In this document: in pieces, positions 1 through 64,000 of the stretch
Position numbering within the stretch: the first letter of the stretch is position 1
Layout: each line of letters starts with the position of its first letter
Source: Bacteroidia bacterium
GTDB taxonomy: Bacteria > Bacteroidota > Bacteroidia > B-17B0 > Aurantibacillaceae
Direction of reading: 5' to 3'
Assembly: GCA_016787895.1 (NCBI GenBank)
Contig: JAEUTN010000008.1
Span: forward strand, 62,001-126,000
DNA length: 64,000 bases
The notes under the pieces: generated by a model
Database searches by the model: none
The model's input: only the letters and a program-made list of their open reading frames with translations
What the model was told of the DNA's origin: nothing
Translations under genes and position numbers: made by a program

Positions 1-614
1 ATTGTCAAGTCCGGTTTCTTTCCTTTGGATTTATTTTTTAATGCAGTTGTATAATTTCCCCAAGTCATAAAACCTGTCGGCTTTGCTTTGATATATTTCC
101 TATGAAAATGTTTTAAAATTTCTTCGGTAGCTCTTAAGAGATGAAAAGCAGCAGCTGTTGGTCTTTCAAAACAAATGCAATATCCACATTCAGTTAAATC
201 ATATTTTGCTAAATCAGGTAACCTCTCAAAAACTCCAGTGTCTAACAATTGCCTAATGTCCTGAAGCTTTTCAATTGTATATCGTTTGTCTGTTATAATT
301 ATTGCCTGAATACCTTCTGTTTCTGCTTGCAGTGTTTTCCTTACTTGCTTTATATTTTCTACTAAATCATGTGCTTGCGCATTAGTCAGCTTAGCACTCT
401 CATCCAATTTAATAAAGTCGTCATAAATACTTTTTAGGTTTCGTGAAGCGCGCTTAGTTACGGATAAGTCTAATTTGTCTAGCTCATTGAAGTATAATTT
501 AAGATTACCTGTTATGCGACCAGACCCAACAATATATTGATTGGCCTTGGCATCTTGTAAAAACCTTAATGATGCTCCGATTTGAATATACTCTCTTATG
601 TTTCTTTTTATCAC
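1..614 (-). CDS. Hypothetical protein, HEPN-like, 3' end cut off by window edge
   Basis: An open frame of about 204 codons runs from a GTG at 614 to the left edge without a stop. An in-frame stop at 630-632 leaves this GTG as the best start. The protein is mostly helical and charged. Its visible C-terminal part has the stretch CFERPTAAAFHLLRATEE, which resembles helical HEPN-type or DUF4145-like proteins found in defence and toxin contexts. I did not see a clear RxxxxH catalytic motif, so this is only a resemblance. Repeat R1 begins about 12 nt upstream of the start, the same arrangement as the other minus-strand genes of this region. The function is not known. Confidence 0.6.
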   Translation of the reverse strand, partial: MIKRNIREYIQIGASLRFLQDAKANQYIVGSGRITGNLKLYFNELDKLDLSVTKRASRNLKSIYDDFIKLDESAKLTNAQAHDLVENIKQVRKTLQAETEGIQAIIITDKRYTIEKLQDIRQLLDTGVFERLPDLAKYDLTECGYCICFERPTAAAFHLLRATEEILKHFHRKYIKAKPTGFMTWGNYTTALKNKSKGKKPDLT

Positions 615-625
615 TATAATTGCAA

Positions 626-863
626 CTAACTAATTATTTCGCGTTACTTATCCGATTGCAAATAGTTGTAACCGGATTTAAGCACTTGTAATTGTTTCAA
701 GTAAATATAAAGGATTGTAGGGTAAATTCAAAAGTTATTAGTAAACCCTTACTTACACCTCCTTTTGAAGTTTTTTAATCCTTTGCCTCGCCTTTCCGCC
801 CCAGGAGGGGATTTTTCATCCCAACCTTTATAAACTGAAATTTTCTCTACCAGTTCTCAAATG
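626..863 (-). repeat. Repeat R1 (about 240 bp intergenic element)
   Basis: This is the first of four related elements (R1-R4). It begins CTAACTAATTATTT and carries an imperfect inverted pair around ATTGCAAAT / ACTTGTAAT, then TTCAAAAG (727-734) paired with CTTTTGAA (762-769), then a GGGAT/ATCCC hairpin. It contains CACCTCCTTTTGAA, so the minus strand reads AAAAGGAGGTG. R1 is shorter than R2 near 660-670. It lies directly upstream of the minus-strand gene ending at 614. Confidence 0.8.
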
Positions 864-895
864 GCATCTCTTTCATTTTCTTTTTACCTTTAATC

Positions 896-3064
896 ATGCT
901 GAAGAACCTATTCGCCCTTTTTACCGTCTTACCATTTTTACTTTGCTCACAACAGCGGGGTGAATTATGGGGATGCAGCAGTGATGGAGGGAACGGTGGT
1001 GGTACTATTTACAGAATCGACACCGCAGGACAGCTTCATGTCATCCACACCTTCAGGGTATCTGACGATGGCTATTTTCCCAATGGGGAGTTCACCGAAA
1101 CACCGGACCAGTTGCTATACAACACCAATTCCTATGGCGGAAAATTTAACCGGGGTGTGGTATATGCATACAATACCAAAACATCCACTTATCACAAAAG
1201 AACGGATATTAGCGATTCTATAGGATGGGATATCCATGACCTGAGTTACGGTCCTGACGGAAAGCTCTACGGGCTTGCCAATAAAGGCGGAAAATTTAAA
1301 GGAGGAACGCTGGTTCAATTTGATCCCGCCACTAACACGCTTGCTAAACTTCATGATTTCAATTATGGTGACTGTTGTGGTCCCTACGGAAAACTGGCAC
1401 TGCTCGACGGCATTTTTTACGGCACAACATTCGGAGGCGGAACATACCATGGGGGGAGCCTGTTTGCATTTAAACCGGGCTGTGATACTTTAAAAATAAT
1501 ACACAGCTTCGGGCTCGAAGGCGGCTCTCCACAAGGTGATTTAACGGTGTACAAAAAAAAGCTTTACGGCATCACCAATTACAGCGGCCTGGGCATCTCC
1601 GAATTTTTCGAATACGATCCCACAAAAAACAGTTACACATCTTTCGGAAAGGTGACGCCTTCTGAGGATAACCGCGACTATAGCGAAGGGCTTACACCAT
1701 ACAAAGGAAAATTATATGGCATGGCACACAATGGTTATCCGGATCAGAACGACGTACTGTTTTGCTTTAACCCCGCTACACGGAAGCTTAATGTGCTGGC
1801 CCGCTTCGCATCCGCTTCAACAGGCGTGAATCCCAGAGGCAGGTTACAGTTGGTAGGAAAAAAATTGTATGGCACCTGTGTGTATGGAGGACGTTACGGA
1901 GAAGGCACTTTGTTCAGCTTTAACCCGCGTACAAATAAGATACAGATTGTCTACAACTTCTCAGAGCAAAGCGGTGGACAACCACTCACTGCCTTCGCGC
2001 GCGGCAACACCCTTTACGGCACCACCGGCAACTACGGCAAATCCAATCGCGGCGGAATCTTCGAATTCAATCTGCAGAATAAAAACATCAAAAACAGCTA
2101 CTGGTTTAGTACCTCGCTGGATGGATTCGGAGCTTATGGCTTGGCGCGGTCATCGGATGGCTATGTATACGGCACCACAATGGCAGGTGGATTACTTGAC
2201 AAAGGCGTTATATTCAGACTACACTCTGACACAGCAAAGTATGAGAAAATCATTGACTTTGACGAATCAAGCGGATATAACCCAATGGCCCCTCCTATTC
2301 AGTCTCCCAACGGCAAATACTACGGTGTTGCTTGCAACGGCGGGTCGTATTCCGGCGGAACACTTTATGAGTACGATCCTTTAGGTAAAACAATCACCGC
2401 GAAAGTGAACTTTAATTCTGAGCTCACAGGTAAGATCCCTGTGGGACCATTAGCGGTAACACCCGACGGTAAACTCTATGGTGTCACCACTCAGGGAGGA
2501 AGTGAGAATCGTGGAACCTTTTTTGAATACGATCCGCTCACTAATCGTTTAAAGATCATCGCACACTTTCACGAAGACCGTTTTGGAAGTAATCTCTTTG
2601 GATATCCCACGGTTATCGATGGAATGATTTATTTGCAGGTTTGGAAACATCAACAATCAGGCACCGCTTTAATCGCATACAATCCGCAAAGTGGTGCTGT
2701 CAGCGATCCCATCCTGGTGTCGGAGGTTAATGGCGCATTTACTCCGGGCAGGCTGGTGCAACTAAATGGAAGATTGTATGGACTGACTAAAAATTCCTAT
2801 CAAGAGCCGTCGCTGATGGTGTTTGAGTTCGATCCCACAAACCTTAGCACAGAAAAGATTTTTGTATTCGAAAAAAGCGGATCGATGGGAGAACTGATAA
2901 CGGCATCCGATGGAAAAATTTACGGCACGCTGATGTTCAGCGGCAAAAATCAGAACGGCTGTTTTTTCTCTCTCGATGTTGCAAAAAAAGAAATGAAAGT
3001 GCTCCACGAATTTTCCGGTTCGGAAGGCGCCCGTCCATCAGGATTGCTGCTGGAAATGCGGTAA
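896..3064 (+). CDS. Exported GloVer-type tandem repeat (beta-propeller-like) protein
   Basis: A 722-aa protein with an N-terminal signal peptide (hydrophobic core FALFTVLPFLLC) followed by about 14 copies of a 45-50 residue repeat. The repeat core is (L/I)YG-x(4)-GG-x(4)-G-x-(L/I/F)-(F/Y)-x-(F/Y), for example LYGVTTQGGSENRGTFFEY and FYGTTFGGGTYHGGSLFAF. This matches the Gloeo_Verruco (GloVer) repeat seen in surface proteins, which probably folds as a propeller. Unlike many such proteins it has no T9SS C-terminal sorting domain; it ends soon after the last repeat. The role is unknown, probably extracytoplasmic binding or structure. It is a single plus-strand gene between repeat R1 and the KOW unit. 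Confidence 0.85.
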   Translation: MLKNLFALFTVLPFLLCSQQRGELWGCSSDGGNGGGTIYRIDTAGQLHVIHTFRVSDDGYFPNGEFTETPDQLLYNTNSYGGKFNRGVVYAYNTKTSTYHKRTDISDSIGWDIHDLSYGPDGKLYGLANKGGKFKGGTLVQFDPATNTLAKLHDFNYGDCCGPYGKLALLDGIFYGTTFGGGTYHGGSLFAFKPGCDTLKIIHSFGLEGGSPQGDLTVYKKKLYGITNYSGLGISEFFEYDPTKNSYTSFGKVTPSEDNRDYSEGLTPYKGKLYGMAHNGYPDQNDVLFCFNPATRKLNVLARFASASTGVNPRGRLQLVGKKLYGTCVYGGRYGEGTLFSFNPRTNKIQIVYNFSEQSGGQPLTAFARGNTLYGTTGNYGKSNRGGIFEFNLQNKNIKNSYWFSTSLDGFGAYGLARSSDGYVYGTTMAGGLLDKGVIFRLHSDTAKYEKIIDFDESSGYNPMAPPIQSPNGKYYGVACNGGSYSGGTLYEYDPLGKTITAKVNFNSELTGKIPVGPLAVTPDGKLYGVTTQGGSENRGTFFEYDPLTNRLKIIAHFHEDRFGSNLFGYPTVIDGMIYLQVWKHQQSGTALIAYNPQSGAVSDPILVSEVNGAFTPGRLVQLNGRLYGLTKNSYQEPSLMVFEFDPTNLSTEKIFVFEKSGSMGELITASDGKIYGTLMFSGKNQNGCFFSLDVAKKEMKVLHEFSGSEGARPSGLLLEMR

Positions 3065-3126
3065 TCCACGAGAACACAGATTCCCGCTAAGTTTAGCGTT
3101 TCGCTTCGCTTTTTGTAAGATGACTG

Positions 3127-3587
3127 GAAAGATCCCTGCCTTAGTAAACTGAAATGTTCTCAACAGTTCTGAAAGCCCTGCAGCATCTCCGGCTTCTGAA
3201 ATTTGATTCACGCCATAGGGTTTAAATAGAGCTTTCCAACTTAGCCTTTTTTATAAAGACCGTTGTGGTTGCTGTACCAAATCCTCTCTGCGCATTACCT
3301 ATAAAGGATTACGCCTGGGCTCTGTCATAGGGTGTTTTATTCTTCCTTAATCACTTCAACACTTCTTCCAAGGGTCTTAAACCTAAGCCCATTCTTCTGC
3401 AAAACCGTAATAGTTATGTGTCCGGTTTTACTTGTGTTTATGTCTTGAACAAAGCCTGTCTTTCCTTTGTGTGTTCCTGCAATTACTTTGCAGAAGTCAC
3501 CATTCTTTAAATTTGTTGTTGTCATTGTAGTGAAATATGCCGGCTATAGTCTAAGTTATTTGTAGCGTCGTTTAAAAACCCTGTAAC
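3127..3587 (-). repeat. KOW unit copy A (duplicated about 460 bp unit)
   Basis: A segment nearly identical to 13521-13984. Both copies contain a 62-aa KOW gene and about 200 bp downstream of it. Identity starts at GAAAGATCCCTGCC on the left and ends at CCCTGTAAC on the right. Outside these points the two loci are unrelated. The left part (CCCTGCCTTxGTAAACTGAA) is shared with the right ends of elements R1 and R2, so the unit belongs to the same repeat system. Confidence 0.85.
3337..3525 (-). CDS. Small KOW-motif protein (copy A)
   Basis: A 62-aa protein almost filled by one KOW motif: GDFCKVIAGTHKGKTG at residues 9-24, followed by a short beta-rich tail. KOW motifs bind RNA or protein in ribosomal protein L24 and NusG/Spt5-type factors. 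Here there is no NGN domain or other partner domain, so the protein may be an isolated nucleic-acid-binding module. It differs from the copy at 13731-13919 only at residue 2 (T here, I there). Start is ATG at 3525. The conserved upstream stretch ends abruptly at GTTACAGGG (minus strand), which may mark a recombination junction. Function is not established. Confidence 0.75.
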   Translation of the reverse strand: MTTTNLKNGDFCKVIAGTHKGKTGFVQDINTSKTGHITITVLQKNGLRFKTLGRSVEVIKEE

Positions 3588-3595
3588 GCTTTGCG

Positions 3596-3623
3596 GCCGG
3601 GCGGCTTCTCTTATCCGCCTGGC
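3596..3623 (-). other. Hairpin between RidA-like and KOW genes
   Basis: GCCGGGCGG (3596-3604) pairs with CCGCCTGGC (3615-3623) across a 10-nt loop, with one G-T wobble. There is no T-run on the minus strand, so it is not a clear terminator. It sits between the direct repeat at 3634 and the GTTACAGGG junction, the place where an attC-like folded site would be expected in a cassette array. Confidence 0.5.
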
Positions 3624-3633
3624 GTAAGACCAA

Positions 3634-3653
3634 TGTTAGCGGTTCGTTGTTTT
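3634..3653 (-). repeat. 20-bp direct repeat, downstream of RidA-like gene
   Basis: TGTTAGCGGTTCGTTGTTTT, identical to 4096-4115. The two copies bracket exactly one gene (3669-4079), with one about 15 nt after its stop and the other about 16 nt before its start. On the minus strand each reads as a gene end followed by CCGCTAACA. Confidence 0.9.
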
Positions 3654-3668
3654 CTTTCACTTTAAATT

Positions 3669-4079
3669 TTATTCTTCAGGAATAAATGCAATAGCATCTA
3701 CTTCAACTAAAAAATCTGGATGTGCCAACGATGCAACAAAAAAACCGGTAATTGCAGGAGGGTTTTTCAGACCGCTCAAATACTTTTGTGAAACTTGAAA
3801 CCCACGATACAAATCTTGTCCTTGAACAATATGTATGGTTAATTTTACCAGATTCTCAAATGTTGCTCCACAAGCTGAAAGTGCAGTTTGAATATTTTTC
3901 ATCACCAGTTCTGTCTGTTCTGAAATATCACCTTTTCCAACGATTTCTCTTTGTGTATTTACCGAGTTTTGTCCACCAATGTAAATTGTTTTTCCAGTTC
4001 CTTGTGTTGTCACAATTTGTGAAAATGCCGGATTTTTAAAAAGTCCGTCAGGGTTGATGTATTGTACTTGATTACTCAT
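3669..4079 (-). CDS. RidA/YjgF/UK114 family protein lacking the usual catalytic Arg
   Basis: A 136-aa member of the Rid superfamily, the usual length. The fold signature is clear: IYIGGQNSVN near residue 33, NIQTALSACGATFENLVKLTIHIV in the middle (key residues N, L, G, V, K, V), and VEVDAIAFI at the C-terminus. In RidA proper, an Arg after a Pro (PxR, Arg105 in E. coli) binds the imine acid substrate. Here the segment is NPPAITGFFVASL with no Arg, so 2-aminoacrylate deaminase activity is doubtful and this is more likely one of the non-archetypal Rid subfamilies. The gene is bounded by 20-bp direct repeats. Confidence 0.85.
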   Translation of the reverse strand: MSNQVQYINPDGLFKNPAFSQIVTTQGTGKTIYIGGQNSVNTQREIVGKGDISEQTELVMKNIQTALSACGATFENLVKLTIHIVQGQDLYRGFQVSQKYLSGLKNPPAITGFFVASLAHPDFLVEVDAIAFIPEE

Positions 4080-4095
4080 TGTATTGTTTTTTATG

Positions 4096-4115
4096 TGTTA
4101 GCGGTTCGTTGTTTT
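4096..4115 (-). repeat. 20-bp direct repeat, upstream of RidA-like gene
   Basis: Second copy of TGTTAGCGGTTCGTTGTTTT, placed between the start of the RidA-like gene and the stop of the next minus-strand gene. The core GTTAGCGG recurs upstream of 4602 as part of GTTAGCGGTCATTG on the minus strand. Confidence 0.9.
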
Positions 4116-4128
4116 TCTGTCTTATTTC

Positions 4129-4602
4129 TCATGGTTTAATTGTTAGCCTTACCTCAATTGATTCACCTTCTTTAAGCTGCTTCCATTGTGTAATCAGTTC
4201 GTCATATTGTGAATACATTTGAAATACTTCTTCTTCTGTCAGGTTTAATCGGAAGTTAATAGAAAGATTTTTAAACTCAGCCTCTATCAAACTATTGAAC
4301 TGTTCAATAGAACAAGCACCAGACCAAATAGATTGCAACGCTCTTGTTGCAATCTCAGAAACAACAGATTCAACAGGTAATGTCTTAATGATTTCTTTGT
4401 CTGATAATTCTTTTACAGTATAACCATTATATATGTTTCCATAAAATCCATGTTTCAGACCTAAATGCTTCTCAACTATAAAATGGGCAAGGTCATGAAA
4501 AGGGATGTTAGGTCCTATTTCAGCTTTTTCAATTGTCCCATTATTTCTAGTACAAATTAATAGATTACGATTCCCTTTATTTAATATTTTAATATCCATC
4601 AT
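4129..4602 (-). CDS. Hypothetical protein with HDLxH-type motif
   Basis: A 157-aa soluble protein of no family I can name. Residues 34-43 read PFHDLAHFIV, with two histidines in HDLAH, which could bind a metal, followed by a glycine- and tyrosine-rich segment GFYGNIYNGY. The C-terminal half is predicted helical and acidic. The first two codons are both ATG, so either could be the start. It follows the same pattern as its neighbours: start codon close to an R element (R2 at 4660) and stop close to a direct repeat copy. Confidence 0.65.
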   Translation of the reverse strand: MMDIKILNKGNRNLLICTRNNGTIEKAEIGPNIPFHDLAHFIVEKHLGLKHGFYGNIYNGYTVKELSDKEIIKTLPVESVVSEIATRALQSIWSGACSIEQFNSLIEAEFKNLSINFRLNLTEEEVFQMYSQYDELITQWKQLKEGESIEVRLTIKP

Positions 4603-4659
4603 TTACAAGATTGTCATCTTTAACATAACGTATATCACTGTCGTCCGCTACAATGACCG

Positions 4660-4905
4660 CTAACTAGTTATTTGGCGCTATTTATCCCATTACAACTACT
4701 TACATGCGTTTACAAAAGTATTTAAGCGTTTGTAATCGGCTTATTAAATATAAAGGATTGTACTGTAATTCAAAAGTTATTAGTAAACCATTACTTTCAC
4801 CTCCTTTTGAAGTTTTTTAATCCTTTGCCGCGCCTTCCCGCCACAGGAGGGGATTTGTCATCCCTGCCTTTGTAAACTGAAATTTTCTCTACCGGTTCTC
4901 AAATG
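4660..4905 (-). repeat. Repeat R2 (about 250 bp intergenic element)
   Basis: Closely related to R1 over its full length. It starts CTAACTAGTTATTTGGCGC, continues with TTACAA-type repeats spaced about ten bases apart, then TTCAAAAG (4769-4776) with CTTTTGAA (4804-4811), a GGGAT/ATCCC hairpin and the shared right end TGTAAACTGAAATTTTCTC. On the minus strand it is flanked by GGCTAACAGC (after the stop at 4966) and GTTAGCGG (before the start at 4602), an inverted pair as in integron attC sites. Only here does the Shine-Dalgarno-like AAAAGGAGGTG precede a tiny frame, ATG-GTT-TAC-TAA. Confidence 0.8.
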
Positions 4906-4965
4906 TCCGCCCGAATTTACAATACCCAACTATGAGGCATAACTTATAGGTGCTGTTAGCCTACT

Positions 4966-5547
4966 TTATTTTTTATTTGCCTGATTCTGTTTAACTATTT
5001 CTTTAATTGAAGTTCCATTAATTAGTATGTCCTTTAATACTGCCTCCCCCTTTCTAATGCTTACCAAAGCATAAGTTATCTGATTGGTATCCCGTTGGGA
5101 TTCTCTATGTATTTGTTCAGCGTCATATGCTTTTGATTCTTCCATGTAATATCTGTTGAAAGGGTAATCAATTGTCAGCTTGTTAGAACCATTTTCCGTT
5201 AGGAAACTAACTTTAGCCTTAACGAAGTCTGGATTATCGGTCGGCATTTCTTTTGAAATAGATTTAATTTTAGCAAATCCTGCATTGTCTGTGGAGAGGG
5301 AAACATAAATTATTTCTCCTACCTCCCAATTTTGTTCGTTCTGAGTCTCAACTGTGTTTTCGTCATAGTTAAGCAGTATGTATTTCCCTCTGAATGGATC
5401 AATTGGGTCGATAGGAGCTGTCTTGAACTTATACTCTGTTCCTTTCTCCAACACAGTTTCCTTATCTAAAATCATTTTGGCAGGAACATACAATTGCACC
5501 AGTGCAATAAGTATAAAAGCTGTTAAAACTATTTTTTTGCTATTCAT
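4966..5547 (-). CDS. GDYXXLXY family protein
   Basis: A 193-aa protein with an N-terminal membrane anchor or signal (residues 5-22) and the family motif at residues 54-61, here GKYILLNY, with Lys in place of the usual Asp. Proteins of this family are normally encoded next to DUF2157/DUF4401 membrane proteins, and here the upstream neighbour is a DUF2157 protein whose stop overlaps this start by 8 nt, indicating translational coupling. Probable location is the cell envelope. Biochemical function is unknown for the family. Confidence 0.85.
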   Translation of the reverse strand: MNSKKIVLTAFILIALVQLYVPAKMILDKETVLEKGTEYKFKTAPIDPIDPFRGKYILLNYDENTVETQNEQNWEVGEIIYVSLSTDNAGFAKIKSISKEMPTDNPDFVKAKVSFLTENGSNKLTIDYPFNRYYMEESKAYDAEQIHRESQRDTNQITYALVSIRKGEAVLKDILINGTSIKEIVKQNQANKK

Positions 5548-6823
5548 TTGTCTTTCTTTTATTCAGTATCCAATAGTTTAATGCAAAGAATCCGGCACCA
5601 ACGCTTACAAACAAAACACCTCTAATTACAAAGCTTAGGTCTCTATCGAAAAATCTGCAAATTACCAAAGCTGCTATTACAAGCAATCCAAAATTTAATA
5701 TTCCTAAATGATCCTTCCTGGCACCATCTCTTATTGTCAGGATTCCGATTGCCAAAACAAATAGATTAATCAGCACAACAGCAATTGATGAGTATAGTCC
5801 GAGGATGAATGTTACAATAAACAAGATAAACACTGTTGCTAAAGGCTTAATATGCTTAAATATTTTACCTTTTTGTTGCCAATAAAGAAGTCCTACTGCC
5901 AATAATGATGTGATAGAAGAGGCGAAAAATTCAGGCGCTCTAATTACTTCATCAAATTCAAAATCTTTTATTCTCAAATTTTCCCAGAACCAATCAAAAC
6001 TCAATGTCAGAAGTAAAGAAGTTGTGCCAAGGGTACCCAGTATTTTATAGCCATTATTTTTTGCTTTTGGTCGCGCAAAAAAATCTAAATTCCCTATTAA
6101 ATAATAAAGTCCAAAAAGACTGAGGTAAGTAATGAACATTAACTCTTCTGTTCTTTTTGCAACTGTTCCGAAAGAGATAATTACTGAAAGGGGAATAAAC
6201 CAATTATGAAAAATCATAAAATTACTCTCAGGTTTCTTCTTGTATAAATTATAATAATGAGGAAAGCTACATACTAGTAACAACCAGTACAGATAAGGGT
6301 CGGTTGATGGGTATGACCAATAACCCAAATAGGCTGCATAATATGTGATTCCACTTATATAAAGCAGTGAAGTGACAGAAGCATTCATTAAATAAACCAA
6401 TGGCAGACAAAGCAACATCCAAGTAAGCAAGAAAGACCCTGTATCACCGGGGATATTATAAATTTGGCTTATAAGTGCTATGCTTGATCCAACTGCAAAA
6501 AACAAAAAAGCGGAACCACTTTCTCTCCATGCAATGCTGTCTTGTCTTTTCATTAGCGTGTAGCCGCAGAGCATTTGTCCTGCGAGCACCGGTAAAAAAG
6601 CAAAGAAAGTTTTTGTTCCTCTTGAAAGTTCGTCCCAGTTGTGAGCTACAATCAAAATAATTCCAAGTCCAACTAAAATTGCTCCTAATATTCCAAAAAC
6701 AATAAAAAGTCGGTTAGTCGATGAGCTGCCTTTATTTTTGTAATAGTCAAACATTTTGTCAGCGGTTTCCTGTGTGATAATGTCAGCCTTTACAAGCTCA
6801 GATATGTCATTATGTATACTCAT
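5540..6823 (-). CDS. DUF2157 polytopic membrane protein
   Basis: A 427-aa integral membrane protein. The first ~40 residues are a soluble helical segment (MSIHNDISELVKADIITQET), typical of DUF2157, followed by about 12 hydrophobic helices beginning at LFIVFGILGAILVGLGIILIV (residues 39 on). The characteristic segment AHNWDELSRGTK follows the first pair of helices. It overlaps the downstream GDYXXLXY gene by 8 nt, so the two form one transcription unit. Function of the family is unknown. The start codon lies 20 nt from repeat R3. Confidence 0.88.
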   Translation of the reverse strand: MSIHNDISELVKADIITQETADKMFDYYKNKGSSSTNRLFIVFGILGAILVGLGIILIVAHNWDELSRGTKTFFAFLPVLAGQMLCGYTLMKRQDSIAWRESGSAFLFFAVGSSIALISQIYNIPGDTGSFLLTWMLLCLPLVYLMNASVTSLLYISGITYYAAYLGYWSYPSTDPYLYWLLLVCSFPHYYNLYKKKPESNFMIFHNWFIPLSVIISFGTVAKRTEELMFITYLSLFGLYYLIGNLDFFARPKAKNNGYKILGTLGTTSLLLTLSFDWFWENLRIKDFEFDEVIRAPEFFASSITSLLAVGLLYWQQKGKIFKHIKPLATVFILFIVTFILGLYSSIAVVLINLFVLAIGILTIRDGARKDHLGILNFGLLVIAALVICRFFDRDLSFVIRGVLFVSVGAGFFALNYWILNKRKTNE

Positions 6824-6842
6824 TGTTCTGTTTAAATGTTTG

Positions 6843-7080
6843 CTAACTAAATGCTTGACCTTGTTATCCTATTACAAATGCTTACATCCGCTTATAAATG
6901 TAGTTAAGCATTTGCAATTAGCTTTTTAAATATATGGGATTGTAATGTAATTCAAAAGTTATTTGTAAACCCTTACTTTCACCTCCTTTTGAAGTCTTTT
7001 GATCATTTGCCGCGCCTGCCGAACCCAGGAGGCGTTTTTCCCTTCCTGTTTTTGAATCGATAAATCATCTCCACTTTACC
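6843..7080 (-). repeat. Repeat R3 (about 240 bp intergenic element)
   Basis: Related to R1 and R2. It begins CTAACTAAATGC and has a long stem formed by ATTACAAATGCTTA and TAAGCATTTGCAAT, then TTCAAAAG (6951-6958) and CTTTTGAA (6986-6993). The right end is more diverged. It lies between the start of the DUF2157 gene and the stop of the rhomboid gene, in the same orientation relative to its flanking genes as the other copies. Confidence 0.75.
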
Positions 7081-7139
7081 GCTACTGTTGGGCAAGTGTT
7101 GTTCCAGCCGCTTGTTTTCCGTTTGTTTGTTTAATAAGT

Positions 7140-8612
7140 TTATTGTCCACTGCCAAGTTCTTTAATTTTTGCGTCTATTTTTTGGTTGTAATCTTCTATT
7201 TGTGATTTGTATTGGTCGGTGTCCTCTGAAATAGCTTTGTAAAGTAATTCATAGCTTTTAACTCTAAGTTCACAGTATTCTTTTAAAAGCCTATTTCTCG
7301 TTCTTACTACAAGTGGTAAATTCAAGTCCTTGAAGCTATCTATAAGCTTTATGCTTTCATTCCAATTATAAATTCCTCTGTCCTTAATACCATAGAGTAT
7401 TTTTTCTTTCGGAGTAGTTGGTGGTAAATTATAAACTTCTAATGCCATTGTTTCCATTGAAACAAATTCCTTGATTTTAGCATCGTATATTACGATGTCA
7501 TTGGGTAATTTTTTGTACACAACAAAAGATGAAATAAAAATGAGAATTGATAATAATCCAATTGTTCCGAATTTTAATTTGTTTTCTTCAGGCTTTTTCA
7601 GACTTGGAATTAAAGCGTAACCAATAATAAGTCCGCCAAGTAAACCGCCAATGTGAGCTGCATTGTCAATGCCACCTTTAAGTCCATATATTAAGTTGTA
7701 ACCCACAAAAACTGCGATACTTGCCAATAATGCTTTTCGTGCTGTTTTTTCAATAAAATTTGTTGTCAACAATGCCAGGAAAACACCATACATACCAAAT
7801 ATGGCGCCCGAAGCACCGGCAGTAATTGTAAAATCGTGCCACCATAAACTTGCAATACTTGATGTAATACCAGTGAGCAGATAAGCAGAAATAAATCTTG
7901 TTGTGCCTAAAAGAGGCTCTAATAATACACCAATATAAAGTAGTGCATACATATTCATTAGAAGGTGAAATATTCCAATATGCAAAAAACAACTAGTTAG
8001 TATTCGCCACCATTCGCCTTCTAATGTCATAGGTCTGAAATTAGCACCCCAATTCAATAAACTTTCATTGTCAGGTTGTATAATATTTACACCACTAATT
8101 GCCATTAAAATGAAAATTAAAATATTCGAGTCTATTAGAATTGGCGTAATAAAGAAGTCTTGTTTGGGCTTAAAAATAGAGAAGAAATCTTTTATCTGCT
8201 CTGTTGTAGTTGCCGGTGGCAACTTTAAAACATCTTCTTCTTGTGAAACAAGTTGTTCGTTTATTTCTTGATATTTTGCATCAAGTTCTTCTTTCGTTAA
8301 AGTCGGTTTTAGTTCTTCAAAAGTGGCAATGAAACTGGCAATGTTTTTCTTGTTTTTACCCCAGTCCATCATTTCACTTCCAGTTGAAGCACTTTGAATA
8401 TTTGCCACTCCATTTTCTATTTTGATTTTAATTTCTGCGTTCCAGGAAAGCATTCCATTGTCGGTATAACCAATAAGTCCGTTGTCGCTTAGGTAGCCAA
8501 CTTTCCAACCTATTTTCGTCGCTGTCTCGATTGCAAGAACAAGGAATTGCCGTTGTGTTAAGTTGTTAAGAGGAAAATCCTCAATGTGTTTTGGAGTAAA
8601 TCCTATTGCCAT
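7140..8612 (-). CDS. Rhomboid family intramembrane serine protease
   Basis: A 490-aa protein with a rhomboid core at residues ~155-340. The oxyanion motif HLLMN is at 216-220, the nucleophile Ser268 sits in GASGA, and the catalytic His320 in NAAHIGG. Six or seven membrane helices surround these. The N-terminal ~130 residues are soluble and the C-terminal ~150 residues are a helical cytosolic or periplasmic extension, so it is much longer than minimal rhomboids. Rhomboids cleave membrane-anchored substrates within the bilayer; the substrate cannot be read from the sequence. Start ATG at 8612. The intergenic stretch 8613-8874 upstream holds nothing I recognise. Confidence 0.92.
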   Translation of the reverse strand: MAIGFTPKHIEDFPLNNLTQRQFLVLAIETATKIGWKVGYLSDNGLIGYTDNGMLSWNAEIKIKIENGVANIQSASTGSEMMDWGKNKKNIASFIATFEELKPTLTKEELDAKYQEINEQLVSQEEDVLKLPPATTTEQIKDFFSIFKPKQDFFITPILIDSNILIFILMAISGVNIIQPDNESLLNWGANFRPMTLEGEWWRILTSCFLHIGIFHLLMNMYALLYIGVLLEPLLGTTRFISAYLLTGITSSIASLWWHDFTITAGASGAIFGMYGVFLALLTTNFIEKTARKALLASIAVFVGYNLIYGLKGGIDNAAHIGGLLGGLIIGYALIPSLKKPEENKLKFGTIGLLSILIFISSFVVYKKLPNDIVIYDAKIKEFVSMETMALEVYNLPPTTPKEKILYGIKDRGIYNWNESIKLIDSFKDLNLPLVVRTRNRLLKEYCELRVKSYELLYKAISEDTDQYKSQIEDYNQKIDAKIKELGSGQ

Positions 8613-8874
8613 ATTTTAGTCTTGGTCTATAAGTTGTTGTTTCGTCCTACAATTGGTGAGAACAGTTCGCCAACTGGCGTTCCCCGGCTCCCCATGTCTC
8701 AGGTCGGGAATCCGTATGATTTAAAGATAGAAAAAATGTCCGGATGTTTATACTATAGGTGTGCCGCCCCAGCCTGTTGGAGCGCTTGCCCAGCCCGGGA
8801 AGAAATTTGTAAACCATGTCTGTTGGTGGGCTTATCCGTTGAGGTTTGTTTGTACTTAGCCATACTTGCTGTTC

Positions 8875-9663
8875 TCACTTCGTTTGGTCAGCCACTTTCC
8901 AGTATCCAAGCGTAGCTAAATAGCCTGATATACCTGTTAAAACAACAAGTGTATAACTTACATCGTTGAGTAGCTTTTTATACTCACCCCCTGCTCCACT
9001 GTACAATCCGGGTATCGACCAGGGGAAATAAGTGCCATAACCGGTTGCTGCTATTATTTGTGAAAATACCAATGTGAGTGCTACAAAGCCTAAAGGTGTT
9101 AAGTACCCTTTTCCCCATATGGCAAATAAGGCAATCGGGTAACCAAGCAGTATAGTCATAAATGCGGTGATAAAATAGTTGCTGAGTAATGGAAATACAA
9201 TGTCCGTTTCCTGTGCAGGTAAGTGCAACATACTGCCGATAACAAACCCTAACAAAAGATTGGAAACTACCAAAGCCAAACACCATAAAATGTAAATGCT
9301 GAATTTAGCGTTCAGTATTTTTGTTCTTGAAGTCGGTAAAGAAAGTAAATCCTTTGCTGTTCCATCTGAATATTCTCTGCCGAATACCCAACTTGCCACA
9401 AAGCCAAACACCAAAACACCACCTACCGCGAGGGCTTGATTTAACAGCCCCAAATAGGATTTCCAGTTGGCTTCAAAGTTCATGGCTTTGGCTTTCATTG
9501 CCAAACTTCCGGCTTTGGCCAGGGCATCGGCATCCTTGATAATTAGTATAAACACAGCGCCGATAACAGGTGCCAAACCAAAAGCAACAAAGGTCGCCCA
9601 AAGTATACTGGAGTGTTTATTTTTCAATAGTTCCGCTTGTATAGCTTGTATTTGCTGTTTCAT
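8875..9663 (-). CDS. ABC-2 type transporter permease
   Basis: A 262-aa permease with six predicted membrane helices, in the layout of BcrB/lantibiotic-immunity type permeases. The segment FGREYSDGTAKDLLSLPTSR after the second helix is typical of this class (exporter permeases with FxxEYxxGTxxxLL). Its start overlaps the stop of the ATPase gene by 4 nt. Together they form a two-gene exporter, probably for a peptide antibiotic or other hydrophobic compound, in the inner membrane. Regulated by the TetR protein encoded first in the operon. Confidence 0.88.
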   Translation of the reverse strand: MKQQIQAIQAELLKNKHSSILWATFVAFGLAPVIGAVFILIIKDADALAKAGSLAMKAKAMNFEANWKSYLGLLNQALAVGGVLVFGFVASWVFGREYSDGTAKDLLSLPTSRTKILNAKFSIYILWCLALVVSNLLLGFVIGSMLHLPAQETDIVFPLLSNYFITAFMTILLGYPIALFAIWGKGYLTPLGFVALTLVFSQIIAATGYGTYFPWSIPGLYSGAGGEYKKLLNDVSYTLVVLTGISGYLATLGYWKVADQTK

Positions 9664-10589
9664 GGTGTTCTATCTTTAATGGTTCTCAGGAAAAACAGTT
9701 CTAAATCTTCCGTGTACAAAAACACTTTTTTAGGTGGGTATGTTTTTTCGGCTAACAATCCTGAAATTAATTCAGGTTTTGAAATTGCTTCGCTATTTGT
9801 GATTTCCAGTTCATGTTCTGCCGTTAAAACGGCCTTGTAGTTGTGGTTCAACAATTCCTTAAGTGCTGATTCGTTGTTATTTGTATTTACAATCAGCTTT
9901 TTGATAAGTTGATCGTGTAGTTCGTTTATGGTCAGCTCTTTTACAAGTTTTCCCTGATGTATAATCCCTATACGGTTGGCTACTTTTGATATTTCACCTA
10001 GAATATGGCTTGATAAAAAAATCGTTGAACCATTCGTTGCCAGTTGTTTTAACAATTCTCTTACTTCCACAATTCCCTCAGGGTCTAATCCATTAATTGG
10101 CTCGTCGAGCAGTAATAGTTTTGGTTTGTGCATGAGTGCCTTTGCTAATCCTAATCGTTGCTGATTGCCCAATGAAAGTACTTTTGCTTTTTTATCCCAG
10201 TAATTCGTTAGTTTTAATTTTTCGATAATCTCATCCATTAAATGCGGGTCGCTTAACTGCCGTAATTTGTAATAAACGCTTAAGTTTTCTTTTACCGTAA
10301 GATTCGGATAAGAGCAAGGTGTTTCAACCAGATAGCCGATATCATTCCATTGGTCAAATTGGGTACTGAGCTTTTTGCCAAATAACCTGATAGTTCCATT
10401 GTCAGGCTTGATCATGCCTAATAACATCCGTATTAAGCTTGTTTTTCCTGCACCGTTCAAACCCAGAAAACCGTATATCTCTCCTTCCTTCACATGGATT
10501 GAAATCTTATCAGAAGCAGTAGTTTCTCCGAATTTTTTTGTCAATAATTCGGTTTGTATGATGTCTTTTTTCATCTCCATTTGGGTCAT
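9660..10589 (-). CDS. ABC transporter ATP-binding protein
   Basis: A 309-aa ATPase of the BcrA/CcmA-like type. Walker A is GLNGAGKT at residues 43-50, the signature region is LSLGNQQR at 138-145 (a relaxed form of LSGGQ), and Walker B is LLLLDEP at 158-164. The YLVETPCSYPNLT segment replaces the Q-loop Gln with Glu, as is common in bacitracin/lantibiotic exporters. It is coupled by 4-nt overlaps both to the upstream TetR gene and the downstream permease, forming a self-regulated three-gene operon. Confidence 0.93.
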   Translation of the reverse strand: MTQMEMKKDIIQTELLTKKFGETTASDKISIHVKEGEIYGFLGLNGAGKTSLIRMLLGMIKPDNGTIRLFGKKLSTQFDQWNDIGYLVETPCSYPNLTVKENLSVYYKLRQLSDPHLMDEIIEKLKLTNYWDKKAKVLSLGNQQRLGLAKALMHKPKLLLLDEPINGLDPEGIVEVRELLKQLATNGSTIFLSSHILGEISKVANRIGIIHQGKLVKELTINELHDQLIKKLIVNTNNNESALKELLNHNYKAVLTAEHELEITNSEAISKPELISGLLAEKTYPPKKVFLYTEDLELFFLRTIKDRTP

Positions 10590-11257
10590 TTCATTTCCTG
10601 ATTGATTATCCCGTATTTAAATATTTCCAAAAACGTTTTCGCTGTTTTTATCACCTCTTTCTCCGATACATCATATAAAGGCCTTTGGTTTTTTATGTTT
10701 TGCCTGAAATCAATTTTGTATTTCAACTCTAAGTATTCCATAATGGTAAACTGCATTCGATAAACCAAAAATGAAATTGTTTCGATATCCACGTCCTTGC
10801 GAAAAACCTTGTTTTTAACCGCCTCTTTCACCAACGGTTTAACCGCTTCCAGTGCTTTCGTTTTTACCGTGAGCTGAATGTTTCCAAGTTCATCACTGTT
10901 TTTTTCTTGCATCACATTATAGAGGAATGCGCTGTGCAATGGGTATTTTTTATCGAACCGCATTTTACCCACCAGGTGTTCAATCATCAATTCAAAAAAA
11001 GCGGATGGTTTCGCTGTAATCGTTTTCTGGTCACTTTCCAGTCTCTTTTGAATACAATGGTCAAGCAGAAAATAGTACAGCGTTTGTTTGCTTTCAAAAT
11101 ACCTGTAGAAACTGCCTTTGGCAATGTTTAGTTTGGAAACAATAGTGGAAAGTGAAGCGGATTGGAATTCGTTTAATGCAAATTCTTCCAAACAAATCAA
11201 GATAATTTCCTGCTGTCTTTCTTCAGTTAAATTGTTGAATGTTTTTAAAGCGACCAT
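10586..11257 (-). CDS. TetR/AcrR family transcriptional regulator
   Basis: The N-terminal helix-turn-helix is LSTIVSKLNIAKGSFYRYFESKQTL (key residues G, F, Y, F, K), the standard TetR recognition helix. The rest is a helical ligand-binding domain. The open frame extends to 11308, but a consensus promoter at 11279-11309 places the transcript start near 11270, so the start used here is the ATG at 11257 (223 aa, MVALKTF). An 18-bp palindrome lies between promoter and start codon and overlaps the -7 box, as expected for autorepression. It probably controls the downstream ABC exporter genes, with which it overlaps by 4 nt. Confidence 0.88.
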   Translation of the reverse strand: MVALKTFNNLTEERQQEIILICLEEFALNEFQSASLSTIVSKLNIAKGSFYRYFESKQTLYYFLLDHCIQKRLESDQKTITAKPSAFFELMIEHLVGKMRFDKKYPLHSAFLYNVMQEKNSDELGNIQLTVKTKALEAVKPLVKEAVKNKVFRKDVDIETISFLVYRMQFTIMEYLELKYKIDFRQNIKNQRPLYDVSEKEVIKTAKTFLEIFKYGIINQEMK

Positions 11258-11262
11258 ACGGA

Positions 11263-11280
11263 TGCGACTGTGTGGTCGCA
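11263..11280. promoter_or_regulatory. Putative operator of the TetR-ABC operon
   Basis: TGCGAC-N6-GTCGCA, a perfect inverted repeat with 6-bp arms, immediately upstream of the TetR start codon and touching the -7 element. Size and position fit a TetR dimer site that blocks the promoter. Confidence 0.7.
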
Positions 11281-11309
11281 AATGTAACACAAATTTTTTA
11301 CTCTCCAAA
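11279..11309 (-). promoter_or_regulatory. Bacteroidota-type promoter of the TetR-ABC operon
   Basis: On the minus strand TTTG (11309-11306), a 19-nt spacer, then TACATTTG (11286-11279). This is an exact match to the TTTG-N19-TAnnTTTG consensus of the Bacteroidota primary sigma factor. It fixes the TetR start at 11257. Confidence 0.75.
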
Positions 11310-11370
11310 TAGCTTGCAGGTTTTTAGTTTGAAATTCCAATAAGCGAAAGCCAGCCCATCAGCTCCCTGT

Positions 11371-13250
11371 GCAGGCAAAAACGCAGCAAAAAAAGTCAGA
11401 TACAATCAACAATCTAAACGTCCACCGCTAGTCCACATAGCAATCGACCTTCGAAAAATGGCTTAGCAAATCTTAGGAAATTTAAAGCGTAGGCTTGTGC
11501 TAAGCAGGCGCAGTGTGCGTAATTTCAGTTTAGTATTTAAGCAGTAATCCCGCACACCTTGCCTGCGGGATTAAATTGACTTTAGATTTGCAAGCCATTT
11601 TTCGGAAGTCTTGCCCCGATGCTTCGGGGTTTTGGTTCTTTTCCATCAAGGGAAAAGAACGGACGAAATGCCCTTCTTGAAAAAACCAGAGAGCATTAGC
11701 AAACAAAGAAGGTCCGTGCTTAGGCAAAAACGCAGCGAAAAAAGTAGATAAATTCTCAATATTAACATCCGCCGTTAGCCCACCCCGCTTATCGGCCTCA
11801 GAAAAATTTGCACAGAAATCAAGCCGAGTTTCAAAGCGGAGCAGAAATGCAGACCCGGCAAACCCGGGTGGTCCCGTGCGTTGGCAAAGACGCCGCGAAA
11901 AAATCAGATAAATCAACAATTTTAAAATCCACCGCTAGCCCACGTAGCAATCGACCTTCGAAAAATGGCTTAGCAATTAAAATTCGTGGCAGCAAACACA
12001 GAAGGTCCGCGCGTTGGCAAAGACGCAGCAAAAAAAGCAGATAAATCAACAATTTTAAAATCCACCGCTAGCCCACCCAACAATCGACCTTCGAAAAATG
12101 GCTTAGCGAATCAAGGGTCATTTTTAGCGCTAGCCTCGCGCTAAGTAGTCGCAGCGTGCGTAATGAAGACCATTTATTTATATAGCTTAGCCGCACGCCT
12201 TGACTACGGGAAAAAATGGACCGTAGATTTGCAAGCCATTTTTCGGAAGTCTTGACTTCTTTGGTTCTTTCTGTGTCAAGACAGAAAGAACGGACGAGAT
12301 ATCTCATGAAAAAACAAAAGAGCGTAGACCGATCGCTGCGTCTTGCCCCGATGCTTCGGGTCTTTGGTTCTCCCCCACATGCCGGCTCATCCCGATGGTT
12401 ATCGGGAATACACTGTTTGTTTGCCCTTATCAAGAAAAAGTAGGTAAAGAACATATACTTCGAAAAACTTCATACCATGCAAAACCCGGCTCATCCCGAT
12501 TGTTCGGGCACCCGCTCCGCGGGCCCGAAGGGCTCCCTGGGAGAGTCATTTGGACCGGGTGTTTGCCCTGTGTCAAGACAAAGTGGCGAAAGCGTTTGAT
12601 AAATATTTTGAGTCACTACAATATCTGGAATGATAATGTCTTTTTCTCTTACTTTTTGTCTTGACACAAAAAGTAACAAAAAAGTCAAGGCTTCATAGAA
12701 ATTTCCAAAAATCTTTGCAGCCTCAAGCTGACGAATTGATCATGTCCTGACGCCTAGCGGGTCAGGACAGCAATTCGTCTCCACACAATCTTTCCTCAAA
12801 AGCCACGACAATCACCTGTATGTAACTATTTCTGATGCTTTTTCGGAACTCCTTTTGAGGCCGCTTCGATTTTGGTGGAAATTTCTATGAGGCCGGTTCA
12901 TCTAGCACAAGTCTTTCCTTTGTCAGGCAGGCACCCTTGCCCTTTTTATGCCAAAAAATCAATTCAGTTCTTTCCTGCGCTCCGCGCAGCGGCATTGCTA
13001 AAACACTGAAGAGCAGATGAGAACCTTAATGTATTAATTTCTTAAAATTGTGCTCAATAGCAACTATTGCCTTCCAAAGAATTCTATCAAGGAAAAGTAG
13101 GAAAGAATCACTTGAAATTCAATTTCGCGACAGTAAACGCAGCAGGTCAGTGCGCTGGCTATGACGCAATGAAAAAAGCAGTTGCAGTCGACAAACTAAA
13201 CATCCACCGCTAGCCCACCCCGCTGGTCGGCCTCAGAAAAATTTGCATAG
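11371..13250. repeat. About 96-bp degenerate repeat, five copies
   Basis: Copies lie at about 11371-11468, 11721-11816, 11881-11976, 12014-12108 and 13155-13250. The shared core runs from GGCAAAGACGCAGC through TCAACAATTTTAAAATCCAC and CGCTAGCCCAC to a variable tail. Two tail types occur: CAATCGACCTTCGAAAAATG (copies 1, 3, 4) and CGGCCTCAGAAAAATTTGCA (copies 2 and 5). Copies 3 and 4 are closest and nearly tandem. No coding capacity is apparent. Confidence 0.8.
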
Positions 13251-13483
13251 AAATCAAGCCGAGTTTCAAAGCGGAGCAGAAATGCAGACCCGGCAAACCC
13301 AGGTGTTCCCGTGCGCAAGCAAAGGCAAAACGGCGGGCAGGACTTGGGTGAATTTCCTGTCATTAGATTCACCGAAAAAATCTTTAGACCTTTTTTCGCT
13401 AGTGAATCTTATGACAGGAAAGAGCGCGCAGACGCATCGTTTTGCCTTGATTTTTTGGTTCTTTTTTATCAAGAAAAAAGAAC
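11635..13483. repeat. Family of perfect 26-28 nt palindromes with TCAAG loop
   Basis: Four members: GTTCTTTTCC/GGAAAAGAAC (11635-11660), GTTCTTTCTGT/ACAGAAAGAAC (12264-12291), TTACTTTTTGT/ACAAAAAGTAA (12649-12676) and GTTCTTTTTT/AAAAAAGAAC (13458-13483). All arms are 10-11 bp and perfect, and all have a 6-nt loop of the form (A/G)TCAAG or its complement CTTGAC. Arms differ between copies but pairing is kept, so the hairpin itself is under selection or is copied as such. They resemble REP-type elements common between genes in Bacteroidota. Confidence 0.8.
12650..12895. repeat. About 245 bp dispersed repeat, copy 1
   Basis: Shares most of its length with 51577-51848, including AAAAAGTAACAAAAAA, GACGAATTGATCATGTCCTG, a GTCCTGACGC..GCGGGTCAGGAC stem, and CTTTTTCGGAACTCCTTTTG. 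It contains no open frame of note. Confidence 0.85.
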
Positions 13484-13520
13484 GGACAAAATAACTTTCT
13501 AGAAAAATCAAGAGAGCGTT

Positions 13521-13984
13521 GAAAGATCCCTGCCTTTGTAAACTGAAATGTTCTCACCAGTTCTGAAAGCCCTGCAGCATCTCCGGCTTCTGAAATCATA
13601 TTCACACAATAGGGTGTAAATAGAGCTTTCCAACTTAGCCTTTTTTATAAACACCATTGTGCTTGCTGCACCAAATCCTCTCTGCGCATTACCTATAAAG
13701 GATTACGCCCGGGTTCTGTTATAGGGTGTTTTATTCTTCCTTAATCACTTCAACACTTCTTCCAAGGGTCTTAAACCTAAGCCCATTCTTCTGCAAAACC
13801 GTAATAGTAATGTGTCCGGTTTTACTTGTGTTTATGTCTTGAACAAAGCCTGTCTTTCCTTTGTGTGTTCCTGCAATTACTTTGCAGAAGTCACCATTCT
13901 TTAAATTTGTTGTTATCATTGTAGTGAAATATGCCGGCTATAGTCTTAGTTATTTGTAGCGTCGTTTTTAAAATACCCTGTAAC
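13521..13984 (-). repeat. KOW unit copy B
   Basis: Second copy of the unit at 3127-3587, diverged at a few per cent, mostly outside the gene. The right boundary GTAAC is directly fused to element R4, whereas in copy A it is followed by an unrelated hairpin sequence. The left boundary adjoins the gene-free repeat region. Confidence 0.85.
13731..13919 (-). CDS. Small KOW-motif protein (copy B)
   Basis: A 62-aa protein identical to the product of 3337-3525 except Ile for Thr at residue 2. The single KOW motif covers residues 9-24 (GDFCKVIAGTHKGKTG). Retention of an intact frame in both copies, while flanking non-coding DNA has drifted, suggests that the protein is made and useful. It is followed upstream by R4, matching the rule that minus-strand genes here start next to an R element. 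Confidence 0.75.
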   Translation of the reverse strand: MITTNLKNGDFCKVIAGTHKGKTGFVQDINTSKTGHITITVLQKNGLRFKTLGRSVEVIKEE

Positions 13985-14240
13985 TACCTGATAGGCGCTA
14001 ATTATCCAATTACAAATACCTACAATCCGTCACAAAAAGATATAAGCATTTGTAATTGGCTTATTAAATATAAAGGATTGTAGGGTAAATTCAAAAGTCA
14101 TAGTCAACCATTAATTTTACTTCCTGCAGCTCCTGCCCTTTCAATTCCTTGAAGCGTTTATTTATCCTTTGCCTCGTCCGCCTGTCCAGGGAGGGGATTA
14201 TTAATTCCTGCCTTTGAATCCATAGATTTTCCCCCAGGCT
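13980..14240 (-). repeat. Repeat R4 (about 260 bp, most diverged copy)
   Basis: The left half has two interleaved perfect inverted repeats: CCAATTACAAAT (14006-14017) with ATTTGTAATTGG (14048-14059), and CCTACAATCC (14019-14028) with GGATTGTAGG (14075-14084). The order A-B-A'-B' would form a pseudoknot or two alternative hairpins. The right half lacks the CACCTCCTTTTGAA block of R1-R3 but keeps GGAGGGGATTATTAATTCCTGCC. Confidence 0.75.
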
Positions 14241-14309
14241 AAATCTTACAAGGACCTTTGTTTTCGCCTTAAATAGTTTTCTTAGCGTTTTTCTTATTAT
14301 TTTGTTGGC

Positions 14310-14672
14310 ATGAAACGCCTCGTCTCAATATTATTGCTCTTTTGCTCCCTGGCTTTTTTAAGTTTTGCCCAAAGCAAGGCCCCTCTGACTGAAACCCAAA
14401 AAATCGAAGCCCTCATCAAAGCGGTAGAGCAGCTGAAGGATGCCAAATTTTACCGCAACGGGGATTTACACGATGCCGCGGCAGCCGCCAAACATTTGCG
14501 CATGAAATGGGAAAAGGCCGGGAGCCGCGTTAAAACGGCCATAGATTTTATAGAAAAGATTGCTTCCAAATCCTCCATGAGCGGAGAGCCTTATAAAATT
14601 GTGTATGCCAATGGCAAAAGCGTATTGGCAAGGCAGTTTTTTTATGAAAAATTAATAAGCCTTGGGAAATAA
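14310..14672 (+). CDS. DUF5329 family exported protein
   Basis: A 120-aa protein with a signal peptide (residues 1-20, cleavage near SFAQS) and a compact helical domain. The features YRNGDLHDAAAAAKHLRMKW and SGEPYKI match DUF5329, a small periplasmic family. Function is unknown. The gene lies just right of R4 and starts the plus-strand half of the region; there is no sign that it belongs to the repeat array. Confidence 0.8.
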   Translation: MKRLVSILLLFCSLAFLSFAQSKAPLTETQKIEALIKAVEQLKDAKFYRNGDLHDAAAAAKHLRMKWEKAGSRVKTAIDFIEKIASKSSMSGEPYKIVYANGKSVLARQFFYEKLISLGK

Positions 14673-14759
14673 TTGAATGCTTATCCTTATAGTTTTAGCC
14701 TTATCTTAGTGTACAGCCGAAAAAACCTTAATGAATAGGCTTGAAACAAATTGTTAAAA

Positions 14760-15164
14760 ATGAAACAAAAGCCCTATTTCGGAATCCTCCCCTTCCTTTT
14801 TTCATTCCTGCTACTCCATTCTTTTGCAATTGCTCAAAAGAACGGGATGGCTATTCGTGATGAAAATAAAAATAAAAAAATTTCATTAACAGATATTTTA
14901 GGGAGCTGGCATTCGGCTGAGAATTCTGAATTCAAAATTAGTTTCGTTAACCTCAATAATTACTTTGTTTCATTAGAAGGAATTAAACATGGAATGGGAG
15001 GCTACAGTTTTATAATCACTAAAGATAGTATTTCAGTCAATGGAACTGCTCCCAATTGGCCACCGTTTGACTGCACTTTGACCCTGATCAATAAAAATGA
15101 GCTAAAATTGGAATTTTATCAATATCACTCTACACAATCAACCTGTGTTATTTATAAGCGGTAG
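14760..15164 (+). CDS. Small exported lipocalin-like protein
   Basis: About 134 aa from the ATG at 14760 (a TTG at 14751 is in frame but MKQKPYF gives a normal signal peptide). The signal peptide is followed by a beta-rich domain with the start ILGSWHSAENSEFKISF and the end LKLEFYQ..CVIYKR, the layout of lipocalin-like or DUF-type beta-barrel proteins of about 100 residues. Ligand and role are unknown. It stands alone between DUF5329 and the Crp-type regulator. Confidence 0.65.
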   Translation: MKQKPYFGILPFLFSFLLLHSFAIAQKNGMAIRDENKNKKISLTDILGSWHSAENSEFKISFVNLNNYFVSLEGIKHGMGGYSFIITKDSISVNGTAPNWPPFDCTLTLINKNELKLEFYQYHSTQSTCVIYKR

Positions 15165-15391
15165 GACAATAAATTAGTTGAGGATAAAGCAGGATTATCC
15201 TAATTAGGCCATGATGGATAGCTTTCATAAAAGTACTGGATATAACAGCACTTGCACAATAGGTGGGGTGTTGAGCTTCCCCTGATGTTTTTTGTATATT
15301 CGCTTTGGGCTTCGAATCAATTCCTGGGGAATCATCCGGCCCGAACGCAGAGCTGCAAATAGTTACACTCAAACCTGATAGAAACAAGGAA

Positions 15392-15967
15392 ATGGAACAA
15401 CTCATAAAACACTTTGACAAATACCTTCCATTGACAGAGACTGAAAAGCAGGCCTTGGTTAGTCGTTTAACCGAACGAAAAATAAAACGCAGACAATTCA
15501 TTTTACAAGAAGGCGACACTTGCAAACATTTTACCTATGTGCTCGAAGGTTGTTTTAAACTCTATGGCATGGACAAAACAGGAAAGGAACACAACCTGTT
15601 ATTTGCTGCCGAAGACGAGTGGATTGCCGACCTCGACAGCCTGCATAAAGAAAAACCTTCCAAACTATTTATAGAAGCCATTGAACCCGGCACCATACTT
15701 CAAGTCTCAAAAGGTGATCTTTGGTATTTATACACGAACTACCCAAAATTTGACCGAAACTTCCGTGTGATCATAGAAGACAAATTTATCGAATTACAAA
15801 ATCGTCTCTTACAGACCTTTAGTTCAAGCGCTCACGAACGTTATGCGTTTTTTTTAGCACACTACCCTAAACTTGCCCGGCGATTACCTAGCACACAAAT
15901 CGCTTCCTATCTGGGTGTAACGCCAGAATTTCTGAGCAAGATCCGAAACGAGAGGGTAAGTCAATAA
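15392..15967 (+). CDS. Crp/Fnr family transcriptional regulator
   Basis: 191 aa from the ATG at 15392 (MEQLIKHF); the frame continues upstream to 15305 but the family begins at this Met. An N-terminal cyclic-nucleotide-binding fold (residues ~10-120, with ILQEGDTCKHFTYVLEGCFKLY) is followed by a C-terminal winged helix, where PSTQIASYLGVTPEFLSKIR is the recognition helix. The effector-binding Arg of CRP is not evident, as is usual in Bacteroidota members. It probably regulates the oxidoreductase and lipoprotein genes that follow. Confidence 0.88.
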   Translation: MEQLIKHFDKYLPLTETEKQALVSRLTERKIKRRQFILQEGDTCKHFTYVLEGCFKLYGMDKTGKEHNLLFAAEDEWIADLDSLHKEKPSKLFIEAIEPGTILQVSKGDLWYLYTNYPKFDRNFRVIIEDKFIELQNRLLQTFSSSAHERYAFFLAHYPKLARRLPSTQIASYLGVTPEFLSKIRNERVSQ

Positions 15968-16082
15968 GTTTTACCCTTAATCTAGATTAAGCCTATTTCT
16001 TAACGTAGTGTATTGGTTGCGCAGGGCTGATGCCTGCACCTTTGTGTTGTCAATAGTGACAATCAATTTTAAAACCAATATC

Positions 16083-16766
16083 ATGAACCAATCAGCAACA
16101 CAATCAAAAGTAGCCATTATAGGATTAGGCCATATTGGCAAAGCAATCGCCGGCAATCTGATAAAAGGCGGGCATCTGGTAATTCTGGCTTCAAGGGATT
16201 TAGAAGCTTCAAAAGCATTAGCGAAGGAATTAGGCCCATTGGCAACAGCCAAAGAAACCAGAGAAGCCATACGGGAAGCTGAGCTTATTATTCCCTGCAT
16301 TTCTTTTTCTGCATTGAACGATTTTTTCAAAACCAATTCGGCAGAATTGCAAGGCAAAATCATTGTTGACGTGTCGAATCCCATTGCGCCTGACGGGAAG
16401 GGCGGTTTCAAAAAAATAATTGCTGAAAATGAATCGGCAACCAGTGTATTGCATGAAGGTATTCCCAAAAGTGCCAAACTGGTTAAAGCTTTTGGCACCT
16501 TAGGAGCAGCTGCATTAATAAGTGATGCATTTGCACAACCTGAACGAAAAGTGTTGTTTTATGCCTCCGACAACACCAACAGCAACAGTAAAATCGAACA
16601 TCTGATACTCAGCAGCGGCTTCGATCCCCTTCATGTGGGTGGCTTAGACAGCGCCATACGAATTGAGGTGTTTGGCGACTTGCACCAGTTTGGGGCATTG
16701 GGAAAAACAGTTACGCTAACTGAAGCTAAAAGCAAATTGATAAACCCATCATTCGCCGGCCAATGA
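16083..16766 (+). CDS. NADPH-dependent F420 reductase-like (NAD(P)-binding) protein
   Basis: 228 aa from the ATG at 16083, preferred over the upstream frame start at 16008 because the Rossmann motif KVAIIGLGHIGKAIAGNL then sits at residues 9-26. The domain belongs to the F420-dependent NADP reductase-like group (pfam03807), which in bacteria lacking F420 are general NADP oxidoreductases. VDVSNPIAPDGKGG and KLVKAFGTLGAA are typical. It overlaps the next gene by 4 nt. Substrate unknown. Confidence 0.82.
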   Translation: MNQSATQSKVAIIGLGHIGKAIAGNLIKGGHLVILASRDLEASKALAKELGPLATAKETREAIREAELIIPCISFSALNDFFKTNSAELQGKIIVDVSNPIAPDGKGGFKKIIAENESATSVLHEGIPKSAKLVKAFGTLGAAALISDAFAQPERKVLFYASDNTNSNSKIEHLILSSGFDPLHVGGLDSAIRIEVFGDLHQFGALGKTVTLTEAKSKLINPSFAGQ

Positions 16767-17248
16767 AAACAAGTATCGCAAAGGCCATGCTACTGGTATC
16801 GCTGGTGGCCTGCCAACCTCCAACAGAAAATAATTCAAACCATTCAAATACAACAAAAATGGAACAAACAGCAGAAAAATCAGCCATTGAGAAATTATTA
16901 TTCGCCTACCGTGACGCTTTAAATTCCTCCGACGTCAACAAAGTGCTTTCCCTTTATAGCGCTGACGGCGTATTTATGCCATCCAACGCACCATCGGCTA
17001 TAGGTCAGGAACAAGTTAAAGCATCCTACACCTTTGTTTTCAATTCCATTCAATTGACTATTGAGTTCTTTATCGATGAAATCAACATCTCGGGAGATTT
17101 TGCCTATGCCAGAACCACTTCAAAAGGAAGCACTCTGATTCACGCGAATGGACAGACTGTACCGGAAGAAAATAGGGAGCTGTTTGTATTGCAAAAAGTA
17201 AAGGGAGAATGGAAGATTGCCCGTTACATGTTTAATAAAATGAAGTAA
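16763..17248 (+). CDS. Lipoprotein with NTF2/SnoaL-like domain (SgcJ/EcaC type)
   Basis: A 161-aa protein with a lipobox LVAC at residues 14-17, so a predicted lipoprotein. Residues ~38-160 form an NTF2-like domain: KLLFAYRDALNSSDVNKVLSLYSADGVFMP and the C-terminal WKIARYMFNK are diagnostic of the SgcJ/EcaC/DUF4440 group. The start codon overlaps the stop of the reductase gene. NTF2-like pockets serve enzymes or binding proteins; no catalytic residues can be assigned. Confidence 0.82.
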   Translation: MKTSIAKAMLLVSLVACQPPTENNSNHSNTTKMEQTAEKSAIEKLLFAYRDALNSSDVNKVLSLYSADGVFMPSNAPSAIGQEQVKASYTFVFNSIQLTIEFFIDEINISGDFAYARTTSKGSTLIHANGQTVPEENRELFVLQKVKGEWKIARYMFNKMK

Positions 17249-17276
17249 AAGGGAACTCTATAAAATCTGTTTGTGT

Positions 17277-17309
17277 CAGGCGGGGTATTGTGCTCCGCCT
17301 GTTTCATTT
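17277..17309 (+). terminator. Putative rho-independent terminator after the NTF2-like gene
   Basis: CAGGCGG (17277-17283) pairs perfectly with CCGCCTG (17295-17301) over an 11-nt loop and is followed by TTTCATTTT. It lies 29 nt after the stop at 17248. The rest of 17310-17566 holds nothing I recognise. Confidence 0.6.
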
Positions 17310-17566
17310 TGTGTATTTTAGACATTGGCTTTGATTTAAATATGCAGGTATAACCAGGCTCGCCAACTATGCGCCCCAAACTATTTCCTGGGTTCGACAA
17401 GCCATTTATTCGAAATCCACCGCCACTTATAAGTCAGCATAACTTCTAAGTTGACTCGTCATTACGTTTGTCAGAAATTTAGTAGAAGTCCAAATATAAA
17501 TTGTCCTATTCGATTTCATCCACAAATTGTGATAAGCCAAAATTAAATTCATAAAATCAAAACCTC

Positions 17567-18661
17567 ATGAAAAAATATTTTTACCTGCTTGCATTGTTAT
17601 CCGGACTCATAGAATTAAAAAGTCAAATTGTATCGACTTTTTTCAATGAGCCGACAAAAAAAATTGATGATGCTATGGTCATAGACCATCTTGGCAATTT
17701 ATATGGATCACATTTTATGGGCACTAACGTTTACAAAATTAGCCCATTGGGTGTGAGTAGTGTATTTGCAACAGGCTTCAATACACCCAATGGCCTGGCT
17801 TTTGACTCTCAACACAACCTCTATGTTTGTGATTTATCTGGTAACAAAATCTACAAACTATCCTACTCAGGTACCTTTTTAGATACCATTCCAATTCAAT
17901 CTCCTTCAGGAATAATCAAGTCCTTTTCAAGTGACACCATGCTTTTTACTCAATACACAGGTAATAAACTCAGTAAATTGGCGCCTGACGGGTCCATCAC
18001 ATTAATTGCAAGCGGCGCCCCCATGTTAGGATCTGTTGGCTTAGCTTATGATCCTTCAGGTCAACTGTACGTTGCCAACTTTACGGACAGGAAAATTTTT
18101 AGTGTGAATTCAAACACCCTGACCTATGTAGCCACAGTACCGGGCCCCAGCAATGGTTCTTTGGGTTTTATTGCATTTGCTAAAGGGCATTTATGGGCCA
18201 CAGGATTCAATGACCATAAAATATACAAAATTGAACCTAATTTTATTGATAGTACTGTGGCTTATGCCGGTTCAACAGTAGGTAACACCGATGGAGGCAT
18301 CAGTAGCGCAAAATTTAACAGTCCTAATGGAATTATTTCAAGCATAAGCGGTGATTCGCTTTTTGTATCAGATTTTGGATCAGGAAGAATTCGCGTAATT
18401 TCATTTACAAGTTTTACAGGCATGGGTAAAAACGAATTAGTTCAAAATAAAATCAAAATTTACCCAAGCCCCTCCTCCAACTTTGTCAGCATTGAGTATG
18501 AGGGAGAAATTCTTGGGGTAAAACTATACGATTCTTACGGAAAGCTTCTTGGTTCCAGCCTCGACAGAAAAATTAATGTGAGTGATTTACCTGTTGGACT
18601 GTATATACTTTCTATCCAAACTTCGGACGGAATCTTAAAAACCAGGTTCCTTAAAAATTAA
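17567..18661 (+). CDS. NHL/SMP-30-like beta-propeller protein with T9SS sorting domain
   Basis: A 364-aa secreted protein with a signal peptide (residues 1-20), then about six repeats of a propeller blade (NLYVCDLSGNKIYKLS, QLYVANFTDRKIFSVN, and so on) and a C-terminal type A T9SS sorting domain from about residue 285 (KIKIYPSPSSNFVSIEY ... VGLYILSIQTSDGILKTRFLK). It should be exported across the outer membrane and anchored or released. It carries no catalytic residues that I can name. Transcribed alone. Confidence 0.88.
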   Translation: MKKYFYLLALLSGLIELKSQIVSTFFNEPTKKIDDAMVIDHLGNLYGSHFMGTNVYKISPLGVSSVFATGFNTPNGLAFDSQHNLYVCDLSGNKIYKLSYSGTFLDTIPIQSPSGIIKSFSSDTMLFTQYTGNKLSKLAPDGSITLIASGAPMLGSVGLAYDPSGQLYVANFTDRKIFSVNSNTLTYVATVPGPSNGSLGFIAFAKGHLWATGFNDHKIYKIEPNFIDSTVAYAGSTVGNTDGGISSAKFNSPNGIISSISGDSLFVSDFGSGRIRVISFTSFTGMGKNELVQNKIKIYPSPSSNFVSIEYEGEILGVKLYDSYGKLLGSSLDRKINVSDLPVGLYILSIQTSDGILKTRFLKN

Positions 18662-18903
18662 TTTTGTCCTCAGTAATCGCCACACCTATACCTTCTTATA
18701 ATTGAGAGTTAAATAATTTCCCGAGCAATCGGTTTTCACATTTGTTGTAATTTCATGCCCCTTTAAATTCTGTTTTACAAATAGACCGAAGCCATAGGGC
18801 AATGCTCAATCCCAAACAAATTCCCAATTCAATAGTGATTACATTATGCTATTCTGAAGAATGTTGCATTTTTTAAATGGAGGAAATTGTAATTTAGGTG
18901 CAT

Positions 18904-18920
18904 AATCCTTTCAAAGGATT
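18904..18920. promoter_or_regulatory. 17-bp perfect palindrome upstream of DUF1398 gene
   Basis: AATCCTTT-C-AAAGGATT, a perfect palindrome around a single central base, 110 nt before the next start codon. It could be an operator. The rest of the 18662-19029 gap holds no gene that I can see. Confidence 0.4.
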
Positions 18921-19029
18921 CACAAACCACTTATCAAACATTATATTCAAAGTATGAATAACTCAATCTACCTCTACCTCCCTTTCTGAGGCCAGGTCAA
19001 ATTTTATTCATTCATTAAATCGTAAAACC

Positions 19030-19419
19030 ATGTTTACCGCAGAACAAATCCATGCAGCTCACAGCAAAGTAAAATCAGGTGCCGATTTCCCGGCTTACAT
19101 TAAAGAAATTAAGGCATTGGGAGTGACCCACTACAAATCTTATGTGCTCGACGGACACACGGATTTCTATGGGGAAAAGGGGCATGCTGTAACAACTCCA
19201 GCCAAATATGCGGCCCTAAACATTGCCGATAAGCCTCAAACGGAAACTTTTAAAGCCGAACTTTTAGCGCATCAACAGGGAAAAACCGACTATCTTACTT
19301 TTATAAAAATGTGTGCTGATACAGGCATTGAAAAATGGGAAATTCGTATGGACAAAATGACCTGCACCTATTACGATAAAGCTGGAAAAGAAGTGTTGCA
19401 GGAAAACATACCGCAATAA
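19030..19419 (+). CDS. DUF1398 family protein
   Basis: A 129-aa soluble protein matching DUF1398 (YbcV-like, sometimes named phage envelope protein) over its whole length: FTAEQIHAAHSKVKSGADFP at the start, GVTHYKSYVLDGHTDFYG, and WEIRMDKMTCTYYDKAG at the end. The family is small, cytosolic and of unknown role. It opens a plus-strand run of small single-domain proteins. Confidence 0.85.
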   Translation: MFTAEQIHAAHSKVKSGADFPAYIKEIKALGVTHYKSYVLDGHTDFYGEKGHAVTTPAKYAALNIADKPQTETFKAELLAHQQGKTDYLTFIKMCADTGIEKWEIRMDKMTCTYYDKAGKEVLQENIPQ

Positions 19420-19480
19420 AAACCCGAACCGTAAATTGCAAGTTCATGCTGCTTAACGAACAAAGAAATAAAATCTCAAA

Positions 19481-19945
19481 ATGAGCGATAAACTAAGAGC
19501 CGTAACACCCTCCGACCTGGAAGGATTAAAAAAAGTGCTTGATTCCTGTGAATTATTTCCTTCTGAATATTTGGACGAAATGATCTCCGATTACTTCAAC
19601 AATCCGGAAACGGAAGCTATGTGGTTCACCTTTATCGACACTGCCACACCCTTAGCCATTGGGTATTGTGTTCCCGAAAAACTCACGGAGGGCACCTATA
19701 ATTTACTTGCCATTGGGGTATCGCGGGAGGCTCAAAGGCAAGGAATAGCAGGCAAAATGATGAAGTACCTTGAAGCGCTACTGAAACAAAAAAACGGGCG
19801 TTTGCTTTTGGTTGAAACCTCCAGCGACAGCGCCCAACATGCGGCAAGGCAGTTTTATCAAAAAATCGGTTATACCCAAGCAGCTGTGATCATGGACTTT
19901 TGGAAAGAAGGAGAAGACAAAATTGTGTATTGCAAAAAGTTGTGA
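19481..19945 (+). CDS. GNAT family N-acetyltransferase
   Basis: A 154-aa GNAT protein. The acetyl-CoA binding signature is GVSREAQRQGIAGKMM at about residues 80-96 (Q/R-x-x-G-x-A), and the C-terminal strand ARQFYQKIGYTQAAVIMDFW is typical. The acceptor substrate cannot be inferred. It lies between the DUF1398 and arr genes with gaps of about 65 nt, probably a separate or loosely coupled unit. Confidence 0.88.
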   Translation: MSDKLRAVTPSDLEGLKKVLDSCELFPSEYLDEMISDYFNNPETEAMWFTFIDTATPLAIGYCVPEKLTEGTYNLLAIGVSREAQRQGIAGKMMKYLEALLKQKNGRLLLVETSSDSAQHAARQFYQKIGYTQAAVIMDFWKEGEDKIVYCKKL

Positions 19946-20012
19946 GCTAAGTGTTTGTAAAAAATGCCTTGAATTGCATGGAGTAACACATCACCTGCAA
20001 ACCTTATAAGCC

Positions 20013-20459
20013 ATGGAAAAAAACCCGGAAAACAAAAACACAAAGGCAGGAGCTGCGAGTCCGTTTGCCCAAACGTATTTTCATGGCACGAAAGCCGACT
20101 TTAATATCGGAGACCTTATCCGGCCTGGTTTTAATTCCAACTTCGGGCAGAGGAAAAACGCCAGGTACATTTTTCTCACTGCCACACTCGATGCTTCCAT
20201 TTGGGGAGCAGAACTTTCATTGGGTGAAGGCAAGGAGAGAATTTATTTGGTAGAACCAACGGGAGAAATCGAGGACGACCCTGACCTTACCGACAAAAAA
20301 TTCCCCGGAAACCCCAGCAAGTCCTATCGCTCAAAACACCCTTTCAGAGTGGTAGGAGAAGTGTGTCGCTGGCAAGGGCATACCCCGGAACAAGTAAAAG
20401 CCATGAAGGACGCTTTGGAAAAATTAAACGCGCAAGGTATACATTCATTGAACGAATAA
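20013..20459 (+). CDS. arr: NAD+--rifampin ADP-ribosyltransferase (Arr)
   Basis: A 148-aa protein with strong similarity to Arr along its entire length: TYFHGTKADFNIGDLIRPGF, YIFLTATLDASIWGAELSLGEGKERIY, VEPTGEIEDDPDLTDKKFPGNPSKSYRS and HPFRVVGEV. Arr transfers ADP-ribose from NAD+ to a hydroxyl of the rifamycin ansa chain, inactivating the drug in the cytosol. The conserved His in FHGT and the Tyr and Asp residues of the family are present. No mobile element abuts it, so it appears to be an intrinsic environmental resistance gene. Residues 1-18 form an extra polar N-terminus. Confidence 0.93.
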   Translation: MEKNPENKNTKAGAASPFAQTYFHGTKADFNIGDLIRPGFNSNFGQRKNARYIFLTATLDASIWGAELSLGEGKERIYLVEPTGEIEDDPDLTDKKFPGNPSKSYRSKHPFRVVGEVCRWQGHTPEQVKAMKDALEKLNAQGIHSLNE

Positions 20460-20486
20460 AAGCCATACTCCAGCCATCAGCTCTCC

Positions 20487-20915
20487 ATGAAAACAGAAAA
20501 AGAGATCAAAACCTACCTTAGCAGCCTGCAGCAACCAAAACGGGCTGAGTTGGAACAATTGCACCAACACTTGCTGAAACTGATGCCGGGAAGCAAACTT
20601 TGGTTTCTTGACGGAAAAAACGAAAAAGGCAAGGTGGTGTCTAACCCTAACATCGGTTATGGCCAATACACCATACGGTATGCCGACGGAAAAAGCAAGG
20701 CATTTTATCAAATCGGTATCAGTGCAAACACCAGCGGAATATCGGTATACATCATGGGCCTTGAAGACAAAACCTATTTGCCGAAAGTGTACGGAAAAAC
20801 AATAGGCAAAGCCACCGTAACGTCTTATTGCATCAAATTCAAAAGCCTGAATGAGATTCACCTTGATGTGCTGGAAAGGGCCATAATGGATGGCCTTGAG
20901 CAGACAAAAGAATAA
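20487..20915 (+). CDS. DUF1801 domain-containing protein
   Basis: A 142-aa cytosolic protein matching DUF1801 (YdhG/SufE-like fold): an N-terminal helix pair (TYLSSLQQPKRAELEQLHQHL), then PGSKLWFLDG, IGYGQYTIRYADG and the C-terminal DVLERAIMDGLEQ. It starts 28 nt after arr, so the two may share a transcript. Related proteins are linked to iron handling and stress, but no activity is established. Confidence 0.85.
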   Translation: MKTEKEIKTYLSSLQQPKRAELEQLHQHLLKLMPGSKLWFLDGKNEKGKVVSNPNIGYGQYTIRYADGKSKAFYQIGISANTSGISVYIMGLEDKTYLPKVYGKTIGKATVTSYCIKFKSLNEIHLDVLERAIMDGLEQTKE

Positions 20916-21013
20916 GGACGATTGCATTTGATTGTTTTATATTCTAACTTGAGGTCAATAAAAAAAGCAAAGCACCTATCATTTACCTAAAATTTGAATA
21001 CTACCAAGAACTT

Positions 21014-21487
21014 ATGAAGTTGAACGCCAGCCAACAACTTGCAAAACACCTGAGGGAGATCCATTTTGGAGGCAACTGGACCTGTTCCAACCTAAAGGAT
21101 CATTTAAGTAGCCTCAACTGGAGCCTAAGTCTTCAACAGGTTCAAAATTTAAATTCCATTGCTACACTCACGGTACATAGCTCCTACTATGTAAAGGTGT
21201 TAAAAGAAGTGTTGGAGGGTAAACCCTTAAATTCAAAGGACGAATACAGCTTTCAATTGCCATTAATTCAAAGCCAGCAAGATTGGGAAAATTTATTGGA
21301 AACCATTTGGAAAAATGCCGAAGAAACTGCATCCCTGCTTGAACAAATGCCTGAAGAAAAGCTGTATGATCATTTTACAGAAGAAAAATATGGAAACTAC
21401 TTCCGAAACATTATTGGTATTGTTGAGCATCTACATTACCATTTGGGCCAAATTGTGCTGATTAAAAAACTTATACAAAAACCCTAA
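21014..21487 (+). CDS. DinB/DUF1572-like four-helix protein
   Basis: A 157-aa helical protein of the DinB superfamily, often metal-binding thiol transferase-like. Residues HSSYYVKVLKEVLEG and the C-terminal EHLHYHLGQIVLIKKL supply the three His positions typical of the metal site (H near 56, H near 142 and 146). No substrate can be named; some relatives are bacillithiol or mycothiol transferases. It lies 10 nt upstream of the VOC gene, probably in the same transcript. Confidence 0.82.
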   Translation: MKLNASQQLAKHLREIHFGGNWTCSNLKDHLSSLNWSLSLQQVQNLNSIATLTVHSSYYVKVLKEVLEGKPLNSKDEYSFQLPLIQSQQDWENLLETIWKNAEETASLLEQMPEEKLYDHFTEEKYGNYFRNIIGIVEHLHYHLGQIVLIKKLIQKP

Positions 21488-21497
21488 TTCAAATTCC

Positions 21498-22334
21498 ATG
21501 AATAACATCAACTACCCCTGCCTTTGGTTCGATAACAATGCCAAAACAGCCGCAGAATTTTACACTTCTGTTTTTCCGAATAGTAAAATCTTTCAGGATA
21601 CCGGCATGGTGTGCAGTTTTGATCTCATGGGCACTAAACTCATTGGTTTGAACGGGGGACCAAAATACAAGGTCAGTAAAGCCGTGTCTTATTTTGTGTA
21701 TTGTGGTAAAGAGGTGGACATCGATGAACTCTACGCCAGGTTAAAAGAAGGCGGCGAGGTGCTGTTCCCCCTGGATAAATACGATTGGTCGCCCCGCTAC
21801 GCCTGGGTGCAGGATAAATTTGGGGTGAACTGGCAGCTGGACATTGAGCCCATCAATCACAAACAAAAAATTGTGCCTTGTTTGTTGTTCAGTAAAACGG
21901 ACGTAGGCCGCGTAAAGGAGGCTATGGAGTATTATCTCTCGTGTTTCCAAAACAGCAGAGCCTTGATGGAATATCCCTTTCCTCCCCTGGCCGGTAAAGC
22001 AGAAGGGGCTTTGTTGTTCGCTCAAATAAAACTGGGAGATTTTATTTTAAACCTGATGAGCGGCAGGCCGGATCAGGGAGATGAGTTTAGTCCGGGCAAT
22101 TCTTTGGTGATTGAATGCCAAAACCAGGCCGAGATCGATTTGTATTGGGAGGCTTTGGGTAAAGAGGGGCGTTACGACATGTGCGGCTGGTTGCAGGATA
22201 AATTCGGACATTCCTGGCAGGTGGTGCCTGCTGTTTTGCCTCGACTGATGGCCCATCCGGTAAAAGGTCCCAGGGTGGTACAGGCTTTTTTGAAGATGCA
22301 GAAATTTGATATCGCGGCTTTGGAAAGAGCTTAA
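21498..22334 (+). CDS. VOC family protein, two PhnB-like domains
   Basis: A 278-aa protein with two tandem vicinal-oxygen-chelate domains of the PhnB / 3-demethylubiquinone methyltransferase-like group. Domain 1 (1-120) begins YPCLWFDNNAKTAAEFYTSVFPNS and ends FGVNWQLD. Domain 2 (125-265) begins KIVPCLLFSK and ends KFGHSWQVVP, followed by LPRLMAHPVKGPRVVQAFLKM. Such proteins often bind metal or antibiotics, but specific metal ligands are not obvious. Follows the DinB-like gene by 10 nt. Confidence 0.87.
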   Translation: MNNINYPCLWFDNNAKTAAEFYTSVFPNSKIFQDTGMVCSFDLMGTKLIGLNGGPKYKVSKAVSYFVYCGKEVDIDELYARLKEGGEVLFPLDKYDWSPRYAWVQDKFGVNWQLDIEPINHKQKIVPCLLFSKTDVGRVKEAMEYYLSCFQNSRALMEYPFPPLAGKAEGALLFAQIKLGDFILNLMSGRPDQGDEFSPGNSLVIECQNQAEIDLYWEALGKEGRYDMCGWLQDKFGHSWQVVPAVLPRLMAHPVKGPRVVQAFLKMQKFDIAALERA

Positions 22335-22396
22335 AATTTTGTTTAAGTCTGTATCCTAGCTACTAAGAAATTTGTCATGCTAGTTTTCTACACTGA

Positions 22397-22680
22397 GCCT
22401 TGGCACTCAGTCTTGCCAAATCGTCATCCTGAGCGGAGTCGAAGGATGAGCTCATCGAACTGTTGTCGAAAGGAAGGAAGTTTCTTGCCGCCTTCAAGGC
22501 GCATTAGCATTTGCAAGACCCTTCCCTTCGGTCAGGGTGACAAAAGATTTCTGTCATGCTGAGGGCTTGCTCTGAGCCTTTGCGTTGAGCCTGTCGAAGT
22601 GTTGTCGAAGAGAACGAAGCATCTTGCCGGATTTAAGATGTATAGACTTTTGCAAGACCATTCGCCCGGCATGACAAAGC
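22397..22680. repeat. Intergenic palindromic repeat block (GTCATGCTGAG type)
   Basis: Two related halves: CGTCATCCTGAGCGGAGTCG... CTTCGGTCAGGGTGACAAAAG (22423-22547) and CTGTCATGCTGAGGGCTTGC... CCCGGCATGACAAAGC (22551-22680). Each is an imperfect large inverted repeat, with TTGTCGAA, TTTCTTGCCG/ATCTTGCCGG and TTGCAAGACC inside. This is a common dispersed non-coding element. It fills most of the gap 22335-22714. Confidence 0.75.
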
Positions 22681-22732
22681 GTATGGAAATTTCGAAAATA
22701 TCTTAACTTCGCTATTGAATCAATCATCTAAC

Positions 22733-23149
22733 ATGGCCTTCACCAAAATTAGCGTTGAAACCCTGGTTTCAGCCAGCACCGAAAAAGTTTGGAATTGTTT
22801 TACCCAGCCCGAACACATCGTAAAATGGAATTTTGCTTCCGATGACTGGCATTGTCCTAAAGCCAGCAATGATCTGAGAGCTGGTGGGAAATTCAGTTCC
22901 ACCATGGCTTCAAAGGACGGGAAGATGCGTTTTGATTTTGAAGGGGTATACTCTGAAGTGAAACCACAGAAACACCTTGCTTATGGTATGGCCGACGGGC
23001 GTACCGTGCAGGTGGATTTTATTACTGAAGGAAATCAAACTCGTGTGGTAGAGACCTTTGATGCCGAAACTGAAAATCCTTTAGACATGCAAAGAGCCGG
23101 ATGGCAGGCCATACTGGATAACTTTAAAAAACACGTGGAGCAGGGATAA
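22733..23149 (+). CDS. SRPBCC / AHSA1-type START-like protein
   Basis: 138 aa from the ATG at 22733 (MAFTKISVETLV), preferred over the upstream in-frame codons. Typical AHSA1 features: VSASTEKVWNCFTQPEHIVKWNFASDDWHCP at the N-terminus, GGKFSSTMASKDG, and VVETFDAETENP with a closing helix RAGWQAILDNFKKHVE. The helix-grip fold binds hydrophobic ligands; no ligand is known here. Last gene of the plus-strand stress-type cluster, convergent with the flippase gene. Confidence 0.9.
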   Translation: MAFTKISVETLVSASTEKVWNCFTQPEHIVKWNFASDDWHCPKASNDLRAGGKFSSTMASKDGKMRFDFEGVYSEVKPQKHLAYGMADGRTVQVDFITEGNQTRVVETFDAETENPLDMQRAGWQAILDNFKKHVEQG

Positions 23150-23170
23150 AGGAAACTTGTTTTTGTGTTC

Positions 23171-24379
23171 CTACAACTTCATACTAAGCAGTTCTTTAAA
23201 ACGCACATTTTGTTGTCGCATAAAAACCACACTTAATATCAGGGCCTGAACGGTATAAGCAATGCTGGCGGTAAGGCAGGCTCCTTTTAAGCCGTAATTA
23301 CCAATGAGGTAAACACTCAGCAGTAAGGTACACAGCAGGCCGGCGGAATTGGCCAGCAATTGAATTCTCTGCTGTCCCAAACCCGAAAAATAATGCGAGA
23401 TGATGGTAGAAAAACTAATGGCCAATATGCCCGGTGATAAATACAACATCAGGGATTTGGTTTCCGTAAAATCCTGACCCAAAATAAAAACAAACAATTC
23501 GTTGGGCAGGAAATACAAAATGATGACCGCCAACACCGATAATAAAAAACAGATTTTGGCGATAAACAACACAAGCCGTGAATTTTTGTCCTTTTCACCG
23601 CTGTTGGCCATGTGACTGAGCACCATGGGGGCCGCGCTTCCCGAAATCAGCCAGATGGATTCCACAAGCGAGGTGGAGTTGGCGTACACACCCAACCAGG
23701 CTGAGGCACCAATGATGTAATAATTAAAACGGTTGCTTAAGGTATGCGCCAGATTACCCAATTGATTGGTCACGCCTTTTGAAACAATGAGTTTAAAATC
23801 ATAATCCCTGATGTCGTCCTCTGCTTTTAACAAACGGCTTAGCGCCAAAGAGGACAAAAGCAAAGGAATAGAATAGGCAAAATACAAAGCCGTGATATAA
23901 GATTCCACCTTCTTTTGTCCGCTAAGTTGTACTAATACATACAACACACTCAGCAGCGTAAACGCCTGGAGAAATAATAAGAGATTATACATTTTGATCT
24001 GCTCCCTCGCCAGGAGTATCACCATGTGAAAGGAATGCAGAATGAGCAAAAAAGACAGAGCTGTTGTTTGAAGGCTGTGTTTGGCCTGACCTACATGAAA
24101 CAAGTACAATACAGTATTTAATAGTATAACGGAAGCGATGGTCCACAGCAAACCTCCGAAGTACACCCTTCTTAAATTGTACTTTGGAATAAAATGCACC
24201 AATGCAGAGCCGGTGTATATTTCGTTGAGGATTTGCACTAAAGAAATGTTCAGAATAATCAAACTGATTTCCCCCACCAGGCTGCTGCCCAGGTTTCTTG
24301 CGGCAAACAAAAGCACCAGCAGGTTGAGGATAGCAACCAGACCGCGGGTAAACAAGGTGGAGAGAATGTTGTTGAGCAC
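23171..24379 (-). CDS. Oligosaccharide flippase family membrane protein
   Basis: A 402-aa protein with about 12 membrane helices arranged as in MATE/Wzx-type flippases (NILSTLFTRGLVAILNLLVLLFAARNLG at the start; key residues T, R, G). LSPGILAISFSTIISHYFSGLG and a late ANSAGLLCTLLLSVYLIGNYGLKGACL match the polysaccharide biosynthesis family. The start is GTG at 24379, 3 nt after the stop of the glycosyltransferase gene, so both are one operon. It probably moves a lipid-linked glycan across the inner membrane. A full Wzx is usually slightly longer. Confidence 0.85.
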   Translation of the reverse strand: MLNNILSTLFTRGLVAILNLLVLLFAARNLGSSLVGEISLIILNISLVQILNEIYTGSALVHFIPKYNLRRVYFGGLLWTIASVILLNTVLYLFHVGQAKHSLQTTALSFLLILHSFHMVILLAREQIKMYNLLLFLQAFTLLSVLYVLVQLSGQKKVESYITALYFAYSIPLLLSSLALSRLLKAEDDIRDYDFKLIVSKGVTNQLGNLAHTLSNRFNYYIIGASAWLGVYANSTSLVESIWLISGSAAPMVLSHMANSGEKDKNSRLVLFIAKICFLLSVLAVIILYFLPNELFVFILGQDFTETKSLMLYLSPGILAISFSTIISHYFSGLGQQRIQLLANSAGLLCTLLLSVYLIGNYGLKGACLTASIAYTVQALILSVVFMRQQNVRFKELLSMKL

Positions 24380-24382
24380 GTT

Positions 24383-25564
24383 TTATTTTTGATTTAGTAT
24401 TTCCTGATACACTACTTTTAATTCCTGTGCAATCTCCGCTTCGCTATACCTCTCCGTAACAAAATTACGAAGTGTGGTTTTGTTATAAACTTCTTTGTTC
24501 TCCTCCATATCCAATATCGCGGCACACAATTGTCCTTCGTTTTTGGCTGGCACTTTAAGGCCCAATTCCGGACCCAGTGTATTCGCCAGTCCACCACATT
24601 CGCTGCAAATCACCGGCAGTCCGCAGGCCAGGGCCTCGCCAATCACCACCCCAAAGGATTCGTAATTGCTGAACAGGATGAGGGCTTTGCTTTGATTAAA
24701 TAATACAGCCAGTTCTTCAGCATTGCATTTGCCTTTGAACTGCACTTTGTTTTGAAGGGCATTTTGTTTTACATAGTCCCGAAGTTCTGGTTGGTTTTCT
24801 TCCCCTCCCACTAAAAGTAAATTCAATTCCGGTTTTTTTTCCAGGGCTTTTTTAAAGGCGCGCAGAAGGCCCAGGGTGTTTTTTTGTCGTGGATCGAAGG
24901 TGGAGACGTGGATGAAGCTTGACCCTTCGACTCCCCCGAGGGCAGGGATTGAAAGGGGTTTGAAAATTTGGGTTTGAATCACATTGGGCAGCACTTTGTA
25001 TTTCCCCTTTAAACCATGACTTTGCATGGCCGTCATGAGATCCTGACTTACGGGTAAAATACAGGAGGCGGCTTTACATATCTTTTGCGTAAAGAGCTTT
25101 ACAAAAAAACCTTTGTAACTTCCGTCTTCTTTCATGTAACCGGTCCAGCCTTCATTCAGCACAAAAGGGATGCTGTGTTTTTTGTGTAAATGCAAAACTC
25201 CTATCCCTGCAGGCAACACCACATTAAGGTGAATCAGCTGAGGAAGACCTCGTTCCCGTTTCATGTTTTCAAAACCCAGGTCGTAGGCTTTTAACATGCG
25301 CCTGCGTTTTAACCACTGCGATAGAACTGGTATGGACAGGTTGATCTTTTTGGTGTAAACGTATTGCGTCCAAATGTTTTCCTTTTGTTCGGTCAGCACT
25401 TCTTGTTGGTGTTTTAAGTCTTGTTCTGAGGATACGTGCAGCACACTTACCTTGTGGTGAAGTGCAGCGGCCTCTACAAAATGCCGGTTAAAAATACCGT
25501 GTGTAGGATTGTTTCTGTTGGGGTACCAGGAAGAAATAAACAGGATGTGTGGTTGTGATTCCAA
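24383..25564 (-). CDS. Glycosyltransferase family 4 protein
   Basis: A 393-aa GT-B fold enzyme. The N-terminal domain starts ILFISSWYPNRNNPTHGIFNRH. The C-terminal nucleotide-sugar domain contains FIHVSTFDPRQKNTLGLLRAFK, LLLVGGEE and the GT4 signature NYESFGVVIGEALACGLPVICSECGG near residues 310-335, with the Ex7E arrangement (E317-like and E-A-L-A). Probably a capsule or exopolysaccharide glycosyltransferase working with the flippase directly downstream. Confidence 0.92.
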   Translation of the reverse strand: MESQPHILFISSWYPNRNNPTHGIFNRHFVEAAALHHKVSVLHVSSEQDLKHQQEVLTEQKENIWTQYVYTKKINLSIPVLSQWLKRRRMLKAYDLGFENMKRERGLPQLIHLNVVLPAGIGVLHLHKKHSIPFVLNEGWTGYMKEDGSYKGFFVKLFTQKICKAASCILPVSQDLMTAMQSHGLKGKYKVLPNVIQTQIFKPLSIPALGGVEGSSFIHVSTFDPRQKNTLGLLRAFKKALEKKPELNLLLVGGEENQPELRDYVKQNALQNKVQFKGKCNAEELAVLFNQSKALILFSNYESFGVVIGEALACGLPVICSECGGLANTLGPELGLKVPAKNEGQLCAAILDMEENKEVYNKTTLRNFVTERYSEAEIAQELKVVYQEILNQK

Positions 25565-26087
25565 GGCTATTCCCTTCGAAGATACAGAAGTATTTTTAGC
25601 TTAGAAATTAATTGGCTTTCTTAAGCTGTAGGTTTAAAGATTATAACCACTAAGACACTAAGGGCACTAAGGAACACTAAGATAAATTCTCTGTGTTACT
25701 CCCTGCCCGTTCGGTCAGGCGGGCCTGCCCGTTTGGTCAGGCGGGTGTGCATTACTCTGTGTACTCTGTGGTTAAAAGTTGGCAGTTATGAGTCGGCAGT
25801 GCCGGTAATAGGTGGGCTTTGATAATGGGCTTTGTCACGCCGAGTGCTGTGGCGCGCGCTTGTGCGGAGAACAGTGTATCGAGGCGGTAATGTGAGATTA
25901 AACTTCTGAAATCACTTCTCGATACGGCCCATTCCATTTGCGCAGGGGCCTACTCGAAGTGACAAAAATGGTGTTTGGAAAAGAATTGAGGTTTATCTTA
26001 ACAATTTATCAATCAATACACCTGGCCTTCTTTGTGGTTTTGCTTTAATCGTTGGAGCGGCTTAAGAGTAGCGCTGAACCTTTAGCT
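25565..26087. repeat. 520-bp gene-free gap with short repeats
   Basis: Holds ACTAAGACACTAAGGGCAC-type and CTCTGTGTACTCTGTGG-type strings that recur between genes in many bacteria, and a tandem pair of ~22 bp (GCCCGTTCGGTCAGGCGGGC then GCCCGTTTGGTCAGGCGGGT) at about 25707-25746. A second block, 25833-25965, is an imperfect inverted repeat (CTTGTCACGCCGAG ... CTACTCGAAGTGACAAA) of the same style as the block at 22.4 kb. No gene is visible. Confidence 0.65.
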
Positions 26088-26663
26088 TTACTCTAAATTA
26101 ATCGTCACTTCCAAAAGGAAGAGGGAACGTTCTTCATTGATTTTTTCGAACTCGGTGCGGAGTTTATTGCCGCTTTTCATGCCAATGGTGATGAAGCCCA
26201 GTCCTGCTCCGCCTTTCTCGCTGAGTTCGTTGGTTTCAAGGTGTTCGAGGTAATAGGTTTTAAGGTCGGCCGGGTTATCGAACGAATTGATTTTCTCGAT
26301 GTGTTTGGTCAGCTTTTCAATGGCCGCGTTTGCGATGAGGTTCGCAGTGATGATTTTCACCTGTTTACCTGTGATGTATAAAATAAAAAAGTTGTGTTTG
26401 GCTCCGTTCTGATCTCTGAAGCCATGGATAAACATGTTTTGCAGGGATTCGATGCTGATGAAAAATACTTTTTTCACCACCATTTTGGGCAGGCTTTTAT
26501 CGAGTATTTTTCCTTCTATGTCCGACTCCAGACGCGAGATGGTTTCGGAGTTGAGCACCCCGTCATAGGCCATCAATAAGGTGCCAATGCTCCTTACATA
26601 TTCCAGCTTTTTGGAAAAGACAAGGTCAAAAAACTCAGCGTCTTTATTTGCGGTCAGGCTCAC
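26088..26663 (-). CDS. SiaB family (DUF6272) protein kinase-like ATPase
   Basis: A 191-aa protein with a GHKL/HATPase-like layout. N-box SLQNMFIHG lies near residues 73-81 and a glycine box GGAGLGFITIGMKSG near 150-164. SiaB-type proteins phosphorylate anti-sigma-factor-antagonist-like partners and regulate aggregation in other bacteria. No SiaC-type partner is next to it. The start is GTG at 26663 overlapping the TAG of the deoxynucleoside kinase by one base (TAGTG), so translation is coupled. Confidence 0.82.
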   Translation of the reverse strand: MSLTANKDAEFFDLVFSKKLEYVRSIGTLLMAYDGVLNSETISRLESDIEGKILDKSLPKMVVKKVFFISIESLQNMFIHGFRDQNGAKHNFFILYITGKQVKIITANLIANAAIEKLTKHIEKINSFDNPADLKTYYLEHLETNELSEKGGAGLGFITIGMKSGNKLRTEFEKINEERSLFLLEVTINLE

Positions 26664-27280
26664 TACTTGAATAATCCGTTTAACTCAGCGTCGATCATGG
26701 CAATTACTTTTCCGAGATCTTCTTTGTTTTCAGTAAAATTAATTTCATCCACGTCCACTACCAGCATCTTCCCTCCTTCATACGAGGTACTCCAGGCCTC
26801 ATACCGCTCGTTCAGGCGCTTTAAATAATCCAAACGTATGCTGTTTTCGTACTCCCTTCCTCTTTTTTGAATTTGTTTTACCAGGGTGGGAACGCTGGCT
26901 CTGAGATAAATGATAAGGTCGGGCGCTTTTACCAAACCATCCATTAATTTAAACAAGGAAAAATAATTGTCGTGGTCGCGTGTGGTCATGAGCCCCATGG
27001 CGTGCAGGTTGGGAGCAAAAATGTAAGCGTCCTCGTATATGGTTCTATCCTGTACCACCGTATGTTTGCCTTTTCTGATTTCCAGGATTTGGTTGAAACG
27101 TGTGTTTAGAAAATAGATTTGAAGGTTAAAGGACCAACGCTGCATATCTTCATAAAAATCATTGAGATAGGGATTGTCGTCAGCGTCTTCGTAATGTGCA
27201 TGCCATTTGTAATGCTTGGCCAATAATGATGTCAAAGTGGTTTTTCCCGACCCGATATTCCCAGCAATCGCTACATGCAT
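26663..27280 (-). CDS. Deoxynucleoside kinase
   Basis: A 205-aa kinase with the P-loop GNIGSGKTT at residues 7-15, the ERS/DR-type motif DRTIYEDAYIFA near 98-109 and a lid region KRGREYENSIRLDYLKRLNERYE. These are the hallmarks of the dCK/dGK family, which phosphorylates deoxynucleosides for salvage in the cytosol; the preferred nucleoside cannot be read from sequence. First gene of a two-gene unit with the SiaB-like protein, an unusual pairing in terms of function. Confidence 0.92.
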   Translation of the reverse strand: MHVAIAGNIGSGKTTLTSLLAKHYKWHAHYEDADDNPYLNDFYEDMQRWSFNLQIYFLNTRFNQILEIRKGKHTVVQDRTIYEDAYIFAPNLHAMGLMTTRDHDNYFSLFKLMDGLVKAPDLIIYLRASVPTLVKQIQKRGREYENSIRLDYLKRLNERYEAWSTSYEGGKMLVVDVDEINFTENKEDLGKVIAMIDAELNGLFK

Positions 27281-27356
27281 ACTTTTTTGTTAAAATATTA
27301 GACTAAATTAGAAAAATAACTTACAAATACCAAAATTTTGTTGACAAACGCCATTT

Positions 27357-28403
27357 TTAAGGCCCTGAACCTGAAGATTTTGCCGGGGCCGATGGCTGCT
27401 CCTTCAGGTAGATCTCGCAAAGATTTGATATGCCACTGAGCAGCGGTATAAATTCATGCTTCAGGGTGTTATCAAGGTTTTCCCTTGAATACAGCTGCTG
27501 ATTAAAGGCGGCGCGCATTACGGAAGGACTTAACACGGCATCCCTGCCTATAAAAAAAGAGAAAAACCGTTCGATGAAAGCAACAACTTTTAAAACACTT
27601 TCCGATACCTCTATCAGCCTGCCCTTGTAATGAAAGCCCTTACGCAGGGCTTCAAACACGGCGCGATAGGTGTAATTGTTTTCAAAAACCAAAAAACGTT
27701 TTCCGAAAACTTTTTGTTTCACGAGTTGAATCATCACCGCGGCCACGTCATCCGCCATTACGTAAGCGGTTTGTCCGGCAGTAAAAAACCGGTTGCCTTT
27801 GTAGGCCTTGTGGATAAGCTCCAGGCTGCTTTGCTGCCAGAAGGCCGGAGCCAAAATCACTCCCGGATTAACGATAACGGCGTTCAAACCCTCCTCCATG
27901 CCACGCCAAACCTCACGCTCAGCGTTGTATTTGCTGATGGCATAATAACCTTCTTTTCCGGTACTTTTCCAAAATACCGATTCGTTCAGCGGCCCTATGT
28001 GCTCCGAATTATTGAGTGTGCCTATGGAACTCACATGGCAAAACTGTATGCCGGGCAGAGCCAAACACGCGTTCACCAGATTGGCGGTGCCTTGTTCGTT
28101 GATCTGGAAAAGTTTGCTGCGGTCGGAAGCCGCGAAGGACACAAAACCGGCGCAATGGTAAACGGTGTCGATGCCTTGCAAGGCGGTTTCTATGGAGAGG
28201 AGGCTCGTAAGATCCAGCTCCCTCCATTCCACTTTTTTAAATTGCTCTTCCCAATCCTCAAACTTCAGGGCGAATACCTTTTCAATGGGGAGCAATGAAC
28301 TTTTAGCCTGACGGCAAGCCACCACCATTTCGCCCTGTTTTACAAGTTCGGCAACCACATAACTGCCAAGTATTCCGCTGGCACCGGTTACAAGATTCAC
28401 CAC
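27357..28403 (-). CDS. NAD-dependent epimerase/dehydratase (extended SDR)
   Basis: A 348-aa extended short-chain dehydrogenase. The Rossmann motif TGASGILGSY is at residues 6-15 and the catalytic YxxxK is YAISK near 155. The region CHVSSIGTLNNSE and the downstream LNAVIVNPGVILAP match the DFR/3beta-HSD-like subgroup. The start is GTG at 28403. It directly abuts the PAP2-like gene, with one-nt spacing, and gpsA is next, suggesting a lipid or glycerophospholipid-related operon; the substrate is unknown. Confidence 0.88.
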   Translation of the reverse strand: MVNLVTGASGILGSYVVAELVKQGEMVVACRQAKSSLLPIEKVFALKFEDWEEQFKKVEWRELDLTSLLSIETALQGIDTVYHCAGFVSFAASDRSKLFQINEQGTANLVNACLALPGIQFCHVSSIGTLNNSEHIGPLNESVFWKSTGKEGYYAISKYNAEREVWRGMEEGLNAVIVNPGVILAPAFWQQSSLELIHKAYKGNRFFTAGQTAYVMADDVAAVMIQLVKQKVFGKRFLVFENNYTYRAVFEALRKGFHYKGRLIEVSESVLKVVAFIERFFSFFIGRDAVLSPSVMRAAFNQQLYSRENLDNTLKHEFIPLLSGISNLCEIYLKEQPSAPAKSSGSGP

Positions 28404-29048
28404 CTAAAGGATATAATGAAAGGAAATTTGACGCAAGGTAAAAAACAAAGTGCTTTGCACCATCAGGCCAAGACCAAAACCCGAGAGTAATTCTCCATAC
28501 CCATGCTCCCCCAGATATAGTCTGGCAGAAGCGACTGCACCTGAGATTAGAATTACCGCAATATAAAGCGGTGTCAGGTCGATTTTGAGGAGCCAGGACA
28601 CTGAAATGAGAACTCCCAGCAATCCACCCAAACCCACCATGTGCGCCGAAATTTTATAACGCAGGTTAATGAGAGCCGTTGCTACTATTGCAATGCCGGC
28701 GCCAAATAAAAACAACTTCAGGGTGTTCCAAATATTAATTTCAAGCAAGAGGTATACCAAACCAAAATAAAAAAGCGAAGTAATCAGGTAAGGGAATCCT
28801 CTTTCATCGCGATTACTTAATAGAAATGACGGTATGCGCCTGAGTTTATAAAGAAGGTAGATGTTTAATATTGGAAGTAAAAACGACATCATAAACACCA
28901 GCAGGGTCATTCTCCATTTTACGGGATAGGGTGTGAGAAAATCGTAAACCGAGTCTTTCAAACCAAACATCAGCAATGCGCAGCCATAGGTGGCCATGAG
29001 CAGGGGATGAAAAAGAACCGTAAGTAAAAACGAAAGGGCTCTCAGCAC
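28404..29048 (-). CDS. PAP2-like integral membrane protein
   Basis: A 214-aa protein with about six membrane helices. The segments YKISAHMVGLGGLLG and SARLYLGEHGYGELLSGFGLG sit where PAP2 phosphatases have PSGH and SRxxxxxHxxxD, and the second resembles the PAP2 pattern SRVYLGVHYPSD in which the last Asp is replaced here. The first KxxxxxxRP motif is not visible, so catalysis is doubtful. GTG start at 29048, nearly touching gpsA. May act on prenyl or glycerol phosphates if active. Confidence 0.65.
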   Translation of the reverse strand: MLRALSFLLTVLFHPLLMATYGCALLMFGLKDSVYDFLTPYPVKWRMTLLVFMMSFLLPILNIYLLYKLRRIPSFLLSNRDERGFPYLITSLFYFGLVYLLLEINIWNTLKLFLFGAGIAIVATALINLRYKISAHMVGLGGLLGVLISVSWLLKIDLTPLYIAVILISGAVASARLYLGEHGYGELLSGFGLGLMVQSTLFFTLRQISFHYIL

Positions 29049-29049
29049 G

Positions 29050-30042
29050 TCAGGATAATAAATTGGACAGGTTAACGATCTCTTTTTTTACCTGCCCTCC
29101 GCCGTAAATGATGTTGTAAACGGCTGTGGTGATGGGCATGTTCACTTTGTATTTTTTATTGATCTCGTGTACGCATTTTACCGCATAGTAGCCTTCGGCA
29201 ATCATGTTCATTTCGAGCTGAGCTTGTTTTACACTGTAGCCCTTGCCCAGCATGGTTCCAAACATACGGTTACGGCTGAACTGAGAATAGGCCGTTACCA
29301 AAAGGTCGCCCAGGTAGGCAGAGGCTTTGATGTCGCGATCAATGGGGTGTACCGCGTCTACAAACCGTTTGATTTCCTGAATGGCGTTACTCACCAGCAC
29401 GGCCAGAAAATTATCGCCATATCCCAAACCATGGCAAATGCCGCCTGCAACGGCCACCACGTTTTTTAATACGGCCGAATATTCCGTACCATAAATATCG
29501 TCGCTTACCGTTGATTTTAAATACCGGCAATTGAGCAGTTCACTCACGGTTTTGGCACTCCCTGCATTCACCGAAGCAACGGTTAAATAACTCAGCTTTT
29601 CCAGGGCTACTTCTTCGGCATGGCAGGGACCGGTAATGACACCAATGTTTTCAAGCGGAACATCGAAGTGTTTGTTTAAATACTCTCCCACAATTAAATT
29701 GTACTGAGGCACGATGCCTTTGATGGCTGAGAAAAAACGTTTGTCTTTCAATTCTTCCTTTTTTAGTACGGATAAGGTATCGTGCAAAAACGCGGAGGGC
29801 ACGGCTAAAATAAAATACTCGGCACTTTTAAAACACTCGGAGAGGGAGGTAAAAAAATGGATTTTTTGAATATCGAACTCCACCGAAGTCAGGTAACGGG
29901 GATTGTTCCCGAATTCCCTGAAATACTCTACGTCTTCCTGTTTTCTTTGGTACCAGTAAATGCTGTCGAGATTATTCAAGAGCAGTTTTGCAAGAGCTGT
30001 TGCCCAGCTTCCGCTTCCAATAATCGCCACACGGGGTTTCAT
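29050..30042 (-). CDS. gpsA: Glycerol-3-phosphate dehydrogenase [NAD(P)+]
   Basis: A 330-aa protein of the usual length for GpsA. The N-terminal GSGSWATALAKLL (residues 9-21) binds NAD(P), and AVLKNVVAVAGGICHGLGYGDN carries the catalytic Lys. GPCHAEEV and the C-terminal YYAVKCVHEINKKY are further signatures. It makes sn-glycerol 3-phosphate from dihydroxyacetone phosphate for phospholipid synthesis. First gene of the group gpsA, PAP2-like, SDR, which have almost no spacers. Confidence 0.97.
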   Translation of the reverse strand: MKPRVAIIGSGSWATALAKLLLNNLDSIYWYQRKQEDVEYFREFGNNPRYLTSVEFDIQKIHFFTSLSECFKSAEYFILAVPSAFLHDTLSVLKKEELKDKRFFSAIKGIVPQYNLIVGEYLNKHFDVPLENIGVITGPCHAEEVALEKLSYLTVASVNAGSAKTVSELLNCRYLKSTVSDDIYGTEYSAVLKNVVAVAGGICHGLGYGDNFLAVLVSNAIQEIKRFVDAVHPIDRDIKASAYLGDLLVTAYSQFSRNRMFGTMLGKGYSVKQAQLEMNMIAEGYYAVKCVHEINKKYKVNMPITTAVYNIIYGGGQVKKEIVNLSNLLS

Positions 30043-30062
30043 AGCTATGATTTTGGCCGAAT

Positions 30063-30749
30063 TTACACAAAATTAATCTCATGCTCGCTGAGCTCACCGC
30101 TGCCTGTGAACCGTCGGTACACCCTTACCAGGGTTACCACATCCTTAATGCAGTAATCGGCTATTTTTTTCAGGTCTTTTTCTTCATAAAAGGTTTTGGC
30201 CACCATACTACCATCCATACTGTCTTTGGGAGATGGAATGCCAAACACGTGTGCCAGAAGATTTAAGGACGTAAAGTGTTTGTAATCCCCGAATTTCCAA
30301 AGGTCCAGGGTGTCGATGTGTTTTACCTCCCAGGGTTTGAGTCCTTGTATCCTTAAAATGCCGGGTAAAGGAATATTATTGATCAAAAAGCGCCGGCACA
30401 AAAAGGGGAAGTCAAACTCCTTACCATTGTGCGCGCAGAGGGCATGGTTAACCGAATTAAACTGCTCGGTGAGCAATTTGGAAAATTGTTTGAGAATAAG
30501 TGTTTCGTTTTCATTGGCAATGGTGCTGACTGAAAATTTGCCTTTGCTGAAGATGCCAATTCCAATACACACTACCTTTGCAAATTCGGCATAGATGCCC
30601 GCTTTTACATACTGCTGCTCAGGAGAAATGTCTTTGTTGTATTGCCATTTTTTATCCCAAAGTTCTTTGGTTGTTGCATCCAGGTCCTGGTACTGATACA
30701 CCAGGGGTACCGTTTCGATGTCGAGAAATAAAATTTTATCCTGATCCAT
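30063..30749 (-). CDS. DEDDy 3'-5' exonuclease, PolB-related
   Basis: A 228-aa enzyme of the predicted PolB-type 3'-5' exonuclease family. ExoI is FLDIETVP with Asp10 and Glu12, ExoII is CAHNGKEFDFPFL with Asp near 113, and ExoIII is YCIKDVVTL with Tyr and Asp spaced as in DEDDy nucleases. It stands alone as a nuclease domain without polymerase. Probably acts in DNA repair or RNA/DNA end processing. Next to gpsA (20-nt gap). Confidence 0.9.
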   Translation of the reverse strand: MDQDKILFLDIETVPLVYQYQDLDATTKELWDKKWQYNKDISPEQQYVKAGIYAEFAKVVCIGIGIFSKGKFSVSTIANENETLILKQFSKLLTEQFNSVNHALCAHNGKEFDFPFLCRRFLINNIPLPGILRIQGLKPWEVKHIDTLDLWKFGDYKHFTSLNLLAHVFGIPSPKDSMDGSMVAKTFYEEKDLKKIADYCIKDVVTLVRVYRRFTGSGELSEHEINFV

Positions 30750-30759
30750 AAAAACACGT

Positions 30760-31161
30760 TTAAGGTTGATAATTACCGGGACTAATTTTAAAGGTATAAA
30801 TTAATTTTTTTGATTGATCGTAATACCTGTATTCAAAATTCATCTGCCTTTCCCTTAATCCGGCCAGGTCCTTATCGACCCGGATGGTGCTTAAAATGCC
30901 GGGCCACAAGGCCGTTCTGAATTGAGCCGTATCTACATTTTGTATGGATACATTCACAAGGGAATAATTGTAAATAAGCAGGGAAGGTTTGGTGAACACC
31001 ACCTTTTCGAGCCGTGTTTCTTCGTCCAGCATTTTGGGGCAATTTTTATTTATCAGCGCCACCTCTTCTTCAACTGAAGTTTCATGGTCGGTGTTGTTCT
31101 CACATGAGGTCAATACTGCAAAAACCAAAAAAACCGTTGATATGTGCCGCAGCAGTTTCAT
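30760..31161 (-). CDS. Small hypothetical lipoprotein
   Basis: A 133-aa protein with signal peptide and lipobox LTSC at residues 17-20. The mature part is an acidic linker then a beta-rich domain with a cysteine at 41 and aromatic-rich C-terminus (FEYRYYDQSKKLIYTFKI). No family recognised. It sits 10 nt before the exonuclease gene and 2 nt after the M1 peptidase stop, so it is probably co-transcribed with both. Confidence 0.75.
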   Translation of the reverse strand: MKLLRHISTVFLVFAVLTSCENNTDHETSVEEEVALINKNCPKMLDEETRLEKVVFTKPSLLIYNYSLVNVSIQNVDTAQFRTALWPGILSTIRVDKDLAGLRERQMNFEYRYYDQSKKLIYTFKISPGNYQP

Positions 31162-31163
31162 GC

Positions 31164-33836
31164 TTATTTCATTCGGCTGCTGATGGCTGCCAGTTTATCC
31201 CTCAGGGCGGTGGCTTCCTGTAATTGTTTGTCGATGTCAGCAAACTGGGCTTCGCTGCTTTTGCTTACCTCAAGCGATTTGCTTAGGTTGTTTACTTTAC
31301 CTTCCCAAAGGCTGAGCAAATCGCTCACCCCCTTGTTGCAGGCGTACTTCACAAATTTACTGGCGCCTTTGGAAATGATTTCCAAATCAGTAGCGGCCTG
31401 AAGCACCGATTCGGGTTTGTTGCAACGTTTGGCCAGTTTAACATAAGCCCCTGAATAGGTCATCAATTCAAATCCCGAAACGTTTTTTAGGTTGTTGTGA
31501 AAAAAGGCCAGTTCCTGATCTCCGCCCTGCTCCGCGTACATGTTGGCCACCACAAAAATCATTTTTTTTGAGTTTTCGTTTTCAAAGGCTTTGGCTTTTT
31601 GCATGGCAAGCGCGGGCTGTTGTTTTGAAAGGGCTTCGAGGGCTTCAGCGCAAATGGCGTATGACTGCTCTGAAAGCGCCTTTTCATTCAAGGTCAGAAC
31701 ATCCGCATCCGTGCCAAACTTTTTGTTCAAAGCATTCAAAGCTCTGGCCCTTGTGGTAGTGTTTTTATCTTTAGCATAAATAATCGACAAGGTTGCTTTC
31801 ACTTCCTGCTTTTTATCTTCCGGTGCTTTTTCAAGTTTGACAATGGCCGTTTTTCGGATGTCGCTCAAAACGTCGCTCGTAGCGGCTTTTACAAACACAT
31901 CAAACACTTCTTTTTCGCCTATGGATTTTTCGAGCTCTTTTAATGCCTCGTAGCGATCTTCAAAAAGAGGGCCGTTGAGGTATTGAAAGATGTATTCTTT
32001 TTTGGACTTCACATAATCCATGTCGCAGAGCAATTGGCGTTCGGCATCCACGTTCACCAGGTCCGGCATTTTTTCACACTTAAGGAAAAACACCTGCTCC
32101 TGATCGACCATCTCTATGTGATGGCGTTGTACTTTTCCATCCATGTACACATCCACTTCCAAAGGCAAACGGTAGAGGGGATAAGCGCTCAGGTCCTGAG
32201 TTTGCTCTAATTTAAGTTCCAGCAATTGTTTAGTAGTATTATGGATATAGCTGGCTTTTAATTTGGGGCGACCCGGTTGCAAATACCACTGATTAAAAAA
32301 CCAATTGAGATCGCGACCGGTGGTTTCTTCAAAAGCCAAACGCAGATGGTGCACCTCAGCCGCTTTGTAACGGTTGGTTTCAAGGTAATTTTTTAAGGAT
32401 GCAAAAAAGGCTTCATCGCCAACAGCTTTGCGAAGCATGTGAAGAATCTGACCGCCTTTGTTGTAGCTGAAGGCATCAAACATGTCTTCCTGCTGATCGT
32501 ATTCGAAACGTATCAGGTGTTTTTCTTTTTTAGAACCCATGTAGCCCATTTTGCTCTGGTAGTTATGGGCATCCGCTTCACCGCGTCCGTGTTTGTATTC
32601 GTTCCAGAGGTATTCCCCATAAGTGGCAAAACTTTCGTTCAGCGACAAATTGCTCCAGCTCTCGCAGGTCACCAAATCGCCGAACCACTGGTGAAACAAT
32701 TCGTGGGCAATCACCCCTTCTCCTTTTTTACCATCCAGCATTTCGCGGGTGGTTTGGTACACCATAAAATCCCCGTGAAGGGTAGCACTTGTGTTTTCCA
32801 TGGCTCCGCTCACATAATCCCTCACCACCACCTGAGCGTATTTGGCCCAGGGGTAATCCACCCCAAGGCGTTTCGAATAAAAATCAATCATCTCTTTGGT
32901 GTCGCCAAATATGGCTTTGGCATGGGCTTCGTACTCCTTTTCCACGTAATACGAAATTTCTTTTCCTTTCCAGGGCGCATCTGTCACCTTTTTAAATTCT
33001 CCAATCGCCATCATGGCCAGGTAAGGTGCATGGGGTTCGTTGAGTTTCCAGTGATCAACTCGGGTACCTGCTGCTCCGGGTTTTGAGCTCACCAAAAGCC
33101 CGTTAGAGAGAGTCGTGTATTTTTGATCCACCGTGATAAAAATTTCCTGGGTCATTTTTTCGTTTGGACTATCGATGGTAGGAAACCAAACCGAGCTGGC
33201 CTGGGTTTCGCCCTGGGTCCATATTTGCGGCATTTTATAAGGATTTTCTCCTGTTGGATTTACAAAGTAAAGGCCTTTGTCTTCCATGATGGCCTGGCTT
33301 CCACCGGGGCTTTTTAATTCGTTGGGTTTGGCCACATACTCCACCACCACGGTGTAGGTTTGATCGGCGGATAAAGTTTTGCCGAGATTAATTTTAAGGG
33401 AATCGTTTTCATACACAAAGCTGGAAGGCAACTTTTGGTTTTTGCTCACATCGGCATTAAAGGCTGATGGCAGGGGTTTCCCATCCTTTCCGCCTGGCAC
33501 CTGGTATACGTTAAGGGAGGTAATCTCCATGCCTTTTGCGTTCAGGTACAATTGATCTGTTGAATAAAAATAGGGTTTAACGCTGATGGTGGCTTTCCCT
33601 TTCATGGTGGACTTTTTCCAATCGAAAGCCACTTCCAGTTTGGTGTGAAGGATGTCGTTCTGACGGGTATTGGATGCGCGGTAAATGGCCGCTTTTTTCT
33701 TGGGAGGGGGCGCTTTAATGGTATCCGCCTTTACGTGATCCTGATCAGAAGTACTTAATTGTTGAGCATACTGTGTGTTGGGCGTAAAAAGAAAAAACGT
33801 GGCGGTGAACGCGCTTACTATAAAAGATGTGTTCAT
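31164..33836 (-). CDS. M1 family metallopeptidase (aminopeptidase N-like), exported
   Basis: 890 aa from the ATG at 33836 (the frame runs on to 33998, but this Met starts a good signal peptide, MNTSFIVSAFTATFFLF). Exopeptidase motif GAMEN lies at residues 344-348, zinc motif HELFH at 378-382 and the third zinc ligand Glu at 401 (NESFATYGE). A C-terminal HEAT-like helical region follows. Removes N-terminal residues from peptides, probably in the periplasm or outer surface; typical for nutrient-scavenging Bacteroidota. Begins the unit with the small lipoprotein and the exonuclease. Confidence 0.93.
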   Translation of the reverse strand: MNTSFIVSAFTATFFLFTPNTQYAQQLSTSDQDHVKADTIKAPPPKKKAAIYRASNTRQNDILHTKLEVAFDWKKSTMKGKATISVKPYFYSTDQLYLNAKGMEITSLNVYQVPGGKDGKPLPSAFNADVSKNQKLPSSFVYENDSLKINLGKTLSADQTYTVVVEYVAKPNELKSPGGSQAIMEDKGLYFVNPTGENPYKMPQIWTQGETQASSVWFPTIDSPNEKMTQEIFITVDQKYTTLSNGLLVSSKPGAAGTRVDHWKLNEPHAPYLAMMAIGEFKKVTDAPWKGKEISYYVEKEYEAHAKAIFGDTKEMIDFYSKRLGVDYPWAKYAQVVVRDYVSGAMENTSATLHGDFMVYQTTREMLDGKKGEGVIAHELFHQWFGDLVTCESWSNLSLNESFATYGEYLWNEYKHGRGEADAHNYQSKMGYMGSKKEKHLIRFEYDQQEDMFDAFSYNKGGQILHMLRKAVGDEAFFASLKNYLETNRYKAAEVHHLRLAFEETTGRDLNWFFNQWYLQPGRPKLKASYIHNTTKQLLELKLEQTQDLSAYPLYRLPLEVDVYMDGKVQRHHIEMVDQEQVFFLKCEKMPDLVNVDAERQLLCDMDYVKSKKEYIFQYLNGPLFEDRYEALKELEKSIGEKEVFDVFVKAATSDVLSDIRKTAIVKLEKAPEDKKQEVKATLSIIYAKDKNTTTRARALNALNKKFGTDADVLTLNEKALSEQSYAICAEALEALSKQQPALAMQKAKAFENENSKKMIFVVANMYAEQGGDQELAFFHNNLKNVSGFELMTYSGAYVKLAKRCNKPESVLQAATDLEIISKGASKFVKYACNKGVSDLLSLWEGKVNNLSKSLEVSKSSEAQFADIDKQLQEATALRDKLAAISSRMK

Positions 33837-33919
33837 GGAATAAGAAATAAAGGTAAAAATGCTGCTAATTTGTTGAATCCACAAATGAATGGTAAGCCGT
33901 ATTGGCCGCCTGTAAAGAA

Positions 33920-35953
33920 TCAGGACAGGATTTGGTATGCGGCAAAGGAAGAACCGTAGGCCAGCACCGACATAAACACCAGTTGTACACTGACCCAAAA
34001 CCAGCTTTTAGTTTCGCGTTTCACCACGGCAATGGTGCTCATGCATTGTAAAGCGAAAGCGTAAAATAAAAGCAAGGACCAGCACACAGCCGCGGTGTAG
34101 CGTTTGGCGCCATCGGGAGTGGTTTCCTGTAAAAGTTTTTGGCGTATGCCTTCGTTGTTGTCATCGCCGCCCGATTGGTAAATGGCCGCCATGGTGCCAA
34201 CAAATACCTCCCGTGCGGCAAAGGAAGTGAGTAAGGCAATGCCGATTTTCCAGTCAAAACCCAGGGGTTTGATTACCGGCTCGATGATGTGACCCAGTTG
34301 CCCGATATAGGATTGTTCCAGTTTTTGAGTTTGTATGCTTTGAAGTTCTTCCCGATGAGTTTCAGGAGACGTAGTTTGCAAACTCAGTTCCTTTTCTTTC
34401 AAACGCCTGAACTCCTGCGAATGCCCGTGCGAACTTAAAAACCAGAGGAGGATGGAAATAGCGAGAATAATTTTACCGGCTTCCTGAACGAACACTTTTA
34501 CCTTATTATACATGAGTAAACCCAGATTGCGCAACTGGGGACGCCTGTACACCGGCATTTCCATAATAAAAAAGGAACTCTCCCTGCTTTTAACCAGTTT
34601 TTTTAGCACATAAGCCGTGGCAAAAGAAGCCACAAAACCCAGCATGTACAATACAAACAGGGCCAGGCCTCTGGAATTAAAAAATCCAAGCACACTTTGT
34701 TCAGGATACAGGGTGGCCAACAAAAGGGTATATACCGGCAACCTTGCTGAACAGGAAATGAGAGGAAGAATAAAAATGGTAATGAGGCGCTCGCGGGTGT
34801 TGCTGATGGCCCGTGTTGCCATAATGGAAGGCACAGCGCAGGCGGTTCCGCTGATGAGTGGAATGACCGAACGTCCGTTTAATCCAAAGGGACGCATTAC
34901 CCTGTCCATGATAAATCCCGCGCGGGCCATGTAACCCGTATCCTCCAGCACACCAATGATCAAAAATAAAAAAGCGATTTGCGGAATAAACATGAGCACC
35001 CCACTCAGGCCGGGAATAATACCATTGATAAGCAGTTCGCTGAACACACCTGAGGGCAATCTGCTGTTCAGGGCGCTGGCCAGATTCAGAAAAAAACTTT
35101 CTATCCAATTCATAGGCGCTTCCGAAACATAAAACACCAGTTGAAACACCAGCAAGAGCAAAGCCAGCAGAATTACATAACCAAATAGTTTGTGCGTGAA
35201 AATTTTATCCAGCAAAGCTGAGCGGCGTTTTGCCGAAAGCACTTCGGGACTGCTCACATATTTTGAAACAAGATAATTGATGATGCGAAAACGGTACAGT
35301 TTGTCGCTCTCCTCAAATTTTTGTGTAGGTTGGGCCCGGGACGGGTTTAAACAGGAGGCAAGGTACTGCAGATACGTTTCGTTTTGCAACAAGGGGTGTT
35401 TGATGTCGTAAAACACACTCTTGCTGGGTTGTGCCCTGATGATGGCTGTTTTCAGGTCATCAATGCCAATTTTATTTCTTGAATCTACTGTTACCACTTC
35501 AACTCCCACACCTTCACTCAATCCTTTGAGGTCAAACACAATGTTTTGATTTTGGGCTTCATCTATCATGTTCAACACCAGAACAGTTGGCAGTTGGAGG
35601 TCCAATACCTGGGTGGCCAGCAACAAATTGCGTTTAAGGTTGGCGGCATCGGCTACAATCACCACCACATCGGGATTTTCTTTTTGTTCCAGCAAAGCCC
35701 TGCAGGCCACTTCTTCATCGGCTGATTTGGGATACAAACTGTAAAGTCCGGGTAAGTCAACAATCTGGAACCTGTATTTTTTATCGTCCCGTTCGGCACT
35801 TGCAAAACCCTCGTAACGGTCAACCGTCACCCCGCTGTAATTGCCTGTTTTTTGGTGCAAGCCGGTAAGCGCGTTGAACAAACTCGATTTTCCTGAATTG
35901 GGATTTCCCAGGAGCGCGACTTTAAGAAGGGTATGTTCGGGTTTTGGACTCAA
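33920..35953 (-). CDS. feoB: Ferrous iron transport protein B
   Basis: A 677-aa FeoB. The N-terminal GTPase has G1 GNPNSGKSS (16-24), G3 DLPGL (66-70) and G4 NMID. The C-terminal permease holds the Gate segments with conserved Cys (SGTACAVPSIMATRAISNTRERLIT and ISCSARLPVY). It imports Fe2+ across the inner membrane. The start is TTG at 35953, overlapping the TGA stop of feoA, so translation is coupled; no nearby ATG fits. The NFeoB domain is followed directly by the membrane part with a short linker. Confidence 0.96.
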   Translation of the reverse strand: MSPKPEHTLLKVALLGNPNSGKSSLFNALTGLHQKTGNYSGVTVDRYEGFASAERDDKKYRFQIVDLPGLYSLYPKSADEEVACRALLEQKENPDVVVIVADAANLKRNLLLATQVLDLQLPTVLVLNMIDEAQNQNIVFDLKGLSEGVGVEVVTVDSRNKIGIDDLKTAIIRAQPSKSVFYDIKHPLLQNETYLQYLASCLNPSRAQPTQKFEESDKLYRFRIINYLVSKYVSSPEVLSAKRRSALLDKIFTHKLFGYVILLALLLLVFQLVFYVSEAPMNWIESFFLNLASALNSRLPSGVFSELLINGIIPGLSGVLMFIPQIAFLFLIIGVLEDTGYMARAGFIMDRVMRPFGLNGRSVIPLISGTACAVPSIMATRAISNTRERLITIFILPLISCSARLPVYTLLLATLYPEQSVLGFFNSRGLALFVLYMLGFVASFATAYVLKKLVKSRESSFFIMEMPVYRRPQLRNLGLLMYNKVKVFVQEAGKIILAISILLWFLSSHGHSQEFRRLKEKELSLQTTSPETHREELQSIQTQKLEQSYIGQLGHIIEPVIKPLGFDWKIGIALLTSFAAREVFVGTMAAIYQSGGDDNNEGIRQKLLQETTPDGAKRYTAAVCWSLLLFYAFALQCMSTIAVVKRETKSWFWVSVQLVFMSVLAYGSSFAAYQILS

Positions 35954-36177
35954 TTCAGGTGTTCAACTAATACGCTGGCGGCTTCGCGTTTGCGCAAACT
36001 GAGCTCGTAGCCCGCCACATCAATGGCAATAGGGCAGCCAAGTGGGGCACGTTTGCTGAGGCTCACAATTTCACCGGGCAAACAACCCATTTCCAAAAGT
36101 TTGGCGCCAATTTCGGGGTCAACAAAGGAAAGGATACGGACTTTTTGTCCCTGTTTTATTTCGGCCAATGTAAACAT
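35950..36177 (-). CDS. feoA: Ferrous iron transport protein A
   Basis: 75 aa from the ATG at 36177 (MFTLAEIKQGQKV); an in-frame extension to 36252 has no FeoA features. SH3-like FeoA fold: KVRILSFVDPEIGAKLLEMGCLPGEIV and the C-terminal SLRKREAASVLVE. FeoA is a small cytosolic partner of FeoB. It overlaps feoB by 4 nt (TTGA). Confidence 0.94.
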   Translation of the reverse strand: MFTLAEIKQGQKVRILSFVDPEIGAKLLEMGCLPGEIVSLSKRAPLGCPIAIDVAGYELSLRKREAASVLVEHLN

Positions 36178-36213
36178 AGCGTTAATAAAGGTACAGTTCT
36201 TAAAGGGTTTGGA

Positions 36214-36235
36214 ACATACCTTAAATGTGGTATGT
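36214..36235. promoter_or_regulatory. Putative operator between feoA and the hydrolase gene
   Basis: ACATACC-N8-GGTATGT, a perfect inverted repeat with 7-bp arms, 37 nt upstream of feoA and 49 nt upstream of the divergent hydrolase. It does not fit the Fur or DtxR consensus. A weak -7-like TACCTTTA lies between it and feoA, so the site would sit near the -33 position. Confidence 0.5.
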
Positions 36236-36283
36236 ACTGAGCCTGAAGGCACTGTTCTTTAAAAACCTTACTTTCGCTTTAGG

Positions 36284-37090
36284 ATGGAACAAAGGATAAA
36301 ATCCGCGGCTTTCAGGGGCATTCAGGTGGAGTTCAGCGACAGTGGCAAGGGAAGGGTGCTGGTGCTTTTGCACGGATTTTTGGGCGCTAAAGAAATCTGG
36401 GCCAGCACCATCGCGGCGCTCAATCGTTCTTACCGGGTCATAGCCATCGATTTGCCCGGACACGGCAACACCCCTTGCATTGGTTATGCGCACAGCATGG
36501 AAATGATGGCGGCTTGCGTAAAAGCGGTGATGGACCAGCTCAAATTAAAACGTTACGTTATTATCGGTCACAGCATGGGGGGTTATGTGGCCCTTGCTTT
36601 TGCAGATCTTTTTCCCGACCACCTGAAAGGTTTGGGTTTGTACCACAGTACCGCCTATGCCGATACGGCGGAAAAAAAAGAAAACCGGCTCAGGGCCATT
36701 GATGTGGTGAAAGCCAACCGGAAATTGTATACCACACAAACCATACGAAGTTTGTTTGCTGCCAAAAATTTAAAATACCTCAAGGATGAAATTAAGTTTG
36801 CCAACAGTTTTGCGAGCAGAATGAGTAAACAGGGCATTATTGCCGCTCTTTATGGTATGCGCGACAGAAAGGGAAGAGATTTAATTTTGGGACTTGTGGA
36901 ATATCCCATTCTGATGGTGATTGGAGAACACGATTCGGTTTTGCCTTATGCCCAACTGCTGGAACAGGCCGAGGCCATCAAAAACAAACAGATTCTGTTT
37001 CTGGAACACGATGGACATTTTGGGTTTTTGGAATCTCCCAGGGAAAGCAACAAAGCCTTGCGCAAATTTTTGAGGCGCTGTTACACTTAA
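36284..37090 (+). CDS. Alpha/beta hydrolase
   Basis: A 268-aa alpha/beta hydrolase. The oxyanion motif LLHGFLG lies at residues 28-34, the nucleophile is Ser in GHSMGG (near 94-99), the acid is in MVIGEHDSVLP and the catalytic His in EHDGHFGFLE. It resembles the MenH/2-hydroxymuconate-type esterases but the substrate is not known. Divergent from feoAB, with a shared ~106 bp intergenic region. Confidence 0.9.
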   Translation: MEQRIKSAAFRGIQVEFSDSGKGRVLVLLHGFLGAKEIWASTIAALNRSYRVIAIDLPGHGNTPCIGYAHSMEMMAACVKAVMDQLKLKRYVIIGHSMGGYVALAFADLFPDHLKGLGLYHSTAYADTAEKKENRLRAIDVVKANRKLYTTQTIRSLFAAKNLKYLKDEIKFANSFASRMSKQGIIAALYGMRDRKGRDLILGLVEYPILMVIGEHDSVLPYAQLLEQAEAIKNKQILFLEHDGHFGFLESPRESNKALRKFLRRCYT

Positions 37091-37121
37091 GTTAGCTTGT
37101 ACAAAAAGAGAGGTACTTGTA

Positions 37122-38141
37122 TTAATTCAGAACAATTTCCTTTACGGCCTTTACCCATTCATCGGAGGCGTTCAAACTATTGACCAGCGTGATTTTCTCC
37201 CCGCCGTGTTCTTTAAAAATGTGCTGGTACTCGGTGCCGATTTCGTAAATGGTTTCAAGGCAATCGGCTACAAACGCGGGCGAAAATACCAATACCTTTT
37301 TCTTGCCTGATCTGGCGAGTTCTTCCACCACCTTATCGCTGTAAGGTTTAAGCCATTTGTTATCTAAACGCGATTGAAAAGCCGAACTGTATTTGCCTTC
37401 GGGAATATTCAAGGCCTTTACCAACACCCTGGAGGTTTCCATACAGTTGGCCCGGTAACAAAACTGATTGTTTACCGTAATGCTGTTGCAGCAGGCGCCA
37501 AAATTGCAGGAATCGGAGCCGTAATGTAAAGCGCCTTTTTTAATTTGTCGTTCGGGTAAACCATGGTAGGAAAACAAAACGTGATCGTAGTCGCCGATGT
37601 TGTGTTTTTTAGCTTCACTCAACAAAGCCCGCTGAAAAGCAGGGTGATCGTAAAATTTTGAAATCAAATTCAAAGAAGGAATCACTTCCCAGCCCTTGAT
37701 TTGTTCCAACACCTCTTCTAAAGTGCTTCCTGTGCTTGAGCTGGCGTACTGAGGATACAAGGGCAACACATGGATTTTGGAAGGTTGTTGTTTTCTCAGA
37801 TTTTCAAGTGCTGACTTTATAGAGGGTTTTTGGTAACGCATGGCCAGTTCCACGATGTAGGCATCACCCATTTCCTTTTGAACCTGTTCTTTTAATTCAA
37901 TACCATAAAGCAAAAGTGGAGAGCCGTTTTTGGTCCAGATGTTTTTGTAAAGTGCCGAAGAGCGAAACCGACGGAAGGGAATGATGATGAGATTAACAAG
38001 AATAAATCGCGCTATCGGGTGAATATCGATTACCCTTTTGTCGTTCAAAAACTGACTCAAATAGCGACCAACTGCCTCTGCCCCCGGATCGTCAGGAGTT
38101 CCCAGATTAACAAGCAATACGGCTTCTTTCGTCTGTTTCAT
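37122..38141 (-). CDS. hemH: Ferrochelatase
   Basis: A 339-aa ferrochelatase with the canonical start AVLLVNLGTPDDP, the catalytic His in FSYHGLPER, and PAFVADCLETIYEI containing the active-site Glu. A Cys-rich segment CNFGACCNSITVNNQFCYRANC, as in many Bacteroidota enzymes, may bind an iron-sulfur cluster. Inserts Fe2+ into protoporphyrin IX. It follows lspA by 39 nt. Confidence 0.95.
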   Translation of the reverse strand: MKQTKEAVLLVNLGTPDDPGAEAVGRYLSQFLNDKRVIDIHPIARFILVNLIIIPFRRFRSSALYKNIWTKNGSPLLLYGIELKEQVQKEMGDAYIVELAMRYQKPSIKSALENLRKQQPSKIHVLPLYPQYASSSTGSTLEEVLEQIKGWEVIPSLNLISKFYDHPAFQRALLSEAKKHNIGDYDHVLFSYHGLPERQIKKGALHYGSDSCNFGACCNSITVNNQFCYRANCMETSRVLVKALNIPEGKYSSAFQSRLDNKWLKPYSDKVVEELARSGKKKVLVFSPAFVADCLETIYEIGTEYQHIFKEHGGEKITLVNSLNASDEWVKAVKEIVLN

Positions 38142-38180
38142 GATTTCAGTTCAACACTGTGCTTCAGGATTTGTTTAAAA

Positions 38181-38900
38181 TCAGGCTTCATGTTGCGATT
38201 CCCCGGTGATGGCACTTTCAGGGTTTTCAGTGTTTTCAGCGGCGGGTTCAGCTGAGGCCGGTTTAACAGAAAATCGTTTTTGAAATAAAATGATGAGGCC
38301 CACCCCAATGGAAATGGAAGCATCGGCAAAATTAAAGATGGGTCTGAAAAATTGAAAATCTTCTCCACCCCAAACCGGGAACCAATCCGGAAAATGCCCG
38401 TTGAATACAGGAAAATAAAACATGTCAACCACGCAACCAAACATGGCCGGCGCATAACCGGGTTGTGACATTTTTGCAATGCCATCGTAAGGCAGGTATT
38501 CACCAAATTCAGCATTGTACAATGTGCCCTTGTCGAACAACAGGCCATAAAAAGCGCTGTCGAGGATATTACCCATAGCACCTGCAAGGATCATGGAAAC
38601 AGAAAACACAAAACCTTTGTGTTCGCCTTGTTTAATCATGTAACGGATGTAGAGCGCGCCTCCAATGCAGGCGAGAATGCGGAAAACGCTAAGGGCCAAT
38701 TTTCCGGCAGATCCTCCAAATTCAAAACCAAAAGCCATACCGGGATTTTCGGTAAAGTGAATCACACACCAGTCGCTGAAACGGGTGACTTCACCCAGAG
38801 GGTAATTCAGTTTAATGAAAATTTTGATGAACTGATCAATAAACAGAACCAAAAATACGGTCAGCAGAGGGATTCTGTATGTTTTTAAAAAGGACAACAT
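38181..38900 (-). CDS. lspA: Lipoprotein signal peptidase
   Basis: A 239-aa LspA with four membrane helices. The catalytic Asp residues lie in GNILDSAFYG and FNFADASISIG. The long insertion between them (LFDKGTLYNAEF ... FPVW) is characteristic of the Bacteroidota form, as is the Pro/Ala/Glu-rich tail (about residues 212-239). It cleaves signal peptides of prolipoproteins in the inner membrane. Located after the DksA-like gene. Confidence 0.96.
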   Translation of the reverse strand: MLSFLKTYRIPLLTVFLVLFIDQFIKIFIKLNYPLGEVTRFSDWCVIHFTENPGMAFGFEFGGSAGKLALSVFRILACIGGALYIRYMIKQGEHKGFVFSVSMILAGAMGNILDSAFYGLLFDKGTLYNAEFGEYLPYDGIAKMSQPGYAPAMFGCVVDMFYFPVFNGHFPDWFPVWGGEDFQFFRPIFNFADASISIGVGLIILFQKRFSVKPASAEPAAENTENPESAITGESQHEA

Positions 38901-38965
38901 GGGTGTGTGTTTCAGATATAAAAAAAGCCTGCCGTTAAGAGCAAGCTTTATAGGAGCGTTTCGAT

Positions 38966-40054
38966 TTAGTTGGATTGCCCGAGCTTAGCATCGATACCAA
39001 GAGTGGCATGAGGCACTGAGCGCAGACGTTCTTTTGGAATCAATTTGCCGGTTACCCTGCAAATGCCATAGGATTTATTTTCAATTCTTACCAAAGCATT
39101 TTTAAGGTTAACAATGTATTTTTCCTGACGGGAAGCCAATTGTGCAGTTTCTTCCTTGCTCATGACATCACTTCCATCTTCCAGCAATTTGAAGGATGGG
39201 GAGGTGTCGTCGGTGCCATGGTTATCCTCATTGCTGAGAGTTTGTTTCAACAAATCGTAATCCTGCTGGGCCTCTTTTAATTTTTCAAGTATGAGTTCTT
39301 TAAATTCGGCCAACTCTTTGTCTGAATAACGGGTGCGTCCGTCACCGGTGTTTACAAAGGGTTTGGGTTCGGCTACATTTCCCTTTTTAATCAAAGGTTT
39401 GTTGATGTCGATTTGTAAAGGGCGGTTGCGAATGTAAGCTTCCATGCCTGAACCGGAGCGGTGGCCTTCGTTTTTCTTTCTTCTTCCGCGACCTCTTTTT
39501 TCCGGAACCTCATCATCATCTTCATCCACCTCAGGAGCGGCAACGCCTTCAAGATCTACCAATCCGGCTTCATCTAATTCGCCATCAATCACTGTATCAT
39601 CTTCATCCGGCTTTTCATAACTGTCTTCTTTTTCTTCTTCCTCTTCCTCTTCGTCATCGGTTTTGCCGGCTTTTCCTTTTCCCGCCTTTTTAGGGGCTTT
39701 TTCGGTTTTGCCTTTTTTGGCTATGGCATCAATGGGTTTACCGGCCGGCTTTTTAACCGGAGGTTTTTCCTTGCCTTTGGCGGCAAGTGGTTTTTTAACT
39801 TCTGCGGCTTTGGTTTTAGCAAGTGGTTTGGCAGGTGCCTTGGCTTTTTTAGCCTGGGGCTTTGTCACCTTTTTTGCAGCAGGCTTCGCGGCCGGTTTAG
39901 CTGTTTTTTTCGCGGCCGGTTTGCTCACTTTTTTTGCAGCCGGTTTTGAAGCAGGCTTAGCCGGTTTTTTCGCGGCAGGTTTGTTTGCTTTTTTAGCGGG
40001 TTTTGGAGCCGCCTTGGCTTTCTTATCCTTTTTTTTGTCTTTCTTGTTCGCCAT
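38966..40054 (-). CDS. TraR/DksA-like protein with histone H1-like N-terminal domain
   Basis: About 362 aa from the ATG at 40054 (a GTG at 40060 is also in frame). Residues 1-~130 are an (A)KPAAKK-type low-complexity segment very like histone H1 tails, rich in Lys, Ala and Pro. Residues ~130-190 are a highly acidic stretch (EEEEEEEK). The C-terminal ~120 residues are a TraR/DksA domain: coiled coil followed by YGICRVTGKLIPKERLRSVP. The C4 zinc site is reduced to a single Cys (GIC), as in Bacteroidota members of this family. The basic part should bind DNA or RNA; the C-terminus may act on RNA polymerase. Confidence 0.85.
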   Translation of the reverse strand: MANKKDKKKDKKAKAAPKPAKKANKPAAKKPAKPASKPAAKKVSKPAAKKTAKPAAKPAAKKVTKPQAKKAKAPAKPLAKTKAAEVKKPLAAKGKEKPPVKKPAGKPIDAIAKKGKTEKAPKKAGKGKAGKTDDEEEEEEEKEDSYEKPDEDDTVIDGELDEAGLVDLEGVAAPEVDEDDDEVPEKRGRGRRKKNEGHRSGSGMEAYIRNRPLQIDINKPLIKKGNVAEPKPFVNTGDGRTRYSDKELAEFKELILEKLKEAQQDYDLLKQTLSNEDNHGTDDTSPSFKLLEDGSDVMSKEETAQLASRQEKYIVNLKNALVRIENKSYGICRVTGKLIPKERLRSVPHATLGIDAKLGQSN

Positions 40055-40066
40055 AGTCACAGAGTG

Positions 40067-43000
40067 TTAATTTAATTTTTCAATAGAAATAAAAGTGGAT
40101 ATACGTTCGTCGACTTCTATGTTCACTGAGTCTACCGGACTGAGTGCGCTCACCAGCTCCAGCGTATTGGTTAAAGTTTCAGAACAAATATAACTTAAAT
40201 TGTTTTTAATTGCATTGTCGAGACCTGAATTTTGCTGAATTTTCACCTGTATGCGGTCGGTTACATCCAGGCCTTTTTCTTTGCGCAAATTTTGTATGCG
40301 GTTCACCACTTCCCTTGCCAGGCCTTCGTTTTTAAGTTCATCCGAAACCTGCACATCCAAAGCAACGGTAAGCGATCCGCTGTTGGCCACTTTCCAGCCC
40401 GGTAAATCTACGGGAATAATTTCCACATCCTCAGCCTCCAGCACTATTTCGCTGCCGTTCAAGTTCACCAGGTGTTTGTTTTCTTTTTCTATGGCCGCGA
40501 TAATCACAGCCGGGTGCTCCAAAGCATAAGCCTGCATGGCTTTCATGTTCGGACCGCATTTTTTACCCAGGGTTTTGAAGTTCAGTTTCAGATGTTTTAC
40601 AATGCTGGTTTGTTTTTCATCCACAAATTCGATGCGCTTTACATTCACTTCGCTGAGGATAATATCAGACACCTCTTCGATTTGTTTTTGCATGTCCTTG
40701 TTTAAGATGGGGATTTGTATGCGCAGCAAGGGTTGTCTTACCCTCAGGTTTTCCTTTTTGCGGATGGAAAGAATCATGGAGCAAATTTTTTGCGCCAGAT
40801 CCATTTTGTTTTCCAGGGATTTGTCCTGCATGCTTACATCCGCATCTTTCCAGTGACTAAGATGCACAGAGCCGGCATCCGGATTTAAATTGCGGTACAA
40901 CCAATCGGAGAAAAAAGGTGCAATCGGACTCATCATTTGTGAGATGTCTGACAAACACGTGTACAACGTCAGGTAAGCGGTTTCTTTGTCCTTGCTCATT
41001 TCTCCTTTCCAGAAACGGCGACGGCTCAAACGCACAAACCAGTTGCTGAGATGTTCGTCAACAAACTCCTCAATGGCTCTCGCGGCACGATGGGGTTCAA
41101 ATTCATTGAAGTGAAGAGTAACATCCTGTTTTAGAGATTGCAGTTTGGACAAAATCCAGCGATCGAGTTCCGTACAGCTTTTTAGTTCCGGCTTTTGCCA
41201 CGGTTCCACGCGGTATTTATCCACATTCGCATAAAGTGCAAAAAACCCGTAAGTATTATACAGTGTGCCAAACAACTGTCGCTGTGCAGCCACAATGCCT
41301 TCTTCATCAAATTTCAAATTATCCCAGGGCGCGGCATTGGCAATCATGTACCAGCGCGTAGCATCGGCTCCGTATTTTTTGAGTGCTACAAAAGGATCTA
41401 CACCATTGCCCAAACGTTTGCTCATTTTGTTGCCGTTTTTATCGAGCACCAATCCGTTCGACAACACGTTTTTGTAAGCCACCGAATCAAAGTTCATGGT
41501 GGCGATGGCATGCAATGTAAAAAACCAGCCCCGTGTTTGGTCCACACCTTCGGCGATAAAGTCTGCCGGAAAATTTTTTCTTTCGTCGATCAGCTGTTTG
41601 TTTTCGAAAGGGTAATGCAATTGGGCATAAGGCATGGAACCACTGTCGAACCAAACGTCGATGAGGTCAGGTTCACGGAATAGTTTTTTTCCATTCCGTT
41701 CAAGCACAATGTTATCGGCGTAGGGTTTGTGAAGGTCAAAACTCAGGTAGTTCTCTGCGCTGTCGTCACCGGGCTTAAACGCGGCTAGTGGGTTGTCCTT
41801 CATCACCCCTTTGTTCAGGGCATTGGTAATTTCTTTTTGTAATTCTTCAACGGAAGCAATACAAATTTGTTCGCTGCGGTCTTCGCTGGTCCAGATTGGA
41901 ATAGGAATGCCCCAGAAGCGGGAGCGTGAGAGATTCCAGTCGTTGAGGTTTTCGAGCCAGTTGCCAAAACGCCCTGTGCCGGTAGATTCGGGCTTCCAGT
42001 TGATGCTTTGGTTCAGCTCCATCATACGCTCTTTGGCGGCGGTTGATTTCACAAACCAGGAATCAAGTGGGTAATACAAAATGGGTTTATCGGTTCTCCA
42101 GCAATGCGGGTAAGAGTGCTCGTAGCTTTCTTTTTTAAACAACTTTCCTTCTTCCTGAAGTTTTAAAACTATGCGTTCATCCACGCTCAGGTAAGCTTTC
42201 AGTTCTTTGATTTTTCCTTTCGACTCCAGTATCTGCTTTTGTTTGGCGAACTCTGTTTGTTTTTCTTGCTCATTGAGGTAAGCTTCTTTTACAAACTCGT
42301 TGCCGTATAAAAAAACCCCATCCTGAACTTCGGGCAAAAATTTTCCGCGTTTGTCAACAAGCGTCAAGGATCCTATGCCATTTTGTTTGGCCACTCTAAA
42401 GTCATCGGCACCAAAACTTGGAGCAATGTGCACAATGCCCGTTCCATCGGTGGTGGTGACAAAATCCCCAAGTATCACTTTAAAGGCATTTCCCTCTTCC
42501 GGTTGTGCGAATGGCAGTAATTGTTCGTAGGATAAGCCTTCGAGTTCAGCGCCTTTGAATTCAAGTAATTTTTTTGCTTGTAATTTGCCTTTAGCAAAGT
42601 TCAATGTAGACTTAAATAAATCACTGACATCTGGAAGCGAAATTGAGTCTTTGTATTTGGAATAAAACTCAAATAAATCACGATAACTTTCCCCATTGAA
42701 ATCTATACCTATTAATGCATCTATAAAAAAGTCATTAAATAAGTCTTTTGCCACAATTACATTAATCTCTTTTAATGAAAACGGATTGAAGGTTTTCACA
42801 AGTACGTAATCGATGTCCTTTCCTACAGCTAAAGCAGTATTCGAGGGAAGAGTCCAGGGTGTGGTGGTCCAGGCAAGAATAAAAATGTTGTTTTTGGAAT
42901 CTTGAATCTTGAATCTTGAATCATCCTTCAGTTTGAACATGGCCACCGCCGTACGGTCCTTTACATCTCTGTAAGTGCCGGGCTGATTCAGTTCGTGTGA

Positions 43001-43588
43001 GGACAATCCTGTTCCCGCAGCCGGAGAATAGGGTTGTATGGTATATCCCTTGTACAGTAAGTTTTTTGAGTAAAGCTTGTTCAGCAACCACCAAACACTT
43101 TCAATGTATTTGTTGTCGTAGGTGATGTAGGGTTTTGACATATCAACCCAATACCCCATCGTGCGGGTCAATTCTTCCCACTTATCGGTGTATTTCATCA
43201 CCTCCTTGCGGCAGGCTTTGTTATAATCTTCAACGGAAATAAACCTGGGACTGTTTTTATTCCCAATATCTTCTTTGGTAATACCCAGTGATTTTTCAAC
43301 GGCAATTTCTATGGGAAGGCCATGGGTGTCCCAGCCTGCTTTGCGTTCCACACGATACCCCTGAAGGGTTTTGAAACGACAAAAAATATCCTTGATGCTT
43401 CTCGACATCACGTGGTGTATACCGGGCAAACCGTTCGCGCTTGGGGGCCCTTCATAGAACACCCAGGGTTTTGAAGCAGGACGGGATTCGACTGATTTCG
43501 AAAAAGTACGGTCACTTTCCCAATAGTTCAGAACTTCTTCTGAAATGCCGGGCAAGTCTAACTTTTTGTATTCAGGGTAAAGGCTCAT
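40067..43588 (-). CDS. ileS: Isoleucine--tRNA ligase
   Basis: A 1173-aa class I aminoacyl-tRNA synthetase. The HIGH-like motif is GLPGIHHV near residue 52, KMSKR (GNKMSKRLG) lies near 724, and the Ile-editing (CP1) domain is between. It has the long C-terminal anticodon-binding domain, without the zinc-binding C-terminal Cys cluster. The order ileS, DksA-like, lspA is conserved in Bacteroidota. Gap to the next gene is only 12 nt. Confidence 0.97.
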   Translation of the reverse strand: MSLYPEYKKLDLPGISEEVLNYWESDRTFSKSVESRPASKPWVFYEGPPSANGLPGIHHVMSRSIKDIFCRFKTLQGYRVERKAGWDTHGLPIEIAVEKSLGITKEDIGNKNSPRFISVEDYNKACRKEVMKYTDKWEELTRTMGYWVDMSKPYITYDNKYIESVWWLLNKLYSKNLLYKGYTIQPYSPAAGTGLSSHELNQPGTYRDVKDRTAVAMFKLKDDSRFKIQDSKNNIFILAWTTTPWTLPSNTALAVGKDIDYVLVKTFNPFSLKEINVIVAKDLFNDFFIDALIGIDFNGESYRDLFEFYSKYKDSISLPDVSDLFKSTLNFAKGKLQAKKLLEFKGAELEGLSYEQLLPFAQPEEGNAFKVILGDFVTTTDGTGIVHIAPSFGADDFRVAKQNGIGSLTLVDKRGKFLPEVQDGVFLYGNEFVKEAYLNEQEKQTEFAKQKQILESKGKIKELKAYLSVDERIVLKLQEEGKLFKKESYEHSYPHCWRTDKPILYYPLDSWFVKSTAAKERMMELNQSINWKPESTGTGRFGNWLENLNDWNLSRSRFWGIPIPIWTSEDRSEQICIASVEELQKEITNALNKGVMKDNPLAAFKPGDDSAENYLSFDLHKPYADNIVLERNGKKLFREPDLIDVWFDSGSMPYAQLHYPFENKQLIDERKNFPADFIAEGVDQTRGWFFTLHAIATMNFDSVAYKNVLSNGLVLDKNGNKMSKRLGNGVDPFVALKKYGADATRWYMIANAAPWDNLKFDEEGIVAAQRQLFGTLYNTYGFFALYANVDKYRVEPWQKPELKSCTELDRWILSKLQSLKQDVTLHFNEFEPHRAARAIEEFVDEHLSNWFVRLSRRRFWKGEMSKDKETAYLTLYTCLSDISQMMSPIAPFFSDWLYRNLNPDAGSVHLSHWKDADVSMQDKSLENKMDLAQKICSMILSIRKKENLRVRQPLLRIQIPILNKDMQKQIEEVSDIILSEVNVKRIEFVDEKQTSIVKHLKLNFKTLGKKCGPNMKAMQAYALEHPAVIIAAIEKENKHLVNLNGSEIVLEAEDVEIIPVDLPGWKVANSGSLTVALDVQVSDELKNEGLAREVVNRIQNLRKEKGLDVTDRIQVKIQQNSGLDNAIKNNLSYICSETLTNTLELVSALSPVDSVNIEVDERISTFISIEKLN

Positions 43589-43713
43589 GTTCGGGTAAGG
43601 TCCGTTTTTTAAAAAGGAGAGCGAATTTAGGAATAAAAGCGCATATTTTGGGGCGGATTTGCAAAAAAGAGATAAATCAGTTTTTACCTCCTCTGAGGCC
43701 TAAAAAAACAAAA

Positions 43714-43735
43714 GACCCGCTGAAAACAACGGGTC
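43714..43735 (-). terminator. Rho-independent terminator of the universal stress protein gene
   Basis: GACCCG (43714-43719) pairs with CGGGTC (43730-43735). On the minus strand the stem is followed by TTTTGTTTTTTTA. It lies 32 nt beyond the stop codon at 43767. Confidence 0.75.
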
Positions 43736-43766
43736 AAATAACAGATCAGGAAAGTATAAAAGCGTA

Positions 43767-44597
43767 TTACATGCCTGAACCAAAGTGGCTCATGGACTCG
43801 CGTTTCATCGGGTTGATGGTCATTACCGGAATCTTGCAAATGTCAAGTATTTTTTGTCCAACGGTTCCGCTCATCATCTCCTTGAAGTTGAGGTCTTTTT
43901 GATTCATTTGTATAATCAAATCGCCCTCGTGTGTATCGGCATATTCCACAATGGCCTGGGCCGGGGTTTTGCTTGGAATGGATTTGTTGGTACAGTGAAT
44001 ACCCTCGTTTTTAATGAATTTTTTAACCTGTTGCAGATAAGGCAAGAGTTTGTTTTCGTACTTGTCGTCGTCAGGAGGGAAAACAGAAACGATGCGTATG
44101 TCGGCCTTGTAATAACGGGCCAATTGTACAGCAAAGGATACTTTTTCGCGACTTTCAGGTGTAAGGTCAAACGGTAAAATGATGTTTTTACAGCCCTCGC
44201 GGTTTTCGGTTCCACGTATGGTAATTACGGGACAAGGGCAGGAAAAAATAAATTTGGTAAGGGTATTCACCCCCATAAAACTTTTGAAATGCAGGTTGGC
44301 ATCCAAACCCATGATAATGAGTGAGGCCTTGATGTCGTTGGCTTTTTTGCTGATAATGGCAAAATGTTCTCCTTCTGCTCTATCCGTTTCCACAGTCAAT
44401 CCACTTTCCGCTCTTACTTCTTCGGCAATCTTTTCAAACTCGGCTGAACGATCCGCTGATCCCGCCGTTGAAATATGAAACAAAACCAGCTTAGACTTGG
44501 TAAACCTGGCAATATTATAAGATTGTTTTAAACCGATTAACGACTGTGGCAAAAAATCAATAGGAACAAGAATAGACTGATTCTCATTTATTATCAT
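43767..44597 (-). CDS. Universal stress protein, tandem UspA domains
   Basis: A 276-aa protein with two USP domains. The first begins SILVPIDFLPQSLIGLKQSYNIA and the second ends with SGTVGQKILDICKIPVMTIN. The ATP-binding GxxGx9GS motif is degenerate in both halves, so ATP binding is uncertain. Widespread stress-related proteins, probably cytosolic. Monocistronic, with a terminator downstream. Confidence 0.92.
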   Translation of the reverse strand: MIINENQSILVPIDFLPQSLIGLKQSYNIARFTKSKLVLFHISTAGSADRSAEFEKIAEEVRAESGLTVETDRAEGEHFAIISKKANDIKASLIIMGLDANLHFKSFMGVNTLTKFIFSCPCPVITIRGTENREGCKNIILPFDLTPESREKVSFAVQLARYYKADIRIVSVFPPDDDKYENKLLPYLQQVKKFIKNEGIHCTNKSIPSKTPAQAIVEYADTHEGDLIIQMNQKDLNFKEMMSGTVGQKILDICKIPVMTINPMKRESMSHFGSGM

Positions 44598-44705
44598 AAA
44601 GTCAGAATTTGCACTAATGTATTAAAAAAATCTTATAAGTGTTAAAATTTCACCGCCTTGTTTTAACAAGTATCTGGTTATAAACCCGGTAGGAATTTTT
44701 AAGAC

Positions 44706-45128
44706 TTAATCAATGGTAGCCAGCACCTTTAATTCAATGCCAATTGGAGTTGGCAACTTGTTGATTTCCAGTGTTGTACGACAAGGTGGGTTTTCCTTAA
44801 AATACTCGGCCCAAATGGCATTATAAATGGGGAAATCGTCCTTCATATTAGTTAAAAACACCGTCACATCTATTATTTTATCCCAGCTGCTTCCGGCATC
44901 TTCTAAAATGTAGCGTATGTTTTTAAAAACACTGTGGCATTGTGCGGCAATGTCGTAACTCACAATGTTTCCCTGTTCATCGAGTTCAACGCCCGGAATT
45001 TTTTTTGTTCCCCTTTCTCTTGGCCCAACTCCGCTCAGGAATAATAAATTTCCTACTCTCCGGGCGTGCGGGTATAAACCAACCGGTTCTGGGGCTTTTG
45101 AGGACTCAATTTTTTCTGATGCTGACAT
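44706..45128 (-). CDS. RidA family protein (2-aminomuconate deaminase-like)
   Basis: 140 aa from the ATG at 45128; the frame runs upstream to 45188. Clear Rid features: YPHARRVGNLLFLSGVGPRE, NIRYILEDAGSSWDKIIDVTVFLTNM and IGIELKVLAT at the C-terminus. It retains the Arg (PPCRTTLEI) lacking in the cassette paralogue, so deaminase activity is plausible. The sequence is closest in style to the aminomuconate deaminase group of the tryptophan/kynurenine route, though no other pathway gene is here. Divergent from the PAP2 gene. Confidence 0.88.
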   Translation of the reverse strand: MSASEKIESSKAPEPVGLYPHARRVGNLLFLSGVGPRERGTKKIPGVELDEQGNIVSYDIAAQCHSVFKNIRYILEDAGSSWDKIIDVTVFLTNMKDDFPIYNAIWAEYFKENPPCRTTLEINKLPTPIGIELKVLATID

Positions 45129-45207
45129 AATCAAAGTGTTGTTAAGCGAAGCAAATTTAACCATATTCCGGAGAAGCAATAAAATCAATACCTTTCCTCC
45201 GATTTAA

Positions 45208-45786
45208 ATGCTTGAACGTTTAGAACACATCGACCGGGAATTGTTTTTCTTTATTAATTCCTCACACTCCACTTTTATGGATGGGCTGATGTGGCAATTA
45301 AGTAAGGACTGGCCAACGGTAGTGTTTGTGTTGCTTTTTTTGATTTACGTTTACCGCAAATACAACATTAAAACAAGTCTGTCGGTGCTTTTGGGTGTGC
45401 TGCTGGTGCTGGCCTGCACCGATTTAAGCACCAATGTAATCAAACACAACGTAAAACGTTACCGTCCCACTCACAATACTGAAATCGGTCCACGGGTACA
45501 TGTGGTGAATGATTACAAAGGCGGCACTTACGGCTTTTTTTCCTCTCATGCCGCCAACGCCTTTGGTATCATCACTTACCTTGCTTTACTATCGAAACAC
45601 CTGGGTCTTCGATATCGTTATTTGTTTTTTTTATATCCGCTGGTTGTGAGTTTAAGCCGGGTTTACCTTGGGGTGCATTATCCCAGCGATGTGTTTGTTG
45701 GGGCCTGCAGCGGACTGCTGTTTGGCAGCCTCCTGTATTCTCTGATGATTCGTTATTTTGTAAAATTCGGGCATGCGAACAGCTAG
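45208..45786 (+). CDS. PAP2 family phosphatase
   Basis: A 192-aa PAP2 enzyme with all three catalytic motifs: KHNVKRYRP (domain 1), SSHAANAFG (PSGH-like, His), and SRVYLGVHYPSD (Arg, His, Asp). About five membrane helices, with the active site facing the periplasm. Likely substrates are undecaprenyl pyrophosphate or phosphatidate. It overlaps the next gene by 14 nt. Confidence 0.92.
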   Translation: MLERLEHIDRELFFFINSSHSTFMDGLMWQLSKDWPTVVFVLLFLIYVYRKYNIKTSLSVLLGVLLVLACTDLSTNVIKHNVKRYRPTHNTEIGPRVHVVNDYKGGTYGFFSSHAANAFGIITYLALLSKHLGLRYRYLFFLYPLVVSLSRVYLGVHYPSDVFVGACSGLLFGSLLYSLMIRYFVKFGHANS

Positions 45787-46627
45787 TTTGTTATTACTCT
45801 CCCTGTTTTGTCTGCCGGTTTTCGGGCAATTACCTGAAACTCAACTTTGGCTGATCCAGGTCAAAAAAGAAAAGGACAGTGTGTTTTTGGCTAAGGGCAC
45901 TTGCATTACGTCAAACAAAGGCTATCACAACCAGCCCTGTTTTTCAAGCGATGAAAAACTGCTGTATTTTGTAAGTGCCGATTCAAGCAAACAAACCGAT
46001 ATTTTCTGCTATACCTTGCGTACCCGTAAAATGCAAAGGGTGACTCAAACCCAGCTCAGTGAATATTCTCCTCAGGAATTAAAACCCGGTGTGTTGTACG
46101 CGGTGGTGGTTGAAAAGGACAGTGCTCAGAGAATACACGAAATTGAAGCGAAAACAGGCATACACACCAGAGTGCTGGAACCGGATTCGGTTGGGTATTA
46201 CTGTTTCCTCAATGCCGACACCCTCGTTTATTATAAACTTACCGAACCGCATTCTTTAAGAGCTCTGGATCTGACATCGAATTCCGAAACCTGGCTGGGC
46301 AATGCGCCGGGCAGGGGATTTAAAGCCTTCAACGCTTACACCCTATATTATTGTTTGAAGGATTCCCTTACCACAAGTCTTTACCGTTACAATTTCCGCT
46401 TACAAAAAGCGGTTCTCATTTCTGACTTTCCAACGGGGGGAGAAGACATTGTGTGGCACAGCACTTTGGGTTTGCTTCGCTCAGAAGGCAAACAAATTTT
46501 ACAACTTCAGGTAAATACGGGGGTTTGGAGACCCCTGTTTGATTTGGGTGGCTTGGGATTGCATCGCATCACACGCTTTGCGTTTGACAAAGATCTGAAG
46601 ACCCTGGTGGTGGTAGACAATTTATGA
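45773..46627 (+). CDS. Exported TolB/PD40-like beta-propeller protein
   Basis: A 284-aa protein with a signal peptide (residues 1-19, cleavage near VFGQ) and WD40/PD40-like blades such as NQPCFSSDEKLLYFVSADSSKQTDIFCYTLRT (key residues P, S, D, L, F). Such domains mediate protein binding in the periplasm. No motif identifies a partner. Start overlaps the PAP2 gene, so both are probably translated together. Confidence 0.72.
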   Translation: MRTASLLLLSLFCLPVFGQLPETQLWLIQVKKEKDSVFLAKGTCITSNKGYHNQPCFSSDEKLLYFVSADSSKQTDIFCYTLRTRKMQRVTQTQLSEYSPQELKPGVLYAVVVEKDSAQRIHEIEAKTGIHTRVLEPDSVGYYCFLNADTLVYYKLTEPHSLRALDLTSNSETWLGNAPGRGFKAFNAYTLYYCLKDSLTTSLYRYNFRLQKAVLISDFPTGGEDIVWHSTLGLLRSEGKQILQLQVNTGVWRPLFDLGGLGLHRITRFAFDKDLKTLVVVDNL

Positions 46628-46676
46628 GCGCAAGGAAGGTGATTTATTTTGTGCATTTTTTAGTTTGTAATTTTTG

Positions 46677-48188
46677 ATGCTGGCCTTTTCCCTATATCTG
46701 CTGCTGCTGTTTTTTCTCATACGGTACAACGCGTTTTTCGGTTTGTTTAAAGATGAATCCCTCCATAAAAAAAAGCTCTCCACTCTCTTCTTTCTAAAAG
46801 CACTTGCTGTACCCGCCATCTATCTCCTTTACTCCCACTTTTACGGAGGAATAGAAAATTTTGATTCCGGGGTATTTTACCGGGATGCGCGCGAACTTAA
46901 CCGCCTCGCCCGGGAACACCCCACCGAGTATCTGAAAGCCATGTTCGGTTTGCAGGACGACAGTACCGGCTCTTTCTTTTTTGAACAATACATCAGCAAA
47001 ACAAACAACTGGGACAATGGGCGCATCCGGATTTTGTTTTACAACGACAATCGTGTAGTCATACGTTTGCATTCATTGATTCATTTTCTTGCCTTCGATT
47101 CCTACTTTGTTCACGCGCTCTTCAGTTGTTTTCTCAGTTACATCGGCCTCTTCTGGATGTACAGCTCCCTTCGCTTTTATTTTAAAGGCCAATCGGTTTA
47201 CCTGCTGTTGATCTTGTGTTTGTTCCCTGCCCTTTGGTTGCATACCGGAGCCCTGCTAAAAGAAGGCATAGCCGTGTTTGTAATGGGCGGATTGATGTAT
47301 TCTCTGCATCAATTGGTGTTTGTAAGAAGAAGCCCCGGAGTTGTGTTAAGTGTTCTCTGTTGTTTTTACCTCTCCCTTTTACTAAAACCCTATTTGCTGA
47401 TCTATGCCTTTATTTGTTTTGCTTTGTTTTTTTGCATAGAAAAATTGGCACCCAAACGTAAACTGCTCAGCTTTGTGAGTGCTTTAACTTTAATGCTACT
47501 GTGCCTCGATGCCGGGGTTCGCATTAAAATAAATAAATCGCTTTACGAAATAGCCGGCATGCGGCAGGTGGTGTTCAGCGACGCGGCAAAAGGAGGGATT
47601 TTTTTAGTGGATAGTCTCAAATTTATTCGCCTGGAATACGACAGCTCATTGGTAACAGAACTCAAGGACAAAAAGGGGTATTATCGTATTAAAAAAAATG
47701 CGGCTTATATGTATTGGGAACACAGCCACCAGCAAGACACCTTAGTTTGCAAAAACAATACCGATACCAGCAGCGTTTACGAACTAGCCTACACCATGCC
47801 TGAAAGCAACAGTAATCTGGAATATGCTAAAAACAAAAAGGGCCTTGTCAGTGAAGTGTTCAATGGATTATACTACACTCTGGCGTATCCCTTGTTTTTT
47901 AATGCCGCATCCACCCAACAACACCTTGCTTCTTTTGAAAACCTTTTGCTTTTAACAGCACTTTTCATTTCTCTGTTTGGTTTGATTTTTTCAAAACGTC
48001 CGGCTTTTCCGGTAATTGTTTTTTTATGTTTTGCCCTGGGCGAATGTTTGCTGATAGCCTTTACATCCCCGAATACCGGCGCTATTGTAAGGTACAGGAG
48101 CCCTGCCGTAGTATTCATTTTGATCAGTGCCTTGTATTATGCCGGGGATTTGAAAAACCTGTTCAAGCCTGCTTCAGCGTCAAAGTAA
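46677..48188 (+). CDS. Polytopic membrane protein of unknown function
   Basis: 503 aa from the ATG at 46677 (a TTG precedes it). About 11 membrane helices with two large soluble loops (residues ~65-115 and ~290-390). Hydrophobic segments such as YLLLILCLFPALWLHTGALLKEG resemble the ArnT/EpsG/Wzy-like group of glycan assembly proteins, but no diagnostic motif is present. Located between the PD40 protein and the amino acid permease. Confidence 0.6.
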   Translation: MLAFSLYLLLLFFLIRYNAFFGLFKDESLHKKKLSTLFFLKALAVPAIYLLYSHFYGGIENFDSGVFYRDARELNRLAREHPTEYLKAMFGLQDDSTGSFFFEQYISKTNNWDNGRIRILFYNDNRVVIRLHSLIHFLAFDSYFVHALFSCFLSYIGLFWMYSSLRFYFKGQSVYLLLILCLFPALWLHTGALLKEGIAVFVMGGLMYSLHQLVFVRRSPGVVLSVLCCFYLSLLLKPYLLIYAFICFALFFCIEKLAPKRKLLSFVSALTLMLLCLDAGVRIKINKSLYEIAGMRQVVFSDAAKGGIFLVDSLKFIRLEYDSSLVTELKDKKGYYRIKKNAAYMYWEHSHQQDTLVCKNNTDTSSVYELAYTMPESNSNLEYAKNKKGLVSEVFNGLYYTLAYPLFFNAASTQQHLASFENLLLLTALFISLFGLIFSKRPAFPVIVFLCFALGECLLIAFTSPNTGAIVRYRSPAVVFILISALYYAGDLKNLFKPASASK

Positions 48189-48218
48189 TTTGGTATTTAT
48201 TGTTTAGATTCGTCCTTG

Positions 48219-49940
48219 ATGAGTTTGGTCAGAAAAAAATCCATTGCCTCCATACATAAGGAACACGAAAGCCGTGCGCAGGAAAGTTTACTCAAACACT
48301 TAGGGGTAAAGGATCTTACCGCCTTTGGAATTGCCGCCATTATTGGTGCCGGAATTTTTTCCACCATTGGCAAGGCCAGTGCCGACGGCGGCCCCGGTGT
48401 AATTTTGCTTTTTATATTCACCGCACTGGCCTGTAGTTTTGCCGCCTTTGCCTACGCTGAATTTTCTTCCCTTATACCGGTGAGTGGAAGCGCATACACC
48501 TACAGTTATGTTGTGTTTGGGGAAGTGTTTGCCTGGATTATTGGCTGGGCGCTGATTATGGAATATTCCATTGGTAATGTAACGGTTGCCATTTCATGGA
48601 GCGATTATTTTACTGCGCTGTTAGAACACGTGAGTCCATACCGATTGCCCGAATGGATGGGCATGGATTATTTCAGCGCGAAAGAAAGTTATTTTGTTGT
48701 ACTTGAAAAAATGCGATCAGGGCTGAGCCTGGATGAGCTCGCAGCGCAAGGCGGAAACGTTATGTTGCTGGATGGATACCATGCCATACAGCAGGCTCCG
48801 ATGGTTTTGGGGATAAATGTGGTTTTGGATGTGCCGGCCCTGCTCATTAATTTGCTTATCACCTGGCTGGTGTACCGCGGCATTAAAGAAAGCCGAAATG
48901 CCAGCAACATCATGGTGTTGATCAAAATTGTAATTGTGTTGCTGGTGATTTTTGTGGGCGCTTTTTACGTGGATGTCAGCAACTGGAATCCCTTTTTGCC
49001 CAATGGCATCAGCGGTTTATTGTCGGGCATAAGCGCTGTGTTTTTTGCTTACATCGGTTTTGACGCCATTTCCACTACCGCGGAGGAATGTAAAAACCCT
49101 CAGCGCGATTTACCGCGGGGCATATTGTATTCTATCATTATTTGTACCGTGTTGTATGTGGCCATCGCCCTTGTGATTACAGGTATGGTTCACCACAGCG
49201 AACTGGCGGTTGGCGATCCTCTAGCTTATGTGTTTTCAAAAATAAAAGATTTGCAATGGCTGGCCGGAATTGTTGCGGTTAGTGCGGTGGTTGCCATGGC
49301 CAGTGTAATGCTGGTGTTTCAACTCGGCCAACCCCGCATCTGGATGAGCATGAGTCGCGATGGTTTATTACCTCCGGCCTTTGCCCGCATCCATAAAAAA
49401 TACAAAACCCCTTCCTTTTCCACCCTGTTCACCGGCTTAATGGTTGCTGTTCCCATCTTTTTTCTGGACATTAACATTGTTACCGACATTTGTTCGGCCG
49501 GCACCTTGTTTGCATTTTGTATGGTTTGCGGCGGGGTGCTTAAACTCCGAATGGACCCGAACGCCCCTCCTTCAAAATTCAAAACACCTTATCTGAATTC
49601 AAAATACATCACCGGTGGATTATTTGTGCTTAGCCTCATTCTATTATTCACCTATGAGCCGGAGTACATGAACACTTTGCTTATGCCATCCGGATTTTCT
49701 TCCTTTTTACACAATACCCCCATGTATGTGTTTTTTATTGGTTTTGCCTTTCTTTCGGTTTTTTCCTTTCGTTACAATTTTTCACTTATTCCGGTGCTCG
49801 GTTTACTCAGTTGTTTTTACATGCTTTCGCAATTGGGTTATAAAAACTGGTTGTATTTCACCGCCTGGCTGCTCCTGGGTTTGCTGATATATTTTGTTTA
49901 CGGCCGAAAGCACAGTAAATTAGCAGTTTTAAAGCGATAG
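48219..49940 (+). CDS. APC family amino acid permease
   Basis: 573 aa from the ATG at 48219 (a TTG at 48216 precedes it). Transporter of the amino acid-polyamine-organocation superfamily: TAFGIAAIIGAGIFSTIGKA is the TM1 substrate-binding motif, and FFAYIGFDAISTTAEECKNPQRDLP is the TM6 region. With 12-14 helices and this signature it belongs to the cationic/branched-chain (CAT-like, YfnA) group. Substrate is likely an amino acid, driven by proton or sodium. Confidence 0.93.
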   Translation: MSLVRKKSIASIHKEHESRAQESLLKHLGVKDLTAFGIAAIIGAGIFSTIGKASADGGPGVILLFIFTALACSFAAFAYAEFSSLIPVSGSAYTYSYVVFGEVFAWIIGWALIMEYSIGNVTVAISWSDYFTALLEHVSPYRLPEWMGMDYFSAKESYFVVLEKMRSGLSLDELAAQGGNVMLLDGYHAIQQAPMVLGINVVLDVPALLINLLITWLVYRGIKESRNASNIMVLIKIVIVLLVIFVGAFYVDVSNWNPFLPNGISGLLSGISAVFFAYIGFDAISTTAEECKNPQRDLPRGILYSIIICTVLYVAIALVITGMVHHSELAVGDPLAYVFSKIKDLQWLAGIVAVSAVVAMASVMLVFQLGQPRIWMSMSRDGLLPPAFARIHKKYKTPSFSTLFTGLMVAVPIFFLDINIVTDICSAGTLFAFCMVCGGVLKLRMDPNAPPSKFKTPYLNSKYITGGLFVLSLILLFTYEPEYMNTLLMPSGFSSFLHNTPMYVFFIGFAFLSVFSFRYNFSLIPVLGLLSCFYMLSQLGYKNWLYFTAWLLLGLLIYFVYGRKHSKLAVLKR

Positions 49941-49941
49941 C

Positions 49942-50694
49942 ATGTTAGTATTGATTACAGGAGCCACAGCGGGAATCGGAAAAAGCTGTGCGGAGATTTT
50001 TGCAGCTCAGGGCCACCATTTGATTTTGTGCGGCAGAAGAAAAGAACGTTTGGATACCATTAAAACCGAACTTGAAAAAAAACACAAGGTCAATATACAC
50101 ACGCTGAGTTTTGACATTCAAAAACAAACAGAAGTACAGGAGGCCATTCACTCCCTGCCTGCCGATTTAAAAAACATTGATGTGTTGATCAACAATGCCG
50201 GATTGGCCGCGGGACTGAGCAGTATTCAGGATGGTAAACTGGAACACTGGGAACAAATGATCGACACCAACATCAAAGGTTTGCTTTACATCACCAAACA
50301 CGTGGCCAATTTAATGATCCCGAACAAAAGGGGCCATATCATCAACCTGGGCTCCATTGCCGGTAAAGAAGTTTACGCGAATGGCAACGTGTATTGCGCC
50401 ACCAAACACGCGGTAGATGCTTTAAACAAAGCCATGCGCATCGATCTGCTCACGCACCAGATTAAAGTCACCGCCATTCACCCGGGTATGGTTGAAACCG
50501 AATTCAGTATTGTGCGTTTTGATGGGGATGAAGAGCGTGCCAAAAAAGTGTACCAGGGCATGCAACCCCTCAGGCCGGAAGACATCGCCGAAACCATTTA
50601 CTGGGCGGCTACCCGCCCGGCTCACGTCAACATCAACGAGTTAACCATTATGCCCAGCGTACAGGCCACCGCAACACAAGTTATACGCCATTAA
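49942..50694 (+). CDS. SDR family NAD(P)-dependent oxidoreductase
   Basis: A 250-aa classical SDR with TGATAGIGKS (residues 6-15), NNAGLA (88-93), catalytic Tyr in YCATKHAVD (YxxxK) and Ser in LGSIAG. Close in style to YdfG-type serine/3-hydroxy acid dehydrogenases. The start lies 1 nt after the permease stop, which suggests a functional link to amino acid use. Confidence 0.93.
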   Translation: MLVLITGATAGIGKSCAEIFAAQGHHLILCGRRKERLDTIKTELEKKHKVNIHTLSFDIQKQTEVQEAIHSLPADLKNIDVLINNAGLAAGLSSIQDGKLEHWEQMIDTNIKGLLYITKHVANLMIPNKRGHIINLGSIAGKEVYANGNVYCATKHAVDALNKAMRIDLLTHQIKVTAIHPGMVETEFSIVRFDGDEERAKKVYQGMQPLRPEDIAETIYWAATRPAHVNINELTIMPSVQATATQVIRH

Positions 50695-50697
50695 TGC

Positions 50698-51432
50698 ATG
50701 TTAAAGGTTCTGCATAGTTTTGTTTTGTGCCTGATCTTCTTTTTCTCAGGTCACTCAAAACCATCGGGAGAACCCAACACCCATTTTGGAAGTCGCGTGC
50801 GTTTGCACCTTGGTCCCGCCCTGGGTTTTTACACCATTAACCCCAATCACGCCGCGGAGCCCAAACAAAAATTCAATTTTTTGATTGGCCTGAACAAGGA
50901 GTTTAGTCTCAGCAGGGATTACAAATCGTTTTTGCTGGTGGGGGTGGATTATTTTTTTCATGGGCTGGGATTTAAATCCTACTATTTCCCGCCCGATACC
51001 CTGCAGTTGTACGATAAAAATTTTGAGTACGATTACAGTTTGCAGGTAAACGAATTGCAATTGCCTGTACAATTTAAATACCTGTTTAAACCCGAACACA
51101 ACAGTTTGTTCAGTCCTTACCTGTGTGTAGGGTATCACCTGCGGTATTTAATGCCATCAAAACTCAAAGTAAGTTATTATGGCAATGTAAAAAAAGAGGA
51201 GGAGGCTGAACTGAAGTTCAAAACTCCTTTGTTTGATGATCAGCTGAACGCCGCGGTAAGCTTAAGTTTGGGTTGGCAAAAAAACAGTCTGGCCAGCTCA
51301 AAAGGAAGTTTTTATGTGGAAGCCAATTTAAGGTACAATTTTTCGCCCTATTATTTTGAGAAGGAGTATGCAGCTAGTTCTTTATACATTAACAGCACCC
51401 ACCTTATTTTTCAATTGGGCATACGTTTTTAG
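50698..51432 (+). CDS. Outer-membrane beta-barrel protein (PorT-like)
   Basis: A 244-aa protein with a signal peptide and alternating-residue beta strands (LHLGPALGFYTI, LLVGVDYFFHGLGF, PYLCVGYHLRYLM, LSLGWQKNSLASS) ending in LIFQLGIRF, the terminal aromatic beta signal. This is the usual small outer-membrane barrel type in Bacteroidota. The function is not known. Confidence 0.75.
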   Translation: MLKVLHSFVLCLIFFFSGHSKPSGEPNTHFGSRVRLHLGPALGFYTINPNHAAEPKQKFNFLIGLNKEFSLSRDYKSFLLVGVDYFFHGLGFKSYYFPPDTLQLYDKNFEYDYSLQVNELQLPVQFKYLFKPEHNSLFSPYLCVGYHLRYLMPSKLKVSYYGNVKKEEEAELKFKTPLFDDQLNAAVSLSLGWQKNSLASSKGSFYVEANLRYNFSPYYFEKEYAASSLYINSTHLIFQLGIRF

Positions 51433-51576
51433 ATTCCAAAGCATTCCTGTCATACCAGCCAATAAGGTTCAATTATTATTTAGACGTACTTTCTGCTTTG
51501 ATGCAGAAAAGGACAAATGTGCACAGCACATTTGGGCCGGCCAGTGTGTTGGCACCAAAACGCGTAATACTTTACC

Positions 51577-51848
51577 TTACTTTTTGCCTTGACGCTTCGA
51601 CTTCGCTCAGCACAAGTTGCAAAAAGTAACAAAAAAATCAAGGCTTCATAAAAATTTCCTAAAATCTTCGCGGCTTCAAGCCGACGAATTGATCATGTCC
51701 TGACGCCTCGCGGGTCAGGACAGCAATTCGTCTCCGCACAACCTTTCCTCAAAAGTCCAAGGAATCAACTACGTGCTAATTTGGAAAGACTTTTTCGGAA
51801 CTCCTTTTGAAGCCGCTTCGATTTTTGACGGAAATTTGTATGAGGCCG
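51577..51848. repeat. Dispersed repeat, copy 2 (see 12650-12895)
   Basis: Shares the block from TTACTTTTTG to GAGGCCG with the copy at 12.65 kb. The opening palindrome differs: TTACTTTTTGC (51577-51587) and GCAAAAAGTAA (51619-51629) enclose a 31-nt loop, where the first copy has 6 nt; the extra sequence GCTTCGACTTCGCTCAGCAC is itself a common repeat fragment. The rest of the gap 51433-52106 holds no gene I can support. Confidence 0.82.
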
Positions 51849-52106
51849 CCTTACTGGGAGGGCTAGCTGTGAGTGGTAGCTTCAAGAAATGCTTAGCAGT
51901 CTGTGAGCGGGCAAGGACTCGGCGCAGCGACTTTCGAGGTCTTCGTTCCTCTGAGTGTGGGGATCTCGAAGGTCTTTGTCGGCAGTGGGCACCGGGCAAC
52001 AAATCGAAGTGACAGGTTAATTAAATGCTTTCTCAAAGTCTTTACGTCCGAAAGTAGGTTAAAGTAAATTTGAATTTATAAATCCCTTCTTTATCTTTAT
52101 TCTATT

Positions 52107-53423
52107 ATGGACAGGCGACATTTTTTAATGGCCACGGCAGGTACGCTTTCCGCCATGGATTTTCTGGCAGGGATAAATGCGCCCTTCGCAAAGGAGCTTG
52201 AACACAAACTAAATTTGCTTGAAAGTGACAAGTCTGGTAAAAGCGCTGAAAATGAAGATTTCTGGGGCTGGGTCAGGGAATCTTACACCGTTTCTCCCAA
52301 CCTTATTAACCTCAACAACGGGGGTGTGGGTCCGCAACCGAAAGTGGTGCAGGACGCACACATTCGGTATTACCACTATTGCAACGAAGCGCCCTCGTAT
52401 TACATGTGGCGCATCCTCGATCAGGGGCGTGAGGGATTAAGAACCAAACTGGCAGAGCTTAGCGGAGTTTCGGCAGAAGAACTCGCCATTAACCGCAATT
52501 CCACCGAAGGATTAAACAGCATTATTTTCGGCCTGAGTCTGAAAGAAGGAGACGAGGTGGTGATGAGCACCTTTGATTACCCCAACATGATGAATGCCTG
52601 GAAACAACGGGAGATGAGAGATGGGGTAAAACTGGTGTGGATCAACATTCCCCAACCTCTGGAAGATGAAAAGGCCATTCTTAAACTGTATCAGGACGCC
52701 ATAACGCCCAAAACCAAAGTGGTTCACATTACCCACATGATTAACTGGACCGGGAACCTGGTTCCCTGTAAAGCCATCGCAGAGTACGCGCACAGCAAAG
52801 GCTGTGAAGTGATTGTGGATGCCGCGCATACCTTCGCCCACATTGATTTTAAAATTCCGGATACCGGCGCCGACTACCTGGCTACCTCTTTGCATAAATG
52901 GTTATGCGCGCCTTTTGGCAGCGGACTTTTGTACATTAAAAAGGAAAAAATCAGAAAGATCTGGCCCTTGTTGTCCAGCGCCGACCCGAACAGCAGCGAC
53001 ATACGAAAATTTGAAAACCTGGGCACCCGTTCCTTTGCCTCTGAAATGGCTATTGGAGCCGCTGTTGATTTCCACCAGGTCATCGGAATAAAACGCAAAG
53101 AGGCCCGATTGCGTTATCTGAAAGAATACTGGACGGATAAAGTCGAAAAACTTCAGAACGTGAACTTTTATTCTTCACTCAAACCCAAATTTTCCTGCGC
53201 TATTGCTAACATTGGATTTGAAGGCTGGCAGGCTCCTCAAATCGAAGCCCGTTTGTTCGAGCGATATAAGATTCATACGGTGTCCATTATTCATGAAGGC
53301 GTGAATGGCATTCGCGTTACGCCCAATGTATACACCAGCACCAGAGATCTTGATTTGCTGGTGAAAGGACTACTTGAAATTTCAAAATCACCCCCTCCAC
53401 CCAATCCCAAAAAAGAAGGATGA
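52107..53423 (+). CDS. Class V aminotransferase-fold PLP enzyme with Tat-like signal
   Basis: A 438-aa PLP enzyme of the class V (isopenicillin N epimerase/cysteine desulfurase-like) fold. Lys264 in SLHKW binds PLP; Asp238 is in VDAAH. The N-terminus MDRRHFLMATAGTLSAM carries the twin-arginine pattern RRxFL followed by a hydrophobic stretch, so export by Tat with cofactor bound is likely. It overlaps the next gene, a RidA with a membrane-type N-terminus, by 4 nt. Substrate unknown; these folds include epimerases and desulfurases. Confidence 0.87.
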   Translation: MDRRHFLMATAGTLSAMDFLAGINAPFAKELEHKLNLLESDKSGKSAENEDFWGWVRESYTVSPNLINLNNGGVGPQPKVVQDAHIRYYHYCNEAPSYYMWRILDQGREGLRTKLAELSGVSAEELAINRNSTEGLNSIIFGLSLKEGDEVVMSTFDYPNMMNAWKQREMRDGVKLVWINIPQPLEDEKAILKLYQDAITPKTKVVHITHMINWTGNLVPCKAIAEYAHSKGCEVIVDAAHTFAHIDFKIPDTGADYLATSLHKWLCAPFGSGLLYIKKEKIRKIWPLLSSADPNSSDIRKFENLGTRSFASEMAIGAAVDFHQVIGIKRKEARLRYLKEYWTDKVEKLQNVNFYSSLKPKFSCAIANIGFEGWQAPQIEARLFERYKIHTVSIIHEGVNGIRVTPNVYTSTRDLDLLVKGLLEISKSPPPPNPKKEG

Positions 53424-53863
53424 GAATGTTAATCATCTTAATGCTGTTTATCGCTCTTGTTGTTCTTTACTGTTCAAAACAAGAGGCCGTTTCCCGTAAA
53501 ATTATTGTGAGCACGGAGGCCCCTGCCGCCATTGGGCCTTACAGCCAGGCAGTAAAAGTCGGGGAACGAGTATATGTGTCGGGGCAGATTGCGCTTGACA
53601 AAAGCGGAAAACTGGACAGCAGTTCAGTAGCAGCAGAAACAGAAAAGTGTTTGCAAAACATCAAAGCCATTGTTGAAGCGGCGGGCTTTGATTTAAAAGC
53701 CGTTTCTAAATGCACTGTGTTTCTTACCGACTTAAACCGTTTTCAGGAAATGAACGAGGTGTATGCCCGCTATTTTCACGAACAAGCCCCTGCCCGGGAA
53801 ACCATAGGTGTAAAAGCTTTGCCCAAAGGTGCACACGTAGAAATTTCGGCGATTGTGAATTGA
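53420..53863 (+). CDS. RidA family protein with N-terminal export signal
   Basis: 147 aa: residues 1-18 form a hydrophobic segment (MLIILMLFIALVVLYC) then a complete RidA domain beginning IIVSTEAPAAIGPYSQAV. The catalytic Arg is kept (PARETIGVKALPKG) and the C-terminal HVEISAIV is typical. The Cys at residue 18 in VLYCS could be a lipoprotein anchor, though the lipobox is weak. RidA proteins hydrolyse enamine/imine intermediates from PLP enzymes. Its 4-nt overlap with the PLP enzyme gene supports a shared extracytoplasmic pathway. Confidence 0.9.
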   Translation: MRMLIILMLFIALVVLYCSKQEAVSRKIIVSTEAPAAIGPYSQAVKVGERVYVSGQIALDKSGKLDSSSVAAETEKCLQNIKAIVEAAGFDLKAVSKCTVFLTDLNRFQEMNEVYARYFHEQAPARETIGVKALPKGAHVEISAIVN

Positions 53864-54187
53864 TTAACCAACAATGCCTCCAAGCTTAGCTTTTAAAAAG
53901 TTCAGAATATAGATTTCTCCGGAATTAACAGGCAAACTATTCAAACTTCCTTGTATCCTTCCTGAATGACTTTCACTGTTGATTCGCAACAGAAGAAATA
54001 TCCGGAGGTCTTGCAAATTAAAAACCCTAGCAGTGTATTCTGATCCTAAGCCTATCTCCTTGCCCTCTTTTTGATTTACTTCAGGTAAAACAATTCAAAA
54101 AATCCGGCGCAACCCTGCCTTAGGAACAAAGGCATTGAATCCCCTTGTTCCTTCTGGCCCGCATCTCTTCTCTTACCCATGAACCCA
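53864..54187 (-). other. Intergenic stretch with a possible decayed gene
   Basis: From 54094 down to the TAA at 53866-53864 a minus-strand frame of 77 codons is open but has no ATG. It reads with protein-like composition (for example NLQDLRIFLLLRINSESHSG). A short frame beginning at ATG 54180, 7 nt after the homoserine dehydrogenase stop, ends at 54076 and would join it by one frameshift. It may be a decayed gene or a dispersed element. I do not recognise a family. Confidence 0.3.
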
Positions 54188-55435
54188 TCATTCCTGCAAC
54201 CATGCAATCTCCCCGAATTTCTCGCTGTACTGCGACACTTCTGCTGAATTTGGAAGATCCATAAGCACAGCTGAAACATCTTCTGTAGTTAAGGTGCTTT
54301 GTAATTCCGCCAGGGTGATGATACCAATGGTATACGCCTGTTCCTTGTTTTTATACAACTCCTCTGTGTCTAAAAATTTTGATCGTACTTCATCTGAAGC
54401 TTCTCTCGGGTGGCGCAAAAGCACCCTGAGAAAAATGTTCTCAGACGCTTCCATTTCATTGTCCTCCTGCCTCTTTTTGTATTCGTAGCGGTAATTGTAT
54501 CGCAAGGCCGAAATATCGCTAAGTACCGCAGAGGCTGTTGGATAAGCCCCGGCGCCCCGGCCCACAAAAAACTGTTTATCGGCAAAACAGCCTTCAATCT
54601 GTAAAGCATTGTACACCTCATCCACCTGGTAAAACTTGTCGTTCTTACTAACAAATTCCGGTAACACAAAAGCACATACTTTCCCTGCTTCGTTTTTGAA
54701 GGCCCTGGCTTTCAGTTTTATCTTCAGGCCTTTTTCTCTGGCGTAGTTCAATTCCAGTTCCCCGAGTTTATTAATGCCCTGATGAAAAATCTGCTCCGGT
54801 TGAAGCACAATTCCAAAGGCATGGGCGATCAACAGCAGCAATTTGAATTTGGCGTCAAACCCTCCTGTGTCCAGTCTTGGATTGCTTTCGGCATAACCCA
54901 GCTCCTGCGCCTGCTGAAGGGCTTGTTGGTAACTCAGGTTTTCAGAAGCCGTTTTACTGAGGATGTAATTGGTACTGCCATTCACAATGCCTTCAATGGA
55001 ACGCAAGAGGTCGTTGTCGTAATATTCTTCCAGGTTACGAATAATGGGAATACTCGCGCATACGGCCGCTTCATACAAAAATGGTGTTTGGAATTGTTTT
55101 TGAAGCTCCAGCAATTCTTCAAAATGCTCGGCTATCATTTTTTTGTTGGCACTAACTACTGCCTTTCCATTGCATAAGGCTTGTTTTACAATTTCAAAAG
55201 CCGCGTCGGGGTCATCAATTAATTCCACCACCAGGTTAATCTCTGCGTCGTTCAGAATTTCCGACTTATCGTAACTGAACCATTCGGGCGCGAGACGTCT
55301 GCTTTTGTTTTTTTGTTTTACTACTATGGTTTTTATTTCCGCATCCAGCCCCGGGGTTTGTTGCAGTACCTCGTATAAGCCATGGCCCACGCAGCCAAAA
55401 CCAAATAATCCGATTTTTAATTTTTTAGTGTTCAT
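54188..55435 (-). CDS. hom: Homoserine dehydrogenase
   Basis: A 415-aa homoserine dehydrogenase. The Rossmann motif is GLFGFGCVGHGLYEVL at residues 9-24; the catalytic region KAVVSANKKMIAEH and GIVNGSTNYILSK and the following segment LGYAESNPRLDTGGFDAKFKL (key E, D, D, K) are diagnostic. A C-terminal degenerate ACT-like region follows (residues ~325-415). It reduces aspartate semialdehyde to homoserine for Met and Thr synthesis. It lies 9 nt after the gamma-synthase-type gene and is under the SAM riboswitch. Confidence 0.95.
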   Translation of the reverse strand: MNTKKLKIGLFGFGCVGHGLYEVLQQTPGLDAEIKTIVVKQKNKSRRLAPEWFSYDKSEILNDAEINLVVELIDDPDAAFEIVKQALCNGKAVVSANKKMIAEHFEELLELQKQFQTPFLYEAAVCASIPIIRNLEEYYDNDLLRSIEGIVNGSTNYILSKTASENLSYQQALQQAQELGYAESNPRLDTGGFDAKFKLLLLIAHAFGIVLQPEQIFHQGINKLGELELNYAREKGLKIKLKARAFKNEAGKVCAFVLPEFVSKNDKFYQVDEVYNALQIEGCFADKQFFVGRGAGAYPTASAVLSDISALRYNYRYEYKKRQEDNEMEASENIFLRVLLRHPREASDEVRSKFLDTEELYKNKEQAYTIGIITLAELQSTLTTEDVSAVLMDLPNSAEVSQYSEKFGEIAWLQE

Positions 55436-55444
55436 GGTATTGAA

Positions 55445-56611
55445 TCAGGCGGTGAATAAACTTGTTTTATATGCTTTTTGCAGGGCCTTTTCCAGATCCT
55501 GAATCAAATCATCAGCATGCTCCAGTCCAACAGAAAGACGAATCAAACTGTCTTTTACTCCTGAACTGTAACGTTTTTCTCTGGGTATGGATTTATGGGT
55601 CATTTCTGCCGGTAAACAAATCAAACTTTTTGCTCCTCCTAAACTTTCGGCCAGTTTAAACAAACCGGTTGAGCTTACTATTTTTTCCGCCAGCAATGCA
55701 TCGTCCTCTTTCAAATCAAACGCAATCACCCCACCAAAATAATGTTGTTGCCGGCATGCCACCTTGTGGTTAGCATGTGATGTTAATCCGGGATAATATA
55801 CGGTCTTCACCAATTGGTGTTGTTGAAGGTACTTCGCTACTTTCTGAGCATTCAGCGAATGTTGTTTTACCCTCAGTTCAAGGGTTTCAATTCCGCGGAT
55901 GACCAACCAGGAATCAAAAGGACCAAGGATGGATCCCGAGGCATTTTGTATGAACTTAATTTTAGCTCCCAGCTCTTTTGTTTTGGTAATCACCAATCCC
56001 GCAATCAGATCACTATGGCCTGATAAATATTTGGTGGCACTGTGAATCACGAGGTCAGCACCCAAATTCAAAGGTTGTTGCGAAACCGGTGAGGCAAAAG
56101 TGTTGTCCACACACAACAAAAGATGCTTCTCCTTCGCAATTTCCGCAATGCCTGCAATATCGGATACTTTTAGTGTAGGATTGGTAGGGCTTTCCAGCCA
56201 GATGAGTTTTGTGCGCGGATTGATGGCAGCGCTCACTTGTTTCAAGTCGGAAGTGTCGACATACCTCACATTGATGCCGAACTTTTCGTACACCTGTGTG
56301 AAGAGACGAAAGGCGCCCCCATAAATGTCGTCAACCGCAAGAATTTCGTCGCCCGACTTGAGCAGTTTTACCACCGCGTCAATAGCGGCTAATCCGCTGG
56401 CAAAGGCAAAACCACTGGCCCCGTTTTCCAGTTTAGCCGCAAGGTCTTCCAACACCTTCCGTGTGGGGTTATTACTTCTGGCATAATCAAAGCCTTTGTG
56501 TACGCCAGGACTTTGCTGAACAAAGGTGGAGGTTTGGTAAATGGGTACGGCGATGGAGCCCGTGAGTTCGTCGACAGGAATGCTGTGTAAGATGTTTGTT
56601 GATGTGTTCAT
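55445..56611 (-). CDS. Cys/Met metabolism PLP enzyme (cystathionine gamma-synthase / sulfhydrylase type)
   Basis: A 388-aa fold-type I PLP enzyme with PLP Lys194 in SATKYLSGHSD and Tyr in FDYARSNNPTR. The VPIYQTSTF start, GAFRLFTQVYEKFG and the C-terminal EKRYSSGVKDSLIRLSVGLE are typical of cystathionine gamma-synthase, O-succinylhomoserine sulfhydrylase and related lyases; these cannot be told apart with confidence. The SAM-I riboswitch upstream fits methionine synthesis. Transcribed with hom. Confidence 0.93.
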   Translation of the reverse strand: MNTSTNILHSIPVDELTGSIAVPIYQTSTFVQQSPGVHKGFDYARSNNPTRKVLEDLAAKLENGASGFAFASGLAAIDAVVKLLKSGDEILAVDDIYGGAFRLFTQVYEKFGINVRYVDTSDLKQVSAAINPRTKLIWLESPTNPTLKVSDIAGIAEIAKEKHLLLCVDNTFASPVSQQPLNLGADLVIHSATKYLSGHSDLIAGLVITKTKELGAKIKFIQNASGSILGPFDSWLVIRGIETLELRVKQHSLNAQKVAKYLQQHQLVKTVYYPGLTSHANHKVACRQQHYFGGVIAFDLKEDDALLAEKIVSSTGLFKLAESLGGAKSLICLPAEMTHKSIPREKRYSSGVKDSLIRLSVGLEHADDLIQDLEKALQKAYKTSLFTA

Positions 56612-56702
56612 TTTTCTTTTGAATAAATTGGTTAAACAGTCTTGTGTTCAACTTATCCAAAAGTCCTGGTCGGAAAATGACTTGCGAAAGGGCATAAATA
56701 AA

Positions 56703-56734
56703 AAATGCTCTCCCGACAAGCCGGAAGAGCATTT
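56703..56734 (-). terminator. Attenuator hairpin of the SAM riboswitch
   Basis: AATGCTCTCCC and GGAAGAGCATT form a stem (one mismatch) with loop GACAAGCC, followed on the minus strand by TTTTTTATTT. It lies between the riboswitch aptamer (36 nt away) and the start codon (about 90 nt away), as expected for the off state when SAM is bound. Confidence 0.85.
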
Positions 56735-56769
56735 CAACTATCGCGAATGGTTGTATGCTATATTCCTAA

Positions 56770-56876
56770 CTTATCTTTCCCCGTTTTACCGGAGTTGAAT
56801 TTGGCACCTTCTTCGCTTATGTGCGAAGGGTTGTCAAGACGTCTTTGGGTCAAATCCCTCAGTCTTTCTGGATAAG
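56770..56876 (-). promoter_or_regulatory. SAM-I riboswitch (S box)
   Basis: On the minus strand the aptamer opens with CTTATCCAGAAAGACTGAGG and closes with GATAAG (P1 arms CTTATC/GATAAG). GGGATTTGACCC is P2-like, and GTCTTGACAACC is the core where most S boxes have CAGCAACC. P3 is CTTCGC ACATAA GCGAAG and P4 is CTCCGGTAAAACGGGG. It controls the gamma-synthase-type gene and hom in response to S-adenosylmethionine. Confidence 0.92.
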
Positions 56877-56896
56877 AAGATGGTAAAGAACTGGGG

Positions 56897-56929
56897 CAAA
56901 GATAAGAGGAGATTTTTCAATTCTCCAAA
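56897..56929 (-). promoter_or_regulatory. Promoter of the methionine operon
   Basis: TTTG (56929-56926), a 21-nt spacer and TATCTTTG (56904-56897) fit the Bacteroidota promoter TTTG-N19-TAnnTTTG. Transcription would start about 10-15 nt before the riboswitch, which is the expected leader geometry. Confidence 0.65.
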
Positions 56930-57024
56930 TAAATTTTGAAATAATTTTATTTCAGGACTTTTATTTGCATTGCATTAATCTCCAAACCCCTTTGTTTCAG
57001 AGGCCTGTGGAGGGGCTGTGGTAT

Positions 57025-57543
57025 TTACAAATAAATGTGAAACCAAAGGTGAGCCTGCCCCTCATATAAAAATCGGGTTTCACTCTGCAGTCCTGATTTT
57101 TCCAAAACCCGGATGGAGGCTTTGTTATCCGGATCCACAAAGGCGAATAGATTTTTAAGTTTCAGTGTTTCAAAGGCATATTTCACCAATGTTTTAGCGG
57201 CCTCTGTGGCGTATCCCCTGCCCCAATACTTTGGCATCAGACGATAACCCAGGTCGTAAAAATTACTGTGCCCGTTGATCTCCTCTTTCACCAGTTTTAA
57301 TCCGGCCCAACCCATAAATTCACCGCTTTGTTTTTCGATTAAGGCCCAACGGCCGATGCCATTTTCCCGGTATTGTTTTTGAATAAACAAAACTACCGCT
57401 TCCGCTTCCTCAGGGTTTGTAAGCGGAGAATTTCCGAGATACCTGTGCACCTCCTGATTCGAATCCATTTCGAAAAGCAGAGGAGCGTCGACGGCTACCA
57501 GCTCTCTGAAAATGAGTCTTGGACTTTCAAGCAATACCTTCAT
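57025..57543 (-). CDS. GNAT family N-acetyltransferase (RimJ/RimL-like)
   Basis: A 172-aa acetyltransferase of the ribosomal-protein alanine acetyltransferase-like group: PRLIFRELVAVDAPLLFEMD at the N-terminus, GYRLMPKYWGRGYATEAAK (CoA-binding RxxGxAxE) and AFVDPDNKASIRVLEKSGLQ. Acceptor is unknown. It lies 29 nt after the T9SS-sorted protein on the same strand. Confidence 0.92.
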   Translation of the reverse strand: MKVLLESPRLIFRELVAVDAPLLFEMDSNQEVHRYLGNSPLTNPEEAEAVVLFIQKQYRENGIGRWALIEKQSGEFMGWAGLKLVKEEINGHSNFYDLGYRLMPKYWGRGYATEAAKTLVKYAFETLKLKNLFAFVDPDNKASIRVLEKSGLQSETRFLYEGQAHLWFHIYL

Positions 57544-57572
57544 GTATCTACTAAGGTAATGCTACCATTTGA

Positions 57573-58412
57573 TTAATTGACAATAATGAGTTTTTGACTA
57601 AGCGGTTTGCCTTCGCCGGATAACTTTAAAAAATACACGCCTTCTGAAAGTTCATCTAAACTCAGCAGTTTGCTGTGTTGTCCTTGCTCCTGTTTTCCCT
57701 CGTTAAACAATTTCAGTTCTTTTCCTGAAAGGTCGTAAATACTGATTTCAATGTGAGCCGATTGTTTCAAGGAATAATTCAAGCGGGTAATGCCATTGGA
57801 AGGTTGAGGATAAAAACTCATTTCCCCATACAGCAGACTGGCTTCGTTAATGGACACTGGGTCGATGGGCACCTGTGCCTGAAGCCCGAGTGAAACTGGG
57901 GTGATGGGAAAATCGCCCGAACTGCTGTTATTGCCGTTCACAGCATTGCCTGAAACGTATATGGTGGCCGCTCCACTTTGAGGGGCTACCCATTCAAAAC
58001 TGAAAACCGCTGAGCCTGAGTTAATTTTTCCCGTATTTTGCACCGCGTTTTTTCTAGCTCCTGAATTCAAAAACTTTACCCCGGCCCCCTGATTTTGCAT
58101 CAGACCCGCATTGGTGTTGGAAGCGTTTAAAATTTCGCATCCAAATCCGAATTTACTGAAACCCGTGGCCGATACGGTAATTTCAATGGTATACGTTGTG
58201 CCCGGCACATATTCATTGTTTGAAAAGGAAGGTGTTGAACTGATGCTGATGGCTGAAGCGGGTGATGACCCGCCGCTATGACAGCTGGCACAGGTTGCCT
58301 CTCCGGGAGAACCGGTGTATCCGGCAATGCCACTGTTGCTTAAAAACATAAAAGACCATCCTGATACCGAAACAAAGAGAAAAAGAAGAAAGAGCCGGAG
58401 TTTATTTTTCAT
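57573..58412 (-). CDS. Choice-of-anchor V protein with CXXCH motif and T9SS sorting domain
   Basis: A 279-aa exported protein. After the signal peptide (1-~20) comes GYTGSPGEATCASCHSGG with CASCH at residues 41-45, the c-type haem-binding motif. A reeler-like beta-sandwich follows (residues ~55-185; choice-of-anchor V type). The C-terminal ~85 residues form a T9SS type A sorting domain (YPQPSNGITRLNYSLKQ ... GVYFLKLSGEGKPLSQKLIIV). Whether haem is bound is not certain. Predicted to be at the cell surface. Confidence 0.85.
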   Translation of the reverse strand: MKNKLRLFLLFLFVSVSGWSFMFLSNSGIAGYTGSPGEATCASCHSGGSSPASAISISSTPSFSNNEYVPGTTYTIEITVSATGFSKFGFGCEILNASNTNAGLMQNQGAGVKFLNSGARKNAVQNTGKINSGSAVFSFEWVAPQSGAATIYVSGNAVNGNNSSSGDFPITPVSLGLQAQVPIDPVSINEASLLYGEMSFYPQPSNGITRLNYSLKQSAHIEISIYDLSGKELKLFNEGKQEQGQHSKLLSLDELSEGVYFLKLSGEGKPLSQKLIIVN

Positions 58413-58495
58413 ACATTATATTTGACAATTCGCTAATGTAGTGAAAGCATGATTTCAGCAAACGGAACCGTGTTAAATTTAATGCCGGCACATAC

Positions 58496-59557
58496 ATGAA
58501 TCAGCCTACCTTACTTGTGGTAAGTCCGGGTTTTCCGGCGAACGAACAGGACAGTACCTGTCTGCCTGCTTTGCGTATGTTTTTAAAAGAGGAGTTGTTG
58601 CGTGAGCATTTCAACATCCGCGTCATCAGCATGCATTATCCTTTTCAGGCCGGGCAGTACACCTGGTTTGGTTTAAAGGTGTGGGCGCTGGCAGGTAAAA
58701 ACAAAAAAGGACTTTTTCGAATACCCCTCTATCTTAAAACCTGGGCGGCTTTACGAAAAAACAGAAACAAGGATGGCCTTACGGTTGTGCTCAGCATTTT
58801 TGCAAGTGAAGCCGCTTTGCTTGCCTCTTACTTTTCCAAAAAAAACAAGTTACTTCATTTTTGTTGGGTCATGGGGCAGGATGCCGGCAACAACAACCCA
58901 TATCATTCCATGTTCAGTTCTCAGATTCATTATTTGGTGATGTCCGAATTTTTAAAACAGCGGCTTGAACAGCACGGAAAACGAAAGGCCTTTGGCATCT
59001 TACCCTCCGCACTGTATGTGCAGGACCTACCTGCTTTTAAAACGAAAAAAAGAAATACTGATTTTGTTTGTGTGGGCTCACTTATTCCGCTTAAACGTGT
59101 GGAATGGGTTTTACAGGTGGTGCAGGATTTGAAAAAGGAAAACCTGAATGCTAAGGTGTGTATCATTGGCGATGGACCGGAAAGACAGGCCCTTGAAACA
59201 ATGAGCAGGAAATCCGGCATTTCAGAGCAGGTTCAGTTCAGGGGAGAAATTCAGCACAGAGAGGTGCTGAATGAAATGATGCAAAGTAAAATCGTACTGC
59301 ACCCCAGTGCATACGAAGGATTCGGAAATGTATTCCTCGAAGCGCTGTATTCCGGTTGTCACGTGGTGAGTTTATTTGATCCCTTTAACGAAAAACACCC
59401 TGAACTGCACAAGGTCGATTCTTATCCTGAATTTTATAGCATGGCCAGAACTTTGCTTCTGTCACAACTTGATCACCGCCCGGTACAAACCATCACAAGT
59501 AAAAGCACTGCCCATTCATTTATTGCTTTTGTGAAGAGCGCCGGTAATCCTGAATAA
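58496..59557 (+). CDS. Glycosyltransferase family 4 protein
   Basis: A 353-aa GT-B enzyme with a short N-terminal domain (TLLVVSPGFPANEQDSTCLPALR) and a GT4 C-terminal domain: VGSLIPLKRVEWVLQVVQDL, IIGDGPERQALE and the signature SAYEGFGNVFLEALYSGCHVV near residues 275-295. Acceptor and donor unknown. Its last 42 nt overlap the opposite-strand glycosyltransferase at 59516-60616, so the two are convergent. Confidence 0.9.
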   Translation: MNQPTLLVVSPGFPANEQDSTCLPALRMFLKEELLREHFNIRVISMHYPFQAGQYTWFGLKVWALAGKNKKGLFRIPLYLKTWAALRKNRNKDGLTVVLSIFASEAALLASYFSKKNKLLHFCWVMGQDAGNNNPYHSMFSSQIHYLVMSEFLKQRLEQHGKRKAFGILPSALYVQDLPAFKTKKRNTDFVCVGSLIPLKRVEWVLQVVQDLKKENLNAKVCIIGDGPERQALETMSRKSGISEQVQFRGEIQHREVLNEMMQSKIVLHPSAYEGFGNVFLEALYSGCHVVSLFDPFNEKHPELHKVDSYPEFYSMARTLLLSQLDHRPVQTITSKSTAHSFIAFVKSAGNPE

Positions 59558-60616
59558 GGATTTGGCAATGGCTTCAAAACTCAATTGCTCATTAAACTGT
59601 TTCAAAACTTTTTTCCGGGCTTGTGTTTTATCAAGAACCAATGATTTGGCTAACACTTCCTGCAACGATTTACGGCTGCCGGACTCATACATTAAAGCGC
59701 AGGCTCCGTTTGCCGTCATAAATTGAAAAGCCCCTATGGAAGGCACAAGGGGAATACATCCACAGGCCATGGCTTCGCAAAGCGCATAACCACTGCCTTC
59801 ATGTAGGGAAGCCGAAACAAAATAATCCGCCGCTGAATACCAGTCCCTGAGTTCTTCATGGGGCAGCCTGCCCAGAACATGTATTGTGTTATGGCCCCTG
59901 GTCAGATTAAGACATTCCTCCAACAGCGTTTCCTCATGGAAAATCACATACAAACGGGCAGAAGGCTGTTGTTTTAAAAACAGTACAAATTCTTCCAAAA
60001 AAAACAAGGGGTTTTTGACCGGAATCAATCGACCCACCCAGAGATAAATAATCTCCTTTTCAGGTAGTTTTAATTTATTTCTCGCTTCAGGCTGAGGTAC
60101 CACTTGAAAATCGCTTGAACCCTCCATCAGCAGAAAAGGTTTTTTTTGCGGCAGTCTTAATTGCCGGGCTGTTTCCTGTGAAGTAAAAAGAAAAGCATCA
60201 ACGAAAAGAGCACTTAACCTTAATAAGGTCATTTTTAAGAATCCTCTCGGACGTTCTCCGTGATGTTGAACCATAAGTTTAACCCTGCTGCCGAGCACCC
60301 ATCGCAAATGAACCACCTGAAGGTAATTGTTCAAACCATGTACCAGAACCACATCAGGATTTTCCTGTTTGATTTTTCTATGCAAATCCCCGGGTATACT
60401 AAGTTTATTGTATTTTTTGTTTTGAATCTTTAACCGGTAATCGTGTTCTTCCAGTTCCTCAGTAAACAGAGCGCATTTATAGGATACCCAATCGTAATTT
60501 TTACTGCATTGTTGCATCCATAGAAAGTTCAAAGGGATAGTTTCTTTCAACTCTGACAGGCTTTTTGCCTTCACCTGATGATAGGTGAGATCAATAAACT
60601 TCTCCTTTATCTCCAC
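59516..60616 (-). CDS. Glycosyltransferase family 4 protein
   Basis: A 366-aa GT-B enzyme with GT4 signature SLHEGSGYALCEAMACGCIPLVP near residues 265-290 and IIYLWVGRLIPVKNPLFFLEEF. The start is GTG at 60616. The first ~80 residues are less typical of GT4. It is convergent with, and overlaps by 42 nt, the GT at 58496-59557. Probably part of a surface glycan system with the adjacent genes. Confidence 0.88.
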   Translation of the reverse strand: MEIKEKFIDLTYHQVKAKSLSELKETIPLNFLWMQQCSKNYDWVSYKCALFTEELEEHDYRLKIQNKKYNKLSIPGDLHRKIKQENPDVVLVHGLNNYLQVVHLRWVLGSRVKLMVQHHGERPRGFLKMTLLRLSALFVDAFLFTSQETARQLRLPQKKPFLLMEGSSDFQVVPQPEARNKLKLPEKEIIYLWVGRLIPVKNPLFFLEEFVLFLKQQPSARLYVIFHEETLLEECLNLTRGHNTIHVLGRLPHEELRDWYSAADYFVSASLHEGSGYALCEAMACGCIPLVPSIGAFQFMTANGACALMYESGSRKSLQEVLAKSLVLDKTQARKKVLKQFNEQLSFEAIAKSLFRITGALHKSNK

Positions 60617-60764
60617 TACATTTAATTGTTTGCTCCTAATTTAGAGATTTTGTTTCTTTTTGTTCTCATCGCATAAAGGTTACTCTCTGGTTTTATTCAT
60701 TCATGCAATCGGTATAAATTTTACATGATGACGAATTGAATGCTAATAATTTGTAACTTGTGTC

Positions 60765-62264
60765 GTGCTGAAAATTTTACTTTTTAATCCCAGGGCGGCA
60801 AATTACAAACCACGGATACCCAATAGTATTCTCCAAATCGCCGCTTCCATTGAGGGTCTTCACGAATACATCATTGTTGACGGCAATCTTGAGAGCGATC
60901 CCGAAACCGTCATCCTCAACTACTTTGCCAAAGAAAACATTGCCGTTTTTGCTTGCACGGTGATGCCCGGCCCTCAATTAAAACAGGCCATTCCCATTTC
61001 AAAAAAACTCAAAAACCTTTACCCCCAGCTTAAAATCGTGTGGGGCGGTTATTTTCCTTCCAATCAACCCGGCTCCGTTTTGCGCTCGGGCTATGTGGAT
61101 GTGATTGTGAACGGACCGGGAGACAAAGCTTTTCCTGCTTTGCTCAGAGCCTTTGAAGAACAGAAGTCATTTGAAGGAATCAACAACCTGATCTATCTGG
61201 AGAATGACAAGATTGTCAAAACAAAAAAAGATGAGCTTTATGATCTGGACGCGCTTCCGGCTCTGCCTTATGATACACTTAATTCATTTTATCCCATAAA
61301 ACGGTATTTGGGCAAAACCTATCTTGGTAAAAACACCATTGCTTACCACAGCAGTTTCGGTTGTCCCTTCACCTGCTCCTTCTGCGCTGTTGTGCCCATT
61401 TACAACGCACGATGGAAAGGCAAATCCGCTGAAGGAATTTATAAGGACATTCTTTACCTCAAAACCAAATTCGGAGGCGATGCAATTGAGTTTCACGACA
61501 ACAACTTTTTTGTTTCCGAAAAACGCGTGGTTGAATTTGCCAGACGCATTAAAAATGAAAACATGGTGTGGTGGGGAGAGGCCAGAATAGACACCATGTA
61601 CAAATACAAGGACGAATCCCTGGCCCTGATTCGCGAAGCCGGTTGTAAGATGATTTTTTTTGGTGCAGAAACTGGCAACGACGCTTTGCTGGATAAAATG
61701 CAGAAAGGCGGCACACAAACCGGGGAACAGATTCTGAAATTTGCCGAGCGCTTAAAACAATTCGACATCATTCCTGAATATTCTTTTGTTTTGGGCACCC
61801 CGGCCGAAACCGATGAAGAAGTTGAAAAACAAATCGATGAGGACATTGCTTTTATCCGGCAGGTGAAAGCCATCAATCCCAACACGGAGATTATTATTTA
61901 TACATACAGCCCTGTGCCAACTGAGGGTTCTGACATGTACAACAAGGTACTGGCCAGTGGGTTTCGTTTTCCTGAAAAACTCGAAGACTGGATTTCTCCC
62001 GAATGGGAAAACTTTGACCTTCGTAAAAATCCTCTCACGCCCTGGTTAAAACCACACATGATTGATAAGATCCGGAATTTTGAAACCGTGCTTAACGCCT
62101 ATTATCCAACGGTTTCAGACCTGAGGGTAAAATCCTGGCAGAAAAATCTTTTGCGTCGCTGGGGTGCACTGCGTTATCATTCCCGCATTTATACTTTTCC
62201 ATACGAAATAAAAGTGTTGCATAAGTTATGGAAATACCGCCTTCCTGAAATAGAAGGTTTTTAA
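60765..62264 (+). CDS. B12-binding-domain radical SAM protein
   Basis: 499 aa from a GTG at 60765 (a CTG follows). An N-terminal Rossmann-type B12-binding domain (residues 1-~150, ILLFNPRAANYKPRIPNS and VWGGYFPSNQPGSVL) lacks the DxHxxG base-off motif, as is usual in this class. The radical SAM core has CX3CX2C at Cys200, Cys204 and Cys207 (SFGCPFTCSFC), and FFGAETGNDALLDKM. Such enzymes often methylate unactivated carbons or perform cyclisations. Substrate unknown. First gene of an operon with the next two. Confidence 0.9.
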   Translation: MLKILLFNPRAANYKPRIPNSILQIAASIEGLHEYIIVDGNLESDPETVILNYFAKENIAVFACTVMPGPQLKQAIPISKKLKNLYPQLKIVWGGYFPSNQPGSVLRSGYVDVIVNGPGDKAFPALLRAFEEQKSFEGINNLIYLENDKIVKTKKDELYDLDALPALPYDTLNSFYPIKRYLGKTYLGKNTIAYHSSFGCPFTCSFCAVVPIYNARWKGKSAEGIYKDILYLKTKFGGDAIEFHDNNFFVSEKRVVEFARRIKNENMVWWGEARIDTMYKYKDESLALIREAGCKMIFFGAETGNDALLDKMQKGGTQTGEQILKFAERLKQFDIIPEYSFVLGTPAETDEEVEKQIDEDIAFIRQVKAINPNTEIIIYTYSPVPTEGSDMYNKVLASGFRFPEKLEDWISPEWENFDLRKNPLTPWLKPHMIDKIRNFETVLNAYYPTVSDLRVKSWQKNLLRRWGALRYHSRIYTFPYEIKVLHKLWKYRLPEIEGF

Positions 62265-62272
62265 ATAAACGC

Positions 62273-63319
62273 ATGGCTTCCTTCAACCCCGTTGATACCT
62301 ATAAACGCTACCGCTCCCTCAGCAGTCACCGCATCAGCAGTTTGCCCATACTGATTCTGATGCCGCACAGCGCCTGCAATTGCCGCTGCATTATGTGCGA
62401 CATCTGGAAGGACAACAAAAACCTCAAACAACTTAAGGAAGAAGATATTCAAAACCTGCTCGCTTCCATTCAAAAACTGAACACCAGGCTGGTACTCATG
62501 TCGGGTGGAGAAGCTTTGCTTAATCAAGGATTTTTCGAACTATGTGCACTGCTTAAAACGCTGGATGTAAAAATCTCTTTGCTTTCCACTGGACTGAGTT
62601 TAAAACAACACGCTGAAAACATTGTCAAATACCTCGATGATGTGATTGTTTCCGTTGACGGAACAGAAGTTATACACAACAAAATACGCCGCATCCCCCA
62701 TGCTTTTGCCAAATTAAAAGAAGGCATAGAAACCATCAAAGCGCTGGACCCTAAATTCAGAATCAGTTCACGCACCGTTATTCAATACGAAAATTTCAGG
62801 GCCTGGCCGGAGATGATTCGTGTGTTGAAGTCGCTTGGACTCAATCAACTCAGCTTTTTACCGGCCGATGTGAGCAGCACCGCGTTCAATCACAGTACTC
62901 CGGGTGTTTTAGAGGAGGGAATAAAACTTCTGCCTGATAAAAACGAACTTCCTGAGCTGAATTCCATTATAGAACAAGTGATAACGGAATTTGCCATGGA
63001 TTTTCAAAACAAACGCATTGCTGAGTCGCCTCAAAAACTCAGGGACTTAGGCAAGTATTATTCGGCCATGCATGGCTTAAATGCATTTCCTGAAAAACCC
63101 TGTAATGCCCCCTGGGTTTCGGCGGTAATTGAGGCCGATGGCACATTACGGCCTTGTTTTTTCCTCGAGAGCCTGGGAAACATTCATGCCTCTTCCTTTG
63201 AACACTTATTAAATTCAGAGCAAAGTCGTGAGTTCCGGAAACAATTAAACACCGCCAAACATCCGGTTTGTGAGCGCTGTGTGTGTTCGCTTTACCTATC
63301 ACCCCTCAAACACCTCTAA
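62273..63319 (+). CDS. Radical SAM protein with SPASM-type C-terminal domain
   Basis: A 348-aa radical SAM enzyme with the cluster-binding CX3CX2C at Cys35, Cys39 and Cys42 (SACNCRCIMC) and MSGGEALLN after it. The C-terminal part carries additional Cys (PCNAPWVSAVIEADGTLRPC and VCERCVCSLY) as in SPASM/twitch domains. SPASM enzymes modify peptides or small molecules, often making maturases or sugar/lipid-acting enzymes. It starts 8 nt after the B12 radical SAM gene, in the same operon. Confidence 0.9.
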   Translation: MASFNPVDTYKRYRSLSSHRISSLPILILMPHSACNCRCIMCDIWKDNKNLKQLKEEDIQNLLASIQKLNTRLVLMSGGEALLNQGFFELCALLKTLDVKISLLSTGLSLKQHAENIVKYLDDVIVSVDGTEVIHNKIRRIPHAFAKLKEGIETIKALDPKFRISSRTVIQYENFRAWPEMIRVLKSLGLNQLSFLPADVSSTAFNHSTPGVLEEGIKLLPDKNELPELNSIIEQVITEFAMDFQNKRIAESPQKLRDLGKYYSAMHGLNAFPEKPCNAPWVSAVIEADGTLRPCFFLESLGNIHASSFEHLLNSEQSREFRKQLNTAKHPVCERCVCSLYLSPLKHL

Positions 63320-63320
63320 G

Positions 63321-64000
63321 ATGTTTCAAAAAGGGCTTCGTTTTGCTGTGAGTACATTTTACAAACCTTTCGTGAAATTGTATTTGCGAAAAAAAAGACC
63401 CTTCCGATACAAAGGCTTGAAGTTGATGGTTGAGCCCGGCGTTTTTCATCCCGGTTTTTTTTTCAGCAGCAAAGTCATGCTGCATTTTCTTGACACCCTT
63501 TCACTTAAAGGTCTCAAAGTGCTTGAAATAGGCTCCGGGAGTGGCATCCTTTCGCTCTACTGCGCGAAAATGGGAGCAGAGGTGACGGCTTGCGACATCA
63601 GCTGTACAGCTTGTGAAAACACTAAAGCGAATCAGCTGAAGAATGGATTACGATTCAATGTCCTGCATTCTGATTTGTTTTCCTCTCTGCCTGCACAAAG
63701 GTTTGACCTTATTTTGGTAAATCCTCCCTATTATAAAAAAACACCCCGTAACGATTCAGAACACGCCTGGTATTGCGGTGAAGAGGGAGAGTATTTTGAA
63801 CGGTTTTTTCGTGACCTAAACACCTTTATCCATAAGAGCAGTCAGGTGTACATGGTTTTGTTCGATGGCATCGATCTTCAGATGATAGAACGCCATGCCA
63901 AAAAAAATCGTTTCGCCTTTACCAGTGTGTATTCCGAGAACAACTGGATAGAACGGAATTTTATTTTGCGTATTGAATCCAGCCCTGCAGGAAACGTATA
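63321..64000 (+). CDS. Class I SAM-dependent methyltransferase (HemK-like), 3' end cut off
   Basis: At least 226 codons from the ATG at 63321, 1 nt after the stop of the SPASM gene, running off the right edge. SAM-binding motif GLKVLEIGSGSGILSLYCAK (residues ~65-84) and the HemK/PrmC-type NPPYY motif near 139-143 place it with the N6-adenine/N5-glutamine-type methyltransferases. Target unknown. Position in an operon with two radical SAM enzymes suggests a natural-product or lipid-modifying pathway rather than PrmC itself. Confidence 0.85.
   Translation, partial: MFQKGLRFAVSTFYKPFVKLYLRKKRPFRYKGLKLMVEPGVFHPGFFFSSKVMLHFLDTLSLKGLKVLEIGSGSGILSLYCAKMGAEVTACDISCTACENTKANQLKNGLRFNVLHSDLFSSLPAQRFDLILVNPPYYKKTPRNDSEHAWYCGEEGEYFERFFRDLNTFIHKSSQVYMVLFDGIDLQMIERHAKKNRFAFTSVYSENNWIERNFILRIESSPAGNV

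Follow-up and report, generated by a model that had tools for sequence, protein, structure and literature searches.

The closest described relatives of the central enzymes reported here are the cobalamin-dependent radical SAM enzymes, which carry out some of the hardest C-H reactions known and few of which have assigned substrates; according to a published account (PMC13331322), they comprise methylases and others, and the residue under the cobalt is variable. We analysed a stretch of 64,000 nucleotides (hereafter the window; contig positions 62001-126000 of a 3.6 Mb source genome) that ends in genes A, B and C (Table 1). A preliminary description had read these three as one compact unit of B12 radical SAM protein, SPASM radical SAM protein and HemK-like methyltransferase, adjoined by two glycosyltransferases and continuing beyond the window.

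Layout of the locus

The compactness of A, B and C was borne out by the ORF listing, with gaps of 8 nt (A-B) and 1 nt (B-C), and the two adjoining upstream genes, GT1 and GT2, were both GT4-type by Pfam. When the contig was read further, the cluster proved to continue rightwards past the window with D, E and F on the same strand. Coordinates in the window's own locus, L004, are converted to window coordinates by adding 57000.

Table 1 Genes of the locus, in window coordinates
Gene	Encoded protein	Position	Strand	Remarks
A	B12-binding radical SAM protein	60765..62264	+	499 aa; GTG start; core
B	Radical SAM/SPASM protein	62273..63319	+	348 aa; accessory
C	MTS-fold methyltransferase with NPPYY	63321..64000	+	226 aa; core; stop ends at 64001
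D	Winged-helix and nucleotidyltransferase protein (predicted)	64111-65034	+	Beyond the window; core
E	Second B12-radical SAM protein (predicted)	65031-66515	+	Beyond the window; core
F	Second methyltransferase (predicted)	66517-67338	+	Beyond the window; core
GT1	GT4-type glycosyltransferase	58496..59557	+	Recurrent partner of the locus
GT2	GT4-type glycosyltransferase	59516..60616	-	Recurrent partner; convergent with GT1

A, B and C are not chance open reading frames, since A shares 66-77% identity with the 16 Bacteroidota homologues aligned to it and B and C are also conserved. For gene C the ORF caller offered a longer alternative GTG start at 63270, which would overlap gene B; in most homologues the start coincides with the ATG equivalent to 63321 or lies close to it. 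The stop codon of C ends one base past the window (L004 7001, window 64001). The coding ends of GT1 and GT2 overlap by 42 nt (59516-59557), and the same facing pair recurs in relatives. Directly after the cluster lies a gene for a 241-aa protein without a Pfam match (L004:10405-11130, +), followed by genes on the opposite strand. A promoter and terminator scan gave results near shuffled expectation, and a tRNA scan found none.

Several other features were recorded in the window. Just upstream of the cluster, 57573-58412 (-) encodes a T9SS-sorted protein with a Por_Secre_tail domain, a weak Reeler match and a heme-like CASCHSGG motif; loci L040 and L068 have homologues of it (42-46% identical) close to the core too. 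A homoserine dehydrogenase gene adjoins one for a Cys/Met-metabolism PLP enzyme at 54188-56611 (-), 4 kb from the cluster, and its nearness to a cluster that would use much SAM is probably a coincidence. At 52107-53863 (+), 5 kb from the cluster, a class V aminotransferase gene and a RidA-family (Ribonuc_L-PSP) gene overlap by 4 nt. At 34%, the G+C content of segment 4001-8000 is below that of the remaining window (39-47%).

Conservation and co-occurrence of the core genes

Relatives of A numbered 527 confirmed cases in the genome collection; the 80 best of them, together with the window locus, formed an 81-locus survey, which is biased to close relatives because only the best 80 were taken and in which many loci reach contig ends. 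By record names these 80 include Niastella, Terrimonas, Mucilaginibacter, Dyadobacter, Puia and many MAGs; we take the genera to belong to Chitinophagales, Sphingobacteriales and Cytophagales. Across the 81 loci, A was present in 81, C in 65, E in 62, F in 60 and D in 58, followed by B (37), GT2 (28), GT1 (25), a further methyltransferase, M (24), and the 241-aa protein family (7). C lay directly after A in 62 places in this survey, and neighbouring core genes mostly overlapped or were separated by less than 20 nt. Loci from further members of the phylum, some outside the class, kept D-E-F together with A and often added GT87, GT9, M, GT1 or an amidohydrolase/methyltransferase pair.

Co-occurrence was then counted, as matches within each E-value limit, in all 65 genomes of the order with at least 90% completeness. 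A was found in 29 of them, C, D and E in 30 each, F in 27, GT1 in 14, B in 6 and M in 4. All five of A, C, D, E and F were present in 26 genomes and none in 34; 31 had at least one, and the five partial cases were G308 and G314 (without a match to F), G013 (A and C only), G052 (C, D and E) and G059 (D, E and F). D and E coincided in 30 of 30 genomes (Fisher p of 3e-19, a measure that ignores shared ancestry). The link within the core is not only physical, because two genomes keep both halves though far apart: G018 has A-C-D on contig C1 and E-F-E2 (E2 being a third B12-radical SAM protein, see below) on C74, away from contig ends, and G001 has A-C-D and E-F-E2 on different contigs (C67 and C6). 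All GT1-positive genomes were core-positive; GT1 was absent from 17 of the 29 genomes with A and lay on a contig other than that of A in G018, G033, G004 and G013.

A, C, D, E and F are thus a near all-or-nothing module with a patchy distribution across Bacteroidota. A draw across the phylum contained A in 12 of 247 genomes and 11 of 122 genera; with 29 of the 65 order genomes positive and so few across the phylum, A therefore marks an accessory module, not housekeeping. The proposed natural unit of three genes fared less well. A and C do belong together (C was found in 29 of 29 genomes with A), and these two are neither scattered in relatives nor housekeeping genes, whereas scattering applies halfway to B, which is accessory because it occurs in only 6 of the 65 genomes, all of them core-positive. 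The A-B-C unit was therefore abandoned; the natural unit is the conserved core A, C, D, E and F, of which D, E and F lie outside the window.

In a search for relatives outside the phylum, D had no match among plasmids by tblastn, whereas A matched 10 records with roughly 24-27% identity whose gene contexts differ, none of the three examined resembling the locus; no relatives were found in viral contigs. A description of the cluster was not found in the open-licence PMC literature. The cluster is real, conserved, larger than first described and, as far as our literature searches reach, uncharacterised. A defence role was considered and rejected, as the surroundings of the cluster do not form a defence island and the PADLOC hits, B to pVip (52.1 bits) and C to mad2 (70.9 bits), are weak and at superfamily level.

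Protein assignments

A and E each matched Pfam B12-binding and Radical_SAM, in the order typical of class 1 enzymes, with the B12-binding domain N-terminal, and the CxxxCxxC motif was located in A (residue 200), in E (residue 214) and also in B. The structure model of A (mean pLDDT 81.8) has the B12-radical SAM fold, the top 17 Foldseek rows all being TsrM, MgmA, OxsB, AprD4, CysS or TokK; for E, a sequence profile matched MgmA (1.4e-23) and also AprD4, OxsB and CysS. Domains and motif thus predict both proteins to be class 1 cobalamin-dependent radical SAM enzymes, with the modelled fold adding to the case for A. Many relatives encode E2 (L036:15261-16676, L064:15480-16889 and others), which the window locus lacks and whose nearest NCBIfam model is the PhpK P-methyltransferase (175 bits against a cut-off of 600). 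The best NCBIfam scores were 115.6 bits for A, 161.5 for E and 175.3 for E2, against cut-offs of 481.35-600, so none of the three reached the cut-off of an equivalog (BchE, HpnJ, PhpK, ApyD, AprD4, HpnR and others). No curated NCBIfam cut-off was reached by B, C, F or M either, and D had no NCBIfam match at all.

The residue facing the cobalt in OxsB is Asn186 (PMC13331322). In a HMMER alignment Asn77 of E lies opposite this residue and E2 also has Asn there; A, read by eye, has Thr-Val/Ser-Met at that position. E could conceivably be OxsB-like rather than a methylase, a weak lead because an alignment gap stands beside the position.

B exceeded the Pfam gathering scores for Radical_SAM (57.1 bits) and SPASM (49.7 bits); its profile was nearest to the solved structures of SkfB (4e-13) and BlsE, a cytosylglucuronate decarboxylase (1.4e-10), and its best NCBIfam score was 74.3 bits against a cut-off of 306. 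Another SPASM radical SAM protein, B2, is paired with a lipoprotein-like gene without a Pfam match (L095:7392-9664, +); in L068, L095 and L099 the pair adjoins the core or lies close to it.

C matched the Pfam MTS (methyltransferase small) domain, and direct reading of its sequence confirmed the NPPYY motif (N134-Y138), in which N134, P135 and P136 show no variation across 14 homologues and conservation of Y137 is 90% or more. The earlier label of HemK-like holds at the level of fold and motif: C carries the NPPY motif of HemK/PrmC glutamine methyltransferases, and its nearest matches are MJ0882, N6AMT1, RsmC and HemK. It does not extend to the family models, whose HemK/PrmC scores (60.3 of 115.5 and 69.6 of 199.1 bits) are far below cut-off. 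F matched Methyltransf_25.

D is the least understood part of the cluster. It matched Pfam NTP_transf_2 (22.6 bits, gathering score 21) and has a GS...DxD motif whose G112, S115, D124 and D126 are invariant in 14 homologues. In its structure model (pLDDT 89.7) a winged helix is joined to an ANT(4')-like nucleotidyltransferase domain, and the structure matches divide in the same way, some covering residues about 1-72 (winged-helix proteins) and others 84-206 (aminoglycoside nucleotidyltransferases; 6un8, Z 7.9), with no full-length match in the PDB. Middling Z values of this kind are common, and we therefore claim no function from them.

Possible products and comparison with known systems

Wzy, Bac_transf and several glycosyltransferases side by side are usual for surface glycans. 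Beside the core in relatives we found GT4, GT2 family, GT9, GT87, Bac_transf, Wzy_C, Polysacc_deac_1, GNAT, amidohydrolase and an ABC exporter, the last nearest to the MsbA, CydD and PglK models and below their cut-offs. The 61 of 81 loci of at least 18 kb were compared with 40 control regions at set positions in four genomes. At least one glycan gene lay in 50 of the 61 core loci and in 7 of the 40 control regions, at a density of 15.7 against 1.0 per 100 kb, a contrast that is inflated because the HMMs were built from families of the core loci themselves; the broad GT4 model alone gave 28 of 61 against 5 of 40. Wzy was present in 20 and Bac_transf in 24 of the 61 core loci. Within the 20 kb read around the window's own locus, GT1 and GT2 were the only glycan genes, and exporter, Wzy and Bac_transf were not found. 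This counts against a glycan product, as do the 11 of 61 core loci lacking any such gene and the 17 of 29 A-positive genomes lacking GT1.

We tentatively infer a glycan product rather than a free small molecule, and read the locus, with some way to go to conviction, as a patchily distributed Bacteroidota system for making or tailoring a glycan or glycoconjugate that is exported, A and E performing C-H chemistry. On a sugar or carrier-linked intermediate, A and E would most likely catalyse C-methylation or a ring or carbon rearrangement, and C and F (with M in relatives) would use SAM to methylate N, O or C atoms. D might attach a nucleotide to the intermediate or to a partner protein or, alternatively, protect the product. 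GT1 and GT2 would add sugars, elongating or capping, B would contribute an optional further radical step, and in relatives the MsbA/PglK-type ABC exporter, the polyprenyl-phosphate sugar transferase and the Wzy/WaaL-type protein would carry the product outwards.

A lesser but serious possibility is that the cluster makes, protects and exports a glycosylated small-molecule natural product, for instance an aminoglycoside- or nucleoside-like metabolite, using the B12-radical SAM proteins, an N-methyltransferase, the ANT-like nucleotidyltransferase, GNAT, deacetylase, amidohydrolase and ABC exporter. Many core loci indeed have few glycan genes nearby: 11 of 61 had none detected by the glycan HMMs, and in loci such as L086 and L104 no polysaccharide genes lie close to the core. 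Planar nitrogens are frequent targets of NPPY-type methyltransferases, which also counts in favour of a small molecule. So do the profile matches of E to AprD4 and OxsB and of B to BlsE, the resemblance of D to ANT(4') over residues 84-206, and an amidohydrolase partner with a weak aminofutalosine-deaminase match, but all of these stay at superfamily level, far below curated cut-offs, and Wzy, Bac_transf and several glycosyltransferases stand beside the core in many relatives.

A RiPP matured by the B12-radical SAM and SPASM enzymes is improbable. Such enzymes do mature peptides elsewhere, the profile of B matches SkfB, and GT2 matches TIGR04157, a radical-SAM-cassette glycosyltransferase, at a score below the cut-off. 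Against this, the preliminary remark that no precursor peptide is visible was upheld across the survey: among 681 small-ORF candidates in 133 intergenic gaps of core runs, none matched in more than three other loci, two hits being fragments of the M methyltransferase that had been overlooked and a third a fragment of a different coding stretch that had likewise gone unrecognised. B is moreover optional (six of 65 genomes), and Pfam results for the locus and its relatives contain no leader-binding, peptidase or RiPP family. Hopanoid-type lipid tailoring (an HpnJ-like cyclitol ether or HpnR methylation) is scarcely credible: HpnJ ranks high among the NCBIfam models matched by A, E and E2, but at 113-137 bits against a cut-off of 577.6, and hopene cyclase was found in none of the 65 genomes of the order (E 1e-20) by a search that did find it in the Bacillus subtilis control. 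The lack of a conserved precursor peptide and of hopene cyclase is what disfavours these two readings.

The glycan or glycoconjugate reading has a bolder form, which we hold to be doubtful, namely a new pathway whose two or three B12-radical SAM enzymes would work together with the winged-helix nucleotidyltransferase as one obligate module. This module would act on an intermediate bound to a carrier, and the exported product would bear modifications at carbon that are new to bacterial surface sugars. The module occurs in culturable genera (Niastella, Mucilaginibacter, Dyadobacter), so the pathway is testable by simple gene deletions, and a surface glycan as product would bring radical carbon chemistry to that field.

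Set beside known systems, A and E share domain order and CxxxCxxC motif with the class 1 cobalamin-dependent radical SAM enzymes (TsrM, TokK, CysS, OxsB, MgmA and AprD4-like), and A shares their fold, whereas neither reaches an NCBIfam cut-off. TIGR04295 (B12_rSAM_oligo), whose name presumably points to oligosaccharide loci, belongs to the same superfamily, but A, E and E2 score 42.6-81.6 bits against its cut-off of 400. B is a radical SAM and SPASM protein like those of the BlsE/SkfB type and differs in staying below the NCBIfam cut-off and in having no precursor peptide found with it. Relatives resemble Wzy/O-antigen-like polysaccharide loci in the Bac_transf, Wzy_C, GT4/GT2 family and ABC exporter genes beside the core, whereas the conserved core here consists of two to three B12-radical SAM proteins and a winged-helix nucleotidyltransferase; we know of no glycan locus with such a core, and none was found described in the open-licence PMC literature. 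In kind, the cluster is a multi-radical-SAM tailoring cluster, a type already known.
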